Assembly (NCBI RefSeq): GCF_030770395.1
Contig: NZ_CP132480.1
Span: forward strand, 3,623,071-3,687,070
Reading direction: 5' to 3'
DNA length: 64,000 nt
From: Telluria beijingensis
GTDB taxonomy: Bacteria; Pseudomonadota; Gammaproteobacteria; Burkholderiales; Burkholderiaceae_D
Position numbers and translations under genes: made by a program. Of the stretch, positions 1 through 64,000 are shown one piece after another (positions within the stretch are counted from its first letter, which is position 1; each line of letters starts with the position of its first letter). The notes under the pieces were generated by a model. It had not been told where the DNA came from. It was given only the letters and a program-made list of their open reading frames with translations, and did not search any database.

Positions 1-111
1 CGAGATCTTTTTTGCCGATGGCGCTGGTATTTGTCTGGATTGCTTGTTAGAATGCACGCCGGAATTCAGGAAGCCTGTTGCCCAGTTGAGGAACAGTTTT
101 CCAGCAAGTTA
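1..111 (+). other. rRNA operon spacer upstream of 5S
   Basis: This stretch precedes the 5S gene and has no coding frame I can support. It does not contain the conserved 3' end of 23S rRNA, so I read it as the 23S-5S spacer of an rRNA operon whose 16S and 23S genes lie before the window. Confidence 0.6.
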
Positions 112-226
112 TGCCTGATGACCATAGCAAGTCGGTACCACCCCTTCCCATCCCGAACAGGACCGTGAAACGACATTGCGACGATGATAGTGCTGCAACC
201 AGTGTGAAAGTAGTTTATCGTCAGGC
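112..226 (+). rRNA. rrf: 5S ribosomal RNA
   Basis: The sequence carries the betaproteobacterial 5S pattern: it begins GCCTGATGACCATAGCAAG, contains the CCCATCCCGAACAGG core and ends GTTTATCGTCAGGC, so that the first and last bases pair to form helix I. Length is about 115 nt, normal for 5S. A few internal positions (for example GACATTGCGACGATG and GTAGTTTATC) differ from the sequence I would expect in close relatives, from memory. It is the last gene of an operon that starts before the window, and an intrinsic terminator follows 14 nt later. Confidence 0.93.
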
Positions 227-240
227 TATTCAATAGAGAG

Positions 241-275
241 AAAGCCCACCAGATTGCCTGGTGGGCTTTTTTGTT
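241..275 (+). terminator. Intrinsic terminator of the rRNA operon
   Basis: A perfect 12-bp stem (AAAGCCCACCAG at 241-252, CTGGTGGGCTTT at 258-269) with a 5-nt loop is followed by a T-rich run. It lies directly after 5S. It also falls just beyond the 3' end of the convergent aldo/keto reductase gene and may serve both. Confidence 0.92.
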
Positions 276-296
276 TTCCGGGCCTGGAATTGGGGT

Positions 297-1163
297 TCAG
301 GCCGCGATCGCGTCCAGTTCCGCCAGGGCGTCTTTCGGCAGCACGAGTGCTGCCGCGGCGATGTTCTCGCGCAGGTGGACCGGCGAGGAGGTGCCGGGAA
401 TGAGCAGGATGTTCGGCGAGCGCTGCAGCAGCCAGGCGATCGCGACCTGCATCGGCGTGGCGTCGAGCCGGGCTGCGACGGCCGACAGGGCGTTCGACTG
501 CAGCGGCGTGAATCCACCGAGCGGGAAGAAGGGCACATAGGGGATGCCCTGGCGTGCCAGCGCATCGATCATCGCGTCGTCAGCGCGGTGGACCAGGTTA
601 TACATATTCTGGACGCAGGCGATTGGCAGGATGCGTTGCGCTTCCTCGAGCTGGCGCGGCGTCACGTTGCTCAGGCCGATGTGCTGGATCAGGCCGCGCT
701 GGCGCAGTTCGGCAAGGGTCGCCAGTTGCGGTTCGAGCGAGCCTTCCGCCGGTTTGTAGGGGTCGAACATGGCGCGCAGATTTACTACTTCCAATGTCTC
801 CAGTCCCAGGTTGCGCAGGTTGTCGTGCACGGCCTGTTCGAGTTCGGGCGCCGAGAAGGCGGGCAGCCAGCTGCCATCGGCGCCGCGCCGCGCGCTGACC
901 TTGGTCACGATCACGAGTTCTTCGTTGTAAGGGTGGAGTGCTTCGCGGATCAACTGGTTGGTGATGTGCGGGCCATAGAAATCCGAGGTGTCGATATGGT
1001 TCACGCCAAGTTCCAGCGCTTCGCGCAGCACCTTATGCGCGGTCGCCGCATCCTTGGGCGGGCCGAAGGCGTTGGGGCCGGCCAGTTGCATGGCGCCGTA
1101 GCCGAGGCGGTGTACCGTGCGGCTGCCGAGGGAATAGGTACCGGCTTGATCGATGGTGGACAT
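297..1163 (-). CDS. Aldo/keto reductase
   Basis: A protein of 288 aa, the size of single-domain aldo/keto reductases (NADPH-dependent TIM barrels). The N-terminal LGYGAMQLAGP and the HIDTSDFYGP segment (Asp and Tyr of the AKR catalytic set) are visible. NLRNLGLETLEVVNLRAMFD, GLSNV and a C-terminal LIPGTSSPVHLRENI follow, the last being typical of the cofactor-phosphate binding loop. Start at 1163 is chosen because GGAGAAC lies about 6 nt upstream; an in-frame upstream extension has no ribosome site. The gene is divergent from the LysR gene at 1263, its likely regulator. The substrate cannot be told from sequence. Confidence 0.88.
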   Translation of the reverse strand: MSTIDQAGTYSLGSRTVHRLGYGAMQLAGPNAFGPPKDAATAHKVLREALELGVNHIDTSDFYGPHITNQLIREALHPYNEELVIVTKVSARRGADGSWLPAFSAPELEQAVHDNLRNLGLETLEVVNLRAMFDPYKPAEGSLEPQLATLAELRQRGLIQHIGLSNVTPRQLEEAQRILPIACVQNMYNLVHRADDAMIDALARQGIPYVPFFPLGGFTPLQSNALSAVAARLDATPMQVAIAWLLQRSPNILLIPGTSSPVHLRENIAAAALVLPKDALAELDAIAA

Positions 1164-1262
1164 GCTTGTTCTCCTGGGATTTGGTTGAGCAATCAAGATA
1201 AGGCGCGGCCGTCTGTGTGACAATCCAGGTAAATCCACACGGGTTGTGCGAAAAGGCGAACA
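1164..1262. promoter_or_regulatory. Divergent promoter region, aldo/keto reductase and LysR
   Basis: This 99-bp gap separates two divergent starts, a layout typical of a LysR regulator and its target. It contains a small imperfect palindrome, CACACGGGTTGTG (about 1237-1249), which could be part of a LysR site. I could not assign clear -35 and -10 boxes. Confidence 0.4.
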
Positions 1263-2189
1263 ATGAAAGTTGAGCTGGGTGATTTATCTGCGTTTGTCGC
1301 GGTGGCGCGCGCAGGAGGATTTCGCGAAGCGGCGCGCGCGACCGATAGCAGCGCTTCCGGCCTGAGCGAAGCAGTGCGGCGGCTGGAAACGCGCCTGGGC
1401 GTGCGTTTGCTCAATCGAACGACGCGCAGTGTCGTGCCGACGGAGGCCGGGCGCAGCCTGCTGCTGCGCCTCGATCCGGTATTGAGCGAGATCGATAATG
1501 CTCTCGATGTGGTCAATGGGTTCCGGGACAAGCCCACAGGAACCTTGCGCCTGAATGTATCCATGAGTGCGGCGCGGCTCGTCCTGCCGTCCATCGTGCC
1601 GCGTTTTCTTGCCGCGTATCCGGAGATTCGGCTGGAAGTCGTGGCGGATGAGACCTTTGTCGATGTGCTGGCGGCCGGGTGCGATGCGGGCATTCGCTAT
1701 GAAGAGCGTCTGGAGCAGGACATGATCGCGGTGCCGATCGGTCCGCGCGTCCAGCGCATGGCGGCGGCGGCTTCGCCGGCGTTTCTCGCCAGGTGCGGCG
1801 CGCTGGAACATCCGCGTGACCTGCCGCTGGGTGCCTGTATCCGGGCGCGCTTTGCGAGCGGCGCGATGATCCACTGGCAGTTCGAGCGGGATGGCGAGGC
1901 GATCACCATCGAGCCGAATGGGCAGTTGCTGGTGCAGGTGGGCGCCGCACTGGACTTGGCTCTCGATGCTGCGGTGCAGGGACTCGGCGTCATCTATCTG
2001 TTTGAGGACTGGCTGACGCCGTACTTCGAGCGAGGGCTGTTGCAGCCGGTGCTGCAGCTGTGGTGGCCGCAGTTTTCAGGTCCCTTCCTGTATTACCCAG
2101 GTCACAGGCTGGTGCCGGCGCCGCTGCGGGCTTTTGTGGATTTCATCCGCAACGAGGGGCAGGTTGCGACGGATTCGTCACACAAATGA
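1263..2189 (+). CDS. LysR-family transcriptional regulator
   Basis: 308 aa, the usual LysR length. An N-terminal winged helix-turn-helix (GDLSAFVAVARAGGFREAAR, then SGLSEAVRRLETRLGVRLLN and RTTRSVVPTEAGR) is followed by a periplasmic-binding-protein-like effector domain that starts near GTLRLNVSMSAARLVLP. It probably controls the divergent aldo/keto reductase gene, a very common pairing in proteobacteria. The effector is unknown. The next signal downstream is an rRNA promoter. Confidence 0.93.
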   Translation: MKVELGDLSAFVAVARAGGFREAARATDSSASGLSEAVRRLETRLGVRLLNRTTRSVVPTEAGRSLLLRLDPVLSEIDNALDVVNGFRDKPTGTLRLNVSMSAARLVLPSIVPRFLAAYPEIRLEVVADETFVDVLAAGCDAGIRYEERLEQDMIAVPIGPRVQRMAAAASPAFLARCGALEHPRDLPLGACIRARFASGAMIHWQFERDGEAITIEPNGQLLVQVGAALDLALDAAVQGLGVIYLFEDWLTPYFERGLLQPVLQLWWPQFSGPFLYYPGHRLVPAPLRAFVDFIRNEGQVATDSSHK

Positions 2190-2200
2190 AAAATAAGGTG

Positions 2201-2229
2201 TTGACGAAGCTCAGCAGCACCGGCATAAT
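2201..2229 (+). promoter_or_regulatory. rRNA operon promoter (P1-like)
   Basis: TTGACG (2201-2206) and CATAAT (2224-2229) are separated by exactly 17 nt, close to the sigma-70 consensus. An A-rich UP-like stretch precedes them. The position, about 270 nt before the first base of 16S, fits an rrn promoter. The promoter looks intact although the rRNA genes behind it are not. Confidence 0.8.
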
Positions 2230-2495
2230 CTCATTCCTCTGCTGCTGACGAACAAAACGATTCGAAGCAACGCAGCAGATGAAGCAGTGCCGAATAAAGT
2301 TCTTTAAAAATTAACAGTCGATAAGTGTGGGCGTTTGATGAAGGTGCCAAGAACTTCGGTTCTTGATTACTTAAAATATCAAATGTTCACAAAAAGTATT
2401 AACGTTGCTTCAGCAATGAAGTGACGGTCAGTATTTTGAGTGAGCGACTCGGCTAGCAATAGTCGATGACTCGAAAGAGTCAACAAACAGAGATT
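2230..2495 (+). ncRNA. 16S rRNA leader with boxA
   Basis: This is the transcribed leader between the rrn promoter and 16S. AGTTCTTTAAAA at 2299-2310 resembles the boxA antitermination element, and a nearby stretch containing CGATAAGTGTGGGCG is typical of betaproteobacterial rrn leaders. Short hairpin-forming segments such as AAGAACTTCGGTTCTT (2349-2364) are present. No protein is encoded. Confidence 0.7.
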
Positions 2496-2558
2496 GAACT
2501 GAAGAGTTTGATCCTGGCTCAGATTGAACGCTGGCGGCATGCTTTACACATGCAAGTC
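2496..2558 (+). rRNA. rrs: 16S rRNA, 5' fragment only (about 63 nt)
   Basis: GAAGAGTTTGATCCTGGCTC, ATTGAACGCTGGCGGCATGC and TTTACACATGCAAGTCG are the first bases of a betaproteobacterial 16S gene. After GCAAGTCG the normal sequence (AACGGCAGC and onward) is absent and RHS coding sequence begins. No other part of 16S, 23S or an rRNA-linked tRNA follows. The fragment is non-functional as rRNA if the assembly is correct; an assembly chimera is an equally serious possibility. Confidence 0.92.
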
Positions 2559-2560
2559 GG

Positions 2561-4312
2561 CTGCTGCTCGACGGGCAAGAGCTTGTTTCCTTCGAGCGTG
2601 ACGCGCTGTATCGGGAAACCGGCCGCACTCAGGCCAACGGCCTGTTGCAAACGATGAAGTACGATCCGGCTGGCCGCCTGATTGAACAACAACTTGGCGC
2701 CATCGCGCAGACAGGCCAGACGAACCGACAGGTTCAACGCGACACCTACCGTCCCGACCTTCAGGTCGGCATGCGAGCCGCGATCCTGCGGCGCTACAGC
2801 TATGACCCGTCCGGCCAACTAACCAGCGTCGAAGACAACCGGCGCGGCCGCATCGAATACCGTTACGACCCGATTGGACGGCTGCTGGCGGCGAGCAGCG
2901 TACTGGGCCATGAAACCTTCGCCTTCGATCCAGCCGGCAACATCCAGGTAGCCGCGACCACGCAGTACGAGCCTACTACCTCTCGTGTACAGCTGCCAAA
3001 GCTGCTGAACAACCTGCTCAAGGAGTATGCCGGTGTCAGCTACAGCTACGATGACCGCGGCAATGTCGTGAAACGTAGCCAAGACGGCTTACATTCCGAG
3101 TATGAATGGGATGCGTTCAATCGGATGACCCGTGCAACGACTTGGCAGGGCTTCACCACCTTTGCCTACGATCCACTGGGGCGACGAATCGTCAAACACA
3201 GCAAAGCAGATGGAGAAACTCTACTGAGGAACACAACCCAGACCATGTACGGCTGGGATGGCGACACGCTAGCGTGGGAAAGCAGCGTGCACGGGGGCCA
3301 TGCTGCGATGGAACGGGCGGTGCACTATGTATACGAACGCAATAGCTTTGTGCCGCTAATTCAGGCCACCCAAAGCCGCATGATCCAGTTGGCGCCCACT
3401 ACCGACGTTAAGGCGCTAATGGTGGGCAACGGCGGCAAGTATGATCCTGCGCTCGATCCGCTATGGAACGGTGAGCGCGAGCAGAAAGCTGAGCCGTTTG
3501 GTAAAGATGAGATCTCTTTTTTTCAGTGTGATCATCTGGGTACGCCGCAGGAGGTAACAGATTGCAATGGAAAGGTAGCATGGTCGGCTCAGTATAAAGC
3601 TTGGGGGGAGGCAAAAGAGGCAATCAGCGAGACGGCACTCAAGACCGGGAAACGTAATCCAATTCGGTTTCAAGGGCAATACTTTGACGAGGAAACGGAA
3701 CTACATTATAACCGCCATCGATATTACGACCCAGTTAGCGGCCGCTTTATATGCAAGGATCCGATCGGATTGTTAGGCGGTTTTAATACTCATGCATATG
3801 CGCCGAACCCCGTTCAATGGGTTGACCCGCTGGGATTGGCCCCAAAGAAAAAAGATTCTATTAATAATGGCTGTGCCAACTGCGATCCATGCCAAGGTCG
3901 TAATCCCGCCGCAATCGCGCGGTCTTGGCAAGGCCGTGAACCTTACGATGGCGTCGATAGTTATATCAATGTCGTCGTGAAAGAGGGAACTGTACTCTAC
4001 ACGCTTTATCCACACGGAGACGCACCAGGAAATTACTTGGTGAAATCCAATGTAGTGCGAGGCGCCCACACTGCTAGGCAGTACAATGACGCTGTGCAGG
4101 TTGCTCACAAGGAAAATTGGAAAAGCCGCGACGCGAGGCCTATGCGCACCAAAGTTCACGGTTATGCTCTTACCAAGGATACCTGCATGGCAGTTAGTAT
4201 TGCAAAAAACAATCCAAAACTAGGAAAGGGTGGCGCCAAACAATATTTCATAGAAAATAGAGATAAGCCTAACCTTTTAGATACAGGACGAATTATTGCT
4301 TATGGAAGTTAA
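2561..4312 (+). CDS. RHS repeat polymorphic toxin, 5'-truncated (C-terminal part of core plus variable toxin tip)
   Basis: The frame is open from the 16S junction to 4312 (about 583 aa). The first recognisable residues, LLLDGQELVSFERDALYRE, are already inside an RHS core, so the large N-terminal part (usually about 1,000 aa, with PAAR or VgrG-binding regions) is missing. YD repeats follow (YDPAGRLIEQQ, YSYDPSGQL, YRYDPIGRLL, YDPLGRRIVKH). The core ends with the conserved HRYYDPVSGRFICKDPIGL and WVDPLGL segment. The last 150 or so residues are the variable toxin tip. They start after PLGLAPKKKDS, have a CANCDPC cluster, are more AT-rich, and match no family I can name with confidence. The first possible start is TTG at 2645 without a clear ribosome site. 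In intact relatives such proteins are exported, often by type VI secretion, and the tip is released into a target cell. Confidence 0.88.
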   Translation: MLLDGQELVSFERDALYRETGRTQANGLLQTMKYDPAGRLIEQQLGAIAQTGQTNRQVQRDTYRPDLQVGMRAAILRRYSYDPSGQLTSVEDNRRGRIEYRYDPIGRLLAASSVLGHETFAFDPAGNIQVAATTQYEPTTSRVQLPKLLNNLLKEYAGVSYSYDDRGNVVKRSQDGLHSEYEWDAFNRMTRATTWQGFTTFAYDPLGRRIVKHSKADGETLLRNTTQTMYGWDGDTLAWESSVHGGHAAMERAVHYVYERNSFVPLIQATQSRMIQLAPTTDVKALMVGNGGKYDPALDPLWNGEREQKAEPFGKDEISFFQCDHLGTPQEVTDCNGKVAWSAQYKAWGEAKEAISETALKTGKRNPIRFQGQYFDEETELHYNRHRYYDPVSGRFICKDPIGLLGGFNTHAYAPNPVQWVDPLGLAPKKKDSINNGCANCDPCQGRNPAAIARSWQGREPYDGVDSYINVVVKEGTVLYTLYPHGDAPGNYLVKSNVVRGAHTARQYNDAVQVAHKENWKSRDARPMRTKVHGYALTKDTCMAVSIAKNNPKLGKGGAKQYFIENRDKPNLLDTGRIIAYGS

Positions 4313-4314
4313 GA

Positions 4315-4773
4315 ATGCAAACCATTAAATTAGACTTGGAACATGGATCGGTTTTTGTTGATTCATTACCTATAAAAGTTGACGAAGACGGAATTCTCGC
4401 TGGATCTATCTTAGGATTATGTTCACCACCAATTGATACCGACACGGGAAGCACACAATATCGCTTGCTGAGAAAAGTAAGTATTTTCGGAAAACCCGCC
4501 AGTGTCGTGATCGAAATCGGCGCTGGAAGAGTATGTGCCATAGCTTTCTTATTTGATCTGATCGAGTTCTTCGAATCCAGCGTTCTAGAATCAAAGATAT
4601 TAAAAGCATGTGAGAAATCTTTAAATGCTAGTTTTATTAGCAATCATCCAAGCACTGCTTTTCTTGACATCTACGAATGGGGGAAGCTAACGTTTTTTTA
4701 TGATGCCAAGCAAGGAGATCTGAGCTTGGATATTACTTTCCATAAAACTCAAAGGAATCCAATTAGTACCTAA
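4315..4773 (+). CDS. Probable immunity protein for the RHS toxin tip
   Basis: 152 aa, AT-rich, acidic (N-terminal DLEHGSVFVDSLPIKVDEDG), without signal peptide or membrane segment. It starts 2 nt after the RHS stop codon and so is almost certainly co-transcribed and translationally coupled. The position directly after the variable tip, the small size and the base composition are those of cognate immunity genes in polymorphic toxin systems. I recognise no family. The function is inferred from context only. Confidence 0.65.
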   Translation: MQTIKLDLEHGSVFVDSLPIKVDEDGILAGSILGLCSPPIDTDTGSTQYRLLRKVSIFGKPASVVIEIGAGRVCAIAFLFDLIEFFESSVLESKILKACEKSLNASFISNHPSTAFLDIYEWGKLTFFYDAKQGDLSLDITFHKTQRNPIST

Positions 4774-5127
4774 AGCGTAATAAACATAAACTAATATCCC
4801 TAATTGGACTTGCGGAAAAATGAATCAATCTTAGCATCAAAATAATACTCACTTATTCTTGTTATGAAGACATAAGCTCTCTCGCCGAAGAGGTGCACTT
4901 AGTACCTTTTTGAAGTCCAAGCACGGGCGCTCGACAGAAAGGTTGGGGAGAATTTAGTATTCAGCAAGCACTGGCAATAAAAATCTTGCGCTTTATTGAA
5001 AATAGCGAAGACCAAAACCGGCGGTTCCTCCCACCAGTCCAACTGCCGTTAGTGACAGAGTACCCAGTTGCATCCGAACCAGACGGCTACTGATCTACGC
5101 ACATCATCAATTCCATTGGAGAGAGAA
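4774..5127 (+). other. AT-rich intergenic stretch between immunity gene and PAAR gene
   Basis: The stretch is about 350 bp and lower in GC than the surroundings. Apart from the short coding remnant at 4941-5093 I see no gene. Such debris is usual where RHS tips and immunity genes have been exchanged. Confidence 0.5.
4941..5093 (+). pseudogene. Coding remnant, 50-residue C-terminal tail of an unknown protein
   Basis: One frame reads GWGEFSIQQALAIKILRFIE, continues through NRRFLPPVQLPLVTEYPVAS and ends EPDGY before TGA at 5091-5093. The composition looks like real protein with an amphipathic helix, but upstream stop codons leave no start codon or ribosome site. It may be the end of an older displaced toxin or immunity gene. 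No family is recognised. Confidence 0.35.
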
Positions 5128-5406
5128 ATGTCATTGAAGATTATTACAGTCGGAGACAAAACCAACCATGGCGGTATAGTTATCAGCGGCTCGCCCGACC
5201 ACGACATCAGGGGAAAAGCAGTCGCTCGACTAGGTGACAAAGTTGACTGTCCGCAGCCCTATCCCGGCGGCAAACCGCACGGCGTAAATAAAATCATTAC
5301 GGGCCACGACACACTCACGGTTAACGGAGTTCCTGTTGCAGTAGAGGGATGCATGACGGAATGCGGGTGCGCGCTGATCGGCAGCATGCCTGCAACGGCG
5401 GACTGA
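5128..5406 (+). CDS. PAAR domain protein (type VI secretion spike tip)
   Basis: 92 aa, a stand-alone PAAR protein. MSLKIITVGDKTNHGGIVIS, the GKAVARLGDKVDCP segment, GHDTLTVNGVPVAVEGC and TECGCALIG give the expected beta-repeat pattern with Cys/His residues for metal binding. PAAR proteins cap the VgrG trimer of type VI secretion and carry effectors. Start 5128 is chosen because GGAGAGAG lies about 7 nt upstream; an in-frame upstream start lacks one. It lies downstream of the RHS and immunity genes, whereas in most clusters PAAR precedes RHS or is fused to it. No vgrG, hcp or tss gene is in the window. Confidence 0.88.
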   Translation: MSLKIITVGDKTNHGGIVISGSPDHDIRGKAVARLGDKVDCPQPYPGGKPHGVNKIITGHDTLTVNGVPVAVEGCMTECGCALIGSMPATAD

Positions 5407-5433
5407 AGACCTTCTGAAGTCGTGATGCGTCGA

Positions 5434-6528
5434 TTAAGGAATATGTCCCGACGCGACATCCTCGTCATGCTTGACGATCGGATCTTCAGTCCCGGTCCAC
5501 TCGCTCATCAGGGAATAGCCAACCGCCAGCAACACCGGCCCGATGAACATCCCGACAAACCCAAAGGCAATCACCCCACCCAACACCCCAAGCAGGGTAA
5601 GCAAAAACGGCAAGCTGCTACCGCGGCTGATCAGCATCGGCCGCACTACATTGTCGACACCGCTGATCAGGACCGTGCCCCAGATCGCCATGAAAATCGC
5701 CCACCCAGTCTCGCCATGGGCGAACAGCCAGATAGTCGCCCCACCCCACACCAGCGGCGGCCCAAGCGGGATCAACGAAGTTAAAAACACCAGCACCGAC
5801 AACAATGGCACTGCCGGCACCCCAGCAATCGCAAACCCGACCGCCGCCACCAGCGCCTGGGCCAGGGCAGTGCCCAATAAGCCATACATCACGCCGCGCA
5901 CGGTCTGCCCAACCGTGGCCTGGATCGATTCGGCGCCCTCGCCCATCACCTTGCGCATCGTCACCGCGATCACGGCCAGCAGCGCATTGCCGTCGCGGTA
6001 CAGGAAGAAGCTGACGAAGGCCGCCAGGCTCATCTGCACGACGCCGGTGCCGAGCATGATCCCGCCTGCCACCAGCCAGTGGCGCGCCGGTTCCAGCATG
6101 CGCTGGGCCAGGGCCAGCATCTGTTCGCGGCTGGCGATCAGCTCGTTCAGGTAGTCGACCAGCGTGGACCCGATCAGGGGGATGTTGGCCAGCCAGGCCG
6201 GCGGCGCCAGTTCGCGGTGCTCGATCAGGAGGCGCAGTTCCCCGAATCCGCGCGCCACGTCGTCGGCCAGGTTGTAGGCCACCATCGACAGCGGGATGAT
6301 GAACAGCAGGGTCAGGGTGAGCGTCATCGTCAGCGCCGCAACGGTGCGCTGGCCACGGCATCGCTCCAGCAGGCGCAGGTACAGGGGCCAGGTCGAGATG
6401 GCGACCGCGGCGGCGAACAGGATCGCCGGCAGGAAGGGGCGCAGGACGTAGAGACAGCCCAGCGTCAGCAGGACGACGATCGCGATGCGGGTGTAGTTCC
6501 TGCCAGGGCGTGCTTCCATGCGGTTCAT
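5434..6528 (-). CDS. AI-2E family transporter (UPF0118/PerM type)
   Basis: 364 aa with about seven or eight hydrophobic segments. Two near the N-terminus (IAIVVLLTLGCLYVLRPFLP and the following AAAVAIS stretch) are followed by a soluble loop, then a C-terminal membrane bundle containing SLIPLGPPLVWGGATIW, GVDNVVRPMLI and FGFVGMFIGPVLLAVGYSL, which are family hallmarks. Members include the proposed autoinducer-2 exporter TqsA and Na+/H+ antiporters, so the substrate is open. It is transcribed towards the PAAR gene and looks monocistronic. Confidence 0.87.
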   Translation of the reverse strand: MNRMEARPGRNYTRIAIVVLLTLGCLYVLRPFLPAILFAAAVAISTWPLYLRLLERCRGQRTVAALTMTLTLTLLFIIPLSMVAYNLADDVARGFGELRLLIEHRELAPPAWLANIPLIGSTLVDYLNELIASREQMLALAQRMLEPARHWLVAGGIMLGTGVVQMSLAAFVSFFLYRDGNALLAVIAVTMRKVMGEGAESIQATVGQTVRGVMYGLLGTALAQALVAAVGFAIAGVPAVPLLSVLVFLTSLIPLGPPLVWGGATIWLFAHGETGWAIFMAIWGTVLISGVDNVVRPMLISRGSSLPFLLTLLGVLGGVIAFGFVGMFIGPVLLAVGYSLMSEWTGTEDPIVKHDEDVASGHIP

Positions 6529-6703
6529 GAGCGGATAATGTTTACGCCATCTTAGCAGCTACACAAGGCACGTCGCGTCCCTGCAATGCAATGACCAGAC
6601 AGCCGCTATGCGACATGCCTTGTCGCCGACCCGAATAGACTTTCCGCTAATAAAGGATACATACTGCTCATCCTTCCTACCACGATAAATATCGGAGAAG
6701 TTC

Positions 6704-7447
6704 TTGCACCGACTTTTGGAACAATATACCCACATCCTTGGCAGGATGAACCGAGAAAGCTTTCCACTGGAAGACGATCGCTACTCGGGCGTTTTCTTGC
6801 CTGTTGCTTTCGGCGACTACTGGACGAGTGACTTCCGGGTGATGCACGTGGGGCGAGAGACCGCAGGATGGAATACCAGGACCGGCCGCAACAGGCTCGA
6901 GCGCATCTTCGCCGCCAACCAGGCTGGCGATACGCGGCACATTGTCGAGGAAGCGGTGACCAGATATCGCCAGCATCTGCCAATTCAGCCTGATGGCAAG
7001 GTGACGATGACGACCAGGAGCCGTTTCAAGCAATACTATTTTCGGCTCGCAAAGGAATTGGGCGTAACGCCCACCTCGCTCATCTATGCCAACGTATTCG
7101 CATGGGATTACGCTGGCAAATCGCCGCTTGATCGTCCGGCGCAGGAACTGGCGCCTGTCAGCGCCGTCTCCTTGGAGTTGCTTGCAACGCAAATTCGATT
7201 TTTCAAACCCGACGCCATCGTGTTTTCGACAGGTCGGCACGGCATCGACCATCGTCTCAAACAATTATTTGAAACGTATTTCGACGGCTACCAGACTGTC
7301 AGCAGGGAGCCCGGCAAGATGTGGGAATTCCGGGCAGGACAGATAACCTGCTTCCGCATCGCCCACCCGCGGGCGCTGCGAGGCCATCAGCAGTACCGGA
7401 CGGACGTCATCCAGCGGCTGAAGGACATCCGAGCCGAACGTTCATAG
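6704..7447 (+). CDS. Uncharacterised protein with uracil-DNA-glycosylase-like features
   Basis: 247 aa, no signal peptide. VMHVGRETAGWN (about residue 46), LIYANVFAWDYAGKSPLD, IRFFKPDAIVFSTGRHGID and a C-terminal RIAHPRALRGHQ resemble the order of conserved segments in the UDG-like superfamily (N-terminal glycine-rich loop, central strand-loop with FSTG, C-terminal HP motif). This is pattern resemblance only. The start is TTG at 6704 with GGAGAAG about 7 nt upstream. It overlaps the end of the convergent sco gene by 6 bp. Confidence 0.5.
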   Translation: MHRLLEQYTHILGRMNRESFPLEDDRYSGVFLPVAFGDYWTSDFRVMHVGRETAGWNTRTGRNRLERIFAANQAGDTRHIVEEAVTRYRQHLPIQPDGKVTMTTRSRFKQYYFRLAKELGVTPTSLIYANVFAWDYAGKSPLDRPAQELAPVSAVSLELLATQIRFFKPDAIVFSTGRHGIDHRLKQLFETYFDGYQTVSREPGKMWEFRAGQITCFRIAHPRALRGHQQYRTDVIQRLKDIRAERS

Positions 7448-8032
7448 CAGCTGGCGCAGGTCGTGCGCGATCAGCGCCGGCCCCTGTCCGTGGCGCACGA
7501 ACAGGCGCAGGTGGCCCTGCTTGTCGAACACGAAGCTGCCGGCGGTGTGGTCCACCGTGTAGCTGGCCGGGTCGGCGCCCGGCACCTTGGCATAGTAGAC
7601 CTTGAATTCCTTGGCCACCTTCGCGGTCGCGGCAGCATCGCCGTACAGGCCGACGAAGCGCTGGTCGAAGGCCGGCACGTAGTGCGACAGCAGCTCTTGC
7701 GTGTCGCGCTCGGGGTCGACCGTGATGAACAGTACCTGCACGTCGCTGCTCGACGGCCCCAGCTCCTTCATCACGGTGGCCATCTCGGACATCGTGGTCG
7801 GGCACACGTCGGGGCACTGGGTGTAGCCGAAGAAGATCACCACCACCTTGCCCTTGTAGTCGGCCAGGGTGCGCGGCTTGCCGGTATGGTCGGTCAGCGC
7901 GAAGCCCTTGGCGTAGTCGACACCGGTGACGTCGGTGTTGTGGAAGGCCAGCGGCTTCTCGCCCAGCTTGTCGCAACCGGCAGCCAGCAGCGCCACGGCG
8001 GAGAACCCCAACACACCCAAGAGCTTTTTCAT
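7442..8032 (-). CDS. sco1: SCO1/SenC copper chaperone lipoprotein
   Basis: 196 aa. A lipoprotein signal ends LLAAGC (Cys20), so the protein is expected on the periplasmic membrane face. The thioredoxin fold carries the copper motif CPDVC (Cys73, Cys77) and the distal His162 in TVDHTAG. SCO proteins deliver copper to the CuA centre of cytochrome oxidase subunit II. It is the last gene of the cox operon, with 1 nt between it and ctaB. Confidence 0.95.
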   Translation of the reverse strand: MKKLLGVLGFSAVALLAAGCDKLGEKPLAFHNTDVTGVDYAKGFALTDHTGKPRTLADYKGKVVVIFFGYTQCPDVCPTTMSEMATVMKELGPSSSDVQVLFITVDPERDTQELLSHYVPAFDQRFVGLYGDAAATAKVAKEFKVYYAKVPGADPASYTVDHTAGSFVFDKQGHLRLFVRHGQGPALIAHDLRQLL

Positions 8033-8033
8033 G

Positions 8034-8927
8034 TCAGAACCTGAAGTAATGGTCGATCAACAGGGCCGCGAACAGCAGCGACAGGTAGACAATCGACCAG
8101 GTGAAGGTCTTGCGCGCCGCCATGTCGCTGTAGTGGCGGTGCACCCGCCACGAGTGGCGCAGGAAGACGGCGTTGAGCGGAATCGCCGCCGCCAGGTAGA
8201 TCAGGCCGCTCATGCCGACCGCGAACGGCAGCAGGGTGGTCGCGGCCAGGCCGATCGTGTACAGCCACACCTGCAGGCCGGTGAACTGCATGCCGTGGGT
8301 GACCGGCAGCATCGGCAGGCCGGAGCGGGCGTAGTCGTCGCGCCGGTACATGGCCAGCACCCAGAAATGCGGCGGGGTCCACATGAAGATGATCAGGACC
8401 AGCAGCCAGGCTTCCATCGGCACCTCGTTGGCGACGGCCGCCCAGCCCAGGGCCGGCGGCATGGCGCCCGACAGGCCGCCGATCACGATGTTCTGCGACG
8501 TGTTCGGCTTGAGCAGTAAGGTATAGATGAAGGCATAGCCGACGAAGGTGACGAAGGTCAGCCACATGGTCAGCGGATTGACGAAGGCGTACAGGATGTA
8601 CATGCCGAGGCCGCCGAGCAGGATCGAGAAGGTCACCGTCTGCGTGGTGCTCAGTTCGCCGGAGGCGGTGGCGCGGCGCGCGGTGCGGGCCATACGCGCA
8701 TCGATCTCGGCCTCGACCAGGCAGTTGACCGCGAAGGCGGCGGCGGCCAGCAGCCAGATGCCGGCCGTGCCGGCGACCAGGGTCTGCCATCCCGGGAAGC
8801 CGTCGGTGGCGAGGAACATCCCGATCACGGCGCAGAACACCGCCAGCTGCGTCACGCGCGGCTTGGTCAGGGTCCAGTATTGCGAGAACCGGCTCGGGGG
8901 TTTATGGATGGCGGTCTGGGTTGTCAT
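8034..8927 (-). CDS. ctaB: Protoheme IX farnesyltransferase (heme O synthase)
   Basis: 297 aa integral membrane UbiA-superfamily prenyltransferase. [20 protein letters not shown] opens the protein. [18 protein letters not shown] contains the Asp-rich prenyl-diphosphate motif, and [20 protein letters not shown] follows in the second Asp-rich region. It converts heme B to heme O. It overlaps ctaA upstream by 4 nt (ATGA), so the two heme steps are translationally coupled. Confidence 0.97.
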
Positions 8928-10084
8928 CTGGGGGTGGACTCTGGCGACGCGGCCGCCGGCGCAGGAACGGCGCGGGCCGCGTCGAGTTGGAACTTCACCC
9001 GGTAGTTTAACATGGTCACCAGGATGACCAGCAGGGCCGCCCCGGCGTTATGCATGACCGCGATCGCCAGCGGGAAGTCGAAGTACACGGTGGCGATACC
9101 GGTGAACAGCTGCACGACCATCACCAGCAGCAGCAGGCGCGCGGTCTTGCCCACTTCAGGCAAATGCCAGGCGCGCCAGGCCGCCAGGCCCAGCACCAGT
9201 ACCACCGCCAGTGCGAACGCCCGGTGCACCCAGTGGATCGCCACCAGGGCCGAGAACGGCAAATAATGGCCTTCCTTCGTCATGCCCAGCTCGCGCCACA
9301 GGTGGAAACCGTGCTCGAAGTCGAGGTCCGGCACCAGCGCCCCCTGGCACAGCGGGAAGGTATCGCAGGCCATGGTGGCGTAGTTGGTGCTTACCCACCC
9401 GCCGAGCGCGATCTGCGCCACCAGCACCACGGCCGCCAGCAGCGACAGGATGCGCAGGCCGCGCAGGCGCCGCACCAGGTCCAGCCCGCGCGCCAGCAGC
9501 GGCGGTTTCAATAGATAGTCTTCGCGGCAACCCATCCAGACCAGCATCGCCAGCAGCATCATGCCCAGCAACAGGTGGATGGTGACGATCACCGGCTGCA
9601 GCTTGAGGGTGACGGTCCAGGCGCCGAAAGCGCCCTGCACCAGCACCGACACCAGCAGCGCCAGCGGCATGGCCGGCTTGAACACTTCGTTGTGGGTCCG
9701 GCGCCATTGCTTGATCGAGGTGAACAGCAGCGCCAGGATCAGGGCGCCGATGCCCATCGCCAGGTAGCGGTGGATCATCTCGATCCAGGCCTTGGCCACC
9801 GTGACCGGGCCGGTCGGCATCGCCGCCTCGGCGGCGGCGATGTGTTCGTGGGCCAGGAAGGGATTGGCTTCGCCATAGCAGCCCGGCCAGTCCGGGCAGC
9901 CCAGGCCCGAATCGGTCAGGCGGGTGAAGCCGCCGAACACGATCAGGTCGAAGGTGAGGAAGACCATCACCCAGACCAGCTTGCGGTATTTATTGGGGTC
10001 GGCCGACATCCAGACGATGGACAGCGGCAGGCTCGCGACCAGTACGCCCATCAGGAGCAGGTGAAGCAGTGAAGACAGTTCCAT
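8924..10084 (-). CDS. ctaA: Heme A synthase (COX15/CtaA)
   Basis: 386 aa, eight hydrophobic helices in two related halves. [20 protein letters not shown] is the family signature, and heme-binding His residues occur in [24 protein letters not shown] and MHNAGA. It oxidises heme O to heme A for the aa3 oxidase. An extra Ala/Pro-rich tail ([10 protein letters not shown]) follows the last helix. It is located between the SCO-like gene and ctaB in the cox operon. Confidence 0.96.
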
Positions 10085-10111
10085 GTAGTGCTTATTCTGT
10101 TACGTGGTGGT

Positions 10112-10729
10112 TCAGCCGATGGCCGAGGCCTTGAGCAGCTTGGCGATGTCCTTGTAGACGCGGCCCGGTTCCGGTTGGTACGGGAAACGCATCATGAGGT
10201 TGCCCAGCGGGTCGATCAGGTAGATGTGGTCGCCCAGCTTCTGGCCGGCTTCGACCGGCAGCCACTTCGCCACCGTCGCGGCAGGCGCGCGCAGCAGTTC
10301 CATGCCGTCGTATTCGCGCATGAGCACGGTATCGAGCGGCTCGTCGTCGGTGATCAGCCAGACGCGCTCCATGCGCTCCATGTTCTTGCCCTGCATGGTT
10401 CGCCACTGGCGCATCGCATACAGCTGGCGCTGGCACTCGTCGTCGCAAACGCCGCCGCCTACCCGCACCATGATCCACTTGCCCTTCAGGTCTTCCAGCG
10501 TGCGCGGCTTGCCGTCGAGCGTGGTGGTGGCCATCTCGGGAATCGGCAGGGTCCGCGCATCGAGGATGGTGCCGTAATTGGTGCGGCCGTCCGGCTTGAC
10601 GATATAGAAGGTGATGTAGGAAGCGATGATCGGCAAGGCGCAGACCAGCAGCACCAGCAGCAGTTTCATGCGGCCGCGACGGCGCGCGGGGTTGGCGGTG
10701 CTGGGGTCAGCGATTTGTTCTTGAGCCAC
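10112..10729 (-). CDS. Membrane-anchored thioredoxin-fold protein of the cox cluster (SCO-like)
   Basis: 205 aa with one N-terminal transmembrane segment (KLLLVLLVCALPIIASYITF) and a periplasmic thioredoxin-like domain. KGKWIMVRVGGGVCDDECQR holds a CxxxC pair like SCO, and LIDPLGNLMMRFPY is the typical C-terminal strand. The His seen in SCO proteins at the equivalent of TVDH is not obvious here (GDHIYLID could supply one). It is encoded in the oxidase cluster in many Burkholderiales and is probably involved in copper or thiol handling during assembly. It overlaps SURF1 by 23 bp. Confidence 0.8.
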   Translation of the reverse strand: MAQEQIADPSTANPARRRGRMKLLLVLLVCALPIIASYITFYIVKPDGRTNYGTILDARTLPIPEMATTTLDGKPRTLEDLKGKWIMVRVGGGVCDDECQRQLYAMRQWRTMQGKNMERMERVWLITDDEPLDTVLMREYDGMELLRAPAATVAKWLPVEAGQKLGDHIYLIDPLGNLMMRFPYQPEPGRVYKDIAKLLKASAIG

Positions 10730-11438
10730 GTCGGAATCCCGTAATCACATAAAAAAGAAGGGCCAGCGCCGCCAGTGCATACCACTGGAAGGCGTAGCCG
10801 CGATGTTTGTCGATGCCGGCGTCAGGCGCCGGCCAGTCGCGGGCAAGCGCATCGCGCCGGCCCGCGGCCTGGGTCTGCTGCACCAGGAAGGGCAGCAGCT
10901 TCAGGCCGCTGGCCTGGGCCAAGGCCTCCGGCGTCAGGTTCTGGACCAGGGCGCCGGGCGCCAGCGGCGGCCCCTCGCCCAGCTCCATCACTTTACCCGC
11001 GCCCTGGACCACCCTGCCCTTGAGCATGAGCTGGCCAGCCGGCGTGGCGAACGCGGGCAGCTTGCCGTATTCGGCCCCCGCCGGTCGCGGCAACCAGCCG
11101 CGCAGCACCAGCACGTGGGTGTCCGAACCCGCTATTCTAAACGGCATTGCGAGATAGAACCCGGACTGCGCCCCCATCGGGCGATTGGCGAGGAATACCG
11201 GCCAGTCGGCGACGAACTCGCCCTGCAGGCGCACATTGCGGAATTCGAGGTCCGGGCTGGCCGGCGTGGAGGGGGCAAGATCGAGCGGCGGCTCGGCGGC
11301 GCGCGCCTGCTGGCGCGCCTGCAATTCGGTCTTGTAGGCGGCCCGGCCCTGCTGCCAGTTGCCGAGCAGAATGCCGATGGTGGCCACGACCATGGCAGCA
11401 GCGAAAACGATGGGGCGAAACCGGAAGGCAAACCGCAT
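10707..11438 (-). CDS. SURF1-family cytochrome oxidase assembly protein
   Basis: 243 aa with a transmembrane helix at each end (IVFAAAMVVATIGILLGNWQ and WYALAALALLFYVITGFR) and a periplasmic domain containing FRNVRLQGEFV and VLVLRGWLPR, the SURF1 layout. SURF1 helps insert heme A into subunit I. It starts 33 bp from the divergent DUF2909 gene, so it needs either its own promoter there or read-through from ctaE. Confidence 0.93.
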   Translation of the reverse strand: MRFAFRFRPIVFAAAMVVATIGILLGNWQQGRAAYKTELQARQQARAAEPPLDLAPSTPASPDLEFRNVRLQGEFVADWPVFLANRPMGAQSGFYLAMPFRIAGSDTHVLVLRGWLPRPAGAEYGKLPAFATPAGQLMLKGRVVQGAGKVMELGEGPPLAPGALVQNLTPEALAQASGLKLLPFLVQQTQAAGRRDALARDWPAPDAGIDKHRGYAFQWYALAALALLFYVITGFRRGSRTNR

Positions 11439-11471
11439 TACAATGAAGCCTCACGCTTTCGGGTGCCCACC

Positions 11472-11672
11472 ATGAAAATCTTCGTCGCCATCGCCTTCGT
11501 CCTGATCCTGGCCAGCCTCGGTTCGGCCCTGTTCTTCCTGATGCGCGACAAGGGGCGCAGCAACCGCACCGTCAATGCGCTGGCGATGCGGGTGGGCTTG
11601 TCGATCGCGTTGTTCCTGTGCCTGCTGGCGGCGCACCAGATGGGGTGGATCGCGCCGACCGGCCTGCGCTGA
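11472..11672 (+). CDS. DUF2909-type twin transmembrane small protein
   Basis: 66 aa with two hydrophobic helices (KIFVAIAFVLILASLGSALF and the segment VGLSIALFLCLLAAHQMGW) joined by a short basic loop containing MRDKGRSNRT. The length and pattern are those of DUF2909 proteins found near cytochrome oxidase genes in betaproteobacteria. It lies on the opposite strand to the operon, between SURF1 and ctaE, and ends 3 nt before the ctaE stop codon. Function unknown; a role in oxidase assembly is a guess from location. Confidence 0.85.
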   Translation: MKIFVAIAFVLILASLGSALFFLMRDKGRSNRTVNALAMRVGLSIALFLCLLAAHQMGWIAPTGLR

Positions 11673-11675
11673 ACC

Positions 11676-12548
11676 TTACAGCCAATACACGACCACGTAC
11701 AGCCCCAGCCACACCACGTCGACGAAGTGCCAGTACCATGCGGCGCCTTCGAAGCCGAAGTGGTTCTCCGCCGTAAAGTGCCCTTTCATCACACGGTACA
11801 GGATCACCGCCAGCATGATCGCCCCCATGGTCACGTGGAAACCGTGGAACCCGGTCAGCATGAAGAAGGTCGAACCATAGATGCCCGAAGTCAGCTTGAG
11901 GTTCAGGTCGCGGTAGGCGTGGATGTATTCGTATACCTGGAAGCCCATGAACACGGCGCCCAGCAGGATGGTGGCCGCCAGCCAGATCGCGGTCTTGTTG
12001 CGGTGGCCGGCGCGCAGCGCGTGGTGGGCGATGGTGAGCGTCACGCCCGACAGCAGCAGCAGCGCGGTATTGATGGTCGGGATCGGGAACGGTCCCATGG
12101 TGCGGAAGCCGTCGACGATCTCGGCCGGCCCGGTATTGCCCCACTGCGCCGAGAAGTCGGGCCACAGGATCTGGTGGTCGAGGTCGGCCAGCCAGGGCAT
12201 CGAGATCGCACGCGCATAGAACAGCGCGCCGAAGAAGGCGCCGAAGAACATCACCTCGGAGAAGATAAACCAGCTCATCGACCAGCGGTAGGACAGGTCG
12301 ATGCGCTTGCCGTACAGGCCCGATTCGGATTCGCGGATCGCGTCGCCGAACCAGAAATACAGCACCACCAGCATGGCGACGATGCCGGCCAGGCAGACGG
12401 CCGGCGCCCACGACATGCTGTTGACCCAGCCGGAGGCGCCGGCCATTGTCACCAGCATCGAGATGCCGGCCAGCAGCGGCCAGCGCGATGGACCCGGGAC
12501 GTAATAGTAAGGCGCGGTGCCTGGGGAAGTCACTGGTGACGAACTCAT
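11676..12548 (-). CDS. ctaE: Cytochrome c oxidase subunit III
   Basis: 290 aa with seven hydrophobic segments. WSMSWFIFSEVMFFGAFFGA, VYEYIHAYRDLNL, STFFMLTGFHGFHVTMGAI and the C-terminal WYWHFVDVVWLGLYVVVYWL are highly conserved subunit III segments. It is part of the aa3 core in the inner membrane. A REP-like hairpin (12596-12625) lies just before this gene, between it and the DUF2970 gene. Confidence 0.98.
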   Translation of the reverse strand: MSSSPVTSPGTAPYYYVPGPSRWPLLAGISMLVTMAGASGWVNSMSWAPAVCLAGIVAMLVVLYFWFGDAIRESESGLYGKRIDLSYRWSMSWFIFSEVMFFGAFFGALFYARAISMPWLADLDHQILWPDFSAQWGNTGPAEIVDGFRTMGPFPIPTINTALLLLSGVTLTIAHHALRAGHRNKTAIWLAATILLGAVFMGFQVYEYIHAYRDLNLKLTSGIYGSTFFMLTGFHGFHVTMGAIMLAVILYRVMKGHFTAENHFGFEGAAWYWHFVDVVWLGLYVVVYWL

Positions 12549-12595
12549 CTTTATCTCCTCTTGCGATTCTTATGATTGTTGCGTCTTGCGTGTAA

Positions 12596-12625
12596 CCTTG
12601 GGTCCCCGCCTGCGCGGGGACGACG
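12596..12625. repeat. REP-like hairpin, compensated variant
   Basis: A 30-nt unit contains GTCCCCGC and GCGGGGAC as an 8-bp stem around CTGC. It matches the units at 50210-50314, but both arms carry paired changes (TTCCC/GGGAA to TCCCC/GGGGA) that keep the hairpin. It sits within the cox operon between the DUF2970 gene and ctaE and could affect mRNA stability. Confidence 0.75.
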
Positions 12626-12639
12626 TTGTTTGGGTGTAG

Positions 12640-12855
12640 CTATGATGCGGAGACTGCAAACCTGACCGCCAGCATGATCAGGCCAATAAAAATCATCACC
12701 CCGATCAAGCCGGCGATGATCACGTGCACCGGATTCAGGTTGGCGGCATCGCTATCGTAATCCTTGCGCTTGCGCACTCCAAAGAAGGACCAGAACACGG
12801 CCTTCATGGTGGCAAGGAAACTCGCCTTGCGCAGGTGCGGCTTATCCGTTTCCAT
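12640..12855 (-). CDS. DUF2970 small membrane protein
   Basis: 71 aa. A basic N-terminal half (LRKASFLATMKAVFWSFFGV then RKRKDYD) precedes one transmembrane helix (VHVIIAGLIGVMIFIGLIML). This matches DUF2970 proteins in oxidase clusters of betaproteobacteria. It overlaps the 3' end of ctaG by 14 bp. Function unknown. Confidence 0.85.
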   Translation of the reverse strand: METDKPHLRKASFLATMKAVFWSFFGVRKRKDYDSDAANLNPVHVIIAGLIGVMIFIGLIMLAVRFAVSAS

Positions 12856-13417
12856 TGCCCGCTTTCGGCGCGGCGGCCGCCTTGAAGGCGCCGCCGATCT
12901 CGAAGAAGGTGTACGACAGGGTGATGTTCTTCACTTCGCGCGGCAGCTTGGGGTCGATGAAGAATACCACCGGCATCTGGCGCGCCTCGTTCGGTCCCAT
13001 GGTCTGCTCCTGGAAGCAGAAGCACTCCACTTTCATGAAGTGCGGCGTGGCCGACTGCGGCGCATAGCTCGGGATCGCCTGCGCCTTGACCGCCCGGCCC
13101 TGGGTATTGACCACCTCGTACATGACGGTGGCCAGTTCGCCCGGGTGCACGTCGATGCTGCGGGTAGTCGGGCGGAAGCGCCACGGGCCCTGCGAGTTGC
13201 CGTCCAGCTCGATGGTGATGGTGCGCGACTTGTCGACCTGGGTATTGGTCGGCGCGGCGACGAACTCCCCCTTCTGGGTCAGCACGTTAATGCCGAGCAC
13301 TTCGCAGACCTGGCGGTACACCGGGATCAGCGCATAGCCGAAGCCGAACATCCCGATCGCCACCACCACCAGCTTGCCGAGCATGGTGCGGTTGAGGCGG
13401 AGCAGACGGTTGCTCAT
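12842..13417 (-). CDS. ctaG: Cytochrome c oxidase assembly protein CtaG (Cox11 family)
   Basis: 191 aa with an N-terminal membrane anchor (KLVVVAIGMFGFGYALIPVY) and a periplasmic Ig-like domain. The copper-binding motif CFCFQEQ is present (VECFCFQEQTMGPNEARQMP), as is the final FFIDPKLP segment. It delivers copper to CuB of subunit I. It is directly downstream of the small 35-residue gene in the operon. Confidence 0.97.
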   Translation of the reverse strand: MSNRLLRLNRTMLGKLVVVAIGMFGFGYALIPVYRQVCEVLGINVLTQKGEFVAAPTNTQVDKSRTITIELDGNSQGPWRFRPTTRSIDVHPGELATVMYEVVNTQGRAVKAQAIPSYAPQSATPHFMKVECFCFQEQTMGPNEARQMPVVFFIDPKLPREVKNITLSYTFFEIGGAFKAAAAPKAGNGNG

Positions 13418-13425
13418 GGCGGGCC

Positions 13426-13533
13426 TCAGCTCAGCAAGGTGAACTTGACGAACACGCTGACAAAGAAGAACAGCGCCAGGCCGCCCACCAACAGGGCGGT
13501 CCTCAAATTATTCGGTTTGCGCGCGCTCATCAT
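13426..13533 (-). CDS. Small cytochrome oxidase cluster protein (35 aa)
   Basis: 35 residues with one helix (ALLVGGLALFFFVSVFVKF) after a basic start MMSARKPNN. Its start codon overlaps the TGA of ctaD (ATGATGA arrangement), so it is translationally coupled. A short single-helix protein occupies this place between ctaD and ctaG in many betaproteobacterial clusters and is annotated as a small oxidase assembly protein. It is below the usual gene-length cutoffs and easily missed. Confidence 0.8.
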   Translation of the reverse strand: MMSARKPNNLRTALLVGGLALFFFVSVFVKFTLLS

Positions 13534-15131
13534 TTCACCAGCGGCGGGTTCTCGAAGGTGTGGAATGGCGCCGGGCTCGGCACGGTCCACTCCAGGCCTT
13601 CCGCGCCTTCCCATGGCTTCGCCGGCGCCTTGGCGCCGCCGCGGATCGTCGGCAGCACCACCGCGAACAGGAAGTACACCTGGCTGAAGCCGAAGCCGAA
13701 GGCGCCGATCGACACGATCATGTTGAAGTCGGTGAACTGCACCGCGTAGTCGGCGTAGCGACGCGGCATGCCGGCCAGTCCCAGGAAGTGCATCGGGAAG
13801 AAGGTGATATTGAAGGTGATCAGCGACAGCCAGAAGTGGATCTTGCCGCGGCCTTCGGGATACATATGCCCGGTCCACTTCGGCACCCAGTAGTAGAAAC
13901 CGGCGAACAGCGCGAACAGCGAACCGGCTACCAGCACGTAGTGGAAGTGGGCCACCACGTAATACGTGTCATGCACCTGGATGTCGATCGGGGTCACGGC
14001 CAGGATCAGGCCGGTGAAGCCGCCCATGGTGAAGACAAAAATGAAGCCGACCGAGAACAGCATCGGGGTCTCGAAGGTCATCGAGCCCTTCCACATGGTG
14101 GCGACCCAGTTGAACACCTTCACGCCGGTCGGCACCGAGATCAGCATGGTGGCGTACATGAAGAACAGCTGCGAGGTCACCGGCATGCCGGTGGTGAACA
14201 TGTGGTGGGCCCAGACCACGAACGACAGGATCGCGATCGAGGCTGTCGCATACACCATCGAGGCGTAGCCGAACAGCGGTTTGCGGGCGAAGGCCGGGAT
14301 GATCTGCGAGACGATGCCGAAGGCCGGTAGGATCATGATGTAGACCTCGGGGTGGCCGAAGAACCAGAAGATGTGCTGGTACATCACCGGGTCGCCGCCG
14401 CCGGCGGCATTGAAGAACGAGGTGCCGAAGTGGCGGTCGGTCAGGGTCATGGTGATGGCGCCGGCCAGCACCGGCATCACGGCGATCAAGAGGTAGGCGG
14501 TGATCAGCCAGGTCCAGCAGAACATCGGCATCTTCATCAGGGTCATGCCCGGCGCGCGCATGTTCAGGATGGTGACGATGATGTTAATGGAACCCATGAT
14601 CGACGAGGCCCCCATGATGTGCATGGCGAAGATCGCCATGTCCATGCCGACGCCCATCTGGGTCGACAGCGGCGCATACAGCGTCCAGCCGGCGGCGGTC
14701 GCGCCACCCGGCACCAGGAAGGAACCTGCCAGCAGCAGCGCGGCCGGCGGCAGCAGCCAGAACGAGAAGTTGTTCATGCGCGCGAACGCCATGTCCGATG
14801 CGCCGACCTGCAGCGGCAGCATCCAGTTGGCGAAGCCGACGAAGGCCGGCATGATGGCGCCGAACACCATTACCAGGCCGTGCATGGTGGTCAGTTGGTT
14901 GAAGAATTCGGGACGCACGTACTGCAGGCCGGGCTGGAACAGCTCGGCGCGGATCATCAGCGCCAGCACGCCGCCCGAGAGCAGCATGATGAACGAGAAC
15001 CAGAGATACAGGCTGCCGATGTCCTTGTGGTTGGTGGCGAACAGCCAGCGGCGCCAGCCGTGTGGATGATCGTGGTGTTCGTCGTGGGCGTGGTCGTGGC
15101 CGTGATCGTGATCGAGAGTCGTGGTGCTCAT
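13530..15131 (-). CDS. ctaD: Cytochrome c oxidase subunit I
   Basis: 533 aa with twelve hydrophobic segments. Heme and copper ligands are visible: HGLVMVFGA (low-spin heme), FWFFGHPEVYIMILPAFG (CuB His and the cross-linked Tyr region), WAHHMFTTGMP (two CuB His) and HDTYYVVAHFHYVL (heme a and a3 His). An unusual His/Asp-rich N-terminal leader (LDHDHGHDHAHDEHHDHPHG) precedes the first helix. It is the catalytic subunit of the aa3 terminal oxidase. Confidence 0.99.
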   Translation of the reverse strand: MSTTTLDHDHGHDHAHDEHHDHPHGWRRWLFATNHKDIGSLYLWFSFIMLLSGGVLALMIRAELFQPGLQYVRPEFFNQLTTMHGLVMVFGAIMPAFVGFANWMLPLQVGASDMAFARMNNFSFWLLPPAALLLAGSFLVPGGATAAGWTLYAPLSTQMGVGMDMAIFAMHIMGASSIMGSINIIVTILNMRAPGMTLMKMPMFCWTWLITAYLLIAVMPVLAGAITMTLTDRHFGTSFFNAAGGGDPVMYQHIFWFFGHPEVYIMILPAFGIVSQIIPAFARKPLFGYASMVYATASIAILSFVVWAHHMFTTGMPVTSQLFFMYATMLISVPTGVKVFNWVATMWKGSMTFETPMLFSVGFIFVFTMGGFTGLILAVTPIDIQVHDTYYVVAHFHYVLVAGSLFALFAGFYYWVPKWTGHMYPEGRGKIHFWLSLITFNITFFPMHFLGLAGMPRRYADYAVQFTDFNMIVSIGAFGFGFSQVYFLFAVVLPTIRGGAKAPAKPWEGAEGLEWTVPSPAPFHTFENPPLVK

Positions 15132-15146
15132 GTCATTACCCCTGCA

Positions 15147-16346
15147 TTATTTGCGTGCGGCCAGGACTTCGGCCGGTTGTACGATATTTTCCGCAGCCTT
15201 GTTCGACCAGGAATTACGGGTATAGGTGATCACGGCAGCGATCTCGGTATCGGACAACTGTTTCCAGGCCGGCATCTCGGTCGGGAACCTGCCGGTCTTC
15301 TGGCCGTTGAGCAGGATATCGATCTGGTGCGCCTTGTCGCCCAGCACGTTCGGCGAACCGTCCAGCGCGGCGAAGGCGCTCGGCACGCCCTTGCCATTGG
15401 CCTGGTGGCAGGCCACGCAGTTGGCGGCATAGACCTGCTCGCCGCGGGTCTTCAGCTCGTCGATGGTCCAGGTCTTGGTCGGATCGTCGGCCAGGGCCGC
15501 CATTTCCTTCTTCTTGCCCTCGACCCAGGCCGTGTACTCGGCATCGGTCACCACGCGCACGACGATCGGCATGAAGGCGTGGTCCTTGCCGCACAGCTCG
15601 ACGCAGTTGCCGCGGTAGACGCCGGTCTTCTCGGCGCGGAACCAGCCGTCGCGCACGAAGCCGGGGATGGCGTCCTGCTTGATCGCGAACGCGGGAATGG
15701 TCCAGGCGTGGATCACGTCATTGGCGGTGAACACCATGCGAATCTTCTTGTTCACCGGCACCACCATCTCGTTGTCGACTTCGAGCAGGTAATTCTCGGT
15801 GCGCGCCTCGGTCGGCTTCACGCCCGGCTCGCCGATCTGGGAACGCGGGGTGGCCAGGTTCGACAGGAAGGAGATTCCTTCGCCCTCGCCCTTCAGGTAA
15901 TCGTAGCCCCATTTCCACTGCATGCCGGTGGCCTTGATGGTGAGGTCGGCATTCGAGGTGTCCTTCAGCGCCACCACGGTCTTGGTGGCGGGCAGCGCCA
16001 TGCCGATGACGATCAGGAACGGCACCACCGTCCAGGCGATCTCGACGGCGGTGGACTCATGGAAGGTGGCCGGTTTGTGGCCCAGGGATTTGCGGTGCTT
16101 GAACACCGAATAGAACATGACGCCGAATACGCCGACGAAGATCACCAGGCAGACGATCATCATCCAGTTGTGCAAGGAATAGATGTCGGCGCCGACCTGT
16201 GTGACGGGGGCCTGCATATTGAGCTGGTGCTCGAGAGGCCGGCCCGTGATCGGCTGCTGCTGCTGCGCCAGGACTGGCGTGGCGGTAGCTGCTGCGAGTA
16301 CGGCAAAGCCGTACAGCACGGCCTGAAGTCGCGTTGCATATGTCAT
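15147..16346 (-). CDS. ctaC: Cytochrome c oxidase subunit II with fused cytochrome c domain
   Basis: 399 aa. A cleavable-looking signal peptide (QAVLYGFAVLAAATATPVLA) and two transmembrane helices precede the cupredoxin domain. The CuA site is YRGNCVELCGKDHAFMPIV. A C-terminal cytochrome c domain has CVACH and a likely Met ligand in FPTEMPAWKQL, making this a caa3-type subunit. Start 16346 (ATG, with GGGGAC upstream) is preferred to an in-frame TTG at 16358. It is the first gene of the cox operon. Confidence 0.97.
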   Translation of the reverse strand: MTYATRLQAVLYGFAVLAAATATPVLAQQQQPITGRPLEHQLNMQAPVTQVGADIYSLHNWMMIVCLVIFVGVFGVMFYSVFKHRKSLGHKPATFHESTAVEIAWTVVPFLIVIGMALPATKTVVALKDTSNADLTIKATGMQWKWGYDYLKGEGEGISFLSNLATPRSQIGEPGVKPTEARTENYLLEVDNEMVVPVNKKIRMVFTANDVIHAWTIPAFAIKQDAIPGFVRDGWFRAEKTGVYRGNCVELCGKDHAFMPIVVRVVTDAEYTAWVEGKKKEMAALADDPTKTWTIDELKTRGEQVYAANCVACHQANGKGVPSAFAALDGSPNVLGDKAHQIDILLNGQKTGRFPTEMPAWKQLSDTEIAAVITYTRNSWSNKAAENIVQPAEVLAARK

Positions 16347-16696
16347 GTATGTCCCCAACCACCCTAAAAATAAGAATATTTTTAAACGGGCCCAGCAATT
16401 TCGTGAACGAACCGCGCCCGCTCCGTACTGGTCGCACAGGGTTGCCGGGTCGTCCCGCGAAATTGCGCTGCGGAATGGTAGGAAACCATCTCATCCACCT
16501 GGCAATACGTTGCTGCCGGGTTTGGATGACTCTGCGACTGCTGCAATTCTTTTTTCTACTTTTCGCCTGGAAGTGCCGCTTTTTTAAGCGTTTCTATCGA
16601 CCAGACGAAAAAAATAGCAATTGATTATATCTAAAGCACTAATTTTTATTCAAGGAAAATCGGCCGGGTTGTAATTTCTACCATGCAAGGCGGATA
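16347..16696 (-). promoter_or_regulatory. Upstream region of the cox operon
   Basis: About 350 bp with no supportable gene. It should hold the promoter of the ctaC operon and the 3' trailer of the methyltransferase gene. It includes AT-rich blocks near 16365-16385 and 16605-16665 in an otherwise GC-rich setting. I could not single out one convincing -35/-10 pair. Confidence 0.4.
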
Positions 16697-17614
16697 TCAG
16701 GGTTTGCGGGGCTGGAAGCGCACGATCGATTCGCCGGACGCCGTGGTGCGCGGCGCCGGGCGGAAGGCGTGGCCATAGATGACTTCGAAGGTCAGGCCCA
16801 GCTTGCCGTCCGGGCGGCGCTGCTCCTCGAAGGCGTCCAGCACGCGCCGCCATGCCGCGCGGCCAATCAGGCCGCGCCGGCGCGATTCGAGCGGATTGCC
16901 GCCCAGCGCCTGCACGTCGAGCAGCAGCGCCTGCGGCGTGTCGTAGGTGACGGTGATGCGTTCCATGTCCATGACCGGCGTCGAGAAGCCGGCCTCGACC
17001 AGTTGGTCGCCGAAATCGTGCATGTCGACGAAAGGCAAGGTGTGCGGGTGGGCGTCGAGCACGGCAAAGGCGCTGCGCAACTCGGTGAAGGTATCGGGGC
17101 CGAAGCAGGAAAACATCAGCAGCCCTTCCACGCGCAGCACGCGGCGCCATTCGGCGAACACCCGGTCGGGCAGCGGATGCCAGTGCAGAGCCAGGTTCGA
17201 CCACAGCAGGTCGAGCGAGTTCGGCCCGAACGGCAGGTTGCCGTAGTCGCCGCACAACACGTCGACGCCGGCCTTGGACGGCATCAGGCGCGTGAGCAAC
17301 TGGTTCAGCGAGCGGCCAGTGGCGGCCGGCGCCTTCGCCGCGCGCGCCATGGCCGCTGCCCCGTCGATGCCCAGGATTTGGGCCGCCGGATAGGTTTTTT
17401 GCAGCAAGGCAAGGTCGGCGCCGGCGCCGCAGCCGGCGTCCAGCACCTGCTTGGGCACGATCTTGACGAGGCTCAGGCGCTCATGCATGCGTTCGGCGAT
17501 CTCGCGGCGCAGGAAATCCGATGGCGCGACGCGTTCGGGCTGCGCGAACAGTTCGCGCACGCGAGCCAGGTCGATCGGGGCGCTCAGCCTGGACGGGGAT
17601 TGAGGAGAAGCCAT
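16697..17614 (-). CDS. SAM-dependent methyltransferase, BioC-like
   Basis: 305 aa. Class I methyltransferase: motif I is VLDAGCGAGADLALL (near residue 60), an acidic residue follows in LGIDGAAAM, and GDYGNLPFGPNSLDLLWSNL is the post-motif region. Length and N-terminal layout resemble malonyl-ACP O-methyltransferase BioC, which starts pimelate synthesis for biotin, and a gene of this kind often sits beside comF in Burkholderiales. No other bio gene is present here, so the substrate is not proven. It is divergent from comF. The start at 17614 has no strong ribosome site. Confidence 0.75.
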   Translation of the reverse strand: MASPQSPSRLSAPIDLARVRELFAQPERVAPSDFLRREIAERMHERLSLVKIVPKQVLDAGCGAGADLALLQKTYPAAQILGIDGAAAMARAAKAPAATGRSLNQLLTRLMPSKAGVDVLCGDYGNLPFGPNSLDLLWSNLALHWHPLPDRVFAEWRRVLRVEGLLMFSCFGPDTFTELRSAFAVLDAHPHTLPFVDMHDFGDQLVEAGFSTPVMDMERITVTYDTPQALLLDVQALGGNPLESRRRGLIGRAAWRRVLDAFEEQRRPDGKLGLTFEVIYGHAFRPAPRTTASGESIVRFQPRKP

Positions 17615-17686
17615 AAGAAGGAATGCAAGATGAGATAATGTCGGCAGTTTAACCGCTTGTGTCAGCACTTGTGGGAAGTCGAGCCG

Positions 17687-18406
17687 ATGCCAGACCTTCG
17701 CGCCTTGCCCGGGCGCCTGCTGCGCGCCATGCTGCCTTCCGCCTGCGCCCTGTGCGGTGGCTACGGCGACGAGGCCGTCTGCGCCGCCTGCGAACAGGCC
17801 TATGTGCTGCCCGTCGCGCGCTGTCGGTGCTGCGCCAATCCGGTTGGCGCGCTGGACGCGGGCCGGCATTGCGGCGCCTGCCTGGCCGATGCGCCGGCGT
17901 TCGATGCCACCGTGGCCGCCTGCGACTACACGGCGCCGCTCGACAGCCTGGTGCTGCAACTGAAATTCGGGGCCCAGCTGGCGCTGGCGCCGTGGATGGC
18001 GCGCGTGCTGCGCGCTGCCATTGCAGTCCGGGCGCCGGACTTGCCCGATCTGCTGTGCCCGGTGCCGCTAGGGCCGCGCCGCCTGGTCGAGCGCGGCTAT
18101 AACCAGGCGCTCGAGGTGGCAAAGCCGCTGGCTGCGGCGCTGGCATTACCGGTCATGCCGCAGCTATTGCAGCGGGTGCGCGAAACGAGCGCGCAGTCGG
18201 GCGCCGCGCCGGGCGAGCGCAAGAAGAATGTGCGCGGGGCGTTCGGCGTGAACGTCGCCTGCGATGTGCGCGGGCGCCACGTGGGCGTGGTCGACGACGT
18301 CATGTCGAGCGGCCACACGCTGGACGAGATCGCCGTCACGCTGAAGCGGGCTGGCGCCGCGCGCGTGACGAATATCGTATTCGCGCGCACCCCGCCGCAT
18401 GCATGA
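17687..18406 (+). CDS. comF: ComF family protein (phosphoribosyltransferase-like)
   Basis: 239 aa. An N-terminal double zinc-finger-like region (CALCGGYGDEAVCAACEQ then CRCCANPVG and CGACLAD) is followed by a phosphoribosyltransferase fold with GYNQALEVAKPLA and the PRPP loop VGVVDDVMSSGHTLDEI. Homologues act in uptake of transforming DNA and its conversion. An in-frame TTG start at 17657 would add 10 residues; the ATG at 17687 is a better fit to family length. trmL follows 28 bp later. Confidence 0.9.
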   Translation: MPDLRALPGRLLRAMLPSACALCGGYGDEAVCAACEQAYVLPVARCRCCANPVGALDAGRHCGACLADAPAFDATVAACDYTAPLDSLVLQLKFGAQLALAPWMARVLRAAIAVRAPDLPDLLCPVPLGPRRLVERGYNQALEVAKPLAAALALPVMPQLLQRVRETSAQSGAAPGERKKNVRGAFGVNVACDVRGRHVGVVDDVMSSGHTLDEIAVTLKRAGAARVTNIVFARTPPHA

Positions 18407-18434
18407 GGCATCAGATATCTATTAGGAGAAAACC

Positions 18435-18905
18435 TTGTTCCACGTCGTCCTGGTCGAACCAGAAATCCCGCCGAATACCGGCAATGTGATCCGCCTGTGC
18501 GCCAATGCCGGGGCCCAGCTGCACCTGATCGAACCGCTCGGCTTTCCGCTGGACGATGCCAAGATGCGCCGCGCCGGACTGGATTACCACGAGTACGCGA
18601 ACATGAAGGTGCACAAGGACTGGGATGCGTTCATCGCGGATACGCAACCCGACCCGGCGCGCATGTTCGCGCTCACCACGCATGGCTCCTCGCCGTTTGC
18701 CGATGCCCAGTTCCAGCCGGGCGACGTGTTCGTGTTCGGGCCAGAGTCGCGCGGACTGGCGCCGGCGTTTCGCGAAACCTTCCCGCCGGCCCAGCGCATT
18801 CGCCTGCCGATGCGGCCCGACAACCGCAGCCTGAACCTGTCGAACACCGTGGCGATCGTCGTCTACGAGGCCTGGCGCCAGAACGGTTATCTGGGCGGCG
18901 CCTGA
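18435..18905 (+). CDS. trmL: tRNA (cytidine(34)-2'-O)-methyltransferase
   Basis: 156 aa SPOUT methyltransferase. VLVEPEIPPNTGNVIRLCAN is the N-terminal signature, FVFGPESRGL the central loop and IRLPMRPDNRSLNLSNTVAI the C-terminal knot segment with the SAM-binding Asn/Ser residues. TrmL methylates the wobble base of tRNA-Leu isoacceptors. The start codon is TTG at 18435 with AGGAG about 7 nt upstream. Its 3' end overlaps the convergent S41 peptidase gene by 19 bp. Confidence 0.96.
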   Translation: MFHVVLVEPEIPPNTGNVIRLCANAGAQLHLIEPLGFPLDDAKMRRAGLDYHEYANMKVHKDWDAFIADTQPDPARMFALTTHGSSPFADAQFQPGDVFVFGPESRGLAPAFRETFPPAQRIRLPMRPDNRSLNLSNTVAIVVYEAWRQNGYLGGA

Positions 18906-19966
18906 AGCGGACCGCCTTCGAGCCAGCGCTGCACTTGCTTCACCTCCGCCTCGCGCGCAGTCTGGTCGGCCGGCGCCGGCAGGAGGATGTCCGGTGCAAT
19001 ACCGGCAGCGTCGATGTGCAGGTCCGGCAGTCGGGTCGAGCGCGTCGTCGCATAGAACAGGATACGGCCCGAGTCGAGCCGGTAGGGTCGCAGGTTCGAA
19101 TAGTCGAGTGCGCCCATGGTCGGGCGGCCGACGATCTTGACGCGAAAGCTGGTCCGCGCCTCGAGCACGAACTGCTCGCAACTGCTGCCGCAGGGCCGGT
19201 CGGTCAAGATCGCAACACGCTCGGGACGGCGCGCTTCCAGGTCCACCGGGACGGAACCGAAGCGCTCGCCGCCGAAGAGCATGAAGCTGCCGGCTGGCGC
19301 CATGCGCATCCGCTCGACCAGTGGGGTCATCTGCTCGAGGCAGGCGGCGGGATCGCCGGTGTAGCTGCAGACATCGCGCTGCGACTGGATATTCGCCGGC
19401 GTCACACGATACTCGACGCCCTGGCGCGGCAGATAGGCATCCAGCAGCCACGGTCGCAGCGGTGCGAACCCGGCATCCTCGCCGCCGTCGTTGTCGCGCA
19501 CATCGACGATCCAGTTCTTGCGCGATGCGAGTTCGCTGCGGTGTTTGGCCAGCAGATTGGCAAGGGCGGCGCCATGTCCCTGGTTGAAGCTCGGCAGCAC
19601 GAGCATTGCAGTGTCCTTGCCAAGGACGCTGAACTGCGGAGCGCGCGAATTGGCAAGTGCTTGGGATTTGCCGGGCTTGGTGCCGGCCGCAGGAATCAGT
19701 TGGAGGTGAGTTGGTCTCCAGGCTTTCAGATAGGTTTGCAGGATGCTGTCGCAAGCGGCCACCTCAAGCGTCTGGCCGGCTGCAGTGTGCGCCGACGCCA
19801 GGGCTGCGGCGATGCTCGCGCCATGGCTGGCCAGGTGCGTGCCGGCGCCGGCATCGTTCGCTTCAATGAAGTGGGCAATCCGCGACAGGTCGGCCTGGCA
19901 CTCGGCGGCGGGCGATGCAAGCGCGGCGTGGGCGTGCAATGCAAGATAGAAAATCAGGAGTTTCAC
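18887..19966 (-). CDS. Secreted S41-family peptidase-like protein
   Basis: 359 aa with an N-terminal signal peptide (LLIFYLALHAHAALASPA). The C-terminal half has the S41/tail-specific protease fold pattern: NWIVDVRDNDGGEDAGF, ERVAILTDRPCGSSCEQFVL (candidate catalytic Ser in GSSCEQF), and VGRPTMGALDYSN. A PDZ domain is not evident and the usual catalytic Lys is not clear, so activity is uncertain. It begins 3 nt after the SGNH hydrolase gene, so the two form an operon. Confidence 0.78.
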   Translation of the reverse strand: MKLLIFYLALHAHAALASPAAECQADLSRIAHFIEANDAGAGTHLASHGASIAAALASAHTAAGQTLEVAACDSILQTYLKAWRPTHLQLIPAAGTKPGKSQALANSRAPQFSVLGKDTAMLVLPSFNQGHGAALANLLAKHRSELASRKNWIVDVRDNDGGEDAGFAPLRPWLLDAYLPRQGVEYRVTPANIQSQRDVCSYTGDPAACLEQMTPLVERMRMAPAGSFMLFGGERFGSVPVDLEARRPERVAILTDRPCGSSCEQFVLEARTSFRVKIVGRPTMGALDYSNLRPYRLDSGRILFYATTRSTRLPDLHIDAAGIAPDILLPAPADQTAREAEVKQVQRWLEGGPLQAPPR

Positions 19967-19969
19967 GGT

Positions 19970-21133
19970 TCAGGAGATAAAGGCCCCGGCCCGAAACGCC
20001 AGCGTGCAGAATCGTTCGCCGATCAAGCGATGCGCTTCTGCCCCGGGATGGAGCTCGTCGGATAGAGGATAACGCGCATAGTCCTCGGGGCCGTACAGCT
20101 CCCGGCCGTCGAGGTAGTGGAGATTCGCATCGGCCAGCGCCCGCTGCTGGACGATCTTCTGCAGCTGCTCGCGAATCACGCCGAGGGTCAGCTTGCCCTG
20201 CCGACGCTCGGCGTCGTTGCCCATCGCCCGGTATAGCAGCCTGCCCTTTTTCAGTTCCTTGCCATCGAACATGGTTGGGCCGGGTATCGTCTCGTGGATC
20301 GGGCAGAAGGTCGGCGAGATCACCAGCAAGGGCGTCGCCGGATGCCCTTCGCGGATCGTGTCGAGAAAACCATGCACGACCGGCCCGAAGGCCCGCAGCC
20401 GCATCAGGTCGGTATTGACGATATTGATCCCGAGCTTGAGGCTGATCACGTCGGCGGGCAGATCGCGGATCGTGCGCGCCGTGAACGGGTCCAGTAAAGC
20501 ACTCCCCCCAAAGCCGAGATTCATCAGGTCGACACCGGCCAGCCGCGCAGCCACCACCGGCCAGATGCCGGCCGGGTTGGTCGCATTGGAGCCCTGGCTG
20601 ATGGAGCTGCCATGGTGCAGCCAGCGACGTTTGCCGCCCGCAGCCAGCGGAGAAAACGGCGCATCGGCATGCAGCGCCACCAGCTCCGTCGTCTCGTCAT
20701 GCGGCAGCCAGATCTCGACGGTCTTGTCGCCCGGCGGCAGGCCGGCGAAGCGCAATGTTTGCGGCTCGCCGGGCCGCAGCTTGCCTGTACCCGACAACAT
20801 ATCGATGTCCATCACCTTGCCGCCGGCCGCACTCGCCCGTTGCACCAGTTGGCCGTCGACCAGCACGTCATAGTTGCCGTCCGGGCGCGGCGCCATGTCG
20901 CCGTAGCGGCGCTTGGTCGGCAGCGCGACCAGTTCCACGACCGTGGCCGCGGTGCTGAAAGCCAGGCGCACGCCGGACGGCTGGGCCTCGGCCATCGCCA
21001 ATTGCGGATCGGGATACTGCGCGCGCGCCCAGGCGGGCAGGCGGTGCGGCAGCAGGCCCGCTTCCGTGCGCTCGAGCTCGACGGCGCCATGGATCAGGTC
21101 GGGCGTGACCGGCGAGTGGAAGGCCAGCGTCAT
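19970..21133 (-). CDS. SGNH/GDSL hydrolase family protein with N-terminal beta domain
   Basis: 387 aa. The C-terminal half is an SGNH esterase: block I HHGSSISQGSNA (Ser), block II NLGFGGSALLDP (Gly), block III SLKLGINIVN (Asn), and block V SDELHPGAEAHRLI (Asp and His). The N-terminal 170 residues are beta-rich with LPPGDKTVEIWLPHDETTE, as in SsfX3-type carbohydrate esterases and acyltransferases. No signal peptide is seen, so it is probably cytoplasmic. It lies downstream of the porin by 90 bp and is coupled to the S41 gene. Confidence 0.85.
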   Translation of the reverse strand: MTLAFHSPVTPDLIHGAVELERTEAGLLPHRLPAWARAQYPDPQLAMAEAQPSGVRLAFSTAATVVELVALPTKRRYGDMAPRPDGNYDVLVDGQLVQRASAAGGKVMDIDMLSGTGKLRPGEPQTLRFAGLPPGDKTVEIWLPHDETTELVALHADAPFSPLAAGGKRRWLHHGSSISQGSNATNPAGIWPVVAARLAGVDLMNLGFGGSALLDPFTARTIRDLPADVISLKLGINIVNTDLMRLRAFGPVVHGFLDTIREGHPATPLLVISPTFCPIHETIPGPTMFDGKELKKGRLLYRAMGNDAERRQGKLTLGVIREQLQKIVQQRALADANLHYLDGRELYGPEDYARYPLSDELHPGAEAHRLIGERFCTLAFRAGAFIS

Positions 21134-21223
21134 GACGATATTCCTTGAACAGATGGAGGGTTGCAGCGGCGCCCATTATAGAGAAGCGCACCGCCGCCAG
21201 CCCACCAGCCCCCACCCGCGCCC

Positions 21224-22309
21224 TCAGAAACTGTGCCGCAAGCCCGCCATCACTCCGTTCTGCGCCATGCCCGGCGCCACCGTGCCGCCGGCGTCCAGCG
21301 CCACTGCCGATGCGCCGTCGTTGTCCATCCGGCCCACCGAGGCATAGACGGCGGTGCGCTTCGACAGCGCGTAGCTCAGGCGCGCCACGTACAGCGTCAC
21401 GTCGTCGTTCGAGCGCTTCGCGTTACGCCGCGCGAACTGCGCGTCCAGCGTGAAGGCGCCGAACGGCCGGCTGGCGCCAACGTAGAACAGCAGCGATTCG
21501 CTCAAGCCAGTGGCGGCATTCGTCTCGCGATCCATGGCGCCGGCGCCGATCTTTGTACCGCCCAGCATCAGGTAGCCATTGACCGTGGTGCGGATATCGG
21601 TATTTCCGCTGCTGGTCAATCCACCGCCCGCGCCGGTATTGCCGTTCATGCGATCGTAGCTCGCGTTCAGGCCCCAGTTTCTGCTTTCGTAACCCAGCAG
21701 CGCCGTGTACTGGCGGCAGGCCTGTGAGTTGCCCGCCACCTCCCCCGGACAGTTGGTCGCCGCCGGGCCGCCGGTGGCGACGCCGTCGCGTCCGAAGCTG
21801 TAGGTGGCGCCCACCATGACACCGTTGAAGTTGCCCAGGTAGCCGATCGCGTTGTCGCTGCGAGCGTTGGGGATATACAGGTCGATGCTGCTGATCGAGA
21901 ACAGCTGCGGCCCCATCACGTCCGATTTCATCGACGAGATGAAGGTCATGTTCACCTGGCGCCCGACGGTCAGCGTGCCCCAGCTGCCCTTCAGGCCGAC
22001 GTTGGCGGCGCGGCCGAACAGGCGGCCGCCCTGGCCCGCAGCGCCGGTATCCATCGAGATGCCGTTTTCGAGCACAAAGAAGGCCTGCAGGCCGTTGCCC
22101 AGGTCTTCGGTGCCGCGAAAGCCGATCCGCGACGGCAGCGAACCGGTCAGCGATGGCACCTTGGTGACGCCATTGCCGTCGGCATCGGCATTGGTGATGT
22201 GGGCCAGGCCGCTATCGACCAGGCCATAGACCTGGACCGAGGTTTGGGCGCAAGCCGCGGACGCGGCAAGGCCGCACGCCAGCGCGAGCGCGCCGTGAAA
22301 TGGTTGCAT
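21224..22309 (-). CDS. Gram-negative porin (general, 16-strand type)
   Basis: 361 aa. Signal peptide ends ...AASAACA, and the mature part begins QTSVQVYGLVDSGL, the hallmark start of burkholderial porins. SRIGFRGTEDLGNGLQAFFV is the typical second-strand region, and the last residues MAGLRHSF end in Phe as required by the BAM complex. It lies 67 bp after the MFS gene in the ben block and probably serves as the outer-membrane entry for benzoate, inferred from position. Confidence 0.93.
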   Translation of the reverse strand: MQPFHGALALACGLAASAACAQTSVQVYGLVDSGLAHITNADADGNGVTKVPSLTGSLPSRIGFRGTEDLGNGLQAFFVLENGISMDTGAAGQGGRLFGRAANVGLKGSWGTLTVGRQVNMTFISSMKSDVMGPQLFSISSIDLYIPNARSDNAIGYLGNFNGVMVGATYSFGRDGVATGGPAATNCPGEVAGNSQACRQYTALLGYESRNWGLNASYDRMNGNTGAGGGLTSSGNTDIRTTVNGYLMLGGTKIGAGAMDRETNAATGLSESLLFYVGASRPFGAFTLDAQFARRNAKRSNDDVTLYVARLSYALSKRTAVYASVGRMDNDGASAVALDAGGTVAPGMAQNGVMAGLRHSF

Positions 22310-22376
22310 GATGTCTCCTGCTAGTTATGGGTGTGATGCGGGATGGCCCGGCGAATGCCGGGCCGGTGGCGCCGGG

Positions 22377-23720
22377 TCAAGCCGGCTCGGTGGCGCCCAC
22401 GGCGGCGATCTTCGTGGTGGCCGAGTGCTCGTGCCTGATCAGCGCCACGGCGATGGTCGCGATGACCGCCGGGACCGAGATCGCCAGGAAGTTCTGCTGC
22501 AGCGGCAGCGACATCCCGACCAGGGTGCCGATCACGATCGGCGCCAGGATCGCGCCGCTGCGGCCCACGCCCGAAGCCCAGCCGATGCCGGTCGAGCGCA
22601 CCGCGCTCGGATAGAACTGGCCGGCATAGGCATAGGTGACGATCTGGGTGCCGATGGTCGAGGCGCCGGCCAGGCCGACCACCAGGAACAGCAACGGGCC
22701 TGGCATCGGATAGCCGAGCAGCGCGATCGACACCGCGGCCAGCGCATACATCCCGACCAGCACGTACTTGATGTGGAAGCGGTCCGCCAGCCAGCCGCCG
22801 CCGACGGCGCCGATGACGGCGCCAAAGTTCAGCACCAGCACGAAGGTCAGCGCCGAACCCAGGCTGTAGCCGGCGCCGGCCATCAGCTTGGCCAGCCAGG
22901 AACTCAGCGCATACACCATGAACAGGCACATGAAGAAGGCGATCCAGAACATGATGGTGCTGAAGCCGCGGCCTTCCTGGAACAGCTTGCCGATCGGCGC
23001 GCCGGTTGCGCGCTCGGTGGCCGGAATCTGGAAATCGTCGGCCGCACCCGGACGATAACCCGGCTCCATGCGCGCCAGGATGCCTTTGAGTTCATCGATC
23101 CGTCCCTGCTTGATCAGGAACGGCATCGATTCGGGCATCGACTTGAGGATGAAGGGGATCAGCAGCACCGGCACGCCGGCGGCCAGGAACACCGACTGCC
23201 AGCCGTGTTGCTCGATCAGGCCCTTGCCCAGCACGGCCGCAAGCATGCCGCCCACCGCATAGCCGCTGAACATCAGCGTCACCATCGTGGCGCGGATCTT
23301 GCGGGGTGAATATTCGGTCATCTGGGCCACCACGTTCGGCATCACGCCGCCGATCCCGAGCCCGGCCAGGAAGCGCATCACGCCGAACATATAGGGATCG
23401 CTGGTGAACCCGGCAGCGGCTGTGAATACGCTGAACAGGAACAGGCAGATCACGATCGTCCAGCGCCGGCCGATGCGGTCGGCCAGGGTGCCGAGGAAGA
23501 TCGCGCCGAACATCATCCCGAACAGCGCCGAGCTGACCATGAAGCCGGCATCCTGGGCGGTCACGCCCATCTCGCTCATGATCGAGGGGAGCGCGATGCC
23601 GGCCACGGCCAGGTCATAGCCGTCGCAGATGATGATGACCGCGCACCACAGCAGGAGCGAGGCGTGGAACCCGTTGAACCTGGCCGTATCGGCCATCTTG
23701 TGTACGTCGATGTGTCGCAT
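22377..23720 (-). CDS. benK: MFS aromatic acid:H+ symporter (BenK-like)
   Basis: 447 aa with twelve hydrophobic helices. The start ...NGFHASLLLWCAVIIICDGY then DLAVAGIALPSI contains the DGYD charge pair characteristic of the aromatic acid:H+ symporter family, and the loop 2-3 motif is GTLADRIGRRWT. It takes up benzoate or related acids across the inner membrane. The frame stays open far upstream of 23720, but the ATG with GGAGAC upstream sets the real start. It is 56 bp downstream of benE. Confidence 0.88.
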   Translation of the reverse strand: MRHIDVHKMADTARFNGFHASLLLWCAVIIICDGYDLAVAGIALPSIMSEMGVTAQDAGFMVSSALFGMMFGAIFLGTLADRIGRRWTIVICLFLFSVFTAAAGFTSDPYMFGVMRFLAGLGIGGVMPNVVAQMTEYSPRKIRATMVTLMFSGYAVGGMLAAVLGKGLIEQHGWQSVFLAAGVPVLLIPFILKSMPESMPFLIKQGRIDELKGILARMEPGYRPGAADDFQIPATERATGAPIGKLFQEGRGFSTIMFWIAFFMCLFMVYALSSWLAKLMAGAGYSLGSALTFVLVLNFGAVIGAVGGGWLADRFHIKYVLVGMYALAAVSIALLGYPMPGPLLFLVVGLAGASTIGTQIVTYAYAGQFYPSAVRSTGIGWASGVGRSGAILAPIVIGTLVGMSLPLQQNFLAISVPAVIATIAVALIRHEHSATTKIAAVGATEPA

Positions 23721-23776
23721 GATGTGTGTCTCCTTGATTGTAATGTTGTGTCGCACATGCCTGCCTGATTTCCTGT

Positions 23777-24979
23777 CTACTTCTTGTTGTCGTGCCCCTC
23801 CTTCCGCCCGCCGTGCAGGATCCACCAGGCCAGCATGCCGATGACGACGCCCCAGAACGCCGCGCCCAGGCCCAGGAAGCGCATGCCCGAGGCGGTAGCC
23901 AGGAAAGCGATGATGGACGCCTCGCGGTGGTCGTCGGCGGCGATCACGCCGGCCAGGTTGGCCGTGATCGGCCCAAGCAGCGCCAGGCCGGCCAGCGTGG
24001 CGATCAGTTCGCGCGGGAGTGCGCCGAACAGCATCACGATCGAGCCGCCGCACAGCCCTGCGGCCAGGTAGAAGGCGCCGTTGGCCAGCCCCGCGACGTA
24101 GCGCCGGCGCGGATCCTCGTGGGCGTCGCGCCCGGTGCACATGGCGGCAGTGATCGCCGCGATGGCGATCGTGATGCCGCCGGTGAAGGCCACTGCCGCC
24201 GAGACGATGCTGTTGACGGCGATGATCGGGCGCGCCCCGGTCTGGTAGCCCGAGGTCGACAGCACCGCCATCCCCGGCAGGTATTGCCCGGTCAGCGTCA
24301 CCAGCACCAGCGGCAGCGCGAGGCTGAAGGTGCTCTCCCACGACCATGCCGGCGCAATGAACTGCGGCGTGACGAATTCCAGCGCGATGCCCGACAGCCG
24401 GCTGGCGCCGCTCGCCACGGCCAGCAGCACGCCGGCCGCCAGCAACAGCAGCACGCTGTAGCGCGGCAGCACGCGCTTGAACAGCAGATAGGCGCCGATC
24501 ATGCCGAAGGCGAGCAGCGGGAAGGTGCTGGTCGAAGCGAAGGCCTGCAGGCCGAACGGCAGCAGGATCCCGGCCATCATGCCGCTGGCGACGCCCTTCG
24601 GCACCCAGGCCATCACGCGCTCGAAGCTGCCCGACAGGCCGATCGCCAGCAACACCGCCGCGGCGGTCAGGTAGGCGCCCACCGCCTCGCCCAGCGACAG
24701 CGCCGGGAACAGCGTGATCAGGAGCGCCGTGCCGGGCGCGGACCAGGCGGTGATCACCGGCGCCCGCAAGGTCCAGCTCAGGACGATGCCGGATACCGCG
24801 GCGCCAATCGAGATGCCCCACACCCAGGAGGCGAACATGGCGTGGTCGACCTGGGCCGCCTGCGCCGCCTGGTAGAAGATCGCGAGCGGCCCGGCCAGCG
24901 ACACGAGCACTGCCAGGAAGCCGGCCGTGATCGCGGTGACCGACCAGTCCGATGCCAGCGAACGGGATGCCGCCGACAT
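23777..24979 (-). CDS. benE: Benzoate transporter BenE
   Basis: 400 aa, about twelve hydrophobic segments. SLAGPLAIFYQAAQAAQVDH, WSAPGTALLITLFPALS, YLPGMAVLSTSGYQTGARPI and GGITIAIAAITAAMCTGRDA are conserved BenE segments. Its ATG overlaps the TGA of pcaD by one base (TGATG). Together with the MFS protein it gives two inner-membrane uptake routes in one operon. Confidence 0.95.
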   Translation of the reverse strand: MSAASRSLASDWSVTAITAGFLAVLVSLAGPLAIFYQAAQAAQVDHAMFASWVWGISIGAAVSGIVLSWTLRAPVITAWSAPGTALLITLFPALSLGEAVGAYLTAAAVLLAIGLSGSFERVMAWVPKGVASGMMAGILLPFGLQAFASTSTFPLLAFGMIGAYLLFKRVLPRYSVLLLLAAGVLLAVASGASRLSGIALEFVTPQFIAPAWSWESTFSLALPLVLVTLTGQYLPGMAVLSTSGYQTGARPIIAVNSIVSAAVAFTGGITIAIAAITAAMCTGRDAHEDPRRRYVAGLANGAFYLAAGLCGGSIVMLFGALPRELIATLAGLALLGPITANLAGVIAADDHREASIIAFLATASGMRFLGLGAAFWGVVIGMLAWWILHGGRKEGHDNKK

Positions 24980-25758
24980 CAGGCGTCCAGGAAGGCATGG
25001 ACTGTTTCCGCGAACAGTTCCGGCGCCTCGAGGTTCGACAGGTGCGAAGCCGGCACCTCGGCCAGTGTGGACCCGGGAATCGCCTGCTGCAGGAAGCGGG
25101 CGTCGTCCGCGGTGGTGACCGGGTCGAAGGCGCCGGCGATGACCAGGGTGGGCACGGGAATGGCGGCCACCGCGGCGCGCAGGTCGGCCCCGGCCAGCGC
25201 GTCGCAGCAGGCCGCATAGCCTTCCGGGTCGGTGCGCAGGAGTACGGCCTGCATGGCCCGCACCAGCTCCGGCTGCGCGCCCACGAAAGCGGGCGTAAAC
25301 CAGCGGCCCGGCGAACCGGCCGCGATCTCTTCCATGCCGCTGGCGCGCACCGCCGCGGCGCGTGCGCGCCAGCCATCGAGGCTGCCGATGCGGGCGGCGG
25401 TATTGGCCAGCACCAGCCGTTCCAGCCGCTGCGGGGCATGCACCCCGAGCCACTGGCCGATCGCGCCGCCCATCGACAGGCCCACGAAGTGGGCGCGCCC
25501 GATGCCGAGCGTGTCGAGCAGCGCCAGCACGTCGCGGCCCAGCAGTTTGAGCGTGTACGGCCCGGCCGGGCTCTTTGACGCGCCATGACCGCGGGTGTCG
25601 TAGCGTAGCACCTGGAACCGCGACGCCAGGCTGTAGGCCAGGTCGTCCCACATGCTCATGTCGGTGCCGAGGGAATTCGACAGCACCACCGTGGGACGGT
25701 CGGCGCTGCCCTGCAAGCGGTAATGCAGCAGCGTGCCGTTGACGGTCGCAATGGCCAT
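24979..25758 (-). CDS. pcaD: 3-oxoadipate enol-lactonase
   Basis: 259 aa alpha/beta hydrolase. VVLSNSLGTDMSMWDD is the oxyanion-hole region, YDTRGHGASKSPAGPYTL the typical following loop, GLSMGG the nucleophile elbow (Ser95), and SHLSNLEAPELF carries the catalytic His. It hydrolyses 3-oxoadipate enol-lactone, the product of CatC, to 3-oxoadipate. The start 2 nt after benD shows it belongs to the ben operon, which is less usual than a pca location. Confidence 0.95.
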   Translation of the reverse strand: MAIATVNGTLLHYRLQGSADRPTVVLSNSLGTDMSMWDDLAYSLASRFQVLRYDTRGHGASKSPAGPYTLKLLGRDVLALLDTLGIGRAHFVGLSMGGAIGQWLGVHAPQRLERLVLANTAARIGSLDGWRARAAAVRASGMEEIAAGSPGRWFTPAFVGAQPELVRAMQAVLLRTDPEGYAACCDALAGADLRAAVAAIPVPTLVIAGAFDPVTTADDARFLQQAIPGSTLAEVPASHLSNLEAPELFAETVHAFLDA

Positions 25759-25760
25759 GC

Positions 25761-26546
25761 TCACCCCTGGTCGCCGCCACCGACCGGCAGCACGCTGCCG
25801 GTGATGTACGACGCTTCGTCGGACGCCAGGAACAGGATCGCCCCGACCTGCTCGTCGATCGTGCCATAGCGGTGCATCGGGCTCGAGGCGAGCGTCTGGT
25901 CGACGATGCCCTGGTACCACACCTGCTCCTGTGCGCTGAGCGGCTTGGGATTGCGCGGGATCGCGCGCGGTGGCGCCTCGGTGCCGCCGGTGGCGACCGC
26001 GTTCACGCGGATGCCGTCGTGCGCGTGTTCCAGCGCCAGGCTGGCCGTCAGCGCGTTCACGCCGCCCTTGGCCGCCGAGTACGGAATCCGGTAGATCCCG
26101 CGGGTGGCGATCGACGACACATTGACGATGCTTCCCCTGCCCCGCTCGATCATGGCCGGCAGCACCGCGCGGCAGCACCACAGGGTCGGGAACAGGGAGC
26201 GGCGGATCTCGGCTTCGATCTGCTCTTCGTCATAGGCCTCATAGGGCTTGGCCCAGATGGTGCCGCCGACGTTATTGACCAGCACATCGATCCGTCCAAA
26301 GTCGCGCAGGGCCGCCTCGACTAGGCGGCGCGCGCCGGCATAGGTCTCCAGATCGACCTTGGCCACCGTCACCTGCGCCTGCAGGTCGCGCGCCTCGGCC
26401 GCGACCTGGTCGACCAGGTCGCTGCGGTCGGCCAACACCAGCCGCGCGCCTTCGCGCGCCGCGCGCAGCGCCACGCCGCGTCCGATGCCTTGCGCGGCGC
26501 CGGTGACCACGATGACCTTGTCGCTGAAACGTTCACGGTTCGTCAT
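25761..26546 (-). CDS. benD: Benzoate cis-diol dehydrogenase
   Basis: 261 aa short-chain dehydrogenase. The NAD-binding motif is TGAAQGIGRGVALR, the NNVGGT segment follows strand 4, and the catalytic Ser, Tyr and Lys lie in NVSSIATRGIYRIPYSAAKG. It oxidises the benzoate cis-diol made by BenABC to catechol with loss of CO2. It begins 4 nt after benC. An upstream in-frame extension is not needed for the family length. Confidence 0.96.
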   Translation of the reverse strand: MTNRERFSDKVIVVTGAAQGIGRGVALRAAREGARLVLADRSDLVDQVAAEARDLQAQVTVAKVDLETYAGARRLVEAALRDFGRIDVLVNNVGGTIWAKPYEAYDEEQIEAEIRRSLFPTLWCCRAVLPAMIERGRGSIVNVSSIATRGIYRIPYSAAKGGVNALTASLALEHAHDGIRVNAVATGGTEAPPRAIPRNPKPLSAQEQVWYQGIVDQTLASSPMHRYGTIDEQVGAILFLASDEASYITGSVLPVGGGDQG

Positions 26547-26550
26547 GGTC

Positions 26551-27597
<1,047 letters not shown>

Positions 27598-28089
27598 TCA
27601 GATGTGGTACACGTCGATGACCTGGTGGATGTAGTCGTTCTTGAGCACCACGTATTTATCGAGGATGCGCGGCTGTTCGCCGCCGAAATCGATCGTGTAG
27701 CGCGACATGCCGAAGAAGCTGAAATCGGTCTTGTAGCGGTGGCTCAGCGTGTGCCAGTTGAAACGCACCGTCACTCGCTGCCCTTCCTGCTCCAGCAGTT
27801 CGATGTTCCCGATGTTGTGGCTGGTGCGGGTGTCCGGCATGGTCGCGCTGGAGCGCTCGGTCTTGATCCGGAATACGCGGTCTTCGAGGCCGGCGCGGTT
27901 CGGGTAGAAGATCAGCGAGATCTCGCGCTGCGGATCGGTGACCAGGGTGTCGTCGTCGTCCCAGGCCGGCATCCAGAACTGCGCCTCCGGGTCGTAACAG
28001 GCAAGCCAGTCATCCCATTGTTCATCGTCCAGCAGCCGCGCTTCGCGGTATAAAAAGGCGGCGATGTCCGCCATGGCGATCGCGCTCAT
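27598..28089 (-). CDS. benB: Benzoate 1,2-dioxygenase small subunit
   Basis: 163 aa, the length of beta subunits of ring-hydroxylating dioxygenases. [20 protein letters not shown] is the typical N-terminus, then [12 protein letters not shown] and the cone-shaped sheet segments through [20 protein letters not shown]. It is structural in the (alpha-beta)3 hexamer. Its ATG overlaps the benA stop by 4 nt (ATGA), giving coupled translation and balanced subunits. Confidence 0.97.
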
Positions 28090-29456
28090 GCCGCCTCCTT
28101 CTTGCCGCCCAGGGCCTTCTGCATCACGTCCAGCCAGTAGCGGTGCTGGACCGTATACAAGCCTTCGTCTTCGGTACGCTTGCCGCTCAACACCGGCGCC
28201 AGGCCGATTTCCTTCGCCGCTGCGTCAGGCCCCTGGATCCAGTGGGTAGCGCCGCGGCACATATCGTTCCACTGCATGGCGCTGCCCGCATAGCCCTGCT
28301 GGCAGGCGCGGAACTCCTCGAGATCGTCGGGCGTCGCCATGCCGCTGACGTTGAAGAAGTCTTCGTACTGGCGGATGCGGCGGGCGCGCGCCTCGTCCGA
28401 CTCTCCCTTGGGTGCGATGCAGTAGATCGTGACCTCGGTCTTGTCGACCGAGATCGGGCGCAGCAGGCGGATCTGCGATCCGAACTGGTCCATCAGGTAG
28501 ACGTTCGGGTACAGGCACAGGTTGCGCGAGCGGCCCACCATCCAGTCGGCCACCGGCTTGCCGAATTTTTCCGTGTAGTCGGCGTGGCGCGGGTAGTTGG
28601 GACGGTCTTCCGGATTGGCCCACTGGGTCCACAGCAGCAGGTGGCCGTGCTCGAACGAGTAGAAGCCGCCGCCCTGGCGCCCCCATTTTCCCGCATCCAT
28701 GGCGCGAATCTTGTCTTCGCGCTGGGCTTCCTGCTCCTTGCGGCGGTTGGTGGTGGCCGCGTAGTTCCAGTGCACGGCCGAGACATGGTACCCGTCGGCG
28801 CCGTTCTCGGCCTGCAGCTTCCAGTTGCCGGCGAAGGTATAGGTCGACGAACCGCGCAGCACTTCCAGGCCGTCTGGCGACTGGTCGACGATCATGTCGA
28901 TGATCTTGCCGGCCTCGCCCAGGAATTCCTCGAGCGGCAGCACATCCGGGTTCAGGCTGCCGAACAGGAAGCCGCGGTAGCTGGCGAAGCGCGCCACCTT
29001 TTTCAGGTCGTGCGAGCCTTCCTTGTTGAAGCAGTCCGGATAGCCGGCGTCTTCCGGGTCCTTCACCTTGAGCAGCTTGCCGTTGTTGTTGAAGGTCCAG
29101 CCGTGGAACGGGCAGGTATAGGTCGCCTTGTTGCCGCGCTTGTGGCGGCACAACTGGGCGCCGCGGTGGCTGCAGGCATTGATGAAGGCATTCAGCTCGC
29201 CCTGGCGGTTGCGCGCGATGAACACCGGCTGGCGCCCCATATGGGTCGTGTAGTAGTCGTTGTTGTTCGGGATCTGGCTTTCGTGCGCCAGGTAGATCCA
29301 GTTGCCTTCGAAGATGTGCTTCATCTCGAGTTCGAACAGCTCGGGATCGGTAAAGGCGCTGCGATGAACGCGATGGTCGCCGCTGGCATGGTCTTCGACC
29401 AGCAGCGCGGCGAGGTCCGCGGCGCTGCGGTTCGGTACGGGAATGATCGGAATCAT
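28086..29456 (-). CDS. benA: Benzoate 1,2-dioxygenase large subunit
   Basis: 456 aa. Rieske ligands are Cys95/His97 in ACSHRG and Cys115/His118 in CPFHGW. The mononuclear iron site includes His224 and His229 in [16 protein letters not shown], with Asp221 as bridge to the Rieske centre of the next subunit. It adds O2 to benzoate. The start at 29456 is 10 nt after catA; an in-frame extension upstream lies inside catA. Confidence 0.98.
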
Positions 29457-29466
29457 GATGGCTTCC

Positions 29467-30387
29467 TCAGGCGGCGGCGCGCAGGCGCTCGACCTCGGCG
29501 CTCGGCGCCGCGGCGATGTCCTGGTGCAGGTGGAAATCGAAGTCGATCGAGGCATACGGCTTGTCCAGGCCCTTGTCGGCCAGCGCGGCGGCGTCGCCGA
29601 CGCGCACGATCGGCGGCACCAGGCCCTCGCGGCTGGCGAAGGCGAAGTCGTCCCACAGGTATTCGTCGCCGTCGATATTGATCTGGGTGGTCAGCTTGCG
29701 CTGGCCCTCGGCGCTCACGAAGAAGTGGATGTGGGCCGGACGCTGGCCGTGGCGGCCCAGCAGGTCGAGCAGCTTCTGGGTGCTGCCGCACGGCGGACAG
29801 CCGTAACCCTTCGGCATGATGGTGCGGAACCCGTAGCGGCCATTATCGTCGGTGATGATGGTGCGGCGCAGGTTGAAGTGCGACTGGCTGGCGTCGAAGA
29901 ACGAGTAGTTGCCCAGCAGGTTGGCGTGCCACACTTCCACCTTTGCGCCCGGCAGCGGCTTGCCCTGCGCGTCGAATACCGTGCCCTGCATGAAGACCAC
30001 TTCGGCCTCTTCGCTCTCGGTGCCGTCGTCCAGGCGCGCGAAGCCCGTGCTCTCGGGCGCGCCGGCCACGTACAGCGGGCCTTCGATGGTGCGCGGCGTG
30101 CCGCCTTCGAGGCCAGCGCGCGCTTCGGCTTCATCGGCGCGGATGTCCATGAAGCGTTCCAGGCCCAGGCCCGGCGTCAGCAGGCCCAGTTCATTGGCCT
30201 TGCCAGCTGCGGTCAGGTATTCGAGGCCGGTCCAGAATTCGCTCGGCTGGATGTCCAGGTCTTCCATCGCCTTGCACAGGTCGCCGACCAGGCGCAGGAC
30301 GATTTCCTGCACGCGGGGGTTGGCCGGGCGGATGGCCGAGTCGACGATCCAGCTTTTCACGAGTCGGTCGATGTCTTGGTGCGTCAT
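29467..30387 (-). CDS. catA: Catechol 1,2-dioxygenase
   Basis: 306 aa intradiol dioxygenase. An N-terminal helical dimer domain precedes the catalytic beta domain with [19 protein letters not shown] (first Tyr), [13 protein letters not shown] (second Tyr) and [13 protein letters not shown] (two His). These four residues bind Fe(III). It cleaves catechol to cis,cis-muconate. It stands between catC and benA, joining the cat and ben halves into one block. Confidence 0.97.
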
Positions 30388-30415
30388 GCTTGTCTCCTTG
30401 TGGTATGGGTGGCGC

Positions 30416-30706
30416 TCAACGGTCGTCGGCGCGGATCGAGGATGGGTGGCGGCACAGCGGGGTCACCGCGATGCGCATATAGGGGAACAGCGGCAGCGAC
30501 AGCAACAGCGCGTGCAGCTCGTCGTTGTCGGCGACGTCGAAGATGCTGACGTTGGCGTACTGGCCGGCGATGCGCCACAGGTGGCGCCATTTGCCCTGCT
30601 CCTGCAGACGGCTGGCCAGGGCTTTTTCGTCGGCCTTCAGCTGGTCGGCTTCATGCACCGGCATGGTGGCCGGAAGCTGTACTTCCATGGTGACGTGGAA
30701 CAGCAT
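30416..30706 (-). CDS. catC: Muconolactone delta-isomerase
   Basis: 96 aa, the standard length. MLFHVTMEVQLPATMPVHEA and the LSLPLFPYMRIAVTPLCRHP end are conserved, with the ferredoxin-like alpha/beta pattern between. It converts muconolactone to 3-oxoadipate enol-lactone, the substrate of PcaD encoded further down the same operon. It lies 11 nt after catB with an AGGAGA-type ribosome site. Confidence 0.97.
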   Translation of the reverse strand: MLFHVTMEVQLPATMPVHEADQLKADEKALASRLQEQGKWRHLWRIAGQYANVSIFDVADNDELHALLLSLPLFPYMRIAVTPLCRHPSSIRADDR

Positions 30707-30717
30707 GGGAATCTCCT

Positions 30718-31830
30718 TTATGACTTGCGGCGCAGGTGGTGCAGCTTCTCGGTATCGATCCGTACGCCCAGGCCCGGCCCGGTCGGCACCTGCAGCGTGA
30801 AGTCGCGGTAGACCAGCGGCTCCTGCAGCAGTTCTTCGGTGAGCAGCAAGGGGCCGAACAATTCGGTGCCCCAGGACAGGTCGGTCCAGGTCGAGCACAG
30901 GTGGGCGCTGGCGGCGGTGCCGACGCCGCCTTCGAGCATGGTGCCGCCATACAGGCCGATGCCGGCCAGCTGGGCCACGCTGGCGACCTGCTGGGCGGGG
31001 AACAGGCCGCCGCTCTGGGCGATCTTGACCGCGTAGACATCGGCGCCATCGGTGCGTGCGATGTCGAAGGCATCCACCGGCCCGTGCAGGGCTTCGTCGG
31101 CCATGACCGCCACGTCGAAGCGGGCGGCCAGGCGGCGCAGCGCGGCGCGGTTGTCGGCGCGCACCGGCTGCTCGACCAGGTCGATGCCGCCGGCTTCGAG
31201 CGCGGCGATGCCGCGCACCGCATCCAGTTCGGACCAGGCCTGGTTGACGTCGACCCGCACGCTGGCGCGCTCGCCCAGCGCGCGCTTGATGGCCAGCACG
31301 TGGTCCACGTCTTCCCTGACGCTGCGCGCGCCGATCTTGAGCTTGAAGATGCGGTGGCGCCGGATGTCGAGCATGTGCTCGGCCTCGGCGATATCCTTTG
31401 CCGTGTCGCCGCTGGCCAGGGTCCAGGCTACTGGCAGCGCGTCGCGCACCCTGCCGCCGAGCAGCTCGCTGACCGGCACGCCCAGGCGCTGGCCCTGGGC
31501 GTCCAGCAGCGCGGTCTCGATCGCGCACTTGGCGAAGCGGTTGCCCTGGATGGTCTTGCGCAGCAGCGCCATGGCATGGGCCGGGCTGCTGGCGTCCATG
31601 CCCTTGAGCAGCGGGGCGATGTGACGATCGATATTGACCTTGATACTGTCCGGGCTTTCCTCGCCGTAGTTCAGGCCACCGATCGTGGTGGCCTCGCCCC
31701 AGCCCTCGATACCGTCCTCGCAGCGGATGCGCACCAGCACCAGCGTCTGCGTATTCATCGTCGCCACCGACAGCTTGTGGGGACGAATGGTCGGGACATC
31801 GACCAGGCTTGTTTCGATCTCTCGAATCAT
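30718..31830 (-). CDS. catB: Muconate cycloisomerase
   Basis: 370 aa, enolase superfamily. RIFKLKIGARSV contains the general-base KxK Lys. Metal ligands lie in RVDVNQAWSE, DLVEQPV and VMADEAL, and a second catalytic Lys in VYAVKIAQSGG. It cyclises cis,cis-muconate to muconolactone. It is the first gene of the cat-ben block, 97 bp from the divergent LysR gene. Confidence 0.97.
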   Translation of the reverse strand: MIREIETSLVDVPTIRPHKLSVATMNTQTLVLVRIRCEDGIEGWGEATTIGGLNYGEESPDSIKVNIDRHIAPLLKGMDASSPAHAMALLRKTIQGNRFAKCAIETALLDAQGQRLGVPVSELLGGRVRDALPVAWTLASGDTAKDIAEAEHMLDIRRHRIFKLKIGARSVREDVDHVLAIKRALGERASVRVDVNQAWSELDAVRGIAALEAGGIDLVEQPVRADNRAALRRLAARFDVAVMADEALHGPVDAFDIARTDGADVYAVKIAQSGGLFPAQQVASVAQLAGIGLYGGTMLEGGVGTAASAHLCSTWTDLSWGTELFGPLLLTEELLQEPLVYRDFTLQVPTGPGLGVRIDTEKLHHLRRKS

Positions 31831-31927
31831 ATGCGATCCATATATTGGTTATGTTCGAATACAATATCCCTTCAAAACTTGGCAGTCCAACACCGATTTA
31901 GTATTGTTTTCATACCCTGGAGGTATC
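31831..31927. promoter_or_regulatory. cat-ben divergent control region
   Basis: This 97-bp, AT-rich gap must contain the promoters of catB (minus strand) and the LysR gene (plus strand). On the minus strand TTGGAC followed after 18 nt by TATTGT is a possible but weak catB promoter. AATAC (31857-31861) and GTATT (31901-31905) form half-sites facing each other, and the perfect site at 31912-31926 is listed separately. Confidence 0.6.
31912..31926. promoter_or_regulatory. BenM/CatM-type operator ATAC-N7-GTAT
   Basis: ATAC (31912-31915), seven bases, GTAT (31923-31926): an exact match to the palindromic half-site pattern known for BenM and CatM in Acinetobacter. It covers the GGAGG ribosome site and ends 1 nt before the regulator's ATG. 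Binding here would be expected to repress the regulator itself; this consequence is inference. Confidence 0.65.
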
Positions 31928-32842
31928 ATGGAATTGCGCCATTTGCGTTACTTCGTCGCTGTCGCCGACGAGCGCAATTTCACGCGGGCGGCCGAGCGGC
32001 TGAACATCGCGCAGCCGCCGTTGAGCAGGCAGATCCAGCAGCTGGAAGAAGAACTCGGCGTGGTGCTGATCGAAAAGGGGTCGCGCCCGGTGCGCCTGAC
32101 CGAGGCCGGCAAGTTCTTCCATGCGCATGCGCAGGAATTGCTGGAGCAGGCAGCCAACCTGAAGGCGATGACGCAGCGCGTCGGCAAGATCGACCGCAAG
32201 TTCGCGATCGGGTTCGTTGCCTCGACCTTGTATGGCTTGCTACCGGAGATCGTGCGGCGCTTTCGTGCCCGCTACCAGACGCTGGACATCAGCTTCCATG
32301 AACTGGCCACGATCGAGCAGATCGCGGCGCTGAAGGATGGGCGGATCGATGTCGGCTTCGGCCGCCTCAGGATCGAGGACCACGCCATCCGGCGCATCCT
32401 GTTGCGCGAGGAGCCGCTGATCGTGGCGCTTCCGGTGGGGCATCGCCTCGCGGGCGTGGACGGTCCGGTCAGGTTGGCGGATGTGAGCCAGGAAGCCCTG
32501 CTCGTCTATCCGAAGCAGCCGCGGCCTAGTTATGCCGACCAGGTGCTGGCGATTTTTCGCGAACGCATGCTGCTGCCGCAAAAGGTGATCGAGGTGAGGG
32601 AGCTGCAGATTGCGATTGGGCTGGTTGGTGCGGGCCAGGGGGTGGCGATCGTGCCCAAGAGCCTACAGGGCATGATTAGGACCGATGTGGTGTACAAGGC
32701 GCTGGATGAGCCGGGCGCGGTGTCGCCGATCATGTTCAGTGTGCGGCAGATGGATCGGTCGCCGGAGTTGACGAATATGCTGGAGGTGATTTATGAGATT
32801 TATGAGGAGATGGGGATTGCGCATACCAGGCATCGGCTGTGA
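31928..32842 (+). CDS. catR: LysR regulator of benzoate/catechol catabolism (BenM/CatM/CatR type)
   Basis: 304 aa. MELRHLRYFVAVADERNFTR and AERLNIAQPPLSRQIQQLEE are the signature N-terminus of the BenM/CatM/CatR group. An effector domain follows, with IGFVASTLYGLLPEIVRRFR and AIGLVGAGQGVAIVPKSLQ. Members bind cis,cis-muconate, and BenM also benzoate, to activate cat and ben operons. Its position divergent from catB supports this. Start 31928 has GGAGG directly upstream. Whether it responds to one or both effectors cannot be told. Confidence 0.92.
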   Translation: MELRHLRYFVAVADERNFTRAAERLNIAQPPLSRQIQQLEEELGVVLIEKGSRPVRLTEAGKFFHAHAQELLEQAANLKAMTQRVGKIDRKFAIGFVASTLYGLLPEIVRRFRARYQTLDISFHELATIEQIAALKDGRIDVGFGRLRIEDHAIRRILLREEPLIVALPVGHRLAGVDGPVRLADVSQEALLVYPKQPRPSYADQVLAIFRERMLLPQKVIEVRELQIAIGLVGAGQGVAIVPKSLQGMIRTDVVYKALDEPGAVSPIMFSVRQMDRSPELTNMLEVIYEIYEEMGIAHTRHRL

Positions 32843-32955
32843 TGCCTGATGCTTGCTTAACCATCAAACTACAGCCGTGTACTTCCGCTATCGACCCAAA
32901 GCCGACATCCGGTCCTGAAGCTAAGTCATGTGAGCACGTGTCACTGCTTCGGGTT

Positions 32956-33477
32956 TTAGTGTGTGAAATAATAAAACGCGCGTCCAATTGTTTCGCCAAC
33001 TTTGACTGCCAAATTTAGCACTGCAACGATGATTGTGCCGTGGACCAGCACGCGGCAGGACAACGGGAGCGTCTTGTAATACAACGTTGCTTCTTGAACG
33101 ATCTTTTTCACAACTAGGCTTTCCTCAAAAGCGGGAAACGGTGTAATAGCCAATAAGGCTGACACAAGTATTTCATTTTTGCAACACACAGGGACAAAGC
33201 TGTGGGTCGTAGCTCGGCTGACAATAAAAGGAGCTATGTTGACGACTGATTTTGACTGATTGCGGACGATTGGGCCAGCTAAGCATGTTGCCGCGGTAAA
33301 AATCTCGCGGAGTGTCACGAACGTCCGCAACCGACCCAAAGCAGACGTAGCTAGTCGGACGTAGATTGCAGCGAAGGATTTACATAGAATCCGCAACCAT
33401 GCGAAGAATACTGAATGCAATGTATTCCTGCGAGTAGCTCGGACCTGAAGCTTCCGGACCAGCCAACCATAGATCAA
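32956..33477 (-). CDS. Hypothetical protein, doubtful
   Basis: An open frame of 173 aa. The C-terminal 75 residues (from SALLAITPFPAFEESLVVKK to the end GRAFYYFTH) look protein-like, with one hydrophobic helix (VLVHGTIIVAVLNLAVKV). The N-terminal part overlaps the 87-residue gene at 33380 and contains repeat debris (33320-33360), so the true gene, if any, may be shorter and start at a GTG. No family recognised. Confidence 0.3.
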   Translation of the reverse strand: MIYGWLVRKLQVRATRRNTLHSVFFAWLRILCKSFAAIYVRLATSALGRLRTFVTLREIFTAATCLAGPIVRNQSKSVVNIAPFIVSRATTHSFVPVCCKNEILVSALLAITPFPAFEESLVVKKIVQEATLYYKTLPLSCRVLVHGTIIVAVLNLAVKVGETIGRAFYYFTH

Positions 33478-33643
33478 ATGCGTCGTCGCATTCGTTCACA
33501 GCTCTTTGTAATGCTCTTTTCTCTTCGGGCGATAAATTTCTGACGAGGTCTTCGCGTATCCAGTCATCGAAAACTGCATACTTTTCAACGAGACTGATCA
33601 AGTGGTGCAACTCAGGCGGAATTCGAGAGAGATCGAGTTTCAT
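33380..33643 (-). CDS. Hypothetical protein, 87 aa
   Basis: 87 aa, acidic and helical, starting MKLDLSRIPPELHHLISLVE with a body that includes DDWIREDLVRNLSPEEKRAL. No signal peptide or membrane segment. I do not recognise a family. The size, charge and setting beside a SUFU-domain protein in a low-GC patch are compatible with an immunity-type protein, but this is only context. It ends inside the neighbouring doubtful frame. Confidence 0.6.
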   Translation of the reverse strand: MKLDLSRIPPELHHLISLVEKYAVFDDWIREDLVRNLSPEEKRALQRAVNECDDAFDLWLAGPEASGPSYSQEYIAFSILRMVADSM

Positions 33644-33708
33644 AGTTCACGGCTTTAGATTGTACGTAACATTTTGGCGCTACCCTGACGAATGTCCGCT
33701 TCTGGCCG

Positions 33709-34380
33709 TTAGCCGTCTGTCGACAACGACGTTCCGGGTCGGGCCGGGTCTGTAACTGGGAAAGCCTTATTTGACATCAGCTGTGCAATCAACTCCGCAG
33801 TAGATGTCGCTTTCGCGAAATCGCGCTCTTGCTCGGTGATGCCAACGACGTGCAAGAAATCGAATTTCCCGGATGGTAGCTGGGCTAAAGAGGGATAATG
33901 TGTTGGCTTTGCGATAGCCAGACAGGTTAATTCTGAACTTGTACTGCCGTCTACCGTTCCGCCAACCGGGAGACGATGACCGTAATCCAAAGGGGAATAG
34001 TCGCCAAGCCGCCCATGTGCCAACAGCACTTGGTAAGCCAGTACGCGTTGTAACACGCGGATAGGCCAATCCGCCTGTGACGGCGCTTCAATGACAAACT
34101 CGACACCTAGCCAGGAATAGGCATCGACATCGTATTCGTCAGGCTCGGTCTCCCACGGCGTAGACCCTCCTGAAGATACATACAGCCAGGAAGATCTATT
34201 GGGAGTCGGTCCGTACTCCAGGACCCCAAGGTGCAACCAGCGCGGATCGACTTCTTCTTGCCCAAAGGTGTTTGAGAACAGCTCGGCATTCAACGGGAAA
34301 ATACCTCTACACATCTCACCAAAGAGCGCCGGATACAAGGTCTCTTCTCTGTACGCCCAAACTTCTTCAAGTGAACTCAA
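33709..34380 (-). CDS. Suppressor of fused (SUFU) domain protein
   Basis: 223 aa. WLHLGVLEYGPTPNRSSWLY, VSSGGSTPWE, WLGVEFVIEAP, LPSGKFDFLHVVGITEQE and the ELIAQL end match the bacterial SUFU domain layout (PF05076). In bacteria such proteins often serve as immunity proteins beside polymorphic toxins. No toxin is adjacent, so here it would be an orphan. The base composition is lower in GC than in the flanking core genes. Confidence 0.7.
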   Translation of the reverse strand: MSSLEEVWAYREETLYPALFGEMCRGIFPLNAELFSNTFGQEEVDPRWLHLGVLEYGPTPNRSSWLYVSSGGSTPWETEPDEYDVDAYSWLGVEFVIEAPSQADWPIRVLQRVLAYQVLLAHGRLGDYSPLDYGHRLPVGGTVDGSTSSELTCLAIAKPTHYPSLAQLPSGKFDFLHVVGITEQERDFAKATSTAELIAQLMSNKAFPVTDPARPGTSLSTDG

Positions 34381-34505
34381 GGGAATTTCTCAATAAGTAG
34401 GATTGGATGTGCCAAGGTCTGCTCTTGGCCGAGTGCGGACCATCGGCACAGTTCAGTGTAGCCAGATGTTCTAATCATGACGGACAGAGGTTTTGTCAGG
34501 CGCCC

Positions 34506-34979
34506 TTAACCCCGAATGCGCGCCACCAGCTTGGTCGTAGACCGATCATGCTCGAAATCGATCGCCACCGCCCTGCCCCCATAGGCCAGCACCGCCTGCC
34601 CCTCCGGGATCTGATCCATGACGTAATCACCGCCCTTGGCATAGATATCGGGCCGTCCCTCCTGCACCACTTCCAGCGCCGTATCCTCGTCGAACTCAAC
34701 TACCAGCGCCACCGATTCAAGCGCCGCCAGCACCGCCATGCGGTCGGCCAGCGTGTTATGCGGACGGTCGTCGCCCTTGCCCAGGCGCTTGACCGACGCA
34801 TCGGTATTCACCGCCACTACCAGCGAACCACCCAGCTCACGCGCCTGCGCCAGGTAAGTCACGTGACCTCGGTGCAGGATGTCGAACACGCCATTGGTCA
34901 GCACGACCGGTTGCGGCAATGCAGCGATACGCGCAGCCAGCTCGGCGCGCGTGCATATCTTATTTTCAAATGAAGGCAT
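34506..34979 (-). CDS. rfaE2: D-glycero-beta-D-manno-heptose 1-phosphate adenylyltransferase
   Basis: 157 aa nucleotidyltransferase. GVFDILHRGHVTYLAQAREL has the HxGH motif, and NTDASVKRLGKGDDRP and the ISSMIGLR-equivalent region (DRSTTKLVARIRG) complete the fold. It is the stand-alone adenylyltransferase half of HldE and makes ADP-heptose for lipopolysaccharide inner core. The kinase half is not in the window, as is normal where the two are split. Confidence 0.95.
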   Translation of the reverse strand: MPSFENKICTRAELAARIAALPQPVVLTNGVFDILHRGHVTYLAQARELGGSLVVAVNTDASVKRLGKGDDRPHNTLADRMAVLAALESVALVVEFDEDTALEVVQEGRPDIYAKGGDYVMDQIPEGQAVLAYGGRAVAIDFEHDRSTTKLVARIRG

Positions 34980-34999
34980 GAAATTAAATAAAACGAATG

Positions 35000-36187
35000 T
35001 CAGTGTTTTGGAGGTTCTTCGTCGGGCTCTTCCTCGATCGCCATCGACAGCTCGGCCGGCCGCGCCGCGACGCCAGCGCTGGGCTCCCTGCGCTCACCCG
35101 ACAACTTGATCTGCAGTCGCAGACCATTGGCCGAATCCGCATTGCGGATCGCCTCGTCGTAGCTGATCAACCCCTTGTTATACAGCTCGAACAAGGCCTG
35201 ATCAAAGGTGCACATGCCAAGCTCGCGCGACTTGTGCATGATCTCCTTGATGCTATGGAAGTTCCCTTTGAGGATCATCTCGCCGATAGTCGGCGTGTTC
35301 AGCAGGATTTCGATGGCCGCCTTGCGGCCCTTGCCATCCTCGGTGCGCACCAGTCGCTGCGAAACGATGGCGCGCAGGTTCGACGACAAATCCATCAGCA
35401 GCTGGTTGCGCCGCTCTTCCGGGAAGAAGTTGATGATCCTATCCATCGTCTGGTTCGCATTATTCGCGTGCAGCGTGCCAAGGCACAGGTGCCCAGTCTC
35501 GGCAAAGGCGATCGCATGTTCCATGGTCTCGGTATCGCGGATCTCGCCGATCAGGATCACGTCCGGCGCCTGACGTAGCGTGTTCTTCAGCGCATGGTGC
35601 CAAGACAGCGTATCGACGCCGACTTCGCGGTGCGTCACCAGGCAGTTCTTGTTCTTGTGGACATACTCCACCGGATCTTCCACCGTGATGATATGGCCAG
35701 CCGAATTGCTGTTGCGGTAGTCGATCATCGCCGCCAAGGTAGTCGACTTGCCGGACCCGGTGCCGCCAACCACCAGCACCAGGCCGCGCTTGGTCATCAC
35801 CACGTCCTTCAGCACCTCGGGCAGGTCGAGCTTCTCGAAGTTGGGGATCTCGGACGCAATCGTACGCACCACCATGCCCACACTCTGCTGCTGCACATAG
35901 ACGTTGACGCGAAAACGGCACACGCCCGGCAGCGAGATCGCGAAATTGCACTCCATCTCGGTCTCGAACTCCGCGCGCTGGCGTTCGTTCATGATCGACA
36001 GCGCGAGCGCGCGCGTGACCTCGCCCGACAGGCGCTGCTGGCTGAGCGCCTTCATCGCCCCCTGGTGCTTGATGCTCGGAGGAAAGTCAGCCGAGATGAA
36101 GAGATCGGAGCCGCCCTGGTGGTGCATCACGGTAAGAAGCTTGTGGATATAGGCCTGGGCTTCCGCCGGGCCGAACGTCGCAGACAT
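35000..36187 (-). CDS. PilT/PilU-family type IV pilus ATPase (PilU-like paralogue)
   Basis: 395 aa hexameric secretion ATPase. It has an N-terminal PAS-like domain with GGSDLFISADFPPSIKHQG, Walker A GGTGSGKSTT, an Asp box after ITVEDPVEYVH, and Walker B ILIGEIRD followed by AFAETGHLCLGTLHANNANQ. The ELGMCTFDQALFELY segment and lack of the PilT AIRNLIRE motif place it with PilU. An extra acidic and Pro-rich tail (AIEEEPDEEPPKH) is present. It is encoded away from the pilT-pilU pair at 47975-50165, so this strain has at least three such ATPases. Confidence 0.92.
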   Translation of the reverse strand: MSATFGPAEAQAYIHKLLTVMHHQGGSDLFISADFPPSIKHQGAMKALSQQRLSGEVTRALALSIMNERQRAEFETEMECNFAISLPGVCRFRVNVYVQQQSVGMVVRTIASEIPNFEKLDLPEVLKDVVMTKRGLVLVVGGTGSGKSTTLAAMIDYRNSNSAGHIITVEDPVEYVHKNKNCLVTHREVGVDTLSWHHALKNTLRQAPDVILIGEIRDTETMEHAIAFAETGHLCLGTLHANNANQTMDRIINFFPEERRNQLLMDLSSNLRAIVSQRLVRTEDGKGRKAAIEILLNTPTIGEMILKGNFHSIKEIMHKSRELGMCTFDQALFELYNKGLISYDEAIRNADSANGLRLQIKLSGERREPSAGVAARPAELSMAIEEEPDEEPPKH

Positions 36188-36341
36188 GCGGGCCTTTCAA
36201 TAATTGCAGGCTTGTAGCCTGCGAGGCAATTATATCGACTATGATTCTCGTTAAACTATTATTTCATGGCTAATACGGGTCTGCCGCCCGGTCTGCCCGA
36301 CTGGGGCGAGACTGTCGGTGCGCCTACCCGAGACACATAAC

Positions 36342-37289
36342 ATGACACTGACCGAGCTGAAATACATTGTCGCCGTCGCCCGCGCCAAACACTTCGGCCA
36401 TGCGGCCGAGGCCTGCTTCGTGGCCCAGCCTACCCTGTCCGTCGCCATCAAGAAGCTCGAGGACGAGCTGGGCGTGACCTTGTTCGAGCGCGGCGGCTCC
36501 GAAGTCTCCGTGACGCCGCTGGGTGCCCAGATCGTGGCCCAGGCCGAGCGCGTGCTGGAACAGACCGCCGCCATCAAGGAGCTCGCCAAGCAGAACAAGG
36601 ATCCACTGGCCGGTCCGCTGCGCCTGGGCGTGATCTATACGATCGGGCCCTACCTGCTGCCGCCGCTGGTCAAGAACCTGATCGACACCGTGCCGCAAAT
36701 GCCGCTGGTGCTGCAAGAGAACTACACCCATAAACTGCTGGAACTGCTGCGCCAGGGCGAGCTCGATGCCGCCATCATGGCGCTGCCGCTGCCCGACCAT
36801 GGCATGTCGGTGCAGCCGCTGTACGACGAACCCTTCATCGTGGCCATGCCGCGCAGCCACCCGTGGGCGAATCGCAAGGAAATCTCGGCCGAAGACCTGA
36901 AAAGCGAAACCATGCTGCTGCTCGGCGCCGGCCACTGCTTCCGCGACCAGGTGCTCGAAGTGTGTCCGGAGATGGCGCGCTTCTCGGCGCCGGCGGCCGG
37001 CAACGGCATGCAGCGCACCTTCGAAGGCTCGTCGCTCGAGACGATCCGCCACATGGTCGCCAGCGGCATCGGCCTGACCGTGCTTCCGCGCGCCTCGGTG
37101 GCCGACATGAAAGACCCGAACGGCCTGCTGACCTATGTGCCCTTCCTGCCGCCAGCGCCGTCACGCCGCGTGGTGATCGCCTGGCGCAAGAGCTTCACCC
37201 GCCGCGCCGCGATCGACGCGGTGGTGCGCGCGGTGGGCGAATGCCACCTGCCGGGGGTGGAGATGGTCACGCTCGAGGCGGCGGCATAG
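36342..37289 (+). CDS. oxyR: Hydrogen peroxide-sensing regulator OxyR
   Basis: 315 aa LysR-family protein. The N-terminal MTLTELKYIVAVARAKHFGH and FVAQPTLSVAIKKLEDELGV are typical of OxyR. The redox pair is in GHCFRDQVLEVC and falls exactly at Cys199 and Cys208, the numbering of Escherichia coli OxyR. Peroxide forms a disulfide between them and turns on katG/ahpC-type genes, none of which is in the window. Start 36342 gives this numbering. The 3' end overlaps the convergent MscS gene by 23 bp. Confidence 0.96.
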   Translation: MTLTELKYIVAVARAKHFGHAAEACFVAQPTLSVAIKKLEDELGVTLFERGGSEVSVTPLGAQIVAQAERVLEQTAAIKELAKQNKDPLAGPLRLGVIYTIGPYLLPPLVKNLIDTVPQMPLVLQENYTHKLLELLRQGELDAAIMALPLPDHGMSVQPLYDEPFIVAMPRSHPWANRKEISAEDLKSETMLLLGAGHCFRDQVLEVCPEMARFSAPAAGNGMQRTFEGSSLETIRHMVASGIGLTVLPRASVADMKDPNGLLTYVPFLPPAPSRRVVIAWRKSFTRRAAIDAVVRAVGECHLPGVEMVTLEAAA

Positions 37290-38943
37290 TCTTATCCAGC
37301 GTCACCAGTCCGGTGTCGTTCGCGGCCCCCTCGCCGGGACCGCCCTGCTGCTCCCTGGCCCCGGCCGATTGCTCGCGCGTGAACACGATCTTCTGGGTCG
37401 GGAACGCGAAGTCGATGCCGGCCGCTTCCAGCCGCTCGTGGATCGTCAGCAGCAGGTTTTCGCGGATGATGACCTGGGTATCGAACTCGCGCACGTCGAT
37501 GTACGAGAACACGTCGATATTGAAGGCGCGATCGTTGATGCTGCCCAGCCGCGCGCGATGGCCCTCGGCCATGTTCTTCTGCTCGGTCAGCACCTGCTGG
37601 ACGATGCTGATCGCTTCCTTCAGCTTGGCCGACGAGGTACCGAGCGGCACCGCGATGGTCGGATTGAACAGGAAGCGGTCGCGCGCCGCGAAGTTCTCGA
37701 TCTGGCGCGCCGACAGGTCGCCGTTGGGGATCGTGACGACGGTGCGCTCGCCGGTGCGGATGCGGGTCGAGCGGATGCCCACGTCTTCCACGGTGCCGAC
37801 CACGTCGCCGACCTTGATGAAGTCGCCCACCTGCAGCGGCTTGTCGGCGATCACGGTGACGCTGCCGACCAGGTTTTCCACCGTCTTCTGGGCGCCCAGC
37901 GCCAGCGCGATACCGCCGATACCGAGGGCCGCGATCCCGGTGGTGACGTCGATGCCGAAAGTGCCGAGGATGGCGATGCCCGAGAATATCAGCAACAGGA
38001 TCTTGGCCGCGCGCCGCGCCAGCGTGATCACGGCCACCACCTGGCGCCGCTGGCTGCGCTGCATGCGCGCGGTGGCCAGTTCGGCCACCGCGTCGATCAG
38101 GCGCAGGCCGAACCACACCAGCGCGATGACCGACACGATGCCGGTATAGCGCAGCAGGGTCGTGCGGGCGACGATCGACACCGGCAGCCGTTCGGCCCAG
38201 CTGTAGAACAGGCCGACCGCGATCAACAGGCTGGCCGGAGGCAGCGCCGCTTCCATGAAACGCACCAGCCCGTTGGCGGCGGCGTCGGGCACCAGCCGGC
38301 GCATGGCGGCGACGATCAGCGCCGCCACCGTCCACAGGCCGCCGAAGATCAGGATGCCCAGGCCGATCAGCATCGCCCAGTCCTTGAGCGGCGCGCCGGC
38401 AACGCTGAATTCGTTCTTGTCGGGCTCCTGCACCACCGGTTCCTGGCGCGCCGCCTGCGCGACCTGGTCGATCGTCTCGCGCGCCACGCGCCAGACCTGG
38501 TGGTCGCCGTCCTGGCCGCGGGTCAGCAGGATCGGCACCTTGCGGTCCTGGATGGTCAGCACGCCGACGTTCTCTTGCTCGGCCGGCAGGTCGTCGTCGA
38601 TCTTGCCGATGGCCTCGTTCGACAGCACGACGAAGGACTGCAGCGAACCGCCGTTGTCGAGCAGCGCGTGGAAGTTGCGGGCCTGGGTGATGGCATTCGT
38701 GCGCTGGCGATTGGTCCCGGCCGGCACGTCGAGGTACTGGGCGGCGCGGTCGTAATCAGGTTCGGCCAGGGCGGAAATCAGGCCCGACACCATCGAACGC
38801 GGCGTCTCGCGCTTGAGCGCGTCGGGGATGACCTCTTCGGCCGGGGCCGCTTCTTCGGCCTGGCCGGCGGCATAGGCCGTGAGTGAAAGTGGCGTCGCCA
38901 AGGCGACGAGCAACAGGATCAGGAAACGTAAGTGAAGACGCAT
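37267..38943 (-). CDS. MscS-family mechanosensitive ion channel protein
   Basis: 558 aa. A signal peptide (LILLLVALATPLSLTAYA), a periplasmic region of about 160 aa, several membrane helices, then the MscS core: FGIDVTTGIAALGIGGIALA and LGAQKTVENLVGS form the pore helix and GDFIKVGDVVGTVEDVGIRS the beta domain. It opens under membrane tension to release solutes. Start 38943 is preceded by GAGGAG; upstream in-frame ATG at 39048 lacks a signal peptide in register. Confidence 0.92.
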   Translation of the reverse strand: MRLHLRFLILLLVALATPLSLTAYAAGQAEEAAPAEEVIPDALKRETPRSMVSGLISALAEPDYDRAAQYLDVPAGTNRQRTNAITQARNFHALLDNGGSLQSFVVLSNEAIGKIDDDLPAEQENVGVLTIQDRKVPILLTRGQDGDHQVWRVARETIDQVAQAARQEPVVQEPDKNEFSVAGAPLKDWAMLIGLGILIFGGLWTVAALIVAAMRRLVPDAAANGLVRFMEAALPPASLLIAVGLFYSWAERLPVSIVARTTLLRYTGIVSVIALVWFGLRLIDAVAELATARMQRSQRRQVVAVITLARRAAKILLLIFSGIAILGTFGIDVTTGIAALGIGGIALALGAQKTVENLVGSVTVIADKPLQVGDFIKVGDVVGTVEDVGIRSTRIRTGERTVVTIPNGDLSARQIENFAARDRFLFNPTIAVPLGTSSAKLKEAISIVQQVLTEQKNMAEGHRARLGSINDRAFNIDVFSYIDVREFDTQVIIRENLLLTIHERLEAAGIDFAFPTQKIVFTREQSAGAREQQGGPGEGAANDTGLVTLDKTMPPPRA

Positions 38944-39069
38944 AAGCAAGTCGACTCCTCTGACTGGGCATCTGGCTGATGCGGTACAAAATGGTAGAAG
39001 CAGAAATTGAAAACGGACACCTGATGTCCGTTCAGCAAAGTCTAGCATCCGGCCGGGGCCGCCCCCACA

Positions 39070-41124
39070 CTATTGCCTTGCCTCCACCTTCAAGCCGGTC
39101 CAATGGGCGGCAAACGCCCATTTGTCGGCCATCTCCTCGATGGCCTTGGCAGTCGGCTTGCCGGCGCCATGGCCGGCCTGGATGTCGATGCGCACCAGGT
39201 GCGGACGCGTGGCGGGGTCGGCCTCCTGCAGCGCCGCGATGTACTTGAAGGTATGGGCCGGCACGACCCGGTCGTCGGTATCGGCCGTGGTGGCGAGGAT
39301 GGCCGGATAGCGCTTGCCGGCCGCCACATTGTGGTAGGGCGAGTAGGCCAGCAGGGTGCGGAACGGCGCCTCGACAGCCGGGTCGCCGAACTCGCCCATC
39401 CACAGGCGTCCGCCCGTGAATCGGGCGAAGCGCAGCATGTCCATCACGCCGACGCCCGGCAAGGCCGCCGCGAACAGCTCGGGACGCTGGTTGACGACCG
39501 CGCCCACCAGCAGGCCGCCGCCCGATTCGCCGTGGATCGCCAGGCCGTCCGGGGTCACGATCCGCTCGGCGTGCAGATACTCGGCGGCGGCAATAAAGTC
39601 GTCGAAGGTGGCCTGCTTGTTGTCCCCGCGCGCTGCGGCATGCCAGGCCTTGCCGTATTCACCCCCGCCGCGGATATTGGCGATCGCCACCACCCCGCCC
39701 TGCTCGATCCAGGCCAGCAGGGTCGGCTCGTAGAACGAGACCATGCTGATGCCGAAGGCGCCGTAGCCGTGCAGCAGGGTCGGCGCCGGACCAGTCACGT
39801 CGCTGCGCCGGATCAGGAACATCGGCACCCGGGTGCCGTCCTTCGACGCATAGAAGCGCTGTTCGACCGCGATGTGCGCCAGGTCGGCGTCGACGGTCGG
39901 CGCCGCCCACACGGCGGCCGTATTGGCGGCAACGTCGTAGCGAAGAATCGTGGTCGGCGCATTGAAGCTGGTGAACACGAAGAAGGCTTCATTGACGTCC
40001 GGATGCCCCTGGAAGCCGCCCGCGCTGCCGATGCCGGGCAGCGGGACGACGCCATCCGGCCTGCCATCGAGCGTAAAGCGTCGCAGCTCGGTCTTGACGT
40101 CGGCCAGGTAGGTACCAACCAGGCGGCCGCCGACCAGGCGTGCATCGCCCAGCACGGCGCTGTCTTCGGGCACCAGTGGGCGCGGCGCGGCCTCGGGGTC
40201 GGCCAGGTCGAGGGTCGCGATCCGGCGCCGCTCGGCGCCGTCGCTGGTCAGCAGGTAGAGCGTATCGCCGGCGACGTCGAGCGGCGACCACTCGGCGTCG
40301 AAGTGATCGACCACGGTGCGCGCCGGCCAGCGTTCATCCGCGAGGTCGATGACGACCAGGCTGTTGGCCTGGACGCCGGGGGTGGACGTAATCAGCGCGT
40401 AGCGCCCGTCCCTCGTCACTTCGATGAAGTGCAACAGCTCGGGTCGATCCGGCGTCGCATACAGCAGCCGGTCGCTCTCTTGCGGCGTGCCCAGTCGGTG
40501 GAAATAGACGGCGTGGCCGGCCAGCGCGGCATCGCCCGCCGTCGGCTCGGGATAGCGCGTATAGAAGAAGCCGGCGCCGTCCGCCGCCCAGGCGATCGTC
40601 GTGAAGCGCGCCCAGGCGAGTTCGTCGCCGAGCACATCGCCGCTGGCGACATCGATCACGCGAATCGTGCGCCAGTCGGCGCCATCCTGCTGCACCGCAT
40701 AGGCCAGCAAGGCGCCGTCATCCGATGGCGCCCACTCGGCCAGGGCAAGCGTGCCATGCTCGGACCAGGCATTCGGGTCGATCAGCACCTGGTCGCGGCC
40801 GTCGACGCCATCGCGCACCAGCAGCGCGGCCTGGTTCTCGAGGCCGGGATTGCGGGTATAGAAATAGCGGCCGCCGCGCTCGCGCGGGACCGTGAATTTC
40901 TCGTGGTCCTGCAGCGCCTTCAGGCGCGCGCGAAAGACCTCGCGGCCGGGCAGGTTCGCCAGGCAGGTCTGGGTTGCGGCGTTTTGCTCCACGATCCAGG
41001 CCGCGACCTCGCGGTCGCTACGGGCATCGGCTTCCAGCCAGCGATAGGGGTCGGCGACCCGGTGGCCGAACATGGTATCGACGACGTCGACGCGGCGGGT
41101 GGCGGGATAGACGGGTACATGCAT
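39070..41124 (-). CDS. Prolyl oligopeptidase family serine peptidase (S9A)
   Basis: 684 aa. PYRWLEADARSDREVAAWIV is the typical N-terminus. A seven-blade propeller follows, then the hydrolase domain with HGYGAFGISM, AIHGESGGGLLVGAVVNQRP (catalytic Ser), TADTDDRVVPAHTFKYIAAL (Asp) and AGHGAGKP (His). It cleaves after proline in short peptides. No signal peptide, so cytoplasmic. It lies 13 bp downstream of the tetR gene, probably in one transcript controlled by the operator at 41756. Confidence 0.95.
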   Translation of the reverse strand: MHVPVYPATRRVDVVDTMFGHRVADPYRWLEADARSDREVAAWIVEQNAATQTCLANLPGREVFRARLKALQDHEKFTVPRERGGRYFYTRNPGLENQAALLVRDGVDGRDQVLIDPNAWSEHGTLALAEWAPSDDGALLAYAVQQDGADWRTIRVIDVASGDVLGDELAWARFTTIAWAADGAGFFYTRYPEPTAGDAALAGHAVYFHRLGTPQESDRLLYATPDRPELLHFIEVTRDGRYALITSTPGVQANSLVVIDLADERWPARTVVDHFDAEWSPLDVAGDTLYLLTSDGAERRRIATLDLADPEAAPRPLVPEDSAVLGDARLVGGRLVGTYLADVKTELRRFTLDGRPDGVVPLPGIGSAGGFQGHPDVNEAFFVFTSFNAPTTILRYDVAANTAAVWAAPTVDADLAHIAVEQRFYASKDGTRVPMFLIRRSDVTGPAPTLLHGYGAFGISMVSFYEPTLLAWIEQGGVVAIANIRGGGEYGKAWHAAARGDNKQATFDDFIAAAEYLHAERIVTPDGLAIHGESGGGLLVGAVVNQRPELFAAALPGVGVMDMLRFARFTGGRLWMGEFGDPAVEAPFRTLLAYSPYHNVAAGKRYPAILATTADTDDRVVPAHTFKYIAALQEADPATRPHLVRIDIQAGHGAGKPTAKAIEEMADKWAFAAHWTGLKVEARQ

Positions 41125-41137
41125 GGCTGCTCTCCTT

Positions 41138-41743
41138 TCAGGTGGTGACCGGATCGCAGATCGGCAGCGTGCTGGCCGCGCGGATGGCGCGGGCCAGGCG
41201 TTCGATCACGTCCTGGATGGTGAAGGCCTGGCGGTGCCGCACGGCGGCGATGCTGATGGTCTCGTCGACCACGCGGATCGCGGCCATGACGGTGGCGGCG
41301 CACAGCCGCACCTCGGCGTCCTTGCTGGAACGCTCCAGGCGTTCGGCGACGACCGCGGCCAACGCCTCTTCGGCGCGCTGGACGGACATCAACCAGGCGC
41401 AGCGCAGGTCCGGCTCGTCCGGCAGCAGGGCCAGCAGGCGCACGGCCAGCACGTCGTCGGCCAGCTCTTGCGCCGAGCGCCGTTCGGCGCCCAGGCAGGC
41501 CTGCAGCCACGCCTCGATCGAAACGGTGCGCGGCCAGTCCCGCAGCAGCGCGATGAACCGGAGCGAGGTCGCGTCGAACAGCGGCTCGACGCAGCTTTCC
41601 TTGTTGCGAAAATAACGCCACACCGTGCGCTTCGACAGGCCTGCCGCGGCGGCGATGTCGTCGCCGCTGGCGCCGGCCACGCCACGCTCCACGAACAGCC
41701 GGGCCGCGTGGCGCGATACGTCCAGTCTTGCTGCCTGCTGCAT
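41138..41743 (-). CDS. TetR/AcrR-family repressor
   Basis: 201 aa. The N-terminal helix-turn-helix reads RHAARLFVERGVAGASGDDI and AAAAGLSKRTVWRYFRNKES. A helical ligand domain follows. The start ATG at 41743 has GGAGG 5 nt upstream. A perfect palindrome overlaps its promoter, so it very probably represses itself and the downstream peptidase gene. Ligand unknown. Confidence 0.93.
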   Translation of the reverse strand: MQQAARLDVSRHAARLFVERGVAGASGDDIAAAAGLSKRTVWRYFRNKESCVEPLFDATSLRFIALLRDWPRTVSIEAWLQACLGAERRSAQELADDVLAVRLLALLPDEPDLRCAWLMSVQRAEEALAAVVAERLERSSKDAEVRLCAATVMAAIRVVDETISIAAVRHRQAFTIQDVIERLARAIRAASTLPICDPVTT

Positions 41744-41755
41744 CGAACCTCCTAT

Positions 41756-41786
41756 CACTAAGTGACGTTAAATATGTCACTTAGTG
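41756..41786. promoter_or_regulatory. Palindromic TetR operator
   Basis: CACTAAGTGAC (41756-41766) and its exact reverse complement GTCACTTAGTG (41776-41786) flank a 9-nt AT-rich centre. An 11-bp perfect inverted repeat directly before a tetR gene is a strong autoregulatory operator. It covers the -10 region of the promoter listed next. Confidence 0.88.
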
Positions 41787-41799
41787 CCAGCGCTGTCAA
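41771..41799 (-). promoter_or_regulatory. Promoter of the tetR-peptidase operon
   Basis: On the minus strand a consensus -35 TTGACA (41794-41799) is followed after 17 nt by CATATT (41771-41776), four of six -10 bases. The operator overlaps the spacer and -10, the usual geometry of repression. Confidence 0.7.
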
Positions 41800-41817
41800 A
41801 TGACCAGGCTATCGTGC

Positions 41818-42390
41818 TCAGTCGCGCTTGCGGCGGCGCGCCAGCAGCAGGCCGGCCATCAGCGGCAGCATCATGGCCACGGTCGACGGTTCCGGCACCT
41901 GCGCCACGATCGAGAAGCTGTCGCCGGCCGACAGCCCGGTGGTGTCGAGCAGCCAGTCGCTGCTGCCGTCGACCAGGGTCGGATTGCCGAACAACAGATC
42001 GGTCGTTTCGCCCAGGGGGAACTTGACGACGGCGGTGTTGCTCGTATGGCTGGCCTGGGCGCCCGAGAACGAGTCCACGCTGCCCGGCGCCGCATAGCCG
42101 ATGCCTTGCAGGACGAAGCTGAACTGGTACATCGACAGGCCCACCAGGTTGCGCACGATGGCGTTGAAGCTCAGCGGGCCGGCCAGGTCGCCTTCTTCCA
42201 GCACGAAGTTCAGGGTGGTGGTGCTGAAATCGTGCAGGTCGAGGTCGAACGACACGAGGCCGGCCTCGCTGTAGTCGGTCACGCTATTGGCGCCCGTGCT
42301 GCCGGTCAGGATGACGGCATTGGCGGAGCCCGAAAAGGCCAGCGCGCTGATGGCGATGGCGGCGGCGACGGCGAATTTATTCATGCTCAT
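41818..42390 (-). CDS. PEP-CTERM sorting domain protein
   Basis: 190 aa exported protein. Signal peptide (FAVAAAIAISALAFSGSANA), a beta-rich body, and the C-terminal tripartite signal VPEPSTVAMMLPLMAGLLLA followed by RRRKRD. Such proteins are processed by exosortase in bacteria that make exopolysaccharide. The exosortase gene is not in the window. It begins 27 bp after the PhoX-like gene and is probably co-transcribed. Confidence 0.93.
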   Translation of the reverse strand: MSMNKFAVAAAIAISALAFSGSANAVILTGSTGANSVTDYSEAGLVSFDLDLHDFSTTTLNFVLEEGDLAGPLSFNAIVRNLVGLSMYQFSFVLQGIGYAAPGSVDSFSGAQASHTSNTAVVKFPLGETTDLLFGNPTLVDGSSDWLLDTTGLSAGDSFSIVAQVPEPSTVAMMLPLMAGLLLARRRKRD

Positions 42391-42417
42391 GATTGGTTTC
42401 CCTTATTGGATTGACGG

Positions 42418-43911
42418 TTACAGCGGTCCCTTGGCCCACGGACCGGTGATCGCGAACGTCACGCCCGGGGTCTGGATGTTGACGAACAGGTGGCGGCCGG
42501 TCGGGTCGAAGCAGGCGCCGGCGAATTCGTTGCCGCGCTGGTCGCCGGCGAGCGAGGCCAGCTTGCCGGCCCCCTGCAATTGCGCCGCGGTGACGTTGAT
42601 ATTGTTCTTGGCGAAGATGTAGGCATCGCCGGCGCTCGTCAGGCCCATCAGGCGCTGGCCGTAGCCGAAGTGGTCGGTGATGGCGCTCGACGAATCCTCG
42701 CAGATCAGGATCGCGTTGCGCGGGCTGACGGTCAGGTTGTCGCCCATATTGCCCACCAATTGGCTCGGGCTCGAGTAGATGCATGTGAGGACCTGGCTGG
42801 CCAGGTCGAGTTCCCAGATCGCGCCGCGGCTGACCGGACCGCCCGAGGTGTCCATCACGTACATCTTGCCCTGGGCATACCAGATGCCTTCGCCGCGGTT
42901 CATGCGCAGCGCGCCCTTGGTCCAGCCCTGCACGAAAGGCCCGGCGGCGCCCGTGATCGTCTGGCCGTTGGGGCCGGTGGCGTTGCCGCGATTGGCGTCC
43001 GGGTTGGCGATCGATACCCACTCCAGCTCATAGGTGTCGTCGACCGACGCGACCGCCAGGTTGACGTTGTTGCGGCCCTTGACCTTGGCCATCTCGAGCA
43101 CGCCGCCCATGGCCAGCGAACCTGGCGCGCCGGTCTTGATGTCCGGGATATAGCGATAGAAGCCCGACTTGCCCGACGAATCCTCGGTCAGGTAGACGTT
43201 GCAGTTGGTCGGATCGACGGCGGCAGCCTCGTGCGCGTAGCGGCCCATATTGACGATCGGCTGGCCGCTGACCTGTTGCGGATCGGCCGTCACCTCGAAC
43301 ACATAGCCGTGCTTCTTGCCGCCGGCGCTGACGGTGTCGGAGCCGATCTCTTCGCAGGTCAGCCAGGTGCCCCAGGGCGTGATGCCGCCGGCACAGTTCT
43401 GCTGGGTACCGCCCAGGCTCGGGGTCATGCTAATCCAGTTACCGTCGCGGAACACCAGATTGGTGGTGCCGCCGCAGGAACGGTTGACCGAGCTGTTGCT
43501 CACATTGCCGGTGTCGTAGAGGCCAAAGGCGTTGATGAAATTGCTAGCGGCACTACCGCTGATTTCATGATTGCGCACCAACACCTGCTCGGTGCTGCGG
43601 CCGACCTTGCGGGTGACGATCACGCCCATGCCGTCGTGGCCGCCCGGGCAGGGACGGCCATCGCTCATCGTGTCGCCGCGCCAGCCGTAGCTCTTGTAGC
43701 TGAAGCCGGGCGGCAGTTGCAGCAGCGGCAAGCCGGTGCTCAGGTCGTTCACCGGGGCGATCGGGCCATACGGGCTGTCGACCAGGGCGGTATTGCCGTT
43801 GGCGGCGGCCGCCTCGCGCGCGTGCAGGGCGGCGAAGGCGCCGACGAAAGGCAGTGCGGACATGCTCTTGAGCAGGTTGCGCCGCGACGGCGACATATCG
43901 TGTTCGTTCAT
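42418..43911 (-). CDS. PhoX-family (DUF839) Tat-exported protein
   Basis: 497 aa. A twin-arginine signal (SRRNLLKSMSALPFVGAFAA) starts the protein. The body has PhoX-type segments: LVRNHEI, CAGGITPWGTWLTCEE, MGRYAHEAAAVDP, LTEDSSGKSGFYRYIP and PDNL-like loops, and ends FAITGPWAKGP. PhoX enzymes are Ca/Fe-dependent alkaline phosphatases. Whether all metal ligands are kept cannot be judged by eye, and many DUF839 proteins are uncharacterised. Cys residues suggest disulfides. Confidence 0.85.
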   Translation of the reverse strand: MNEHDMSPSRRNLLKSMSALPFVGAFAALHAREAAAANGNTALVDSPYGPIAPVNDLSTGLPLLQLPPGFSYKSYGWRGDTMSDGRPCPGGHDGMGVIVTRKVGRSTEQVLVRNHEISGSAASNFINAFGLYDTGNVSNSSVNRSCGGTTNLVFRDGNWISMTPSLGGTQQNCAGGITPWGTWLTCEEIGSDTVSAGGKKHGYVFEVTADPQQVSGQPIVNMGRYAHEAAAVDPTNCNVYLTEDSSGKSGFYRYIPDIKTGAPGSLAMGGVLEMAKVKGRNNVNLAVASVDDTYELEWVSIANPDANRGNATGPNGQTITGAAGPFVQGWTKGALRMNRGEGIWYAQGKMYVMDTSGGPVSRGAIWELDLASQVLTCIYSSPSQLVGNMGDNLTVSPRNAILICEDSSSAITDHFGYGQRLMGLTSAGDAYIFAKNNINVTAAQLQGAGKLASLAGDQRGNEFAGACFDPTGRHLFVNIQTPGVTFAITGPWAKGPL

Positions 43912-44232
43912 GCTGAGTTCCTCGAAGAGTAGGATCGGGCCGGTGGTCCGGCGTCTGGTGTCGTTGGCTGGCGCCCGTGAAACTGGGGAAATGGGCCCGC
44001 CTGGTCCCTGCCACCCCCGGCATGGACTGATGCATTAAAACAAACAAAAATGTCAAATCCATGACGACAAAAAGACAATAATCATGTATTCGCGATACGA
44101 TAAATACGCCGCGATGTCATGCACCATGGATGTGAGCCGTATGCACGGGACGCCGTAGCCGCCGCCGCGCCAAAGGGGCTAGAATCGCTGCTTCCTGCTC
44201 AACAGTTCTTGCATGACAAGACGCGATTCACC
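43912..44232. other. Intergenic region between phoX-like gene and ubiA
   Basis: About 320 bp of divergent upstream sequence for two operons. An AT-rich block lies around 44035-44110 and includes AAAACAAACAAAAATGTC and a TAATCATG stretch. No gene is supported. Promoters for both directions are expected here but I could not pick reliable boxes. Confidence 0.4.
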
Positions 44233-45087
44233 ATGAACAAGCTGGCGCTCTATTTCCGCCTGGTCCGGGCCGACAAGCCGATCGGCATCCTCCTGCTGCT
44301 GTGGCCTACCCTGTGGGCACTCTGGATGGCTTCCGGCGGCGTGCCGGACCTGCAGATCCTGGCGATCTTTATCATCGGCACGGCCCTGATGCGGTCCGCC
44401 GGCTGCGCCATCAACGACTATGCCGACCGCGACTTCGACCGCCACGTCAAGCGCACCGTCGACCGCCCGCTCACCAGCGGCAAGATCAGCGGCAAGGAAG
44501 CGGTGATGGTAGCGGCGGTGCTGGCCATCGTCTCGTTCCTGTTGATCCTGCCGCTGAACACGCTGACCAAGCAGCTGTCGGTGGTGGCGGTGGTGGTGGC
44601 CGGCACCTATCCCTATTTCAAACGCTTCTTCGCGATCCCGCAGGCCTATCTCGGCATCGCCTTCGGCTTCGGCATCCCGATGGGCTTTGCCGCCGTGCAG
44701 GGCCAGGTGCCGGCCGTGGCCTGGTGGCTGCTGGTGGCGAATGTGTTCTGGGCCGTGGCCTACGACACCGCCTACGCCATGGTCGACCGCGACGACGACC
44801 TCAAGCTCGGCATGCGTACCTCGGCCATCACCTTCGGCCGCTTCGACGTGGCCGCGATCATGCTGTGCTACGGCGCCTCGCTGGCGATCCTGCTGCTGTG
44901 CGGCTGGTCGCTGGGCCTGCGCTGGTGGTTCGTCGGCGGCATCGTGGCGGCGGGTTGCATCGCCCTGTACCACTACACCCTGATCCGCGATCGCGACCGC
45001 ATGAAGTGCTTCAAGGCCTTCCGTCACAACAACTGGCTGGGGGCCGCACTGTTCATTGGTGTCGCGCTCGACTATGCATTAGGTTAA
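44233..45087 (+). CDS. ubiA: 4-hydroxybenzoate polyprenyltransferase
   Basis: 284 aa membrane prenyltransferase. [20 protein letters not shown] and the first Asp motif region [20 protein letters not shown], then the second Asp motif in [19 protein letters not shown]. It attaches the polyprenyl tail to 4-hydroxybenzoate in ubiquinone synthesis, which feeds the respiratory chain ending in the aa3 oxidase. Start 44233 is the ATG in [10 protein letters not shown]; the frame is open further up without ribosome signal. Confidence 0.96.
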
Positions 45088-45131
45088 TATTGTCCAAAAG
45101 GCATTCACCCACCACACACAAGAGGCCCACG

Positions 45132-45452
45132 ATGATCGAAAAAATCCCGACCCAGACCGGCACCCGCGACCAACTGGTCAGCGACCTGAAGACCGTGATC
45201 CACGACGCCGAATCCTGGCTGCGCAACGGCGGCCAGCTGACCGGCGAAGAGCTGAAGGCGGCGAAGGTCAAGTTCGAACAGACCCTGGCGTCGGCCAAGA
45301 CCAGCCTGATCCACGCCGAAGAAACCGTGGTCGAGCGCACCAAGGTCGCCGCCAAGGCCACCGACGAGTACGTCAAGGACAATCCATGGAAGTCGGTCGG
45401 CCTGGGCGCCGCGATCGGCGTCGTGATCGGCATGCTGATCGCCCGTAAATAA
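45132..45452 (+). CDS. DUF883/YqjD-ElaB family membrane-anchored protein
   Basis: 106 aa. A long amphipathic helix (LVSDLKTVIHDAESWLRNGG to VVERTKVAAKATDEYV) ends in DNPWKSVGLGAAIGVVIGML and a C-terminal membrane anchor. This matches the YqjD/ElaB/YgaM family, which tethers to the inner membrane and can bind ribosomes. It is the first gene of a yqjD-yqjE-yqjK-like trio. Confidence 0.9.
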   Translation: MIEKIPTQTGTRDQLVSDLKTVIHDAESWLRNGGQLTGEELKAAKVKFEQTLASAKTSLIHAEETVVERTKVAAKATDEYVKDNPWKSVGLGAAIGVVIGMLIARK

Positions 45453-45467
45453 GACCAAAGGACGACA

Positions 45468-45851
45468 ATGACGCTTTCCGCGACCGTCGGAAGAATCGGG
45501 GCCAACCTGCTCGCCATGGTGCGGACACGGTTGGAACTGGCAGCGATCGAGCTGCAGGAGGAAACGCATCGCCTGGTCGGCTACCTGGCCTGGGGCGTCG
45601 CAGCCGCCTTCTTCGCGGTGGTCGCGGTGCTGCTGGCGATCCTGTTCGTGCTGGTCCTGTTCTGGGACACCCATCGCCTGCTGGCGATCGGCGGCATGAC
45701 CGGATTGTTCGCCCTGCTCGGCCTGCTCGCCTACTTCAAGGTGCGCGGCGACCTGGCGACCCGTCCGCCGCTCATGGCCGCCACGCTGGCCGAACTGCGC
45801 AAGGATGCGCAAGCCGTCAAGGGAGAACCGATCGATGAGCAGCAAGCTTGA
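45468..45851 (+). CDS. Phage holin family protein (YqjE-like, DUF1469)
   Basis: 127 aa. A first amphipathic part (LLAMVRTRLELAAIELQEET) and two transmembrane helices (AAFFAVVAVLLAILFVLVLF and IGGMTGLFALLGLLAYFKV). It corresponds to YqjE; despite the Pfam name there is no sign of phage. It overlaps the next gene by 17 bp. Confidence 0.88.
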   Translation: MTLSATVGRIGANLLAMVRTRLELAAIELQEETHRLVGYLAWGVAAAFFAVVAVLLAILFVLVLFWDTHRLLAIGGMTGLFALLGLLAYFKVRGDLATRPPLMAATLAELRKDAQAVKGEPIDEQQA

Positions 45852-46134
45852 ACTGGAAGCGCGGCGCCGGCTGCTGGCCGCGCAATGCGCCGAACAGCGC
45901 GCCATGATGGCGCACGACGTGGCGCTGCTGCGCCATCCGGCCGAGATGGGCGGCGCCACGGGCTACGTGGCGCAGCACAAGACGGCTTTCCTGACCGCTG
46001 CCGGCCTGGGACTGGGTTTCCTGGTCACCAAGCCGAAGTGGGTGGTCGGCGCCGTGACCGGCGCCATCTCGGCCTACAAACTGGCGCAGCAGGTGTTGCC
46101 GGTGCTGGGGTGGAGGAAGTTCGAGGTTCACTGA
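45835..46134 (+). CDS. YqjK-like small protein
   Basis: 99 aa. A basic, coiled-coil-prone N-terminus (LELEARRRLLAAQCAEQRAM) precedes a weakly hydrophobic pair (TAFLTAAGLGLGFLVTKPKW and VVGAVTGAISAYKLAQQVL). It is the third member of the yqjDEK-like trio by position and layout. Function unknown. Confidence 0.75.
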   Translation: MSSKLELEARRRLLAAQCAEQRAMMAHDVALLRHPAEMGGATGYVAQHKTAFLTAAGLGLGFLVTKPKWVVGAVTGAISAYKLAQQVLPVLGWRKFEVH

Positions 46135-46239
46135 GCGGCGGCATACCTGCGGATTTTTGTAAAAAAAACTGCGCCAGAATGAAGAAAAATAAGATTTTCT
46201 TCGTTCTAGTAAAGAAAAGTAGCCTTGATCGGCAATGTC

Positions 46240-46351
46240 GTAGAGTGGACGGGTTCCCCGTCCACGCGGTGATGGTTGGCCGCCAGATCATCCGGCGCGA
46301 GAGCGGAGCATATAACCATCACCGCGTGGACGGCGGAGCCGTCCACCCTAC
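46240..46351. repeat. REP-like inverted repeat pair (type 1)
   Basis: Two 36-nt units in opposite orientation (46240-46275 and 46316-46351) each hold a hairpin with stem GTGGACGG/CCGTCCAC. The stems are 46245-46252 with 46258-46265, and 46326-46333 with 46339-46346. Outer sequences GCGGTGATGG and CCATCACCGC also pair with each other. This is the architecture of bacterial interspersed REP pairs. It lies between the convergent yqjK-like and proC genes and may stop transcription from either side. Confidence 0.85.
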
Positions 46352-46366
46352 CGGCGAACGCAGTGC

Positions 46367-47179
46367 TCAATCCCTTCCCAGCTCTTCGCCCAGTTCTTTC
46401 CCGCGCGCCGCCGCCGCCTGCATCGCGGCGACGATCGCTTCCTTTACTCCAGCCGCCTCCATGCTGCTGATCGCCGCATGCGTCGTGCCGCCCTTCGACG
46501 TCACGCGCTGGCGCAGCACCTCGACCGGTTCATCCGACTGCGCCGCCAGCTGCGCCGCGCCGGTGAACGTGGCCAGCGCCAGTTCCCTGCCCTGTTCCGC
46601 GCTCAAGCCCATCTGGCTGGCCGCCTCCTGCATCGCTTCCAGGAAGAAGAACACGTAGGCCGGCCCGCTGCCCGACACCGCCGTCACCGGATCGATCTGC
46701 GACTCGTCGTCCAGCCACACGGTCTTGCCGACCGCGCGCATGACCGTGTCGGCCTGCTGGCGCTGGGACTCGCTGACGCCCGGCTGGGCGGCCAGGCCGG
46801 TCACGCCCATGCCGATCAGGGCCGGCGTGTTCGGCATCGTGCGCACGATGGCGCCGTAGCCGTTCAACCAGCGCGACAGGTCGGCGCTACGGATGCCGGC
46901 CGCGATCGACAGCACCAGCTGGCGCGACAGGTGCGGCGCCAGCTCGGCCGCCACCTCGCGCATCTGCTGCGGCTTGATCGCCAGCACCACGACTTCGCTC
47001 TCCATCACCTGGTCGTCGATCGCCGTCGACGTGCGCACGCCATACTGTTGCGACAGGCGTTCCAGCGCTTCCAAGTTGCGGTCGACCACGTGGATACTGG
47101 TTCCCGAACCGGCCTGCCTGACGATGCCGGAGATGAGCGCCGCGGCCATATTGCCGCCGCCGATGAAGGTGATCTGCAT
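46367..47179 (-). CDS. proC: Pyrroline-5-carboxylate reductase
   Basis: 270 aa. Rossmann motif FIGGGNMAAALISGIV at the N-terminus, VVLAIKPQQM, VRTMPNTPALIGMGVTG and VSGSGPAYVFFFLEAM with the conserved C-terminal TSKGGTTHAAI. It carries out the last step of proline synthesis with NADPH. It is 15 bp downstream of yggS, a common pairing. Confidence 0.97.
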   Translation of the reverse strand: MQITFIGGGNMAAALISGIVRQAGSGTSIHVVDRNLEALERLSQQYGVRTSTAIDDQVMESEVVVLAIKPQQMREVAAELAPHLSRQLVLSIAAGIRSADLSRWLNGYGAIVRTMPNTPALIGMGVTGLAAQPGVSESQRQQADTVMRAVGKTVWLDDESQIDPVTAVSGSGPAYVFFFLEAMQEAASQMGLSAEQGRELALATFTGAAQLAAQSDEPVEVLRQRVTSKGGTTHAAISSMEAAGVKEAIVAAMQAAAARGKELGEELGRD

Positions 47180-47194
47180 GTTGTCCCTTTGTTT

Positions 47195-47896
47195 TTAATC
47201 GTAATTGCGGGCGCCGAAGATGGCGCTGCCGATGCGCACGATGGTTGCGCCTTCCGCGATCGCCGCGGTCGTATCGCCCGACATGCCCATCGATAGCGTA
47301 TCGAGCGCCAGGCCATCGGCGCGCAAGGCGTCGTGCAGCTGGCGCAGGCGGGCGAAGGCGGCGCGCTGCTGCGCGGGGTCGGTCGCCTGTTCGGGAATCG
47401 CCATCAGGCCGCGCAGGCGCAGGTTCGGCAACTGCGCCACGGCGCGCGCCAGTTCGGGCAACTCCGCCTCGGTGGCGCCGCTCTTGCTGGCCTCGCCGCT
47501 GATGTTCACCTGCAGGCAGATATTCAGCGGGCCGAGCTCGGGCGGGCGCTGTTCGGACAGCCGCTGGGCGATCTTGAGGCGCTCGACCGTGTGCACCCAG
47601 TGAAAGTTTGCCGCAATCGGCCGCGTCTTGTTGCTCTGGATCGGGCCGATGAAATGCCATTCGACCGGCGCTTCTGGTTGCGCCTGCGCGACGTTCACGA
47701 TCTTGTCGAGCGCTTCCTGCAGATAGTTTTCGCCGAAGGCGGTCTGCCCGGATGCCATCGCCTCGAGCACCGCCTGCGCAGGAAACGTCTTGGAAACAGC
47801 CAGCAATTGCACCTCGCTCCGGGCGCGTCCGGCGGCCTGGACGGCCTCCCCGATTGTCGCTTCGACAGCTTGCAAGTTAGCGGCGATTATGGACAT
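47195..47896 (-). CDS. yggS: YggS-family PLP homeostasis protein
   Basis: 233 aa. The PLP-binding Lys lies in LLAVSKTFPA. GENYLQEALDK, WHFIGPIQSNKTR, QVNISGEASKSG and LSMGMSGDTTAAI are conserved. YggS/PROSC binds PLP in a TIM barrel and buffers vitamin B6 without known catalysis. It is divergent from pilT with 78 bp between starts. Confidence 0.97.
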   Translation of the reverse strand: MSIIAANLQAVEATIGEAVQAAGRARSEVQLLAVSKTFPAQAVLEAMASGQTAFGENYLQEALDKIVNVAQAQPEAPVEWHFIGPIQSNKTRPIAANFHWVHTVERLKIAQRLSEQRPPELGPLNICLQVNISGEASKSGATEAELPELARAVAQLPNLRLRGLMAIPEQATDPAQQRAAFARLRQLHDALRADGLALDTLSMGMSGDTTAAIAEGATIVRIGSAIFGARNYD

Positions 47897-47974
47897 AATG
47901 ATTTTCTATAGGAAATATTTTCGAGTGGCGCGCCAATGATGACAAACGCGCTACGGACGGCACAGGGATTATAA

Positions 47975-49018
47975 ATGGACATTTCGGAACTACTCGCCTT
48001 CTCGGTCAAGAACAAGGCCTCTGACCTGCACCTGTCGGCCGGCCTGCCGCCGATGATCCGCGTGCATGGCGACGTGCGCCGCATTAACCTGCCGCCGCTC
48101 GAGCACAAGGACGTGCACGGCATGATCTATGACATCATGAACGACGGCCAGCGCAAGCAGTACGAAGAAGTGCTCGAGTGCGACTTCTCGTTCGCGATTC
48201 CCGGCCTGGCGCGTTTTCGCGTCAACGCCTTCAACCAGGAACGCGGCGCCTCGGCCGTGCTGCGTACGATTCCCTCCAAGATCCTGACGCTCGAGGAACT
48301 GAACGCGCCGAAGATCTTCGCCGAACTGGCGATGAAGCCGCGCGGCCTGGTGCTGGTGACCGGCCCGACCGGCTCCGGCAAGTCGACCACGCTGGCGGCG
48401 ATGGTCAACCACCTGAACGAGAACGAATACGGCCACATCCTCACCATCGAGGACCCGATCGAGTTCGTGCACGACTCCAAGAAATGCCTGATCAACCAGC
48501 GCGAAGTGGGTCCGCACACGCTGTCGTTCAATAACGCGCTGCGCTCGGCGCTGCGCGAAGACCCGGACGCGATCCTGGTCGGCGAATTGCGCGACCTGGA
48601 AACCATCCGCCTGGCGCTGTCGGCGGCCGAGACCGGCCACCTGGTGTTCGGCACCCTGCACACCTCGTCGGCGGCCAAGACCATCGACCGTATCGTGGAC
48701 GTGTTCCCGGCCGAAGAAAAAGAGATGGTGCGCGCGATGCTGTCCGAGTCGCTGCAGGCCGTGATCTCGCAAACCCTGCTCAAGACCAAGGACGGCTCGG
48801 GGCGCGTGGCGGCGCACGAGATCATGATCGGCACGCCGGCGATCCGTAACCTGATCCGCGAAGCCAAGATCGCCCAGATGTATTCGGCGATCCAGACCGG
48901 CAGCAACGTCGGCATGCAGACGCTGGACCAGAATCTGACGGAGCTGGTGCGCCGCAACGTGATCTCGACCGGCGCCGCGCGCGCCGCGGCCAAGATCCCG
49001 GAAAACTTCCTCGGCTAA
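47975..49018 (+). CDS. pilT: Type IV pilus retraction ATPase PilT
   Basis: 347 aa. Walker A GPTGSGKSTT (residues 130-139), ILTIEDPIEFVH, Walker B VGELRDLETI, SAAETGHLVFGTLHTSSAAK and the PilT-specific AIRNLIREAK motif. It depolymerises pili and so drives twitching and DNA uptake, which fits comF elsewhere in the window. It is followed 10 nt later by pilU. Confidence 0.98.
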   Translation: MDISELLAFSVKNKASDLHLSAGLPPMIRVHGDVRRINLPPLEHKDVHGMIYDIMNDGQRKQYEEVLECDFSFAIPGLARFRVNAFNQERGASAVLRTIPSKILTLEELNAPKIFAELAMKPRGLVLVTGPTGSGKSTTLAAMVNHLNENEYGHILTIEDPIEFVHDSKKCLINQREVGPHTLSFNNALRSALREDPDAILVGELRDLETIRLALSAAETGHLVFGTLHTSSAAKTIDRIVDVFPAEEKEMVRAMLSESLQAVISQTLLKTKDGSGRVAAHEIMIGTPAIRNLIREAKIAQMYSAIQTGSNVGMQTLDQNLTELVRRNVISTGAARAAAKIPENFLG

Positions 49019-49028
49019 GGACAACGCG

Positions 49029-50165
49029 ATGGAACGCGACCAGGCATCCAAGTTCATGTTCGACCTGCTGCGCCTGATGGTCAGCAAGGGCGGCTCCGAC
49101 CTGTTCATCACCGCTGGCTTCCCGCCGGCGATCAAGATCGACGGCCGCATGACGCCGGTGTCGAGCCAGGCGCTTACCGCCGGCCACACGGCCGACCTGG
49201 CGCGCGCGATCATGAACGACAAGCAGGCGGCCGGCTTCGAACTGACGCGCGAAGCGAATTTCGCGATCACGCCGGGCGAGCTGGGTCGCTTCCGGGTATC
49301 GAGCTTCATGCAGATGGGTTGCGTGGGCATGGTGCTGCGCGTCATCACCACCGCGATCCCCAAATTCGAAGACCTCGACCTGCCCGACACCCTGAAAGAC
49401 GTCGTGATGACCAAGCGCGGCCTGGTGATCATGGTCGGCGCCACCGGCTCGGGCAAGTCGACGACGCTGGCGGCGATGGTCGGCTACCGCAACGAGAACA
49501 GCTACGGCCACATCATTACGGTCGAGGACCCCGTGGAATTCGTCCACCCGCACCGCAATTGCGTGATCACGCAGCGCGAGGTGGGCGTCGACACCGACAG
49601 TTTCGAGGCGGCGCTCAAGAATTCGCTGCGCCAGGCGCCGGACGTGATCCAGATCGGCGAGATCCGCGACCGCGAGACGATGGAGCACGCGATCGCCTTC
49701 GCCGAGACCGGCCACCTGTGCCTGGCCACCCTGCATGCCAACAGCGCCAACCAGGCGCTGGACCGGATCATCAACTTCTTCCCCGAAGAACGCCGCCAGC
49801 AGTTGCTGATGGATCTGTCACTCAATCTGAAAGGGCTGATCTCGCAGCGGCTGATTCCGAAGAAGGAAGCCAAGGGACGGGTGGTGGCGATCGAGATCCT
49901 GTTGAACTCTCCCTTGATTTCAGACCTGATCTTCAAGGGCGAGGTGCACGAAATCAAGGAGATCATGAAGAAGTCGCGCGAGCTGGGCATGCAGACGTTT
50001 GATCAGGCGCTGTTCGACCTTTACGAGACGGACAAGATCACCTATGAAGATGCGTTGCGCAATGCGGATTCGGTGAACGATTTGCGGTTGAACATCAAGC
50101 TCAATAGCAAGCACGCGAAGAATCGCGATTTTTCGAGCGGGACCGAGAAGCTGGGGTTAATTTGA
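49029..50165 (+). CDS. pilU: Type IV pilus ATPase PilU
   Basis: 378 aa. GGSDLFITAGFPPAIKIDG, Walker A GATGSGKSTT, ITVEDPVEFVH, IGEIRDRETMEHAIAFAETG and ELGMQTFDQALFDLY. PilU assists PilT in retraction. It is closely similar to the PilU-like protein at 35000-36187 along the whole core, but with a different C-terminal tail. Confidence 0.96.
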   Translation: MERDQASKFMFDLLRLMVSKGGSDLFITAGFPPAIKIDGRMTPVSSQALTAGHTADLARAIMNDKQAAGFELTREANFAITPGELGRFRVSSFMQMGCVGMVLRVITTAIPKFEDLDLPDTLKDVVMTKRGLVIMVGATGSGKSTTLAAMVGYRNENSYGHIITVEDPVEFVHPHRNCVITQREVGVDTDSFEAALKNSLRQAPDVIQIGEIRDRETMEHAIAFAETGHLCLATLHANSANQALDRIINFFPEERRQQLLMDLSLNLKGLISQRLIPKKEAKGRVVAIEILLNSPLISDLIFKGEVHEIKEIMKKSRELGMQTFDQALFDLYETDKITYEDALRNADSVNDLRLNIKLNSKHAKNRDFSSGTEKLGLI

Positions 50166-50209
50166 CGGTTGGCATATAGCCACCGCCCCCCTCACCATCA
50201 TCGCCGACC

Positions 50210-50314
50210 CGTCGTTCCCGCGCAGGCGGGAACCCAAGCCCTTTGCACAGCCACCAGCACGAACGTCAGTGGCCAAGCATGCAAGCTTGGGTTCCCGCCT
50301 TCGCGGGAACGACG
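50210..50314. repeat. REP-like inverted repeat pair (type 2)
   Basis: Two 30-nt units (50210-50239 and 50285-50314) are reverse complements with one mismatch. Each contains an 8-bp hairpin GTTCCCGC/GCGGGAAC (50214-50233 and 50291-50310). The pair sits between the convergent ends of pilU and a TonB-dependent receptor. A single related unit is at 12596-12625. Confidence 0.88.
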
Positions 50315-50359
50315 TATCAGAGGCTAACAATGGAATGACGCCGCCATTCGCAATCCAAC

Positions 50360-52549
50360 TTAGAAGCGCGACTCCAGCGTCACCCTCGCCATGGTCTGCC
50401 CTTCACTGAAACTAGTCCGGCGCAAGGTTCCGAATTCATCGGTGTAGCGCGAATCCGAAATGCCATCCTGACGCAACAGATTCGACGCCGCCAGCCGCAG
50501 CTGGTACTTCGGATTGAACTTCCACAACGCATACACATCGAGATCGCGCCGCACGCTCTGGTAGCGCGACTGTTCCTCGTTGACCCGCACCGGGCCGCCG
50601 TTCTTGAACGCGAAGCTCGCGCCAGTGGTCAGCTTGCCGTCGCGGGTCTTGTAGTCGAGGCCCAGCGTGGCCGACAGCGGCACTTGCTGGTCCAGGTGGT
50701 TGTCCGGCCCCGGCACGGCGTCCACCTCGGACCAGTTGCGTGACAGGCTCGCGCGCAGGTCGATTTCGGGTACATCGGCCAGCACGGCCGACAGCGGGAA
50801 TTTCGCCTCCAGCTCCAGGCTGCGCGTGAGCGCGTCGCCGTCGTTGACCGGGGTCTGGATCCAGCGCCCGTCTTCCAGGATCAGCCCCTGGCGCGTGTAG
50901 TCCTCGATGCGGCGCACCGACACGCTGGCGCTGAGCAGCGCCTTGTCGGCCCACCAGTGCTCGTAGGCGGCGTCGATGCCGGTCGCCAGTTCCGGCTGCA
51001 GGTCGGGGTTGCCGCGGTAGTCAGGTTCGGTCTGGCTGTTGTTGGGCGTCGTGAAGCGGCGCGGGATCAGGTTGCTGGCCGACGGCGCCTTGAAGGTGCG
51101 GGTCAGCGCCAGGCGCACCTGGTCGCGGCTGTCCGGGATTTTATACAGCGTCTGGGCCAGCGGCGAGAACACGCTGGCGCGGTTGGTGCTGGTCTCGAAG
51201 GTATTGCCCTCGCTGGTGGTCTCCAGCCCTTCCCAGCGCAGGCCGGCATACATCGACCATTGCTTGCTCAGGTTCCACTCGTCCTGGACATACAGCGCCA
51301 GGCGCTTGATGGTGGCGTCGTAGCCTTCGTTCGACAGCACGTCGCGCCCGAGCAGCGGGAACACCTCGACCTCGCCGCGTTCGTCCTCGCGCCGCGTGTA
51401 GCCGGCATCCCAGCCCATCGCCAGCGCGTGGTCCTTCAGCCACGGCGTGGTGTACTTGCCCACCGAGGTCACGCCGCGTTCATCGGTCGCGCTCAGGACC
51501 GTGGAGTCGCGCGCCAGCCGGTCCAGGTTGTAGTCGAACTCGCGCCAGTCGCCGCGGTTGCGGGTGCCGTTCACGCCCAGCTTGAGGTCGAGCTTCGCGC
51601 CTTCTTCGAGGTTGTGCACCCAGTTCAGGTCGGAGCGCAGCATCGTGTGGCTGCCCTCGCTGTTCATGTCGCGCACGTCGTACGGCGGCGGCGCGCCCAG
51701 CGCGGTCGTGGTCACGGCATCGCCGTGGTAGTCGTTCTGGTTGTACGAGACCATGGTCTGCCAGCTGACCGTGTCGCCGTTCTCGAGCGTCCAGTTCAGG
51801 CGCGGCGTGAGGTTGAAGCCCTGCGGGCTGCCGCTGTCGGTCTGCGCGGTGCGGCGCAGTTGCGTCAGGCGGCCTTCCGGGTCGGTCTGCGTTTCCTCAT
51901 AGGGTTGCGGGCGGTCGAAGGTGTAGCGCCAGACGCTCGCGCCGAGCGAGTACGACAGGCCGTCGAGACGGTCCGACATGTTCAGGCTGGCGCTCGGATT
52001 GCTGGCGTCCTCGCTCTTGCCGTAGCCGACGCGCAGCTCGCGCTGCGCCTTGCGCACCACCCGCTTAAGCACGATATTGATGGTGCCGGCGATCGACTGG
52101 GTCGAGAACTCGGCGCTGGCCGCACGCAGGATCTCGATCCGTTCGATGACGTCGGGCGACAGCTGGTCGATATCGAAGCCTGCCGGCGCGCGCTCGCCAT
52201 TGATCAGGATTTGCGTGTAGCCGCTGCCCAGGCCGCGCATGCGGATCTCGCCCGCGCCGCGACCACCGCCGCCACCGACGGTGATGCCGGGCAGGCGCTT
52301 GAAGACATCGAGCACCGAGGTGTCGCCATAGCGCTTGATCTCTTCGTTCGACACCACCATGCGGCTGGCGGTGTCGTCGCGGCGCGGGTCGTAGGAGTTG
52401 GCGTCGGCCTTGACTTCGACCTGCTGCATGGTCTCTTCGGCGAGCGGCGGCGGGTCGGATGGCGGGGCGGAGGGTGGGCTTGTTTGAGCGGCGGCGGGCA
52501 GCGCGAACAGGGCGGCGAGGATCAGCGCGATGGGCGTCGGTCGGAGCAT
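50360..52549 (-). CDS. TonB-dependent outer membrane receptor
   Basis: 729 aa. Signal peptide PIALILAALFALPAAAQTSP, a Pro-rich linker, then a TonB-box-like region before the plug (VVSNEEIKRYGDTSVLDVFK, GITVGGGGGRGAGEIRMRGL, INIVLKRV), and a 22-strand barrel ending VTLESRF with terminal Phe. It imports a large substrate using TonB energy; ligand unknown. Start 52549 is the ATG that begins the signal peptide. It lies 101 bp downstream of a second receptor on the same strand. Confidence 0.93.
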   Translation of the reverse strand: MLRPTPIALILAALFALPAAAQTSPPSAPPSDPPPLAEETMQQVEVKADANSYDPRRDDTASRMVVSNEEIKRYGDTSVLDVFKRLPGITVGGGGGRGAGEIRMRGLGSGYTQILINGERAPAGFDIDQLSPDVIERIEILRAASAEFSTQSIAGTINIVLKRVVRKAQRELRVGYGKSEDASNPSASLNMSDRLDGLSYSLGASVWRYTFDRPQPYEETQTDPEGRLTQLRRTAQTDSGSPQGFNLTPRLNWTLENGDTVSWQTMVSYNQNDYHGDAVTTTALGAPPPYDVRDMNSEGSHTMLRSDLNWVHNLEEGAKLDLKLGVNGTRNRGDWREFDYNLDRLARDSTVLSATDERGVTSVGKYTTPWLKDHALAMGWDAGYTRREDERGEVEVFPLLGRDVLSNEGYDATIKRLALYVQDEWNLSKQWSMYAGLRWEGLETTSEGNTFETSTNRASVFSPLAQTLYKIPDSRDQVRLALTRTFKAPSASNLIPRRFTTPNNSQTEPDYRGNPDLQPELATGIDAAYEHWWADKALLSASVSVRRIEDYTRQGLILEDGRWIQTPVNDGDALTRSLELEAKFPLSAVLADVPEIDLRASLSRNWSEVDAVPGPDNHLDQQVPLSATLGLDYKTRDGKLTTGASFAFKNGGPVRVNEEQSRYQSVRRDLDVYALWKFNPKYQLRLAASNLLRQDGISDSRYTDEFGTLRRTSFSEGQTMARVTLESRF

Positions 52550-52650
52550 CGGAATCGGGAACGGAGTGGACGGCAATCCCCGTATTCTGTCACAGCTTGC
52601 CGCGCCCACGCCTACTTGCCGCAATTATTCGCGTGGCATGGCGCCCGTAT

Positions 52651-54891
52651 TTACCGGGGTCCCGGTCCCATGCCGCCACCCGGCGGCCCGAAGCCCGGCC
52701 CGCGCGGACCACGGCCGCTGCCGAAGCTGCCGAAGCGGTACGACAGTCCCACATAGACCAGGCGCCCATCCTGGCGGCGGATGCTGTATTCGCGCAGGCG
52801 GTCGGTCTCGGTGATCGATTCGGTTTTCTGCGAATCGAAGATGTCGTTGATGTTGACGACCAGGCTCAGGGCCTGGCTCAGGTTGCGCCGGTAGTTGAGG
52901 TCCGCGGTGCGGGTCGGCTGGCGGTAACCCTCGCCGAACAGCGTCTTGCCCTGGGCATTGAGCACCAGTTGCAGGCTGTTGGCCGGGTCGAACTGGTAGC
53001 TGAAACGCGCGCGGCCGGCGATCGAGGTCGCGCTGCGCTTGTCGTCGTTGACGTTGCCCAGCACCGACTGCTCGGAATAGCCGATATTGCCGCTGGCATT
53101 GATCGTCAGCTTCGGCGTGGCGCGGCCGCTGAACGAGAATTCGAGGCCGCCCGAATTGCTGCTGCCGGCGTTCTCGCGCGTGGTGAGCAGGACGGTGTCG
53201 GAGATGAAGTAGCGGCGCTCCGAGATCAGGTCCGTATCGCGGCGCGCATACAGGCGCACATTGGTCTCGACATTGCCCAGCTTCGTCTCGACGCCGAGTT
53301 CGAGCGAGTCGGACTCGGTCGGCATCAGGTCCGGATTGCCCGACGAGACATTCAGTTCGTCGCGGTAGATCACGAAAGGATTCAGGTCCGAGGCGCCGGG
53401 ACGGCGGATGCGGTGCGCGTAGCTCAGGCGCAGCGCGGTCTGGTCCGACAGGTCATAGGTGAGGAAGGCGCTGGGGATCGCTTCCAGGTAGTGGTTGCCG
53501 GCCTTGATGCCGGTGGTGACCTGGTCGATGTCGAGATCGGTGTATTCGGTGCGCAGGCCGCCCAGCACGCCCCATTTCTCGCCCAGTCGCATCTGGTAAG
53601 TACCGTACAGCGCCAGCGTGGTGTCGACCAGCTCGAAACGGTTGGTGCGCGCACCGTTCACGCTTTCGAACAGGGTGCCCGGATCGATGTCCAGGAAGCG
53701 GGTATCGATCACGCTGCTGTTACGGGCGACCTTGTAGCCCAGCCTGAGCACACCCGACTCGCCCGGCCGCTCGTAGTCGCCGGTGAAGTCGACGATGCGG
53801 GTCTGGTTCAGGTTGTCCTGGCGGGTCAGCGGCTCGGGCGCGTTGATCGGGCGCACCGAGTAATCGTTGGCGAAGCGGACGTCGGCCTCGTTGCGGGTAC
53901 CGGACAGGCGCAGGTCGGTCTTGAAGATTTCGCCCGGCGCCTCGCCCTTGTGGTCCAGGCCCGCGCTCAGGGTGTAGTTGCGGCCATTGGTGTCGCGCGC
54001 GGTCGAACGCGGGTATTCGCTCTCGACCGCCCCGCTCGCGTCAGTGCCGCGGTAACGCTCCGACGACAGGCCCTCCTGGCTGGTGGCGCTGAAGTTGGCC
54101 TTGAGCGAGATGACATCCTTCTCGCCCAGGTTGTAGTTGAGCGAGCCGTTGAAGCCGGCGGCGTCGGTGTCGTTTTCGCTGGTCGACGTCTGTACGCTGC
54201 TGGCCACGGCGCCGGTCGCCGGGTCGATGCGGTCGCGGGTCGTCTCGCCGGTGGAGCCGCGGCTGTCGCGGCGGCCGAACAGCGCGCCCTGCACGCTCAG
54301 GCGGCCGCCCGTGTAGCTGCCGAAGGTCGAGGCATTGAAGCGGCCTTCCTGGCCGGCGTTGGCGTTGACGACGCCGAAGCTGCCCGGCGTGCGCTCGCGC
54401 CGCATCACCAGGTTGATGATCGGCCCGCCGCCGCCTTCGTTGCCGAACTGCGCGCCGGGGTTGTTGATCACTTCCACCGACTCGAGGTCGGCGGCCGGCA
54501 GCGCGTTCAGGGCGGCGGCGCGGTTCTCGCCCTGCATCATGGCCGACGGTTTACCGTCGATGAGGATCTGCACATTGCTGCGCCCGCGCAGGGTCACGTT
54601 GCCGTCCGGGTCGACCGCGACCGACGGCACCTTGTTCAGGGTGTCGGCGATGGTGTCGTTGGTCGAGGCCGAATCGCTCTTGACGTCGTAGGCCTGGCGG
54701 TCGATGCGGTTCGACGAACGTGCGGCGCTGACCGCGACCGTCGATTGCACCGGGACTTCGGCTTCCGGCGCCGGCACGGTGGCGGCCGGCGTGGCGGCAG
54801 GCGCCTGCTGGACGGTGGCGTGGGCGGGAGCGAGCAGCGTGCCGGCCACGATCGGCGCGAGCAGCAGGACGGAAGAACGGTGACGTGGCAT
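52651..54891 (-). CDS. TonB-dependent receptor / outer membrane beta-barrel family protein
   Basis: 746 aa. Signal peptide (SSVLLLAPIVAGTLLAPAHA), an Ala/Pro-rich linker, a plug (VDPDGNVTLRGRSNVQILID, the ESVEVINNPGAQFGNEGGGG loop, INLVMRRE) and a long barrel of the OMP_b-brl_3 type. The barrel's last strand LVYVGLSYRFGSF is followed by an unusual Gly/Pro/Arg-rich tail (from GRGPRGPGFGPPGG to the end) and not by a terminal Phe. It is co-directional with, and upstream of, the other receptor, perhaps in one transcript. Confidence 0.9.
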   Translation of the reverse strand: MPRHRSSVLLLAPIVAGTLLAPAHATVQQAPAATPAATVPAPEAEVPVQSTVAVSAARSSNRIDRQAYDVKSDSASTNDTIADTLNKVPSVAVDPDGNVTLRGRSNVQILIDGKPSAMMQGENRAAALNALPAADLESVEVINNPGAQFGNEGGGGPIINLVMRRERTPGSFGVVNANAGQEGRFNASTFGSYTGGRLSVQGALFGRRDSRGSTGETTRDRIDPATGAVASSVQTSTSENDTDAAGFNGSLNYNLGEKDVISLKANFSATSQEGLSSERYRGTDASGAVESEYPRSTARDTNGRNYTLSAGLDHKGEAPGEIFKTDLRLSGTRNEADVRFANDYSVRPINAPEPLTRQDNLNQTRIVDFTGDYERPGESGVLRLGYKVARNSSVIDTRFLDIDPGTLFESVNGARTNRFELVDTTLALYGTYQMRLGEKWGVLGGLRTEYTDLDIDQVTTGIKAGNHYLEAIPSAFLTYDLSDQTALRLSYAHRIRRPGASDLNPFVIYRDELNVSSGNPDLMPTESDSLELGVETKLGNVETNVRLYARRDTDLISERRYFISDTVLLTTRENAGSSNSGGLEFSFSGRATPKLTINASGNIGYSEQSVLGNVNDDKRSATSIAGRARFSYQFDPANSLQLVLNAQGKTLFGEGYRQPTRTADLNYRRNLSQALSLVVNINDIFDSQKTESITETDRLREYSIRRQDGRLVYVGLSYRFGSFGSGRGPRGPGFGPPGGGMGPGPR

Positions 54892-55036
54892 GACAACCCG
54901 GGAAGCTGGACAATTGAACGAGCGTGATTGTCGCACGCGATACGCCCGCAAGACGTTAAGAAATGCAAAGGGCGACAAAACCACAGGCTGCCGCGCATTG
55001 CTCTACACTGGCGTCTTTACCATCCGGGAGAGCACG

Positions 55037-55519
55037 ATGAACGCCTACGATTTCAACGCCACCGCCCTCGACGGCCAGCCGGTCGACCTGGACCGCTATC
55101 GCGGCAAGGCGCTCCTGATCGTCAATACCGCCAGCGCCTGCGGCTTCACCCCGCAATACCAGGGCCTCGAGGAACTGCAGCGCCAGTACGCCGAGCGCGG
55201 CCTGGTGGTGCTGGGCTTCCCCTGCAACCAGTTCGGCCACCAGGAACCGGGAAGCGAGGCCGAGATCGGCGCCTTCTGCGAAAAGAACTACGGCGTCACC
55301 TTCCCGATGTTCGCCAAGATCGACGTCAATGGCGACGACGCCCATCCGCTGTTCCGCTTCCTGAAGGGCGAGGCGCCGGGCGTGCTGGGGACCGAGGGAA
55401 TCAAGTGGAACTTCACCAAATTCCTGGTCGACCGCCACGGCGCCGTGGTCAAGCGCTACGCGCCGGCCACCAAGCCCGAAGACCTGAAGGGGGATATCGA
55501 GAAGCTGCTGGCGGCGTGA
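55037..55519 (+). CDS. Glutathione peroxidase family thiol peroxidase
   Basis: 160 aa. The peroxidatic Cys35 is in NTASACGFTPQYQGLEELQ, with GFPCNQFGHQEPG (catalytic Gln and a second Cys) and KWNFTKFLVDRHG (Trp and Asn). It is a Cys-type bacterial GPx that likely uses thioredoxin to reduce peroxides. Start 55037 has GGGAGAG upstream. The promoter must lie in the 145-bp gap to the divergent receptor gene. Confidence 0.95.
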   Translation: MNAYDFNATALDGQPVDLDRYRGKALLIVNTASACGFTPQYQGLEELQRQYAERGLVVLGFPCNQFGHQEPGSEAEIGAFCEKNYGVTFPMFAKIDVNGDDAHPLFRFLKGEAPGVLGTEGIKWNFTKFLVDRHGAVVKRYAPATKPEDLKGDIEKLLAA

Positions 55520-55525
55520 GACCGC

Positions 55526-56443
55526 TCACGGGGCCAGCAGCGTGACCTCGTCGTCCGGTCCCGGCTCGCAGCCGGTGCCGAGCGGCTCCCAGCCGCGCCG
55601 CACGACGATCCGTCCTTCATCGTGACAGATCTCCACGCGCCGCGTCTGCGGCGCGCGCTGGCGCACGAAGGCCTCGATCGAGGCCGGCACGCTCACCTGC
55701 AGCGCGAGCGCGTGGATGTCGTCGACCGGATGGTCGTTCACGTGCACCAGCGGCACGAACTGGCCGGCGAACATCAGCAAGTGTCCCGGCACCCTGACCG
55801 GACCGGGGACATAGCCCTGCGCGCGCAGCCACTCCTGCGCCCGCGTGCGTACCTGTCCGGTCGTCGCAGCCACCCCACCCCAGGCGCCCGCCAGCAGCTC
55901 GGCCACCCACTGGTTGCAGTTCTGGTATTCAGTGCCGTAGGCGTAGGCATTGGCGCTGTACTTCCCGGCCAGGAGGGCCAGCGCCAGCGCCTTGTCGCGC
56001 GCGGCGCGCTCAAGCGACGCGCTATCGTCGTCGGGCAGGAACAGCAGCGACACATGGCCGCTGGACGGCGCGTCGGCGCCGAGGGCGAAGCCCGAGATGC
56101 CCTGGTCGAACAGGTGCGGGCGTGCGTCGTCGCAGGCGTAGTACAGCTGGCGCACGGCCCAGGCGCCATCGGCATCGTCGCGCAGCGCGACGCCGGCATG
56201 CGAATACAGCAGGCCGAAGCGGCTCAGGTCGGTGCCGGCGCGAGAGATCAGCGCGACCTTGCCGCCGGAGCGTTCGAGCTCCTGCCGCACCACGCCGGCG
56301 AAGCGCAGCACGCGGTCCTGCTCGAGGGCGGTGATGTCCTGTTCGCGCTCGCAGAACGTCGGCAGGCCGGCCCGGGCTTCGCCGCTGGCGACGGCGCCGA
56401 GGCCGAGCGCCAGGGCGGCCGCGGCGACGGCGCGGCGCAGCAT
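55526..56443 (-). CDS. DUF2145 secreted protein, papain-like fold suspected
   Basis: 305 aa with a signal peptide (AAAALALGLGAVASGEARAG). FCEREQDITALEQDRVLRFA starts the mature part. FGLLYSHAGVAL and YQNCNQWVAELLAGAW resemble the His and Cys segments of permuted NlpC/P60-like (YiiX) hydrolases; this is an inference from pattern. The length and content fit DUF2145. Its ATG overlaps the stop of the upstream small gene (TGATG), so the two are coupled. Confidence 0.78.
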   Translation of the reverse strand: MLRRAVAAAALALGLGAVASGEARAGLPTFCEREQDITALEQDRVLRFAGVVRQELERSGGKVALISRAGTDLSRFGLLYSHAGVALRDDADGAWAVRQLYYACDDARPHLFDQGISGFALGADAPSSGHVSLLFLPDDDSASLERAARDKALALALLAGKYSANAYAYGTEYQNCNQWVAELLAGAWGGVAATTGQVRTRAQEWLRAQGYVPGPVRVPGHLLMFAGQFVPLVHVNDHPVDDIHALALQVSVPASIEAFVRQRAPQTRRVEICHDEGRIVVRRGWEPLGTGCEPGPDDEVTLLAP

Positions 56444-56904
56444 CAGATGGTGACTTTGCGCGAGGCCAGGTCGTTGTGCCACGCGTCCTGCAGCGCCAGG
56501 AAGAACGGACGCTGGGTATCGGCATGGGCGAACTCGTAGCCGTAGACGCGCTCGCTGACGCGCACCACCTCGCCCGCGTTCACCTGGCGCTGGTCCATGG
56601 CGCGGTTGGGCACGTCGAGGAAGAAGGTCCTGGCCTGGCCCGCTTCGGCGCGCAGGGTCAGGCGGATAGTGTCCTTCTTGTTCGGCGCCTGGGCGATGTC
56701 GATCACGCGGTAGTCGCCGGCGGCCACCTTGTTGTCGCCGCTGGAACTGGTGCTGGAATCGCTGATCGAATCGGAGATGCTGGCCGAGGAGGCCGAGCCG
56801 GCGCTGGATGCGGACGAAGCGAAGCTTTCGGCCTGTGCGGGAATGGCGCAGGCGGCCGCGAACACGGCCAGGCACAGCGTACGGGAGAGGAGTGGAGCGG
56901 TCAT
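56443..56904 (-). CDS. Secreted protein with Ser-rich low-complexity stretch, unknown function
   Basis: 153 aa. Signal peptide TLCLAVFAAACAIPAQA, then a run of Ser/Ala/Asp (SFASSASSAGSASSASISDS and beyond) before a small beta domain with YRVIDIAQAPNKKDTIRLTL and RTFFLDVPNRAMDQRQVNAG. No family recognised. It is co-expressed with the DUF2145 protein and may be its partner. Confidence 0.75.
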   Translation of the reverse strand: MTAPLLSRTLCLAVFAAACAIPAQAESFASSASSAGSASSASISDSISDSSTSSSGDNKVAAGDYRVIDIAQAPNKKDTIRLTLRAEAGQARTFFLDVPNRAMDQRQVNAGEVVRVSERVYGYEFAHADTQRPFFLALQDAWHNDLASRKVTI

Positions 56905-57009
56905 ATGCAAGCCTTCATTGTCGAGCAAAACGCTCACATGGTACAAGCCTTGGCGCCCGAAGACCATAGCGCCGTCGCCCTCCCTTGCCAAAAGCGCAAA
57001 AAATCGGCG

Positions 57010-57324
57010 TCAGCGTGTGTGGATGCGCGCCACGCCGTGGATGGTGCAGCCGCGGTCGACGTTGTCGAGGAAGCGGATCGCCTCGCTCATCGAGACGCCG
57101 GGCGGCAGCAGGCTGGCCAGCGAGGCGTCTTCGTTCAACCGATCGAGGCCGAAGGCGAGCGCGCGCGAAACGTCGCGCGCGATGCGGCCGTCGCTGTTGT
57201 ACAGCGCGTCGTAGACGCCGGCCGCTTCCCACACCGGGACCAGGCCGGGGCTGCTGCTGTCTTCGAAGACCACGGCGGCCGGGCCGCCCTCGTCGTCGCG
57301 CACGAGTTGGAAGGTGAAGCTCAA
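57010..57324 (-). CDS. Hypothetical protein, 104 aa
   Basis: 104 aa. SFTFQLVRDDEGGPAAVVFE opens the protein; RIARDVSRALAFGLDRLNED, then LPPGVSMSEAIRFLDNVDRG and TIHGVARIHTR end it. No signal peptide. The start is TTG at 57324 with AGGAACG upstream; no in-frame ATG is near. I do not recognise it. Confidence 0.65.
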   Translation of the reverse strand: MSFTFQLVRDDEGGPAAVVFEDSSSPGLVPVWEAAGVYDALYNSDGRIARDVSRALAFGLDRLNEDASLASLLPPGVSMSEAIRFLDNVDRGCTIHGVARIHTR

Positions 57325-57389
57325 GATCGTTCCTGTAGTGTTGCACCGGTCACCGGCCGATGGCCGGGTTCGGCGCGATGCTAACACGT

Positions 57390-58094
57390 TTATTCTGTCG
57401 GCAAGCGCCGGCACGCTTCGCGCAGCGTCAGCCCGGACAGGCGCGCGCCGTGGTCGGCGACGAAGGCGCGCACAAAATCCGGATTCCAGCGCGCATAATC
57501 GCGCAAGGCCCAGCCGATGGCCTTGCGAATGAAAAATTCGCGTTCGTCCGCCAGCCGCAGGCAGTATGCGCCGAGCAGCTGCTCGTCGGTCTCCAGGCGC
57601 CAGCCCAGTTGGTGCAGCAGCGCCGCGCGCCGCACCCAGAAACTGCCATGCCCGATCCAGTCGTCCATCCTGGCCTGCGCGCCGTTGCCGTTCTTGCTTG
57701 CCGCGCGCAGGATCGCGCCGATGACCGCCACCAGCCCGTCGACGGTTTCCCACCACGGCTCGCGCAGCAGCAAGGCCTGGATCGCGGGCAGGTGCAATGG
57801 AACGAGATGGCGCTGCTGGCGCCGGAGCAGGTCGATAGCGGCGTAACGGAATTCGCGCTCCGGCAAGCGCCACAGCAGGTCGGCCGCCGCGAGCACGGTG
57901 TCGGCGTCCGCCAGCGGCTGGGCGACCAGGTCCTTGATGGCCGCGCGGCGTGCCGGCGTCGGGATGCCGAGGAAGTCGAACTGGTCCAGCAAATAGGCCC
58001 GCATCGGCGCCGCACGTTCAGGATTGGCCAGCGATCGCAGCCGTGCTTCGATGGCGGCGGCGACATCACCGGCTGTCATATGCGCGTCCGCCAT
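57390..58094 (-). CDS. DNA alkylation repair protein (AlkD/HEAT type)
   Basis: 234 aa, all-helical HEAT-like repeats. FDFLGIPTPARRAAIKDLVA is the N-terminal signature, WRLPEREFRYAAIDLL and WWETVDGLVAVIGAIL follow, with the WVRRAALLHQLGW and FFIRKAIGWALRDYARWNPD segments that hold the catalytic Trp/Asp region. AlkD removes N3- and N7-alkylpurines without base flipping. It is adjacent to glcF by 4 nt. Confidence 0.93.
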   Translation of the reverse strand: MADAHMTAGDVAAAIEARLRSLANPERAAPMRAYLLDQFDFLGIPTPARRAAIKDLVAQPLADADTVLAAADLLWRLPEREFRYAAIDLLRRQQRHLVPLHLPAIQALLLREPWWETVDGLVAVIGAILRAASKNGNGAQARMDDWIGHGSFWVRRAALLHQLGWRLETDEQLLGAYCLRLADEREFFIRKAIGWALRDYARWNPDFVRAFVADHGARLSGLTLREACRRLPTE

Positions 58095-58098
58095 GCCA

Positions 58099-59325
58099 TC
58101 AGCCGAGAACCCGTTCGAGCAGCTCGATCCAGTGCCCGACCGGCTTGTCCGTTCCCGACTGCAGGTGGCCGATGCAGCCAATATTGGCCGACACGATGTC
58201 CTCCGCGCCGGTCGCGGCCAGGCTGGCCAGCTTGCGGTCGCGCAGCGCATGTGCAATCTCTGGCTGCAGCACCGAATAGGCGCCGGCCGAGCCGCAGCAC
58301 AGGTGGTTGTCGGCGCACAGCACCACGTCCACGCCGGCCGCGTGCAGCACGCCTTCAACCTTGCCGCGGATCTGCTGGCCGTGCTGCAGCGTGCAAGGAG
58401 GGTGATACGCGACGCGCGGCGCGGCCCTGCCCTGCACGCGCGCCCTGATCTGCTCCTCGAACTGCGGCAGGATCTCGGACAGGTCGCGCGTCAGCTCGCT
58501 GATGCGGTGCGCCTTGTCGGCGTAGCCGGGATCGTGCGCCAGCAGGTGGCCGTATTCCTTGACCGTGACGCCGCAACCGGAGGTGGTCATCACGATCGCC
58601 TCGACCTGGCCCTGTTCCACATAGGGCCACCAGGCATCGACGTTGCGCCGCATATCGTCCAGGCCGCCGTCCTGGTCGTTCATGTGGTAGCGCAGCGCGC
58701 CGCAGCAGCCGGCCTTCGGCGCCACCAGCAGTTGCACGCCCAGCGCGTCGAGCACGCGCGCGGCGCTGGCATTGATGTTCGGCGCCATCGCCGGCTGCAC
58801 GCAGCCATCCAGCAGGAGCATCTTGCGCGCATGGACCCGCGTCGGCCAGCGGCCGGCGGCGCGCGCCGGCTGCAGCTTGTCCTGCAGGGCCGCGGGCAGC
58901 AGGGGCCGCAGCGCCTGCCCCACTTGATAAGCCGGCTTGAACAGCGCGCCGCGCGGCAGGCATTCCTTGAGCGTGGTGCGCTTGATGCGTTCTCCCAAAG
59001 GCCGCGGAACCCGTTCGTCGACCAGCTTGCGGCCGATGTCGACCAGGCGGCCATATTTGACGCCCGAGGGACAGGTGGTCTCGCAATTGCGGCAGGTGAG
59101 GCAGCGGTCCAGGTGCAGCTGGGTCTTGCGGGTCGGTGTGGCGCCTTCGAGCACCTGCTTGATCAGGTAAATGCGGCCGCGCGGGCCATCGAGTTCGTCG
59201 CCCAGCAACTGGTAAGTGGGACAGGTGGCGGTGCAGAAGCCGCAGTGCACGCAGGCGCGCAGGATCGCTTCGGCCTCGGCGCCTTCGCGCGTGCCCTTGA
59301 TGAAGTCGGCAAGTTGGGTTTGCAT
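58099..59325 (-). CDS. glcF: Glycolate oxidase iron-sulfur subunit
   Basis: 408 aa. Two ferredoxin-type clusters: CVHCGFCTATCPTYQ and CLTCRNCETTCPSG near the N-terminus. Two CCG-type domains follow (AGCCGALRYHMND and NHLCCGSAGAYSV). It transfers electrons from the flavin subunits to the quinone pool. It is the third gene of glcDEF, 3 nt after glcE. Confidence 0.97.
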   Translation of the reverse strand: MQTQLADFIKGTREGAEAEAILRACVHCGFCTATCPTYQLLGDELDGPRGRIYLIKQVLEGATPTRKTQLHLDRCLTCRNCETTCPSGVKYGRLVDIGRKLVDERVPRPLGERIKRTTLKECLPRGALFKPAYQVGQALRPLLPAALQDKLQPARAAGRWPTRVHARKMLLLDGCVQPAMAPNINASAARVLDALGVQLLVAPKAGCCGALRYHMNDQDGGLDDMRRNVDAWWPYVEQGQVEAIVMTTSGCGVTVKEYGHLLAHDPGYADKAHRISELTRDLSEILPQFEEQIRARVQGRAAPRVAYHPPCTLQHGQQIRGKVEGVLHAAGVDVVLCADNHLCCGSAGAYSVLQPEIAHALRDRKLASLAATGAEDIVSANIGCIGHLQSGTDKPVGHWIELLERVLG

Positions 59326-59328
59326 GGT

Positions 59329-60399
59329 TCAGGTCTCGCTGCCCGGATACAGGCGGCCCGGATTATAGACGCGCGCGGGATCGAAGGCGTCCTGCATGCG
59401 CGCATGGATGCGCGCGAGCGCCGGCGCCAGCGGCTGGAACACGCCGACGCTCTTGTCGCCGCCGCGGAACAGGGTCGCATGGCCGCCGCAGGCTTGCGCC
59501 GCGCGCCGGATCGCGGCCGCCGTGGCCGGGTCGCCATCGGCGCGCAGCCAGCGCTGGGCGCCGCCCCATTCGATCATCGTGGCGCCTTGTGCCGCCAGTG
59601 CGCCGGTGGTCGACGGCAGCGACAGGCGCCACAGGGGCGCATCCCCGGCGAAGAAGGCATGCCGCTGCTCGCGCACGCCGGTCCAGAACGCGGCGGCGTC
59701 CGGCAATGCCTCGCCGCCGAGCGAACGGACCGCGGCGTCGACCGCCGCCTCGGCGCCGGACAGGCGCAGCGCCAGCATGCCGTCGCACCAGATGCTGCCC
59801 GACAGCGGCAGCGGCTGGCCGCCCCATTCGTTGAGGCGGCGGATCGCGTCGGTCTCGCTCATGGCGAAACTCAGCGTGGTCTCGGCGAAGGGCCGCGGCA
59901 GCACCTTGAGCGACACCTCGAGCAGCAGGCCGAGCGTGCCCAGCGAACCGGCCAGCATGCGCGAGACGTCATAACCGGCCACGTTCTTCATCACCCGGCC
60001 GCCGAAGGACAGCACGTCGCCCTTCCCGTCCATCAGCTGGGCGCCGAGCACGAAGTCGCGCGTGGCGCCGCTGGTGGCGCGCCGCGGGCCGCACAGCCCG
60101 GCCGCGACCGTGCCGCCCAGCGTGGCGCCGTGCCCGAAATGCGGCGGCTCGAAGGCCAGCTTCTGCCCGTGCCGGGCGAGCACGGCCTCGATCTCGGCCA
60201 GCGGCGTGCCGCAGCGCGCCGTGATCACCAGTTCGGTCGGCTCGTAGTCGACGATGCCGGCGTGATCTCTGGTATCGAGGATGTCGCCGCGCGGCGCTCC
60301 GCCATACCAGTCCTTGCTGCCGCCGCCGCGGATGCACAGCGGCTGGCCGCTGGCCACTGCGGCCCGCACCCGCTCCTGGAAATAATCGATCGTTCCCAT
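59329..60399 (-). CDS. glcE: Glycolate oxidase FAD-binding subunit GlcE
   Basis: 356 aa. FAD-binding type 4 domain with PLCIRGGGSKDWYGG, FGHGATLGGTVAAGLCGPRR and MKNVAGYDVSRMLAGSLGTL. The C-terminus ends DPARVYNPGRLYPG. It works with GlcD and GlcF to oxidise glycolate to glyoxylate. It starts 11 nt after glcD. The frame is open upstream into glcD but the ATG at 60399 fits family length. Confidence 0.96.
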   Translation of the reverse strand: MGTIDYFQERVRAAVASGQPLCIRGGGSKDWYGGAPRGDILDTRDHAGIVDYEPTELVITARCGTPLAEIEAVLARHGQKLAFEPPHFGHGATLGGTVAAGLCGPRRATSGATRDFVLGAQLMDGKGDVLSFGGRVMKNVAGYDVSRMLAGSLGTLGLLLEVSLKVLPRPFAETTLSFAMSETDAIRRLNEWGGQPLPLSGSIWCDGMLALRLSGAEAAVDAAVRSLGGEALPDAAAFWTGVREQRHAFFAGDAPLWRLSLPSTTGALAAQGATMIEWGGAQRWLRADGDPATAAAIRRAAQACGGHATLFRGGDKSVGVFQPLAPALARIHARMQDAFDPARVYNPGRLYPGSET

Positions 60400-60410
60400 C
60401 TGGCTCTCGT

Positions 60411-61904
60411 TCAAAATCGCGGCAGGTCGGGGAACGGAACCTGGCCATGGTGCACGTGCAGCTTGCCGAATTCGGCGCAGCGGTGCGGAGTGGGAATCGC
60501 CTTGTCCGGATTGAGCAGCGCCACCGGATCGAAGGCATGCTTGACCGCGAAGAAGGCGTCGAGCTCCTTGCGGCCGAACTGCACGCACATCGAATCGATC
60601 TTCTCCTTGCCCACGCCATGCTCGCCGGTGATGGTGCCGCCCACCTCGACGCACAGCGCCAGGATCGCGGCGCCGAAGGCCTCGGCGCGTTCGAATTCGC
60701 CCGGCGCGCTGGCATCGAACAGGATCAGCGGATGCATATTGCCGTCGCCCGCATGGAACACGTTCGAGCAGCGCAGGCCATACGTGTGTTCCATGGCGGC
60801 GATGCCGCTTAGCACCCGCGCCAGCTGCTTGCGCGGAATGGTGCCGTCCATGCAGTAATAATCGGGAGAGATGCGGCCCGCCGCCGGGAAGGCGTTCTTG
60901 CGGCCCGACCAGAAGCGCACCCGCTCCGCCTCGCTCTGCGACACCGCGATCGCGGTCGCGCCGGCGCGCTCGAGCACCGCGCTCATGCGCGCAATCTCCT
61001 CGGCCACTTCGAGCGCCGTGCCATCGGCCTCGCACAGCAGGATGGCGGCGGCGTCGAGGTCGTAGCCGGCCTTCACGAAGGGTTCGACCATGCGCACCGA
61101 GGTGCGGTCCATCATCTCGAGCCCGGCCGGGATGATGCCGGCCGCGATCACATCGGCCACCGCATTGCCGGCCGTGACCACGTCGTTGAACGAGGCCATG
61201 ATGACCTGGGCCAGCGCCGGCTTCGGCACCAGCTTGACGGTTACTTCAAGCACGATGCCCAGCATGCCCTCGGAGCCGATGAACACGGCCAGCAGGTCCA
61301 GCCCCGGCGCATCGAGCGCCGCGCCGCCCAGTTCGACGATGTCGCCCTCGATGGTCGCCACCCGCACCCGCAGCACGTTATGCACCGTCAGGCCGTACTT
61401 GAGGCAATGCACCCCGCCCGCGTTCTCGGCCACGTTGCCGCCGATGGTGCAGGCGATCTGCGACGACGGGTCGGGCGCGTAGTACAGGCCGAACGGCGCG
61501 GCGGCCTCGGAGATCGCCAGGTTGCGCACGCCGGGCTGCACGACGGCGGTGCGCGCCAACGGGTCGACCTGCTTGATCTGGCTCATGCGCGCGGTCGACA
61601 GCACGACGCCATCGCTGATCGGCAGCGCGCCGCCCGACAGGCCGGTGCCGGCGCCGCGCGGCACCACCGGCACCTTCAGTTCGCGGCAGACGTCCAGGAT
61701 CGCCAGCACCTGCTGCTCGTCGGTCGGCAGCGTGACCGCCAGCGGCAGCTGGCGATAGGCGGCCAGGCCGTCGCATTCATAGGGCCGGGTATCTTCGGGG
61801 TCGGACAGGACGCAGGATGCGGGCAGCCGCGCGCGCAGGGCCGCCGCCACCTGCGCACGGCGCGCTGCTGGATCGTGGGCGGATTCGGAAACGAGGTGAG
61901 GCAT
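60411..61904 (-). CDS. glcD: Glycolate oxidase subunit GlcD
   Basis: 497 aa. FAD-binding motif VVPRGAGTGLSGGALPISDG, GLYYAPDPSSQIACTIGGNV and AENAGGVHCLKYG, and the C-terminal NVFHAGDGNMHPL and GGTITGEHGVGKEKI with active-site His residues. It is the catalytic flavoprotein and first gene of the operon, divergent from the cobalamin adenosyltransferase gene with 81 bp between. Confidence 0.97.
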   Translation of the reverse strand: MPHLVSESAHDPAARRAQVAAALRARLPASCVLSDPEDTRPYECDGLAAYRQLPLAVTLPTDEQQVLAILDVCRELKVPVVPRGAGTGLSGGALPISDGVVLSTARMSQIKQVDPLARTAVVQPGVRNLAISEAAAPFGLYYAPDPSSQIACTIGGNVAENAGGVHCLKYGLTVHNVLRVRVATIEGDIVELGGAALDAPGLDLLAVFIGSEGMLGIVLEVTVKLVPKPALAQVIMASFNDVVTAGNAVADVIAAGIIPAGLEMMDRTSVRMVEPFVKAGYDLDAAAILLCEADGTALEVAEEIARMSAVLERAGATAIAVSQSEAERVRFWSGRKNAFPAAGRISPDYYCMDGTIPRKQLARVLSGIAAMEHTYGLRCSNVFHAGDGNMHPLILFDASAPGEFERAEAFGAAILALCVEVGGTITGEHGVGKEKIDSMCVQFGRKELDAFFAVKHAFDPVALLNPDKAIPTPHRCAEFGKLHVHHGQVPFPDLPRF

Positions 61905-61985
61905 GCTTCGATTGTAAGCACAATCGCCACGTTTTGTCGTATGCTCGTCCCATCGTTTTTTCTCACCAACGCATAAGACAACATC

Positions 61986-62540
61986 ATGGGCAACCGACTC
62001 TCTAAAATCGCGACCCGCACCGGGGACGACGGCAGCACCGGCCTGGGCGACGGCAGCCGCACCGGCAAGGACAGCGCGCGCATCCACGCCCTGGGCGAAG
62101 TCGACGAACTCAATTCCTTCGTCGGCCTGCTGCTGTGCGAAGACATGCCGGCCGCATTGCGCGAAGAGCTGGTCACGATCCAGCACGACCTGTTCGACCT
62201 GGGCGGCGAGCTGTGCATCCCCGGCTTCCAGATGATCAAGGAAGAACACGTGGCGCGCCTCGACGGCCTGCTCGAGAAATACAATGCCGACCTGCCGATC
62301 CTGAAGGAATTCATCCTGCCGGCCGGCTCGCGCGCGGCCTCCACTGCCCATGTGTGCCGCACCGTGTGCCGGCGCGCCGAGCGCGCGATCGTGGCCTTGT
62401 CGAAGGCCGAGCAGATCCACGCCCATCCGCGCCAGTACGTGAACCGCCTGTCCGACCTGATGTTCGTGCTGGCGCGCGTGCTGAACCGCCATGCCGGCGG
62501 CAGCGACGTGCTGTGGCAGCACGAGCGCAAACGGGGCTGA
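61986..62540 (+). CDS. Cob(I)alamin adenosyltransferase, PduO type
   Basis: 184 aa. The ATP-binding start TGDDGSTGLGDGSR and the FILPAGSRAASTAHVCRTVC and NRLSDLMFVLARV segments are PduO signatures. It makes adenosylcobalamin from cob(I)alamin and ATP. It is followed 4 nt later by the 2OG-Fe(II) oxygenase gene. Confidence 0.95.
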   Translation: MGNRLSKIATRTGDDGSTGLGDGSRTGKDSARIHALGEVDELNSFVGLLLCEDMPAALREELVTIQHDLFDLGGELCIPGFQMIKEEHVARLDGLLEKYNADLPILKEFILPAGSRAASTAHVCRTVCRRAERAIVALSKAEQIHAHPRQYVNRLSDLMFVLARVLNRHAGGSDVLWQHERKRG

Positions 62541-62544
62541 TCCC

Positions 62545-63258
62545 ATGGACGACCGGGTGGAAGACTTCATCGGCGTCTACGACGACGTGCTCACTGCACA
62601 GCAGTGCGATGCGCTCATCGCCCGCTTCGACGCCAGCGACAAGGTGGTGCGCGGGCGCACCGGCAACGGCGTCGACGTCGAGAAGAAGGACAGCTACGAC
62701 ATCACCATCAACCTGCACCGCGAATGGGACGACGTCACCCAGCTGCTGCTCGAGACGATGAGCCGCCACCTGGCCGACTACGCCCGGCGCTACCGCATGT
62801 TGTTGATGGGCTCACTGTCCCCCACCCTGAAGCATCCGCAGACCGGCGCGCCCACCGTGCTGTCGATGGATAATTTCGACGAAGTGGGCATCCCCTACAT
62901 CGACACCCTGCTGCGCACGCTGTACCGCCCCGGCACCATCAATCTGCAAAAGTACCGGCAGGCGAGCGGCGGCTACCACCACTGGCATTCCGAGATCTAT
63001 CCGCAGAACGCCAGCTGCGATTCGCTGCACCGGGTGCTGCTGTGGATGTTCTACCTCAACGACGTGGACGAAGGCGGCGAGACCGAATTCCTGTACCAGG
63101 GCCGCAAGATCGCGCCACGAAAGGGGCGGCTGGTGATCGCGCCGGCCGGTTTTACCCACACCCACCGCGGCAATGTGCCGATCAGCGGCGATAAATACAT
63201 CGCCACCTCGTGGATCCTGTACCAGCGCGCCGAGACCCTGTTCGGTCAACCGGGCTAG
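62545..63258 (+). CDS. 2OG-Fe(II) oxygenase (prolyl 4-hydroxylase-like)
   Basis: 237 aa. YHHWHSEIYP supplies the first His and an acidic ligand (HxE in place of the common HxD). LLWMFYLNDVDEGGETEFLY is the central strand. PAGFTHTHRGNVPISGDKYI gives the distal His and the 2-oxoglutarate-binding basic residue. The target is unknown. Start 62545 is the ATG 4 nt after the upstream stop; co-transcription is likely. Confidence 0.85.
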   Translation: MDDRVEDFIGVYDDVLTAQQCDALIARFDASDKVVRGRTGNGVDVEKKDSYDITINLHREWDDVTQLLLETMSRHLADYARRYRMLLMGSLSPTLKHPQTGAPTVLSMDNFDEVGIPYIDTLLRTLYRPGTINLQKYRQASGGYHHWHSEIYPQNASCDSLHRVLLWMFYLNDVDEGGETEFLYQGRKIAPRKGRLVIAPAGFTHTHRGNVPISGDKYIATSWILYQRAETLFGQPG

Positions 63259-63425
63259 CCTACGTTGCACTGTTACCGAACTTTCATCTATAGATCGTTC
63301 ATTATCCCTATATTTTTGATGGGGAACCAGTAAAGATACGGAACAATATTTCACTTTTACTGGATTGGCCTTAGACTAATTCCAAGCGGAAACATTTCGA
63401 TTCCGCTCGTCTACCTTGGCCTATC
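63259..63425 (+). promoter_or_regulatory. Upstream region of the DUF4214 gene
   Basis: A 167-bp AT-rich gap. The sequence around 63285-63320 (CATTATCCCTATATTTTTG) and 63350-63385 (TTTTACTGGATTGGCC) could hold a promoter. I cannot choose one with confidence and no gene is present. Confidence 0.4.
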
Positions 63426-64000
63426 ATGCGCATTTTCAGCACCAACGAATCCACCGTCAATTCCTTCTACCTGGCCTTCTACGGCCGTCCGGCCGACGTG
63501 GCCGGCCTCGCGTTCTGGTCCGGGCAGCTCGCCGACAACAACGGCGACCTGGGCGCCATCACGCAAGCCTTCTCGACCTCGCAGGAAGCGCAAGTGCGCT
63601 TCGGCGACGACAGCGTGGTCGAGCGCATCGCCGAGATCTACCAGCAACTGTTCAACCGCGCCCCCGAGCCTGCTGGCCTGGCCTTCTGGACCAATGCGAT
63701 CGAACAGGGCCACGCCTCGCTGGCCGACGTCGCCATCTCGATCCTGAAAGGCGCCCAGGGCAGCGACGCGACCCTGTCGGTGCTGCGCCAGCAGGCGGTC
63801 GACGCCTTCACCGCCCAGGTCGAGGCGACCGGCAGCCAGTACGACGGCTACGCCTCGATCGAAGCGGCCCGCATCCTGGTGCGCGCCGTGACCCCGGACG
63901 CCACCGCCGCCGACCTGGACAAACTGGTGAAAGCCGCCGTCTCGTTCGCCGATACCGCCACCAAGACCCCGCAAGTGGTCGAGGCAATCGCCGTCAATAC
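63426..64000 (+). CDS. DUF4214 domain protein, cut by the window end
   Basis: The frame runs from ATG 63426 out of the window (at least 191 aa). Two DUF4214 repeats are visible: SFYLAFYGRPADVAGLAFWS followed by a QAFSTSQEAQVRFG segment, and IYQQLFNRAPEPAGLAFWTN followed by AISILKGAQGSD. DUF4214 repeats are found at the start of large exported proteins, often type I-secreted or surface proteins of Massilia relatives. No signal peptide is seen, which agrees with type I export. The rest of the protein is unknown. Confidence 0.85.
   Translation, partial: MRIFSTNESTVNSFYLAFYGRPADVAGLAFWSGQLADNNGDLGAITQAFSTSQEAQVRFGDDSVVERIAEIYQQLFNRAPEPAGLAFWTNAIEQGHASLADVAISILKGAQGSDATLSVLRQQAVDAFTAQVEATGSQYDGYASIEAARILVRAVTPDATAADLDKLVKAAVSFADTATKTPQVVEAIAVN

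Follow-up and report, generated by a model that had tools for sequence, protein, structure and literature searches.

The window, by which we mean the whole stretch of 64,000 nucleotides that was analysed, carries near its left end a solitary 5S rRNA gene, an aldo/keto reductase gene and a gene for a LysR-family regulator, followed by the promoter and leader of an rRNA (rrn) operon and the very start of its 16S gene. There the operon breaks off, and the tail of an RHS gene follows without spacer. The features concerned are the following (positions are those of the window):

114..226, + strand: solitary 5S rRNA gene (Rfam RF00001, 73.7 bits; same place in L011-L015)
1263..2189, + strand: LysR-family regulator, the last complete gene before the rrn promoter (Pfam HTH_1 and LysR_substrate; likewise followed by the rrn leader in L011-L015)
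2201..2495, + strand: rrn promoter and leader (hexamers at 2201-2229; alignment with the M. timonae rrn leader)
2496..2559, + strand: first 64 nt of 16S rRNA, probably the end of the upstream contig (alignment to M. timonae 16S)
2558..2560, no strand: most probably a false join (2-nt ambiguity, CG)
2560..4312, + strand: RHS tail, consisting of the end of the core and a variable C-terminal tip, front missing; probably the start of the downstream contig
4315..4773, + strand: small ORF after the tip, candidate immunity gene by its position only

The junction can be read directly in the letters: the rrn leader runs into nucleotides 1-64 of 16S (2496-2559), and codons from the middle of an RHS gene take over from 2558-2560. 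Both sides fit only at the letters CG (2558-2559), leaving an ambiguity of 2 nt; no N occurs anywhere in the window and the junction is gapless. An earlier reading (hereafter the sequence-only reading) had reported a passage from rRNA to RHS without spacer, and this is indeed present and was placed correctly to within a base or two. The 16S piece was also correctly recognized, though at a length of 63 nt, where alignment to the M. timonae 16S gives 64 nt. A 26-mer across the junction (at most 2 mismatches) was found in 1 of the 61 genomes searched, namely the own genome, and in 0 of the 60 others. Masking was considered as the origin of the junction and rejected: masking writes N, and the window has none.

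On the left side, the whole leader aligns with the leader of M. timonae and the promoter hexamers are common to both, in agreement with the claim that promoter and leader look intact. The sigma70-like site TTGACG-17-CATAAT at 2201-2229 is the sole one in a scan of 2180-2700 (1 site found against a mean of 0.5 in shuffles, by itself not above chance), and identical hexamers precede the M. timonae leader too. The start of 16S follows from the alignment of 2496-2559 to the M. timonae 16S, where the start given by Rfam (L012:9223) corresponds to window 2496. With a full 16S as query, the best nucleotide match is 2499-2559 (61 nt, 100%); at the gathering threshold Rfam lists no 16S in the window, as expected for so short a piece. 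Within the own genome 2280-2557 is single-copy and two shorter rrn-upstream fragments are also in the record, while the rrn leader is multi-copy in relatives. Of a functional rrn operon, the promoter and leader are present; a complete 16S, 23S and 5S behind the promoter are absent (64 nt of 16S only).

The 5S gene 2.3 kb upstream had been taken for the end of another rrn operon, which proves to be wrong: the gene stands alone and occupies the corresponding position in all five close relative loci (5/5), and no 23S precedes it in the window sequence. The gene upstream of it lies on the opposite strand and presumably resembles a radical-SAM gene. In relatives a conserved sequence precedes the solitary 5S, and a terminator-like hairpin can be seen by eye after the gene. 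The conserved stretch upstream contains CTTGTTAGAATGC in 5 of the 6 aligned sequences, the locus (window 40-275) being shared with five other Massilia genomes. By eye, four bases distinguish the solitary 5S from the second 5S gene of the genome, and it could be a separately controlled 5S variant.

On the right side, the tail holds matches to RHS_repeat (PF05593) and RHS (PF03527) from Pfam and to Rhs_assc_core (TIGR03696) from NCBIfam. The repeats and the Rhs-associated core before a variable tip are thus those of an RHS protein; the N-terminal half with the full core shell is missing, and the frame of 594 codons opens in mid-core. No family match was found in Pfam or NCBIfam for the tip and the small ORF. 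Further downstream (window 5068-5406) a PAAR-motif protein (PF05488) is encoded, which fits an RHS neighbourhood linked to type VI secretion. The own genome contains two RHS-tail matches: the window copy and one at 5297074-5298360. Both tails start at the same base, have their first 42 nt (from 2558) exactly in common and are 81% identical over 1,177 nt. Immediately before the second tail there is an open histidine-kinase frame (HAMP, HisKA, HATPase and receiver). Seen as a locus of its own (L002:1501-3204, genome 5297077 onwards), this copy is truncated like the first, has a different tip followed by a small ORF, and is joined into the histidine-kinase gene.

Among the relatives searched, 21 of 40 have a match to the RHS tail. 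The seven best of these matches lie in frames of 1,393-1,662 codons (one with an internal TAG), and many weaker ones in shorter frames. The sequence-only reading had proposed a search of the genome for an rhs gene without its 3' end, and the final 20 kb of the record contain two such RHS fronts (L096:5500-7738 and L096:14217-15552). As measured on the relative L136, the first front ends 333 nt short of the point where the tail starts. Two fronts, two tails and an unassembled middle are what would be expected as the short-read remains of two similar rhs genes.

To place the junction in a wider context, positions 1-9000 of the window were compared with 13 loci: L011-L015, L018, L022 and L023 (8 of 80 loci kept) together with L128-L132. 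L014 and L128 lie on one contig, and L022 and L130 were taken to do so too, which leaves 11 distinct places. The five closest loci (L011-L015) all show the succession solitary 5S, aldo/keto reductase, LysR and rrn leader, with about 2.5 kb extra between 5S and reductase in L011, L012, L013 and L015. The order of window 14-2559 is that of close Massilia relatives, and synteny is lost exactly at 2559: the match stops there in L012 and L014, the two relatives whose LysR-rrn contig reaches that far, and 2560-9000 has no match in any of the 13 loci. In M. timonae CCUG 45783 (L012) the leader continues into a complete 16S of 1,531 nt, a run of N and a 5S. The contig of M. arenae GEM5 (L014) ends at 16S nucleotide 110. 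For Massilia sp. HP4, M. aurea and Massilia sp. YIM B02443 the contig does not get beyond the leader and stops at what corresponds to window positions 2413, 2284 and 2330, respectively. Draft assemblies break at the leader or 16S because the rrn operon starts there.

In the remaining loci (L018, L022/L130, L023, L129, L131 and L132) the similarity extends only to window 2147-2155, where LysR ends, and rrn does not follow directly. An rrn operon directly after LysR was seen in the five closest relatives only, and judging from these loci the arrangement is not a general one in the genus. L129 has two rrn leaders elsewhere within the same 18 kb, and their matches stop at 2559 as well.

When the 1,530-nt 16S of M. 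timonae was searched against the whole record (6,017,275 bp, one contig), a single match of 61 nt was obtained, located within this window. The Rfam 16S model has no match in the own genome, a result that is weak alone given that the same search was positive in only 9 of 14 control genomes; it was therefore backed by the nucleotide search with a real 16S. The record further holds a partial 23S (model positions 1237-2912 at 6004968-6006576) and two 5S genes. Since a living bacterium cannot lack 16S, a record without a full 16S means that the rrn operons were left unassembled. Stretches masked with N could account for part of the absence of 16S elsewhere in the record; masking would not yield a gapless junction.

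Similar breaks were met in other pieces of the record, and those reported here are the ones encountered in the genome pieces that were read. In L003 the 3' part of dnaX (NCBIfam gamma/tau; the Pfam tau domain V scores below the curated cut-off) is fused to a fragment from upstream of an rrn operon. The N-terminal part of dnaX lies at 2917999-2919072, 3.06 Mb from the 3' part, and by eye runs into sequence unlike dnaX. Beside the end of this N-terminal part (L147:1070-1350, genome about 2917600-2917850) motifs resembling GGGTCAGAGT or GGGTCGGAGT occur several times; they may be a dispersed repeat lying at the end of a further contig. L004 shows a similar fusion, between an rrn-upstream fragment and the end of an open mreC frame. 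Normally mreD adjoins mreC; here the two are 2.06 Mb apart, with mreD at 3805938-3806357.

The end of the record (L096, genome 5997276-6017275) contains an RHS sequence joined directly to 23S at about L096:7740, followed by a run of 2,507 N. Five single Ns also occur: four stand between exact repeats (103, 109, 130 and 133 nt) and the fifth between 214-nt repeats that are 99.5% identical, which looks like overlapping contigs that were left unmerged. L096 contains serum albumin, silk fibroin light chain and eEF1A as well. The first two are animal families, and we take the eEF1A to be animal too. The second RHS front adjoins the albumin frame. Contamination by other libraries would explain this foreign sequence. 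As listed, the quality of the record is a completeness of 100 and a contamination of 0.06.

Taken together, the fusion of rRNA and RHS almost certainly represents a false join of two contigs that each end inside repeated sequence, and no new gene arrangement (we put the probability at about 0.97, judging from sequence comparison). Three observations of the kind expected for such an artefact coincide: synteny ends at the join, the sequences on both sides are multi-copy, and independent false joins occur in the same record. The record would then be a pseudo-chromosome in which contigs or scaffolds were placed end to end, here without a gap. The contigs may have broken at multi-copy sequence (rrn operons and rhs genes) or at very GC-rich stretches. 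The upstream contig, with the solitary 5S, aldo/keto reductase, LysR and rrn leader, would have stopped 64 nt into 16S, and the downstream contig would have begun where the two RHS copies of the genome merge into one unresolved repeat; the seam between them would be at 2558-2560. In the cell itself this leader is almost certainly followed by a normal 16S-23S-5S operon, and the RHS tail would be part of an ordinary rhs gene (or a detached tip). As to the use of short reads, the software and the cause of each contig stop, these are what we infer. The high listed genome quality, the absence of N at this particular join and the restriction of rrn after LysR to the five closest relatives speak against the artefact.

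The sequence-only reading had put forward assembly error as a strong rival to a real recombination, and it is the former that is strongly supported (by the loss of synteny at 2559, the near-absent 16S, the second tail with the same start and the further false joins). In the recombination scenario most of an rrn operon would have been deleted in one Massilia strain, which would place an RHS tip and its immunity gene under an rRNA promoter controlled by growth rate. The gapless junction and the intact-looking leader are in line with this, and relatives have several copies of the rrn leader, so that the loss of one operon could be tolerated. However, no other 16S match exists in the record, and the missing rRNA is therefore not a local event. 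A second RHS tail with the same first base and an unrelated gene in front of it, the parting of dnaX and of the mre genes within the same record, a fit of both sides over only 2 nt and the absence of the junction from 60 of 60 other genomes also stand against recombination, which makes it extremely improbable; the proposed new arrangement of rRNA promoter, RHS tip and immunity gene is not supported. According to a passage of PMC2935791, a paper on the evolution of rhs, these elements were discovered in a genetic screen, through unequal crossing-over between their copies, and as of 2009 no publication had described a chromosomal rearrangement through them.

Within the contig-join reading, two special cases can be considered, both unlikely. 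It might be argued that the join is false while the order is right (LysR, rrn operon, ..., RHS tail), only the repeats in between having been dropped. Paired reads or a reference may have guided the ordering of the contigs, and window 14-2559 itself follows the order of the relatives. Against this, the 3' flank of the M. timonae rrn operon (L012 after 5S) has no match in window 1-9000 outside 5S, and other joins put parts of one gene or cluster megabases apart; we consider a preserved order doubtful. Alternatively, the RHS tail could be a tip that became detached naturally (an orphan C-terminus that retains some core), in which case the left edge alone is artificial. PMC2935791 describes detached tips that come with core fragments of variable length, and many of the weaker RHS matches in relatives sit in short frames. 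Yet both tails start at the same base, two tail-less RHS fronts are present in the record and the seven best relative matches lie in the long frames given above, which leaves a detached tip with a similarly small chance.

If the fusion is a contig-join artefact, as we believe, the case matters only as a warning. The record looks complete (one contig, completeness 100), yet it is almost without a 16S match, has essential genes parted and carries animal sequence inside. Surveys of gene fusions, synteny or operon counts that use it would report false novelties. A literature search found no paper on a Massilia complete genome made with HiSeq and SSPACE.

Compared with the rrn operon of M. timonae CCUG 45783 (L012), the window has the same LysR neighbour, leader and 16S start, whereas it breaks off after 64 nt of 16S. 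The full-length RHS genes of relatives (L136-L141) share the same core stretch with the window, the tail DNA being 75-79% identical over about 1.2-2.2 kb; they differ in forming one frame of 1,521-1,662 codons (1 of 6 with an internal TAG) against the 594-codon, tail-only frame found here. The closest parallel for the record as a whole is the chromosome of E. coli NA114, whose assembly from Illumina contigs, arranged along a reference, is argued to be faulty in a part of the EC958 paper (PMC4134206); in the simulation described there, contigs that could not be placed were put at the chromosome end. Like NA114, the present record appears to have been made from short-read contigs turned into one chromosome, and rrn, rhs and foreign fragments are found in its last 150 kb. 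As far as that part of the paper describes NA114, only the present record has animal sequence and joins inside 16S, 23S, rhs, dnaX and a histidine-kinase gene.
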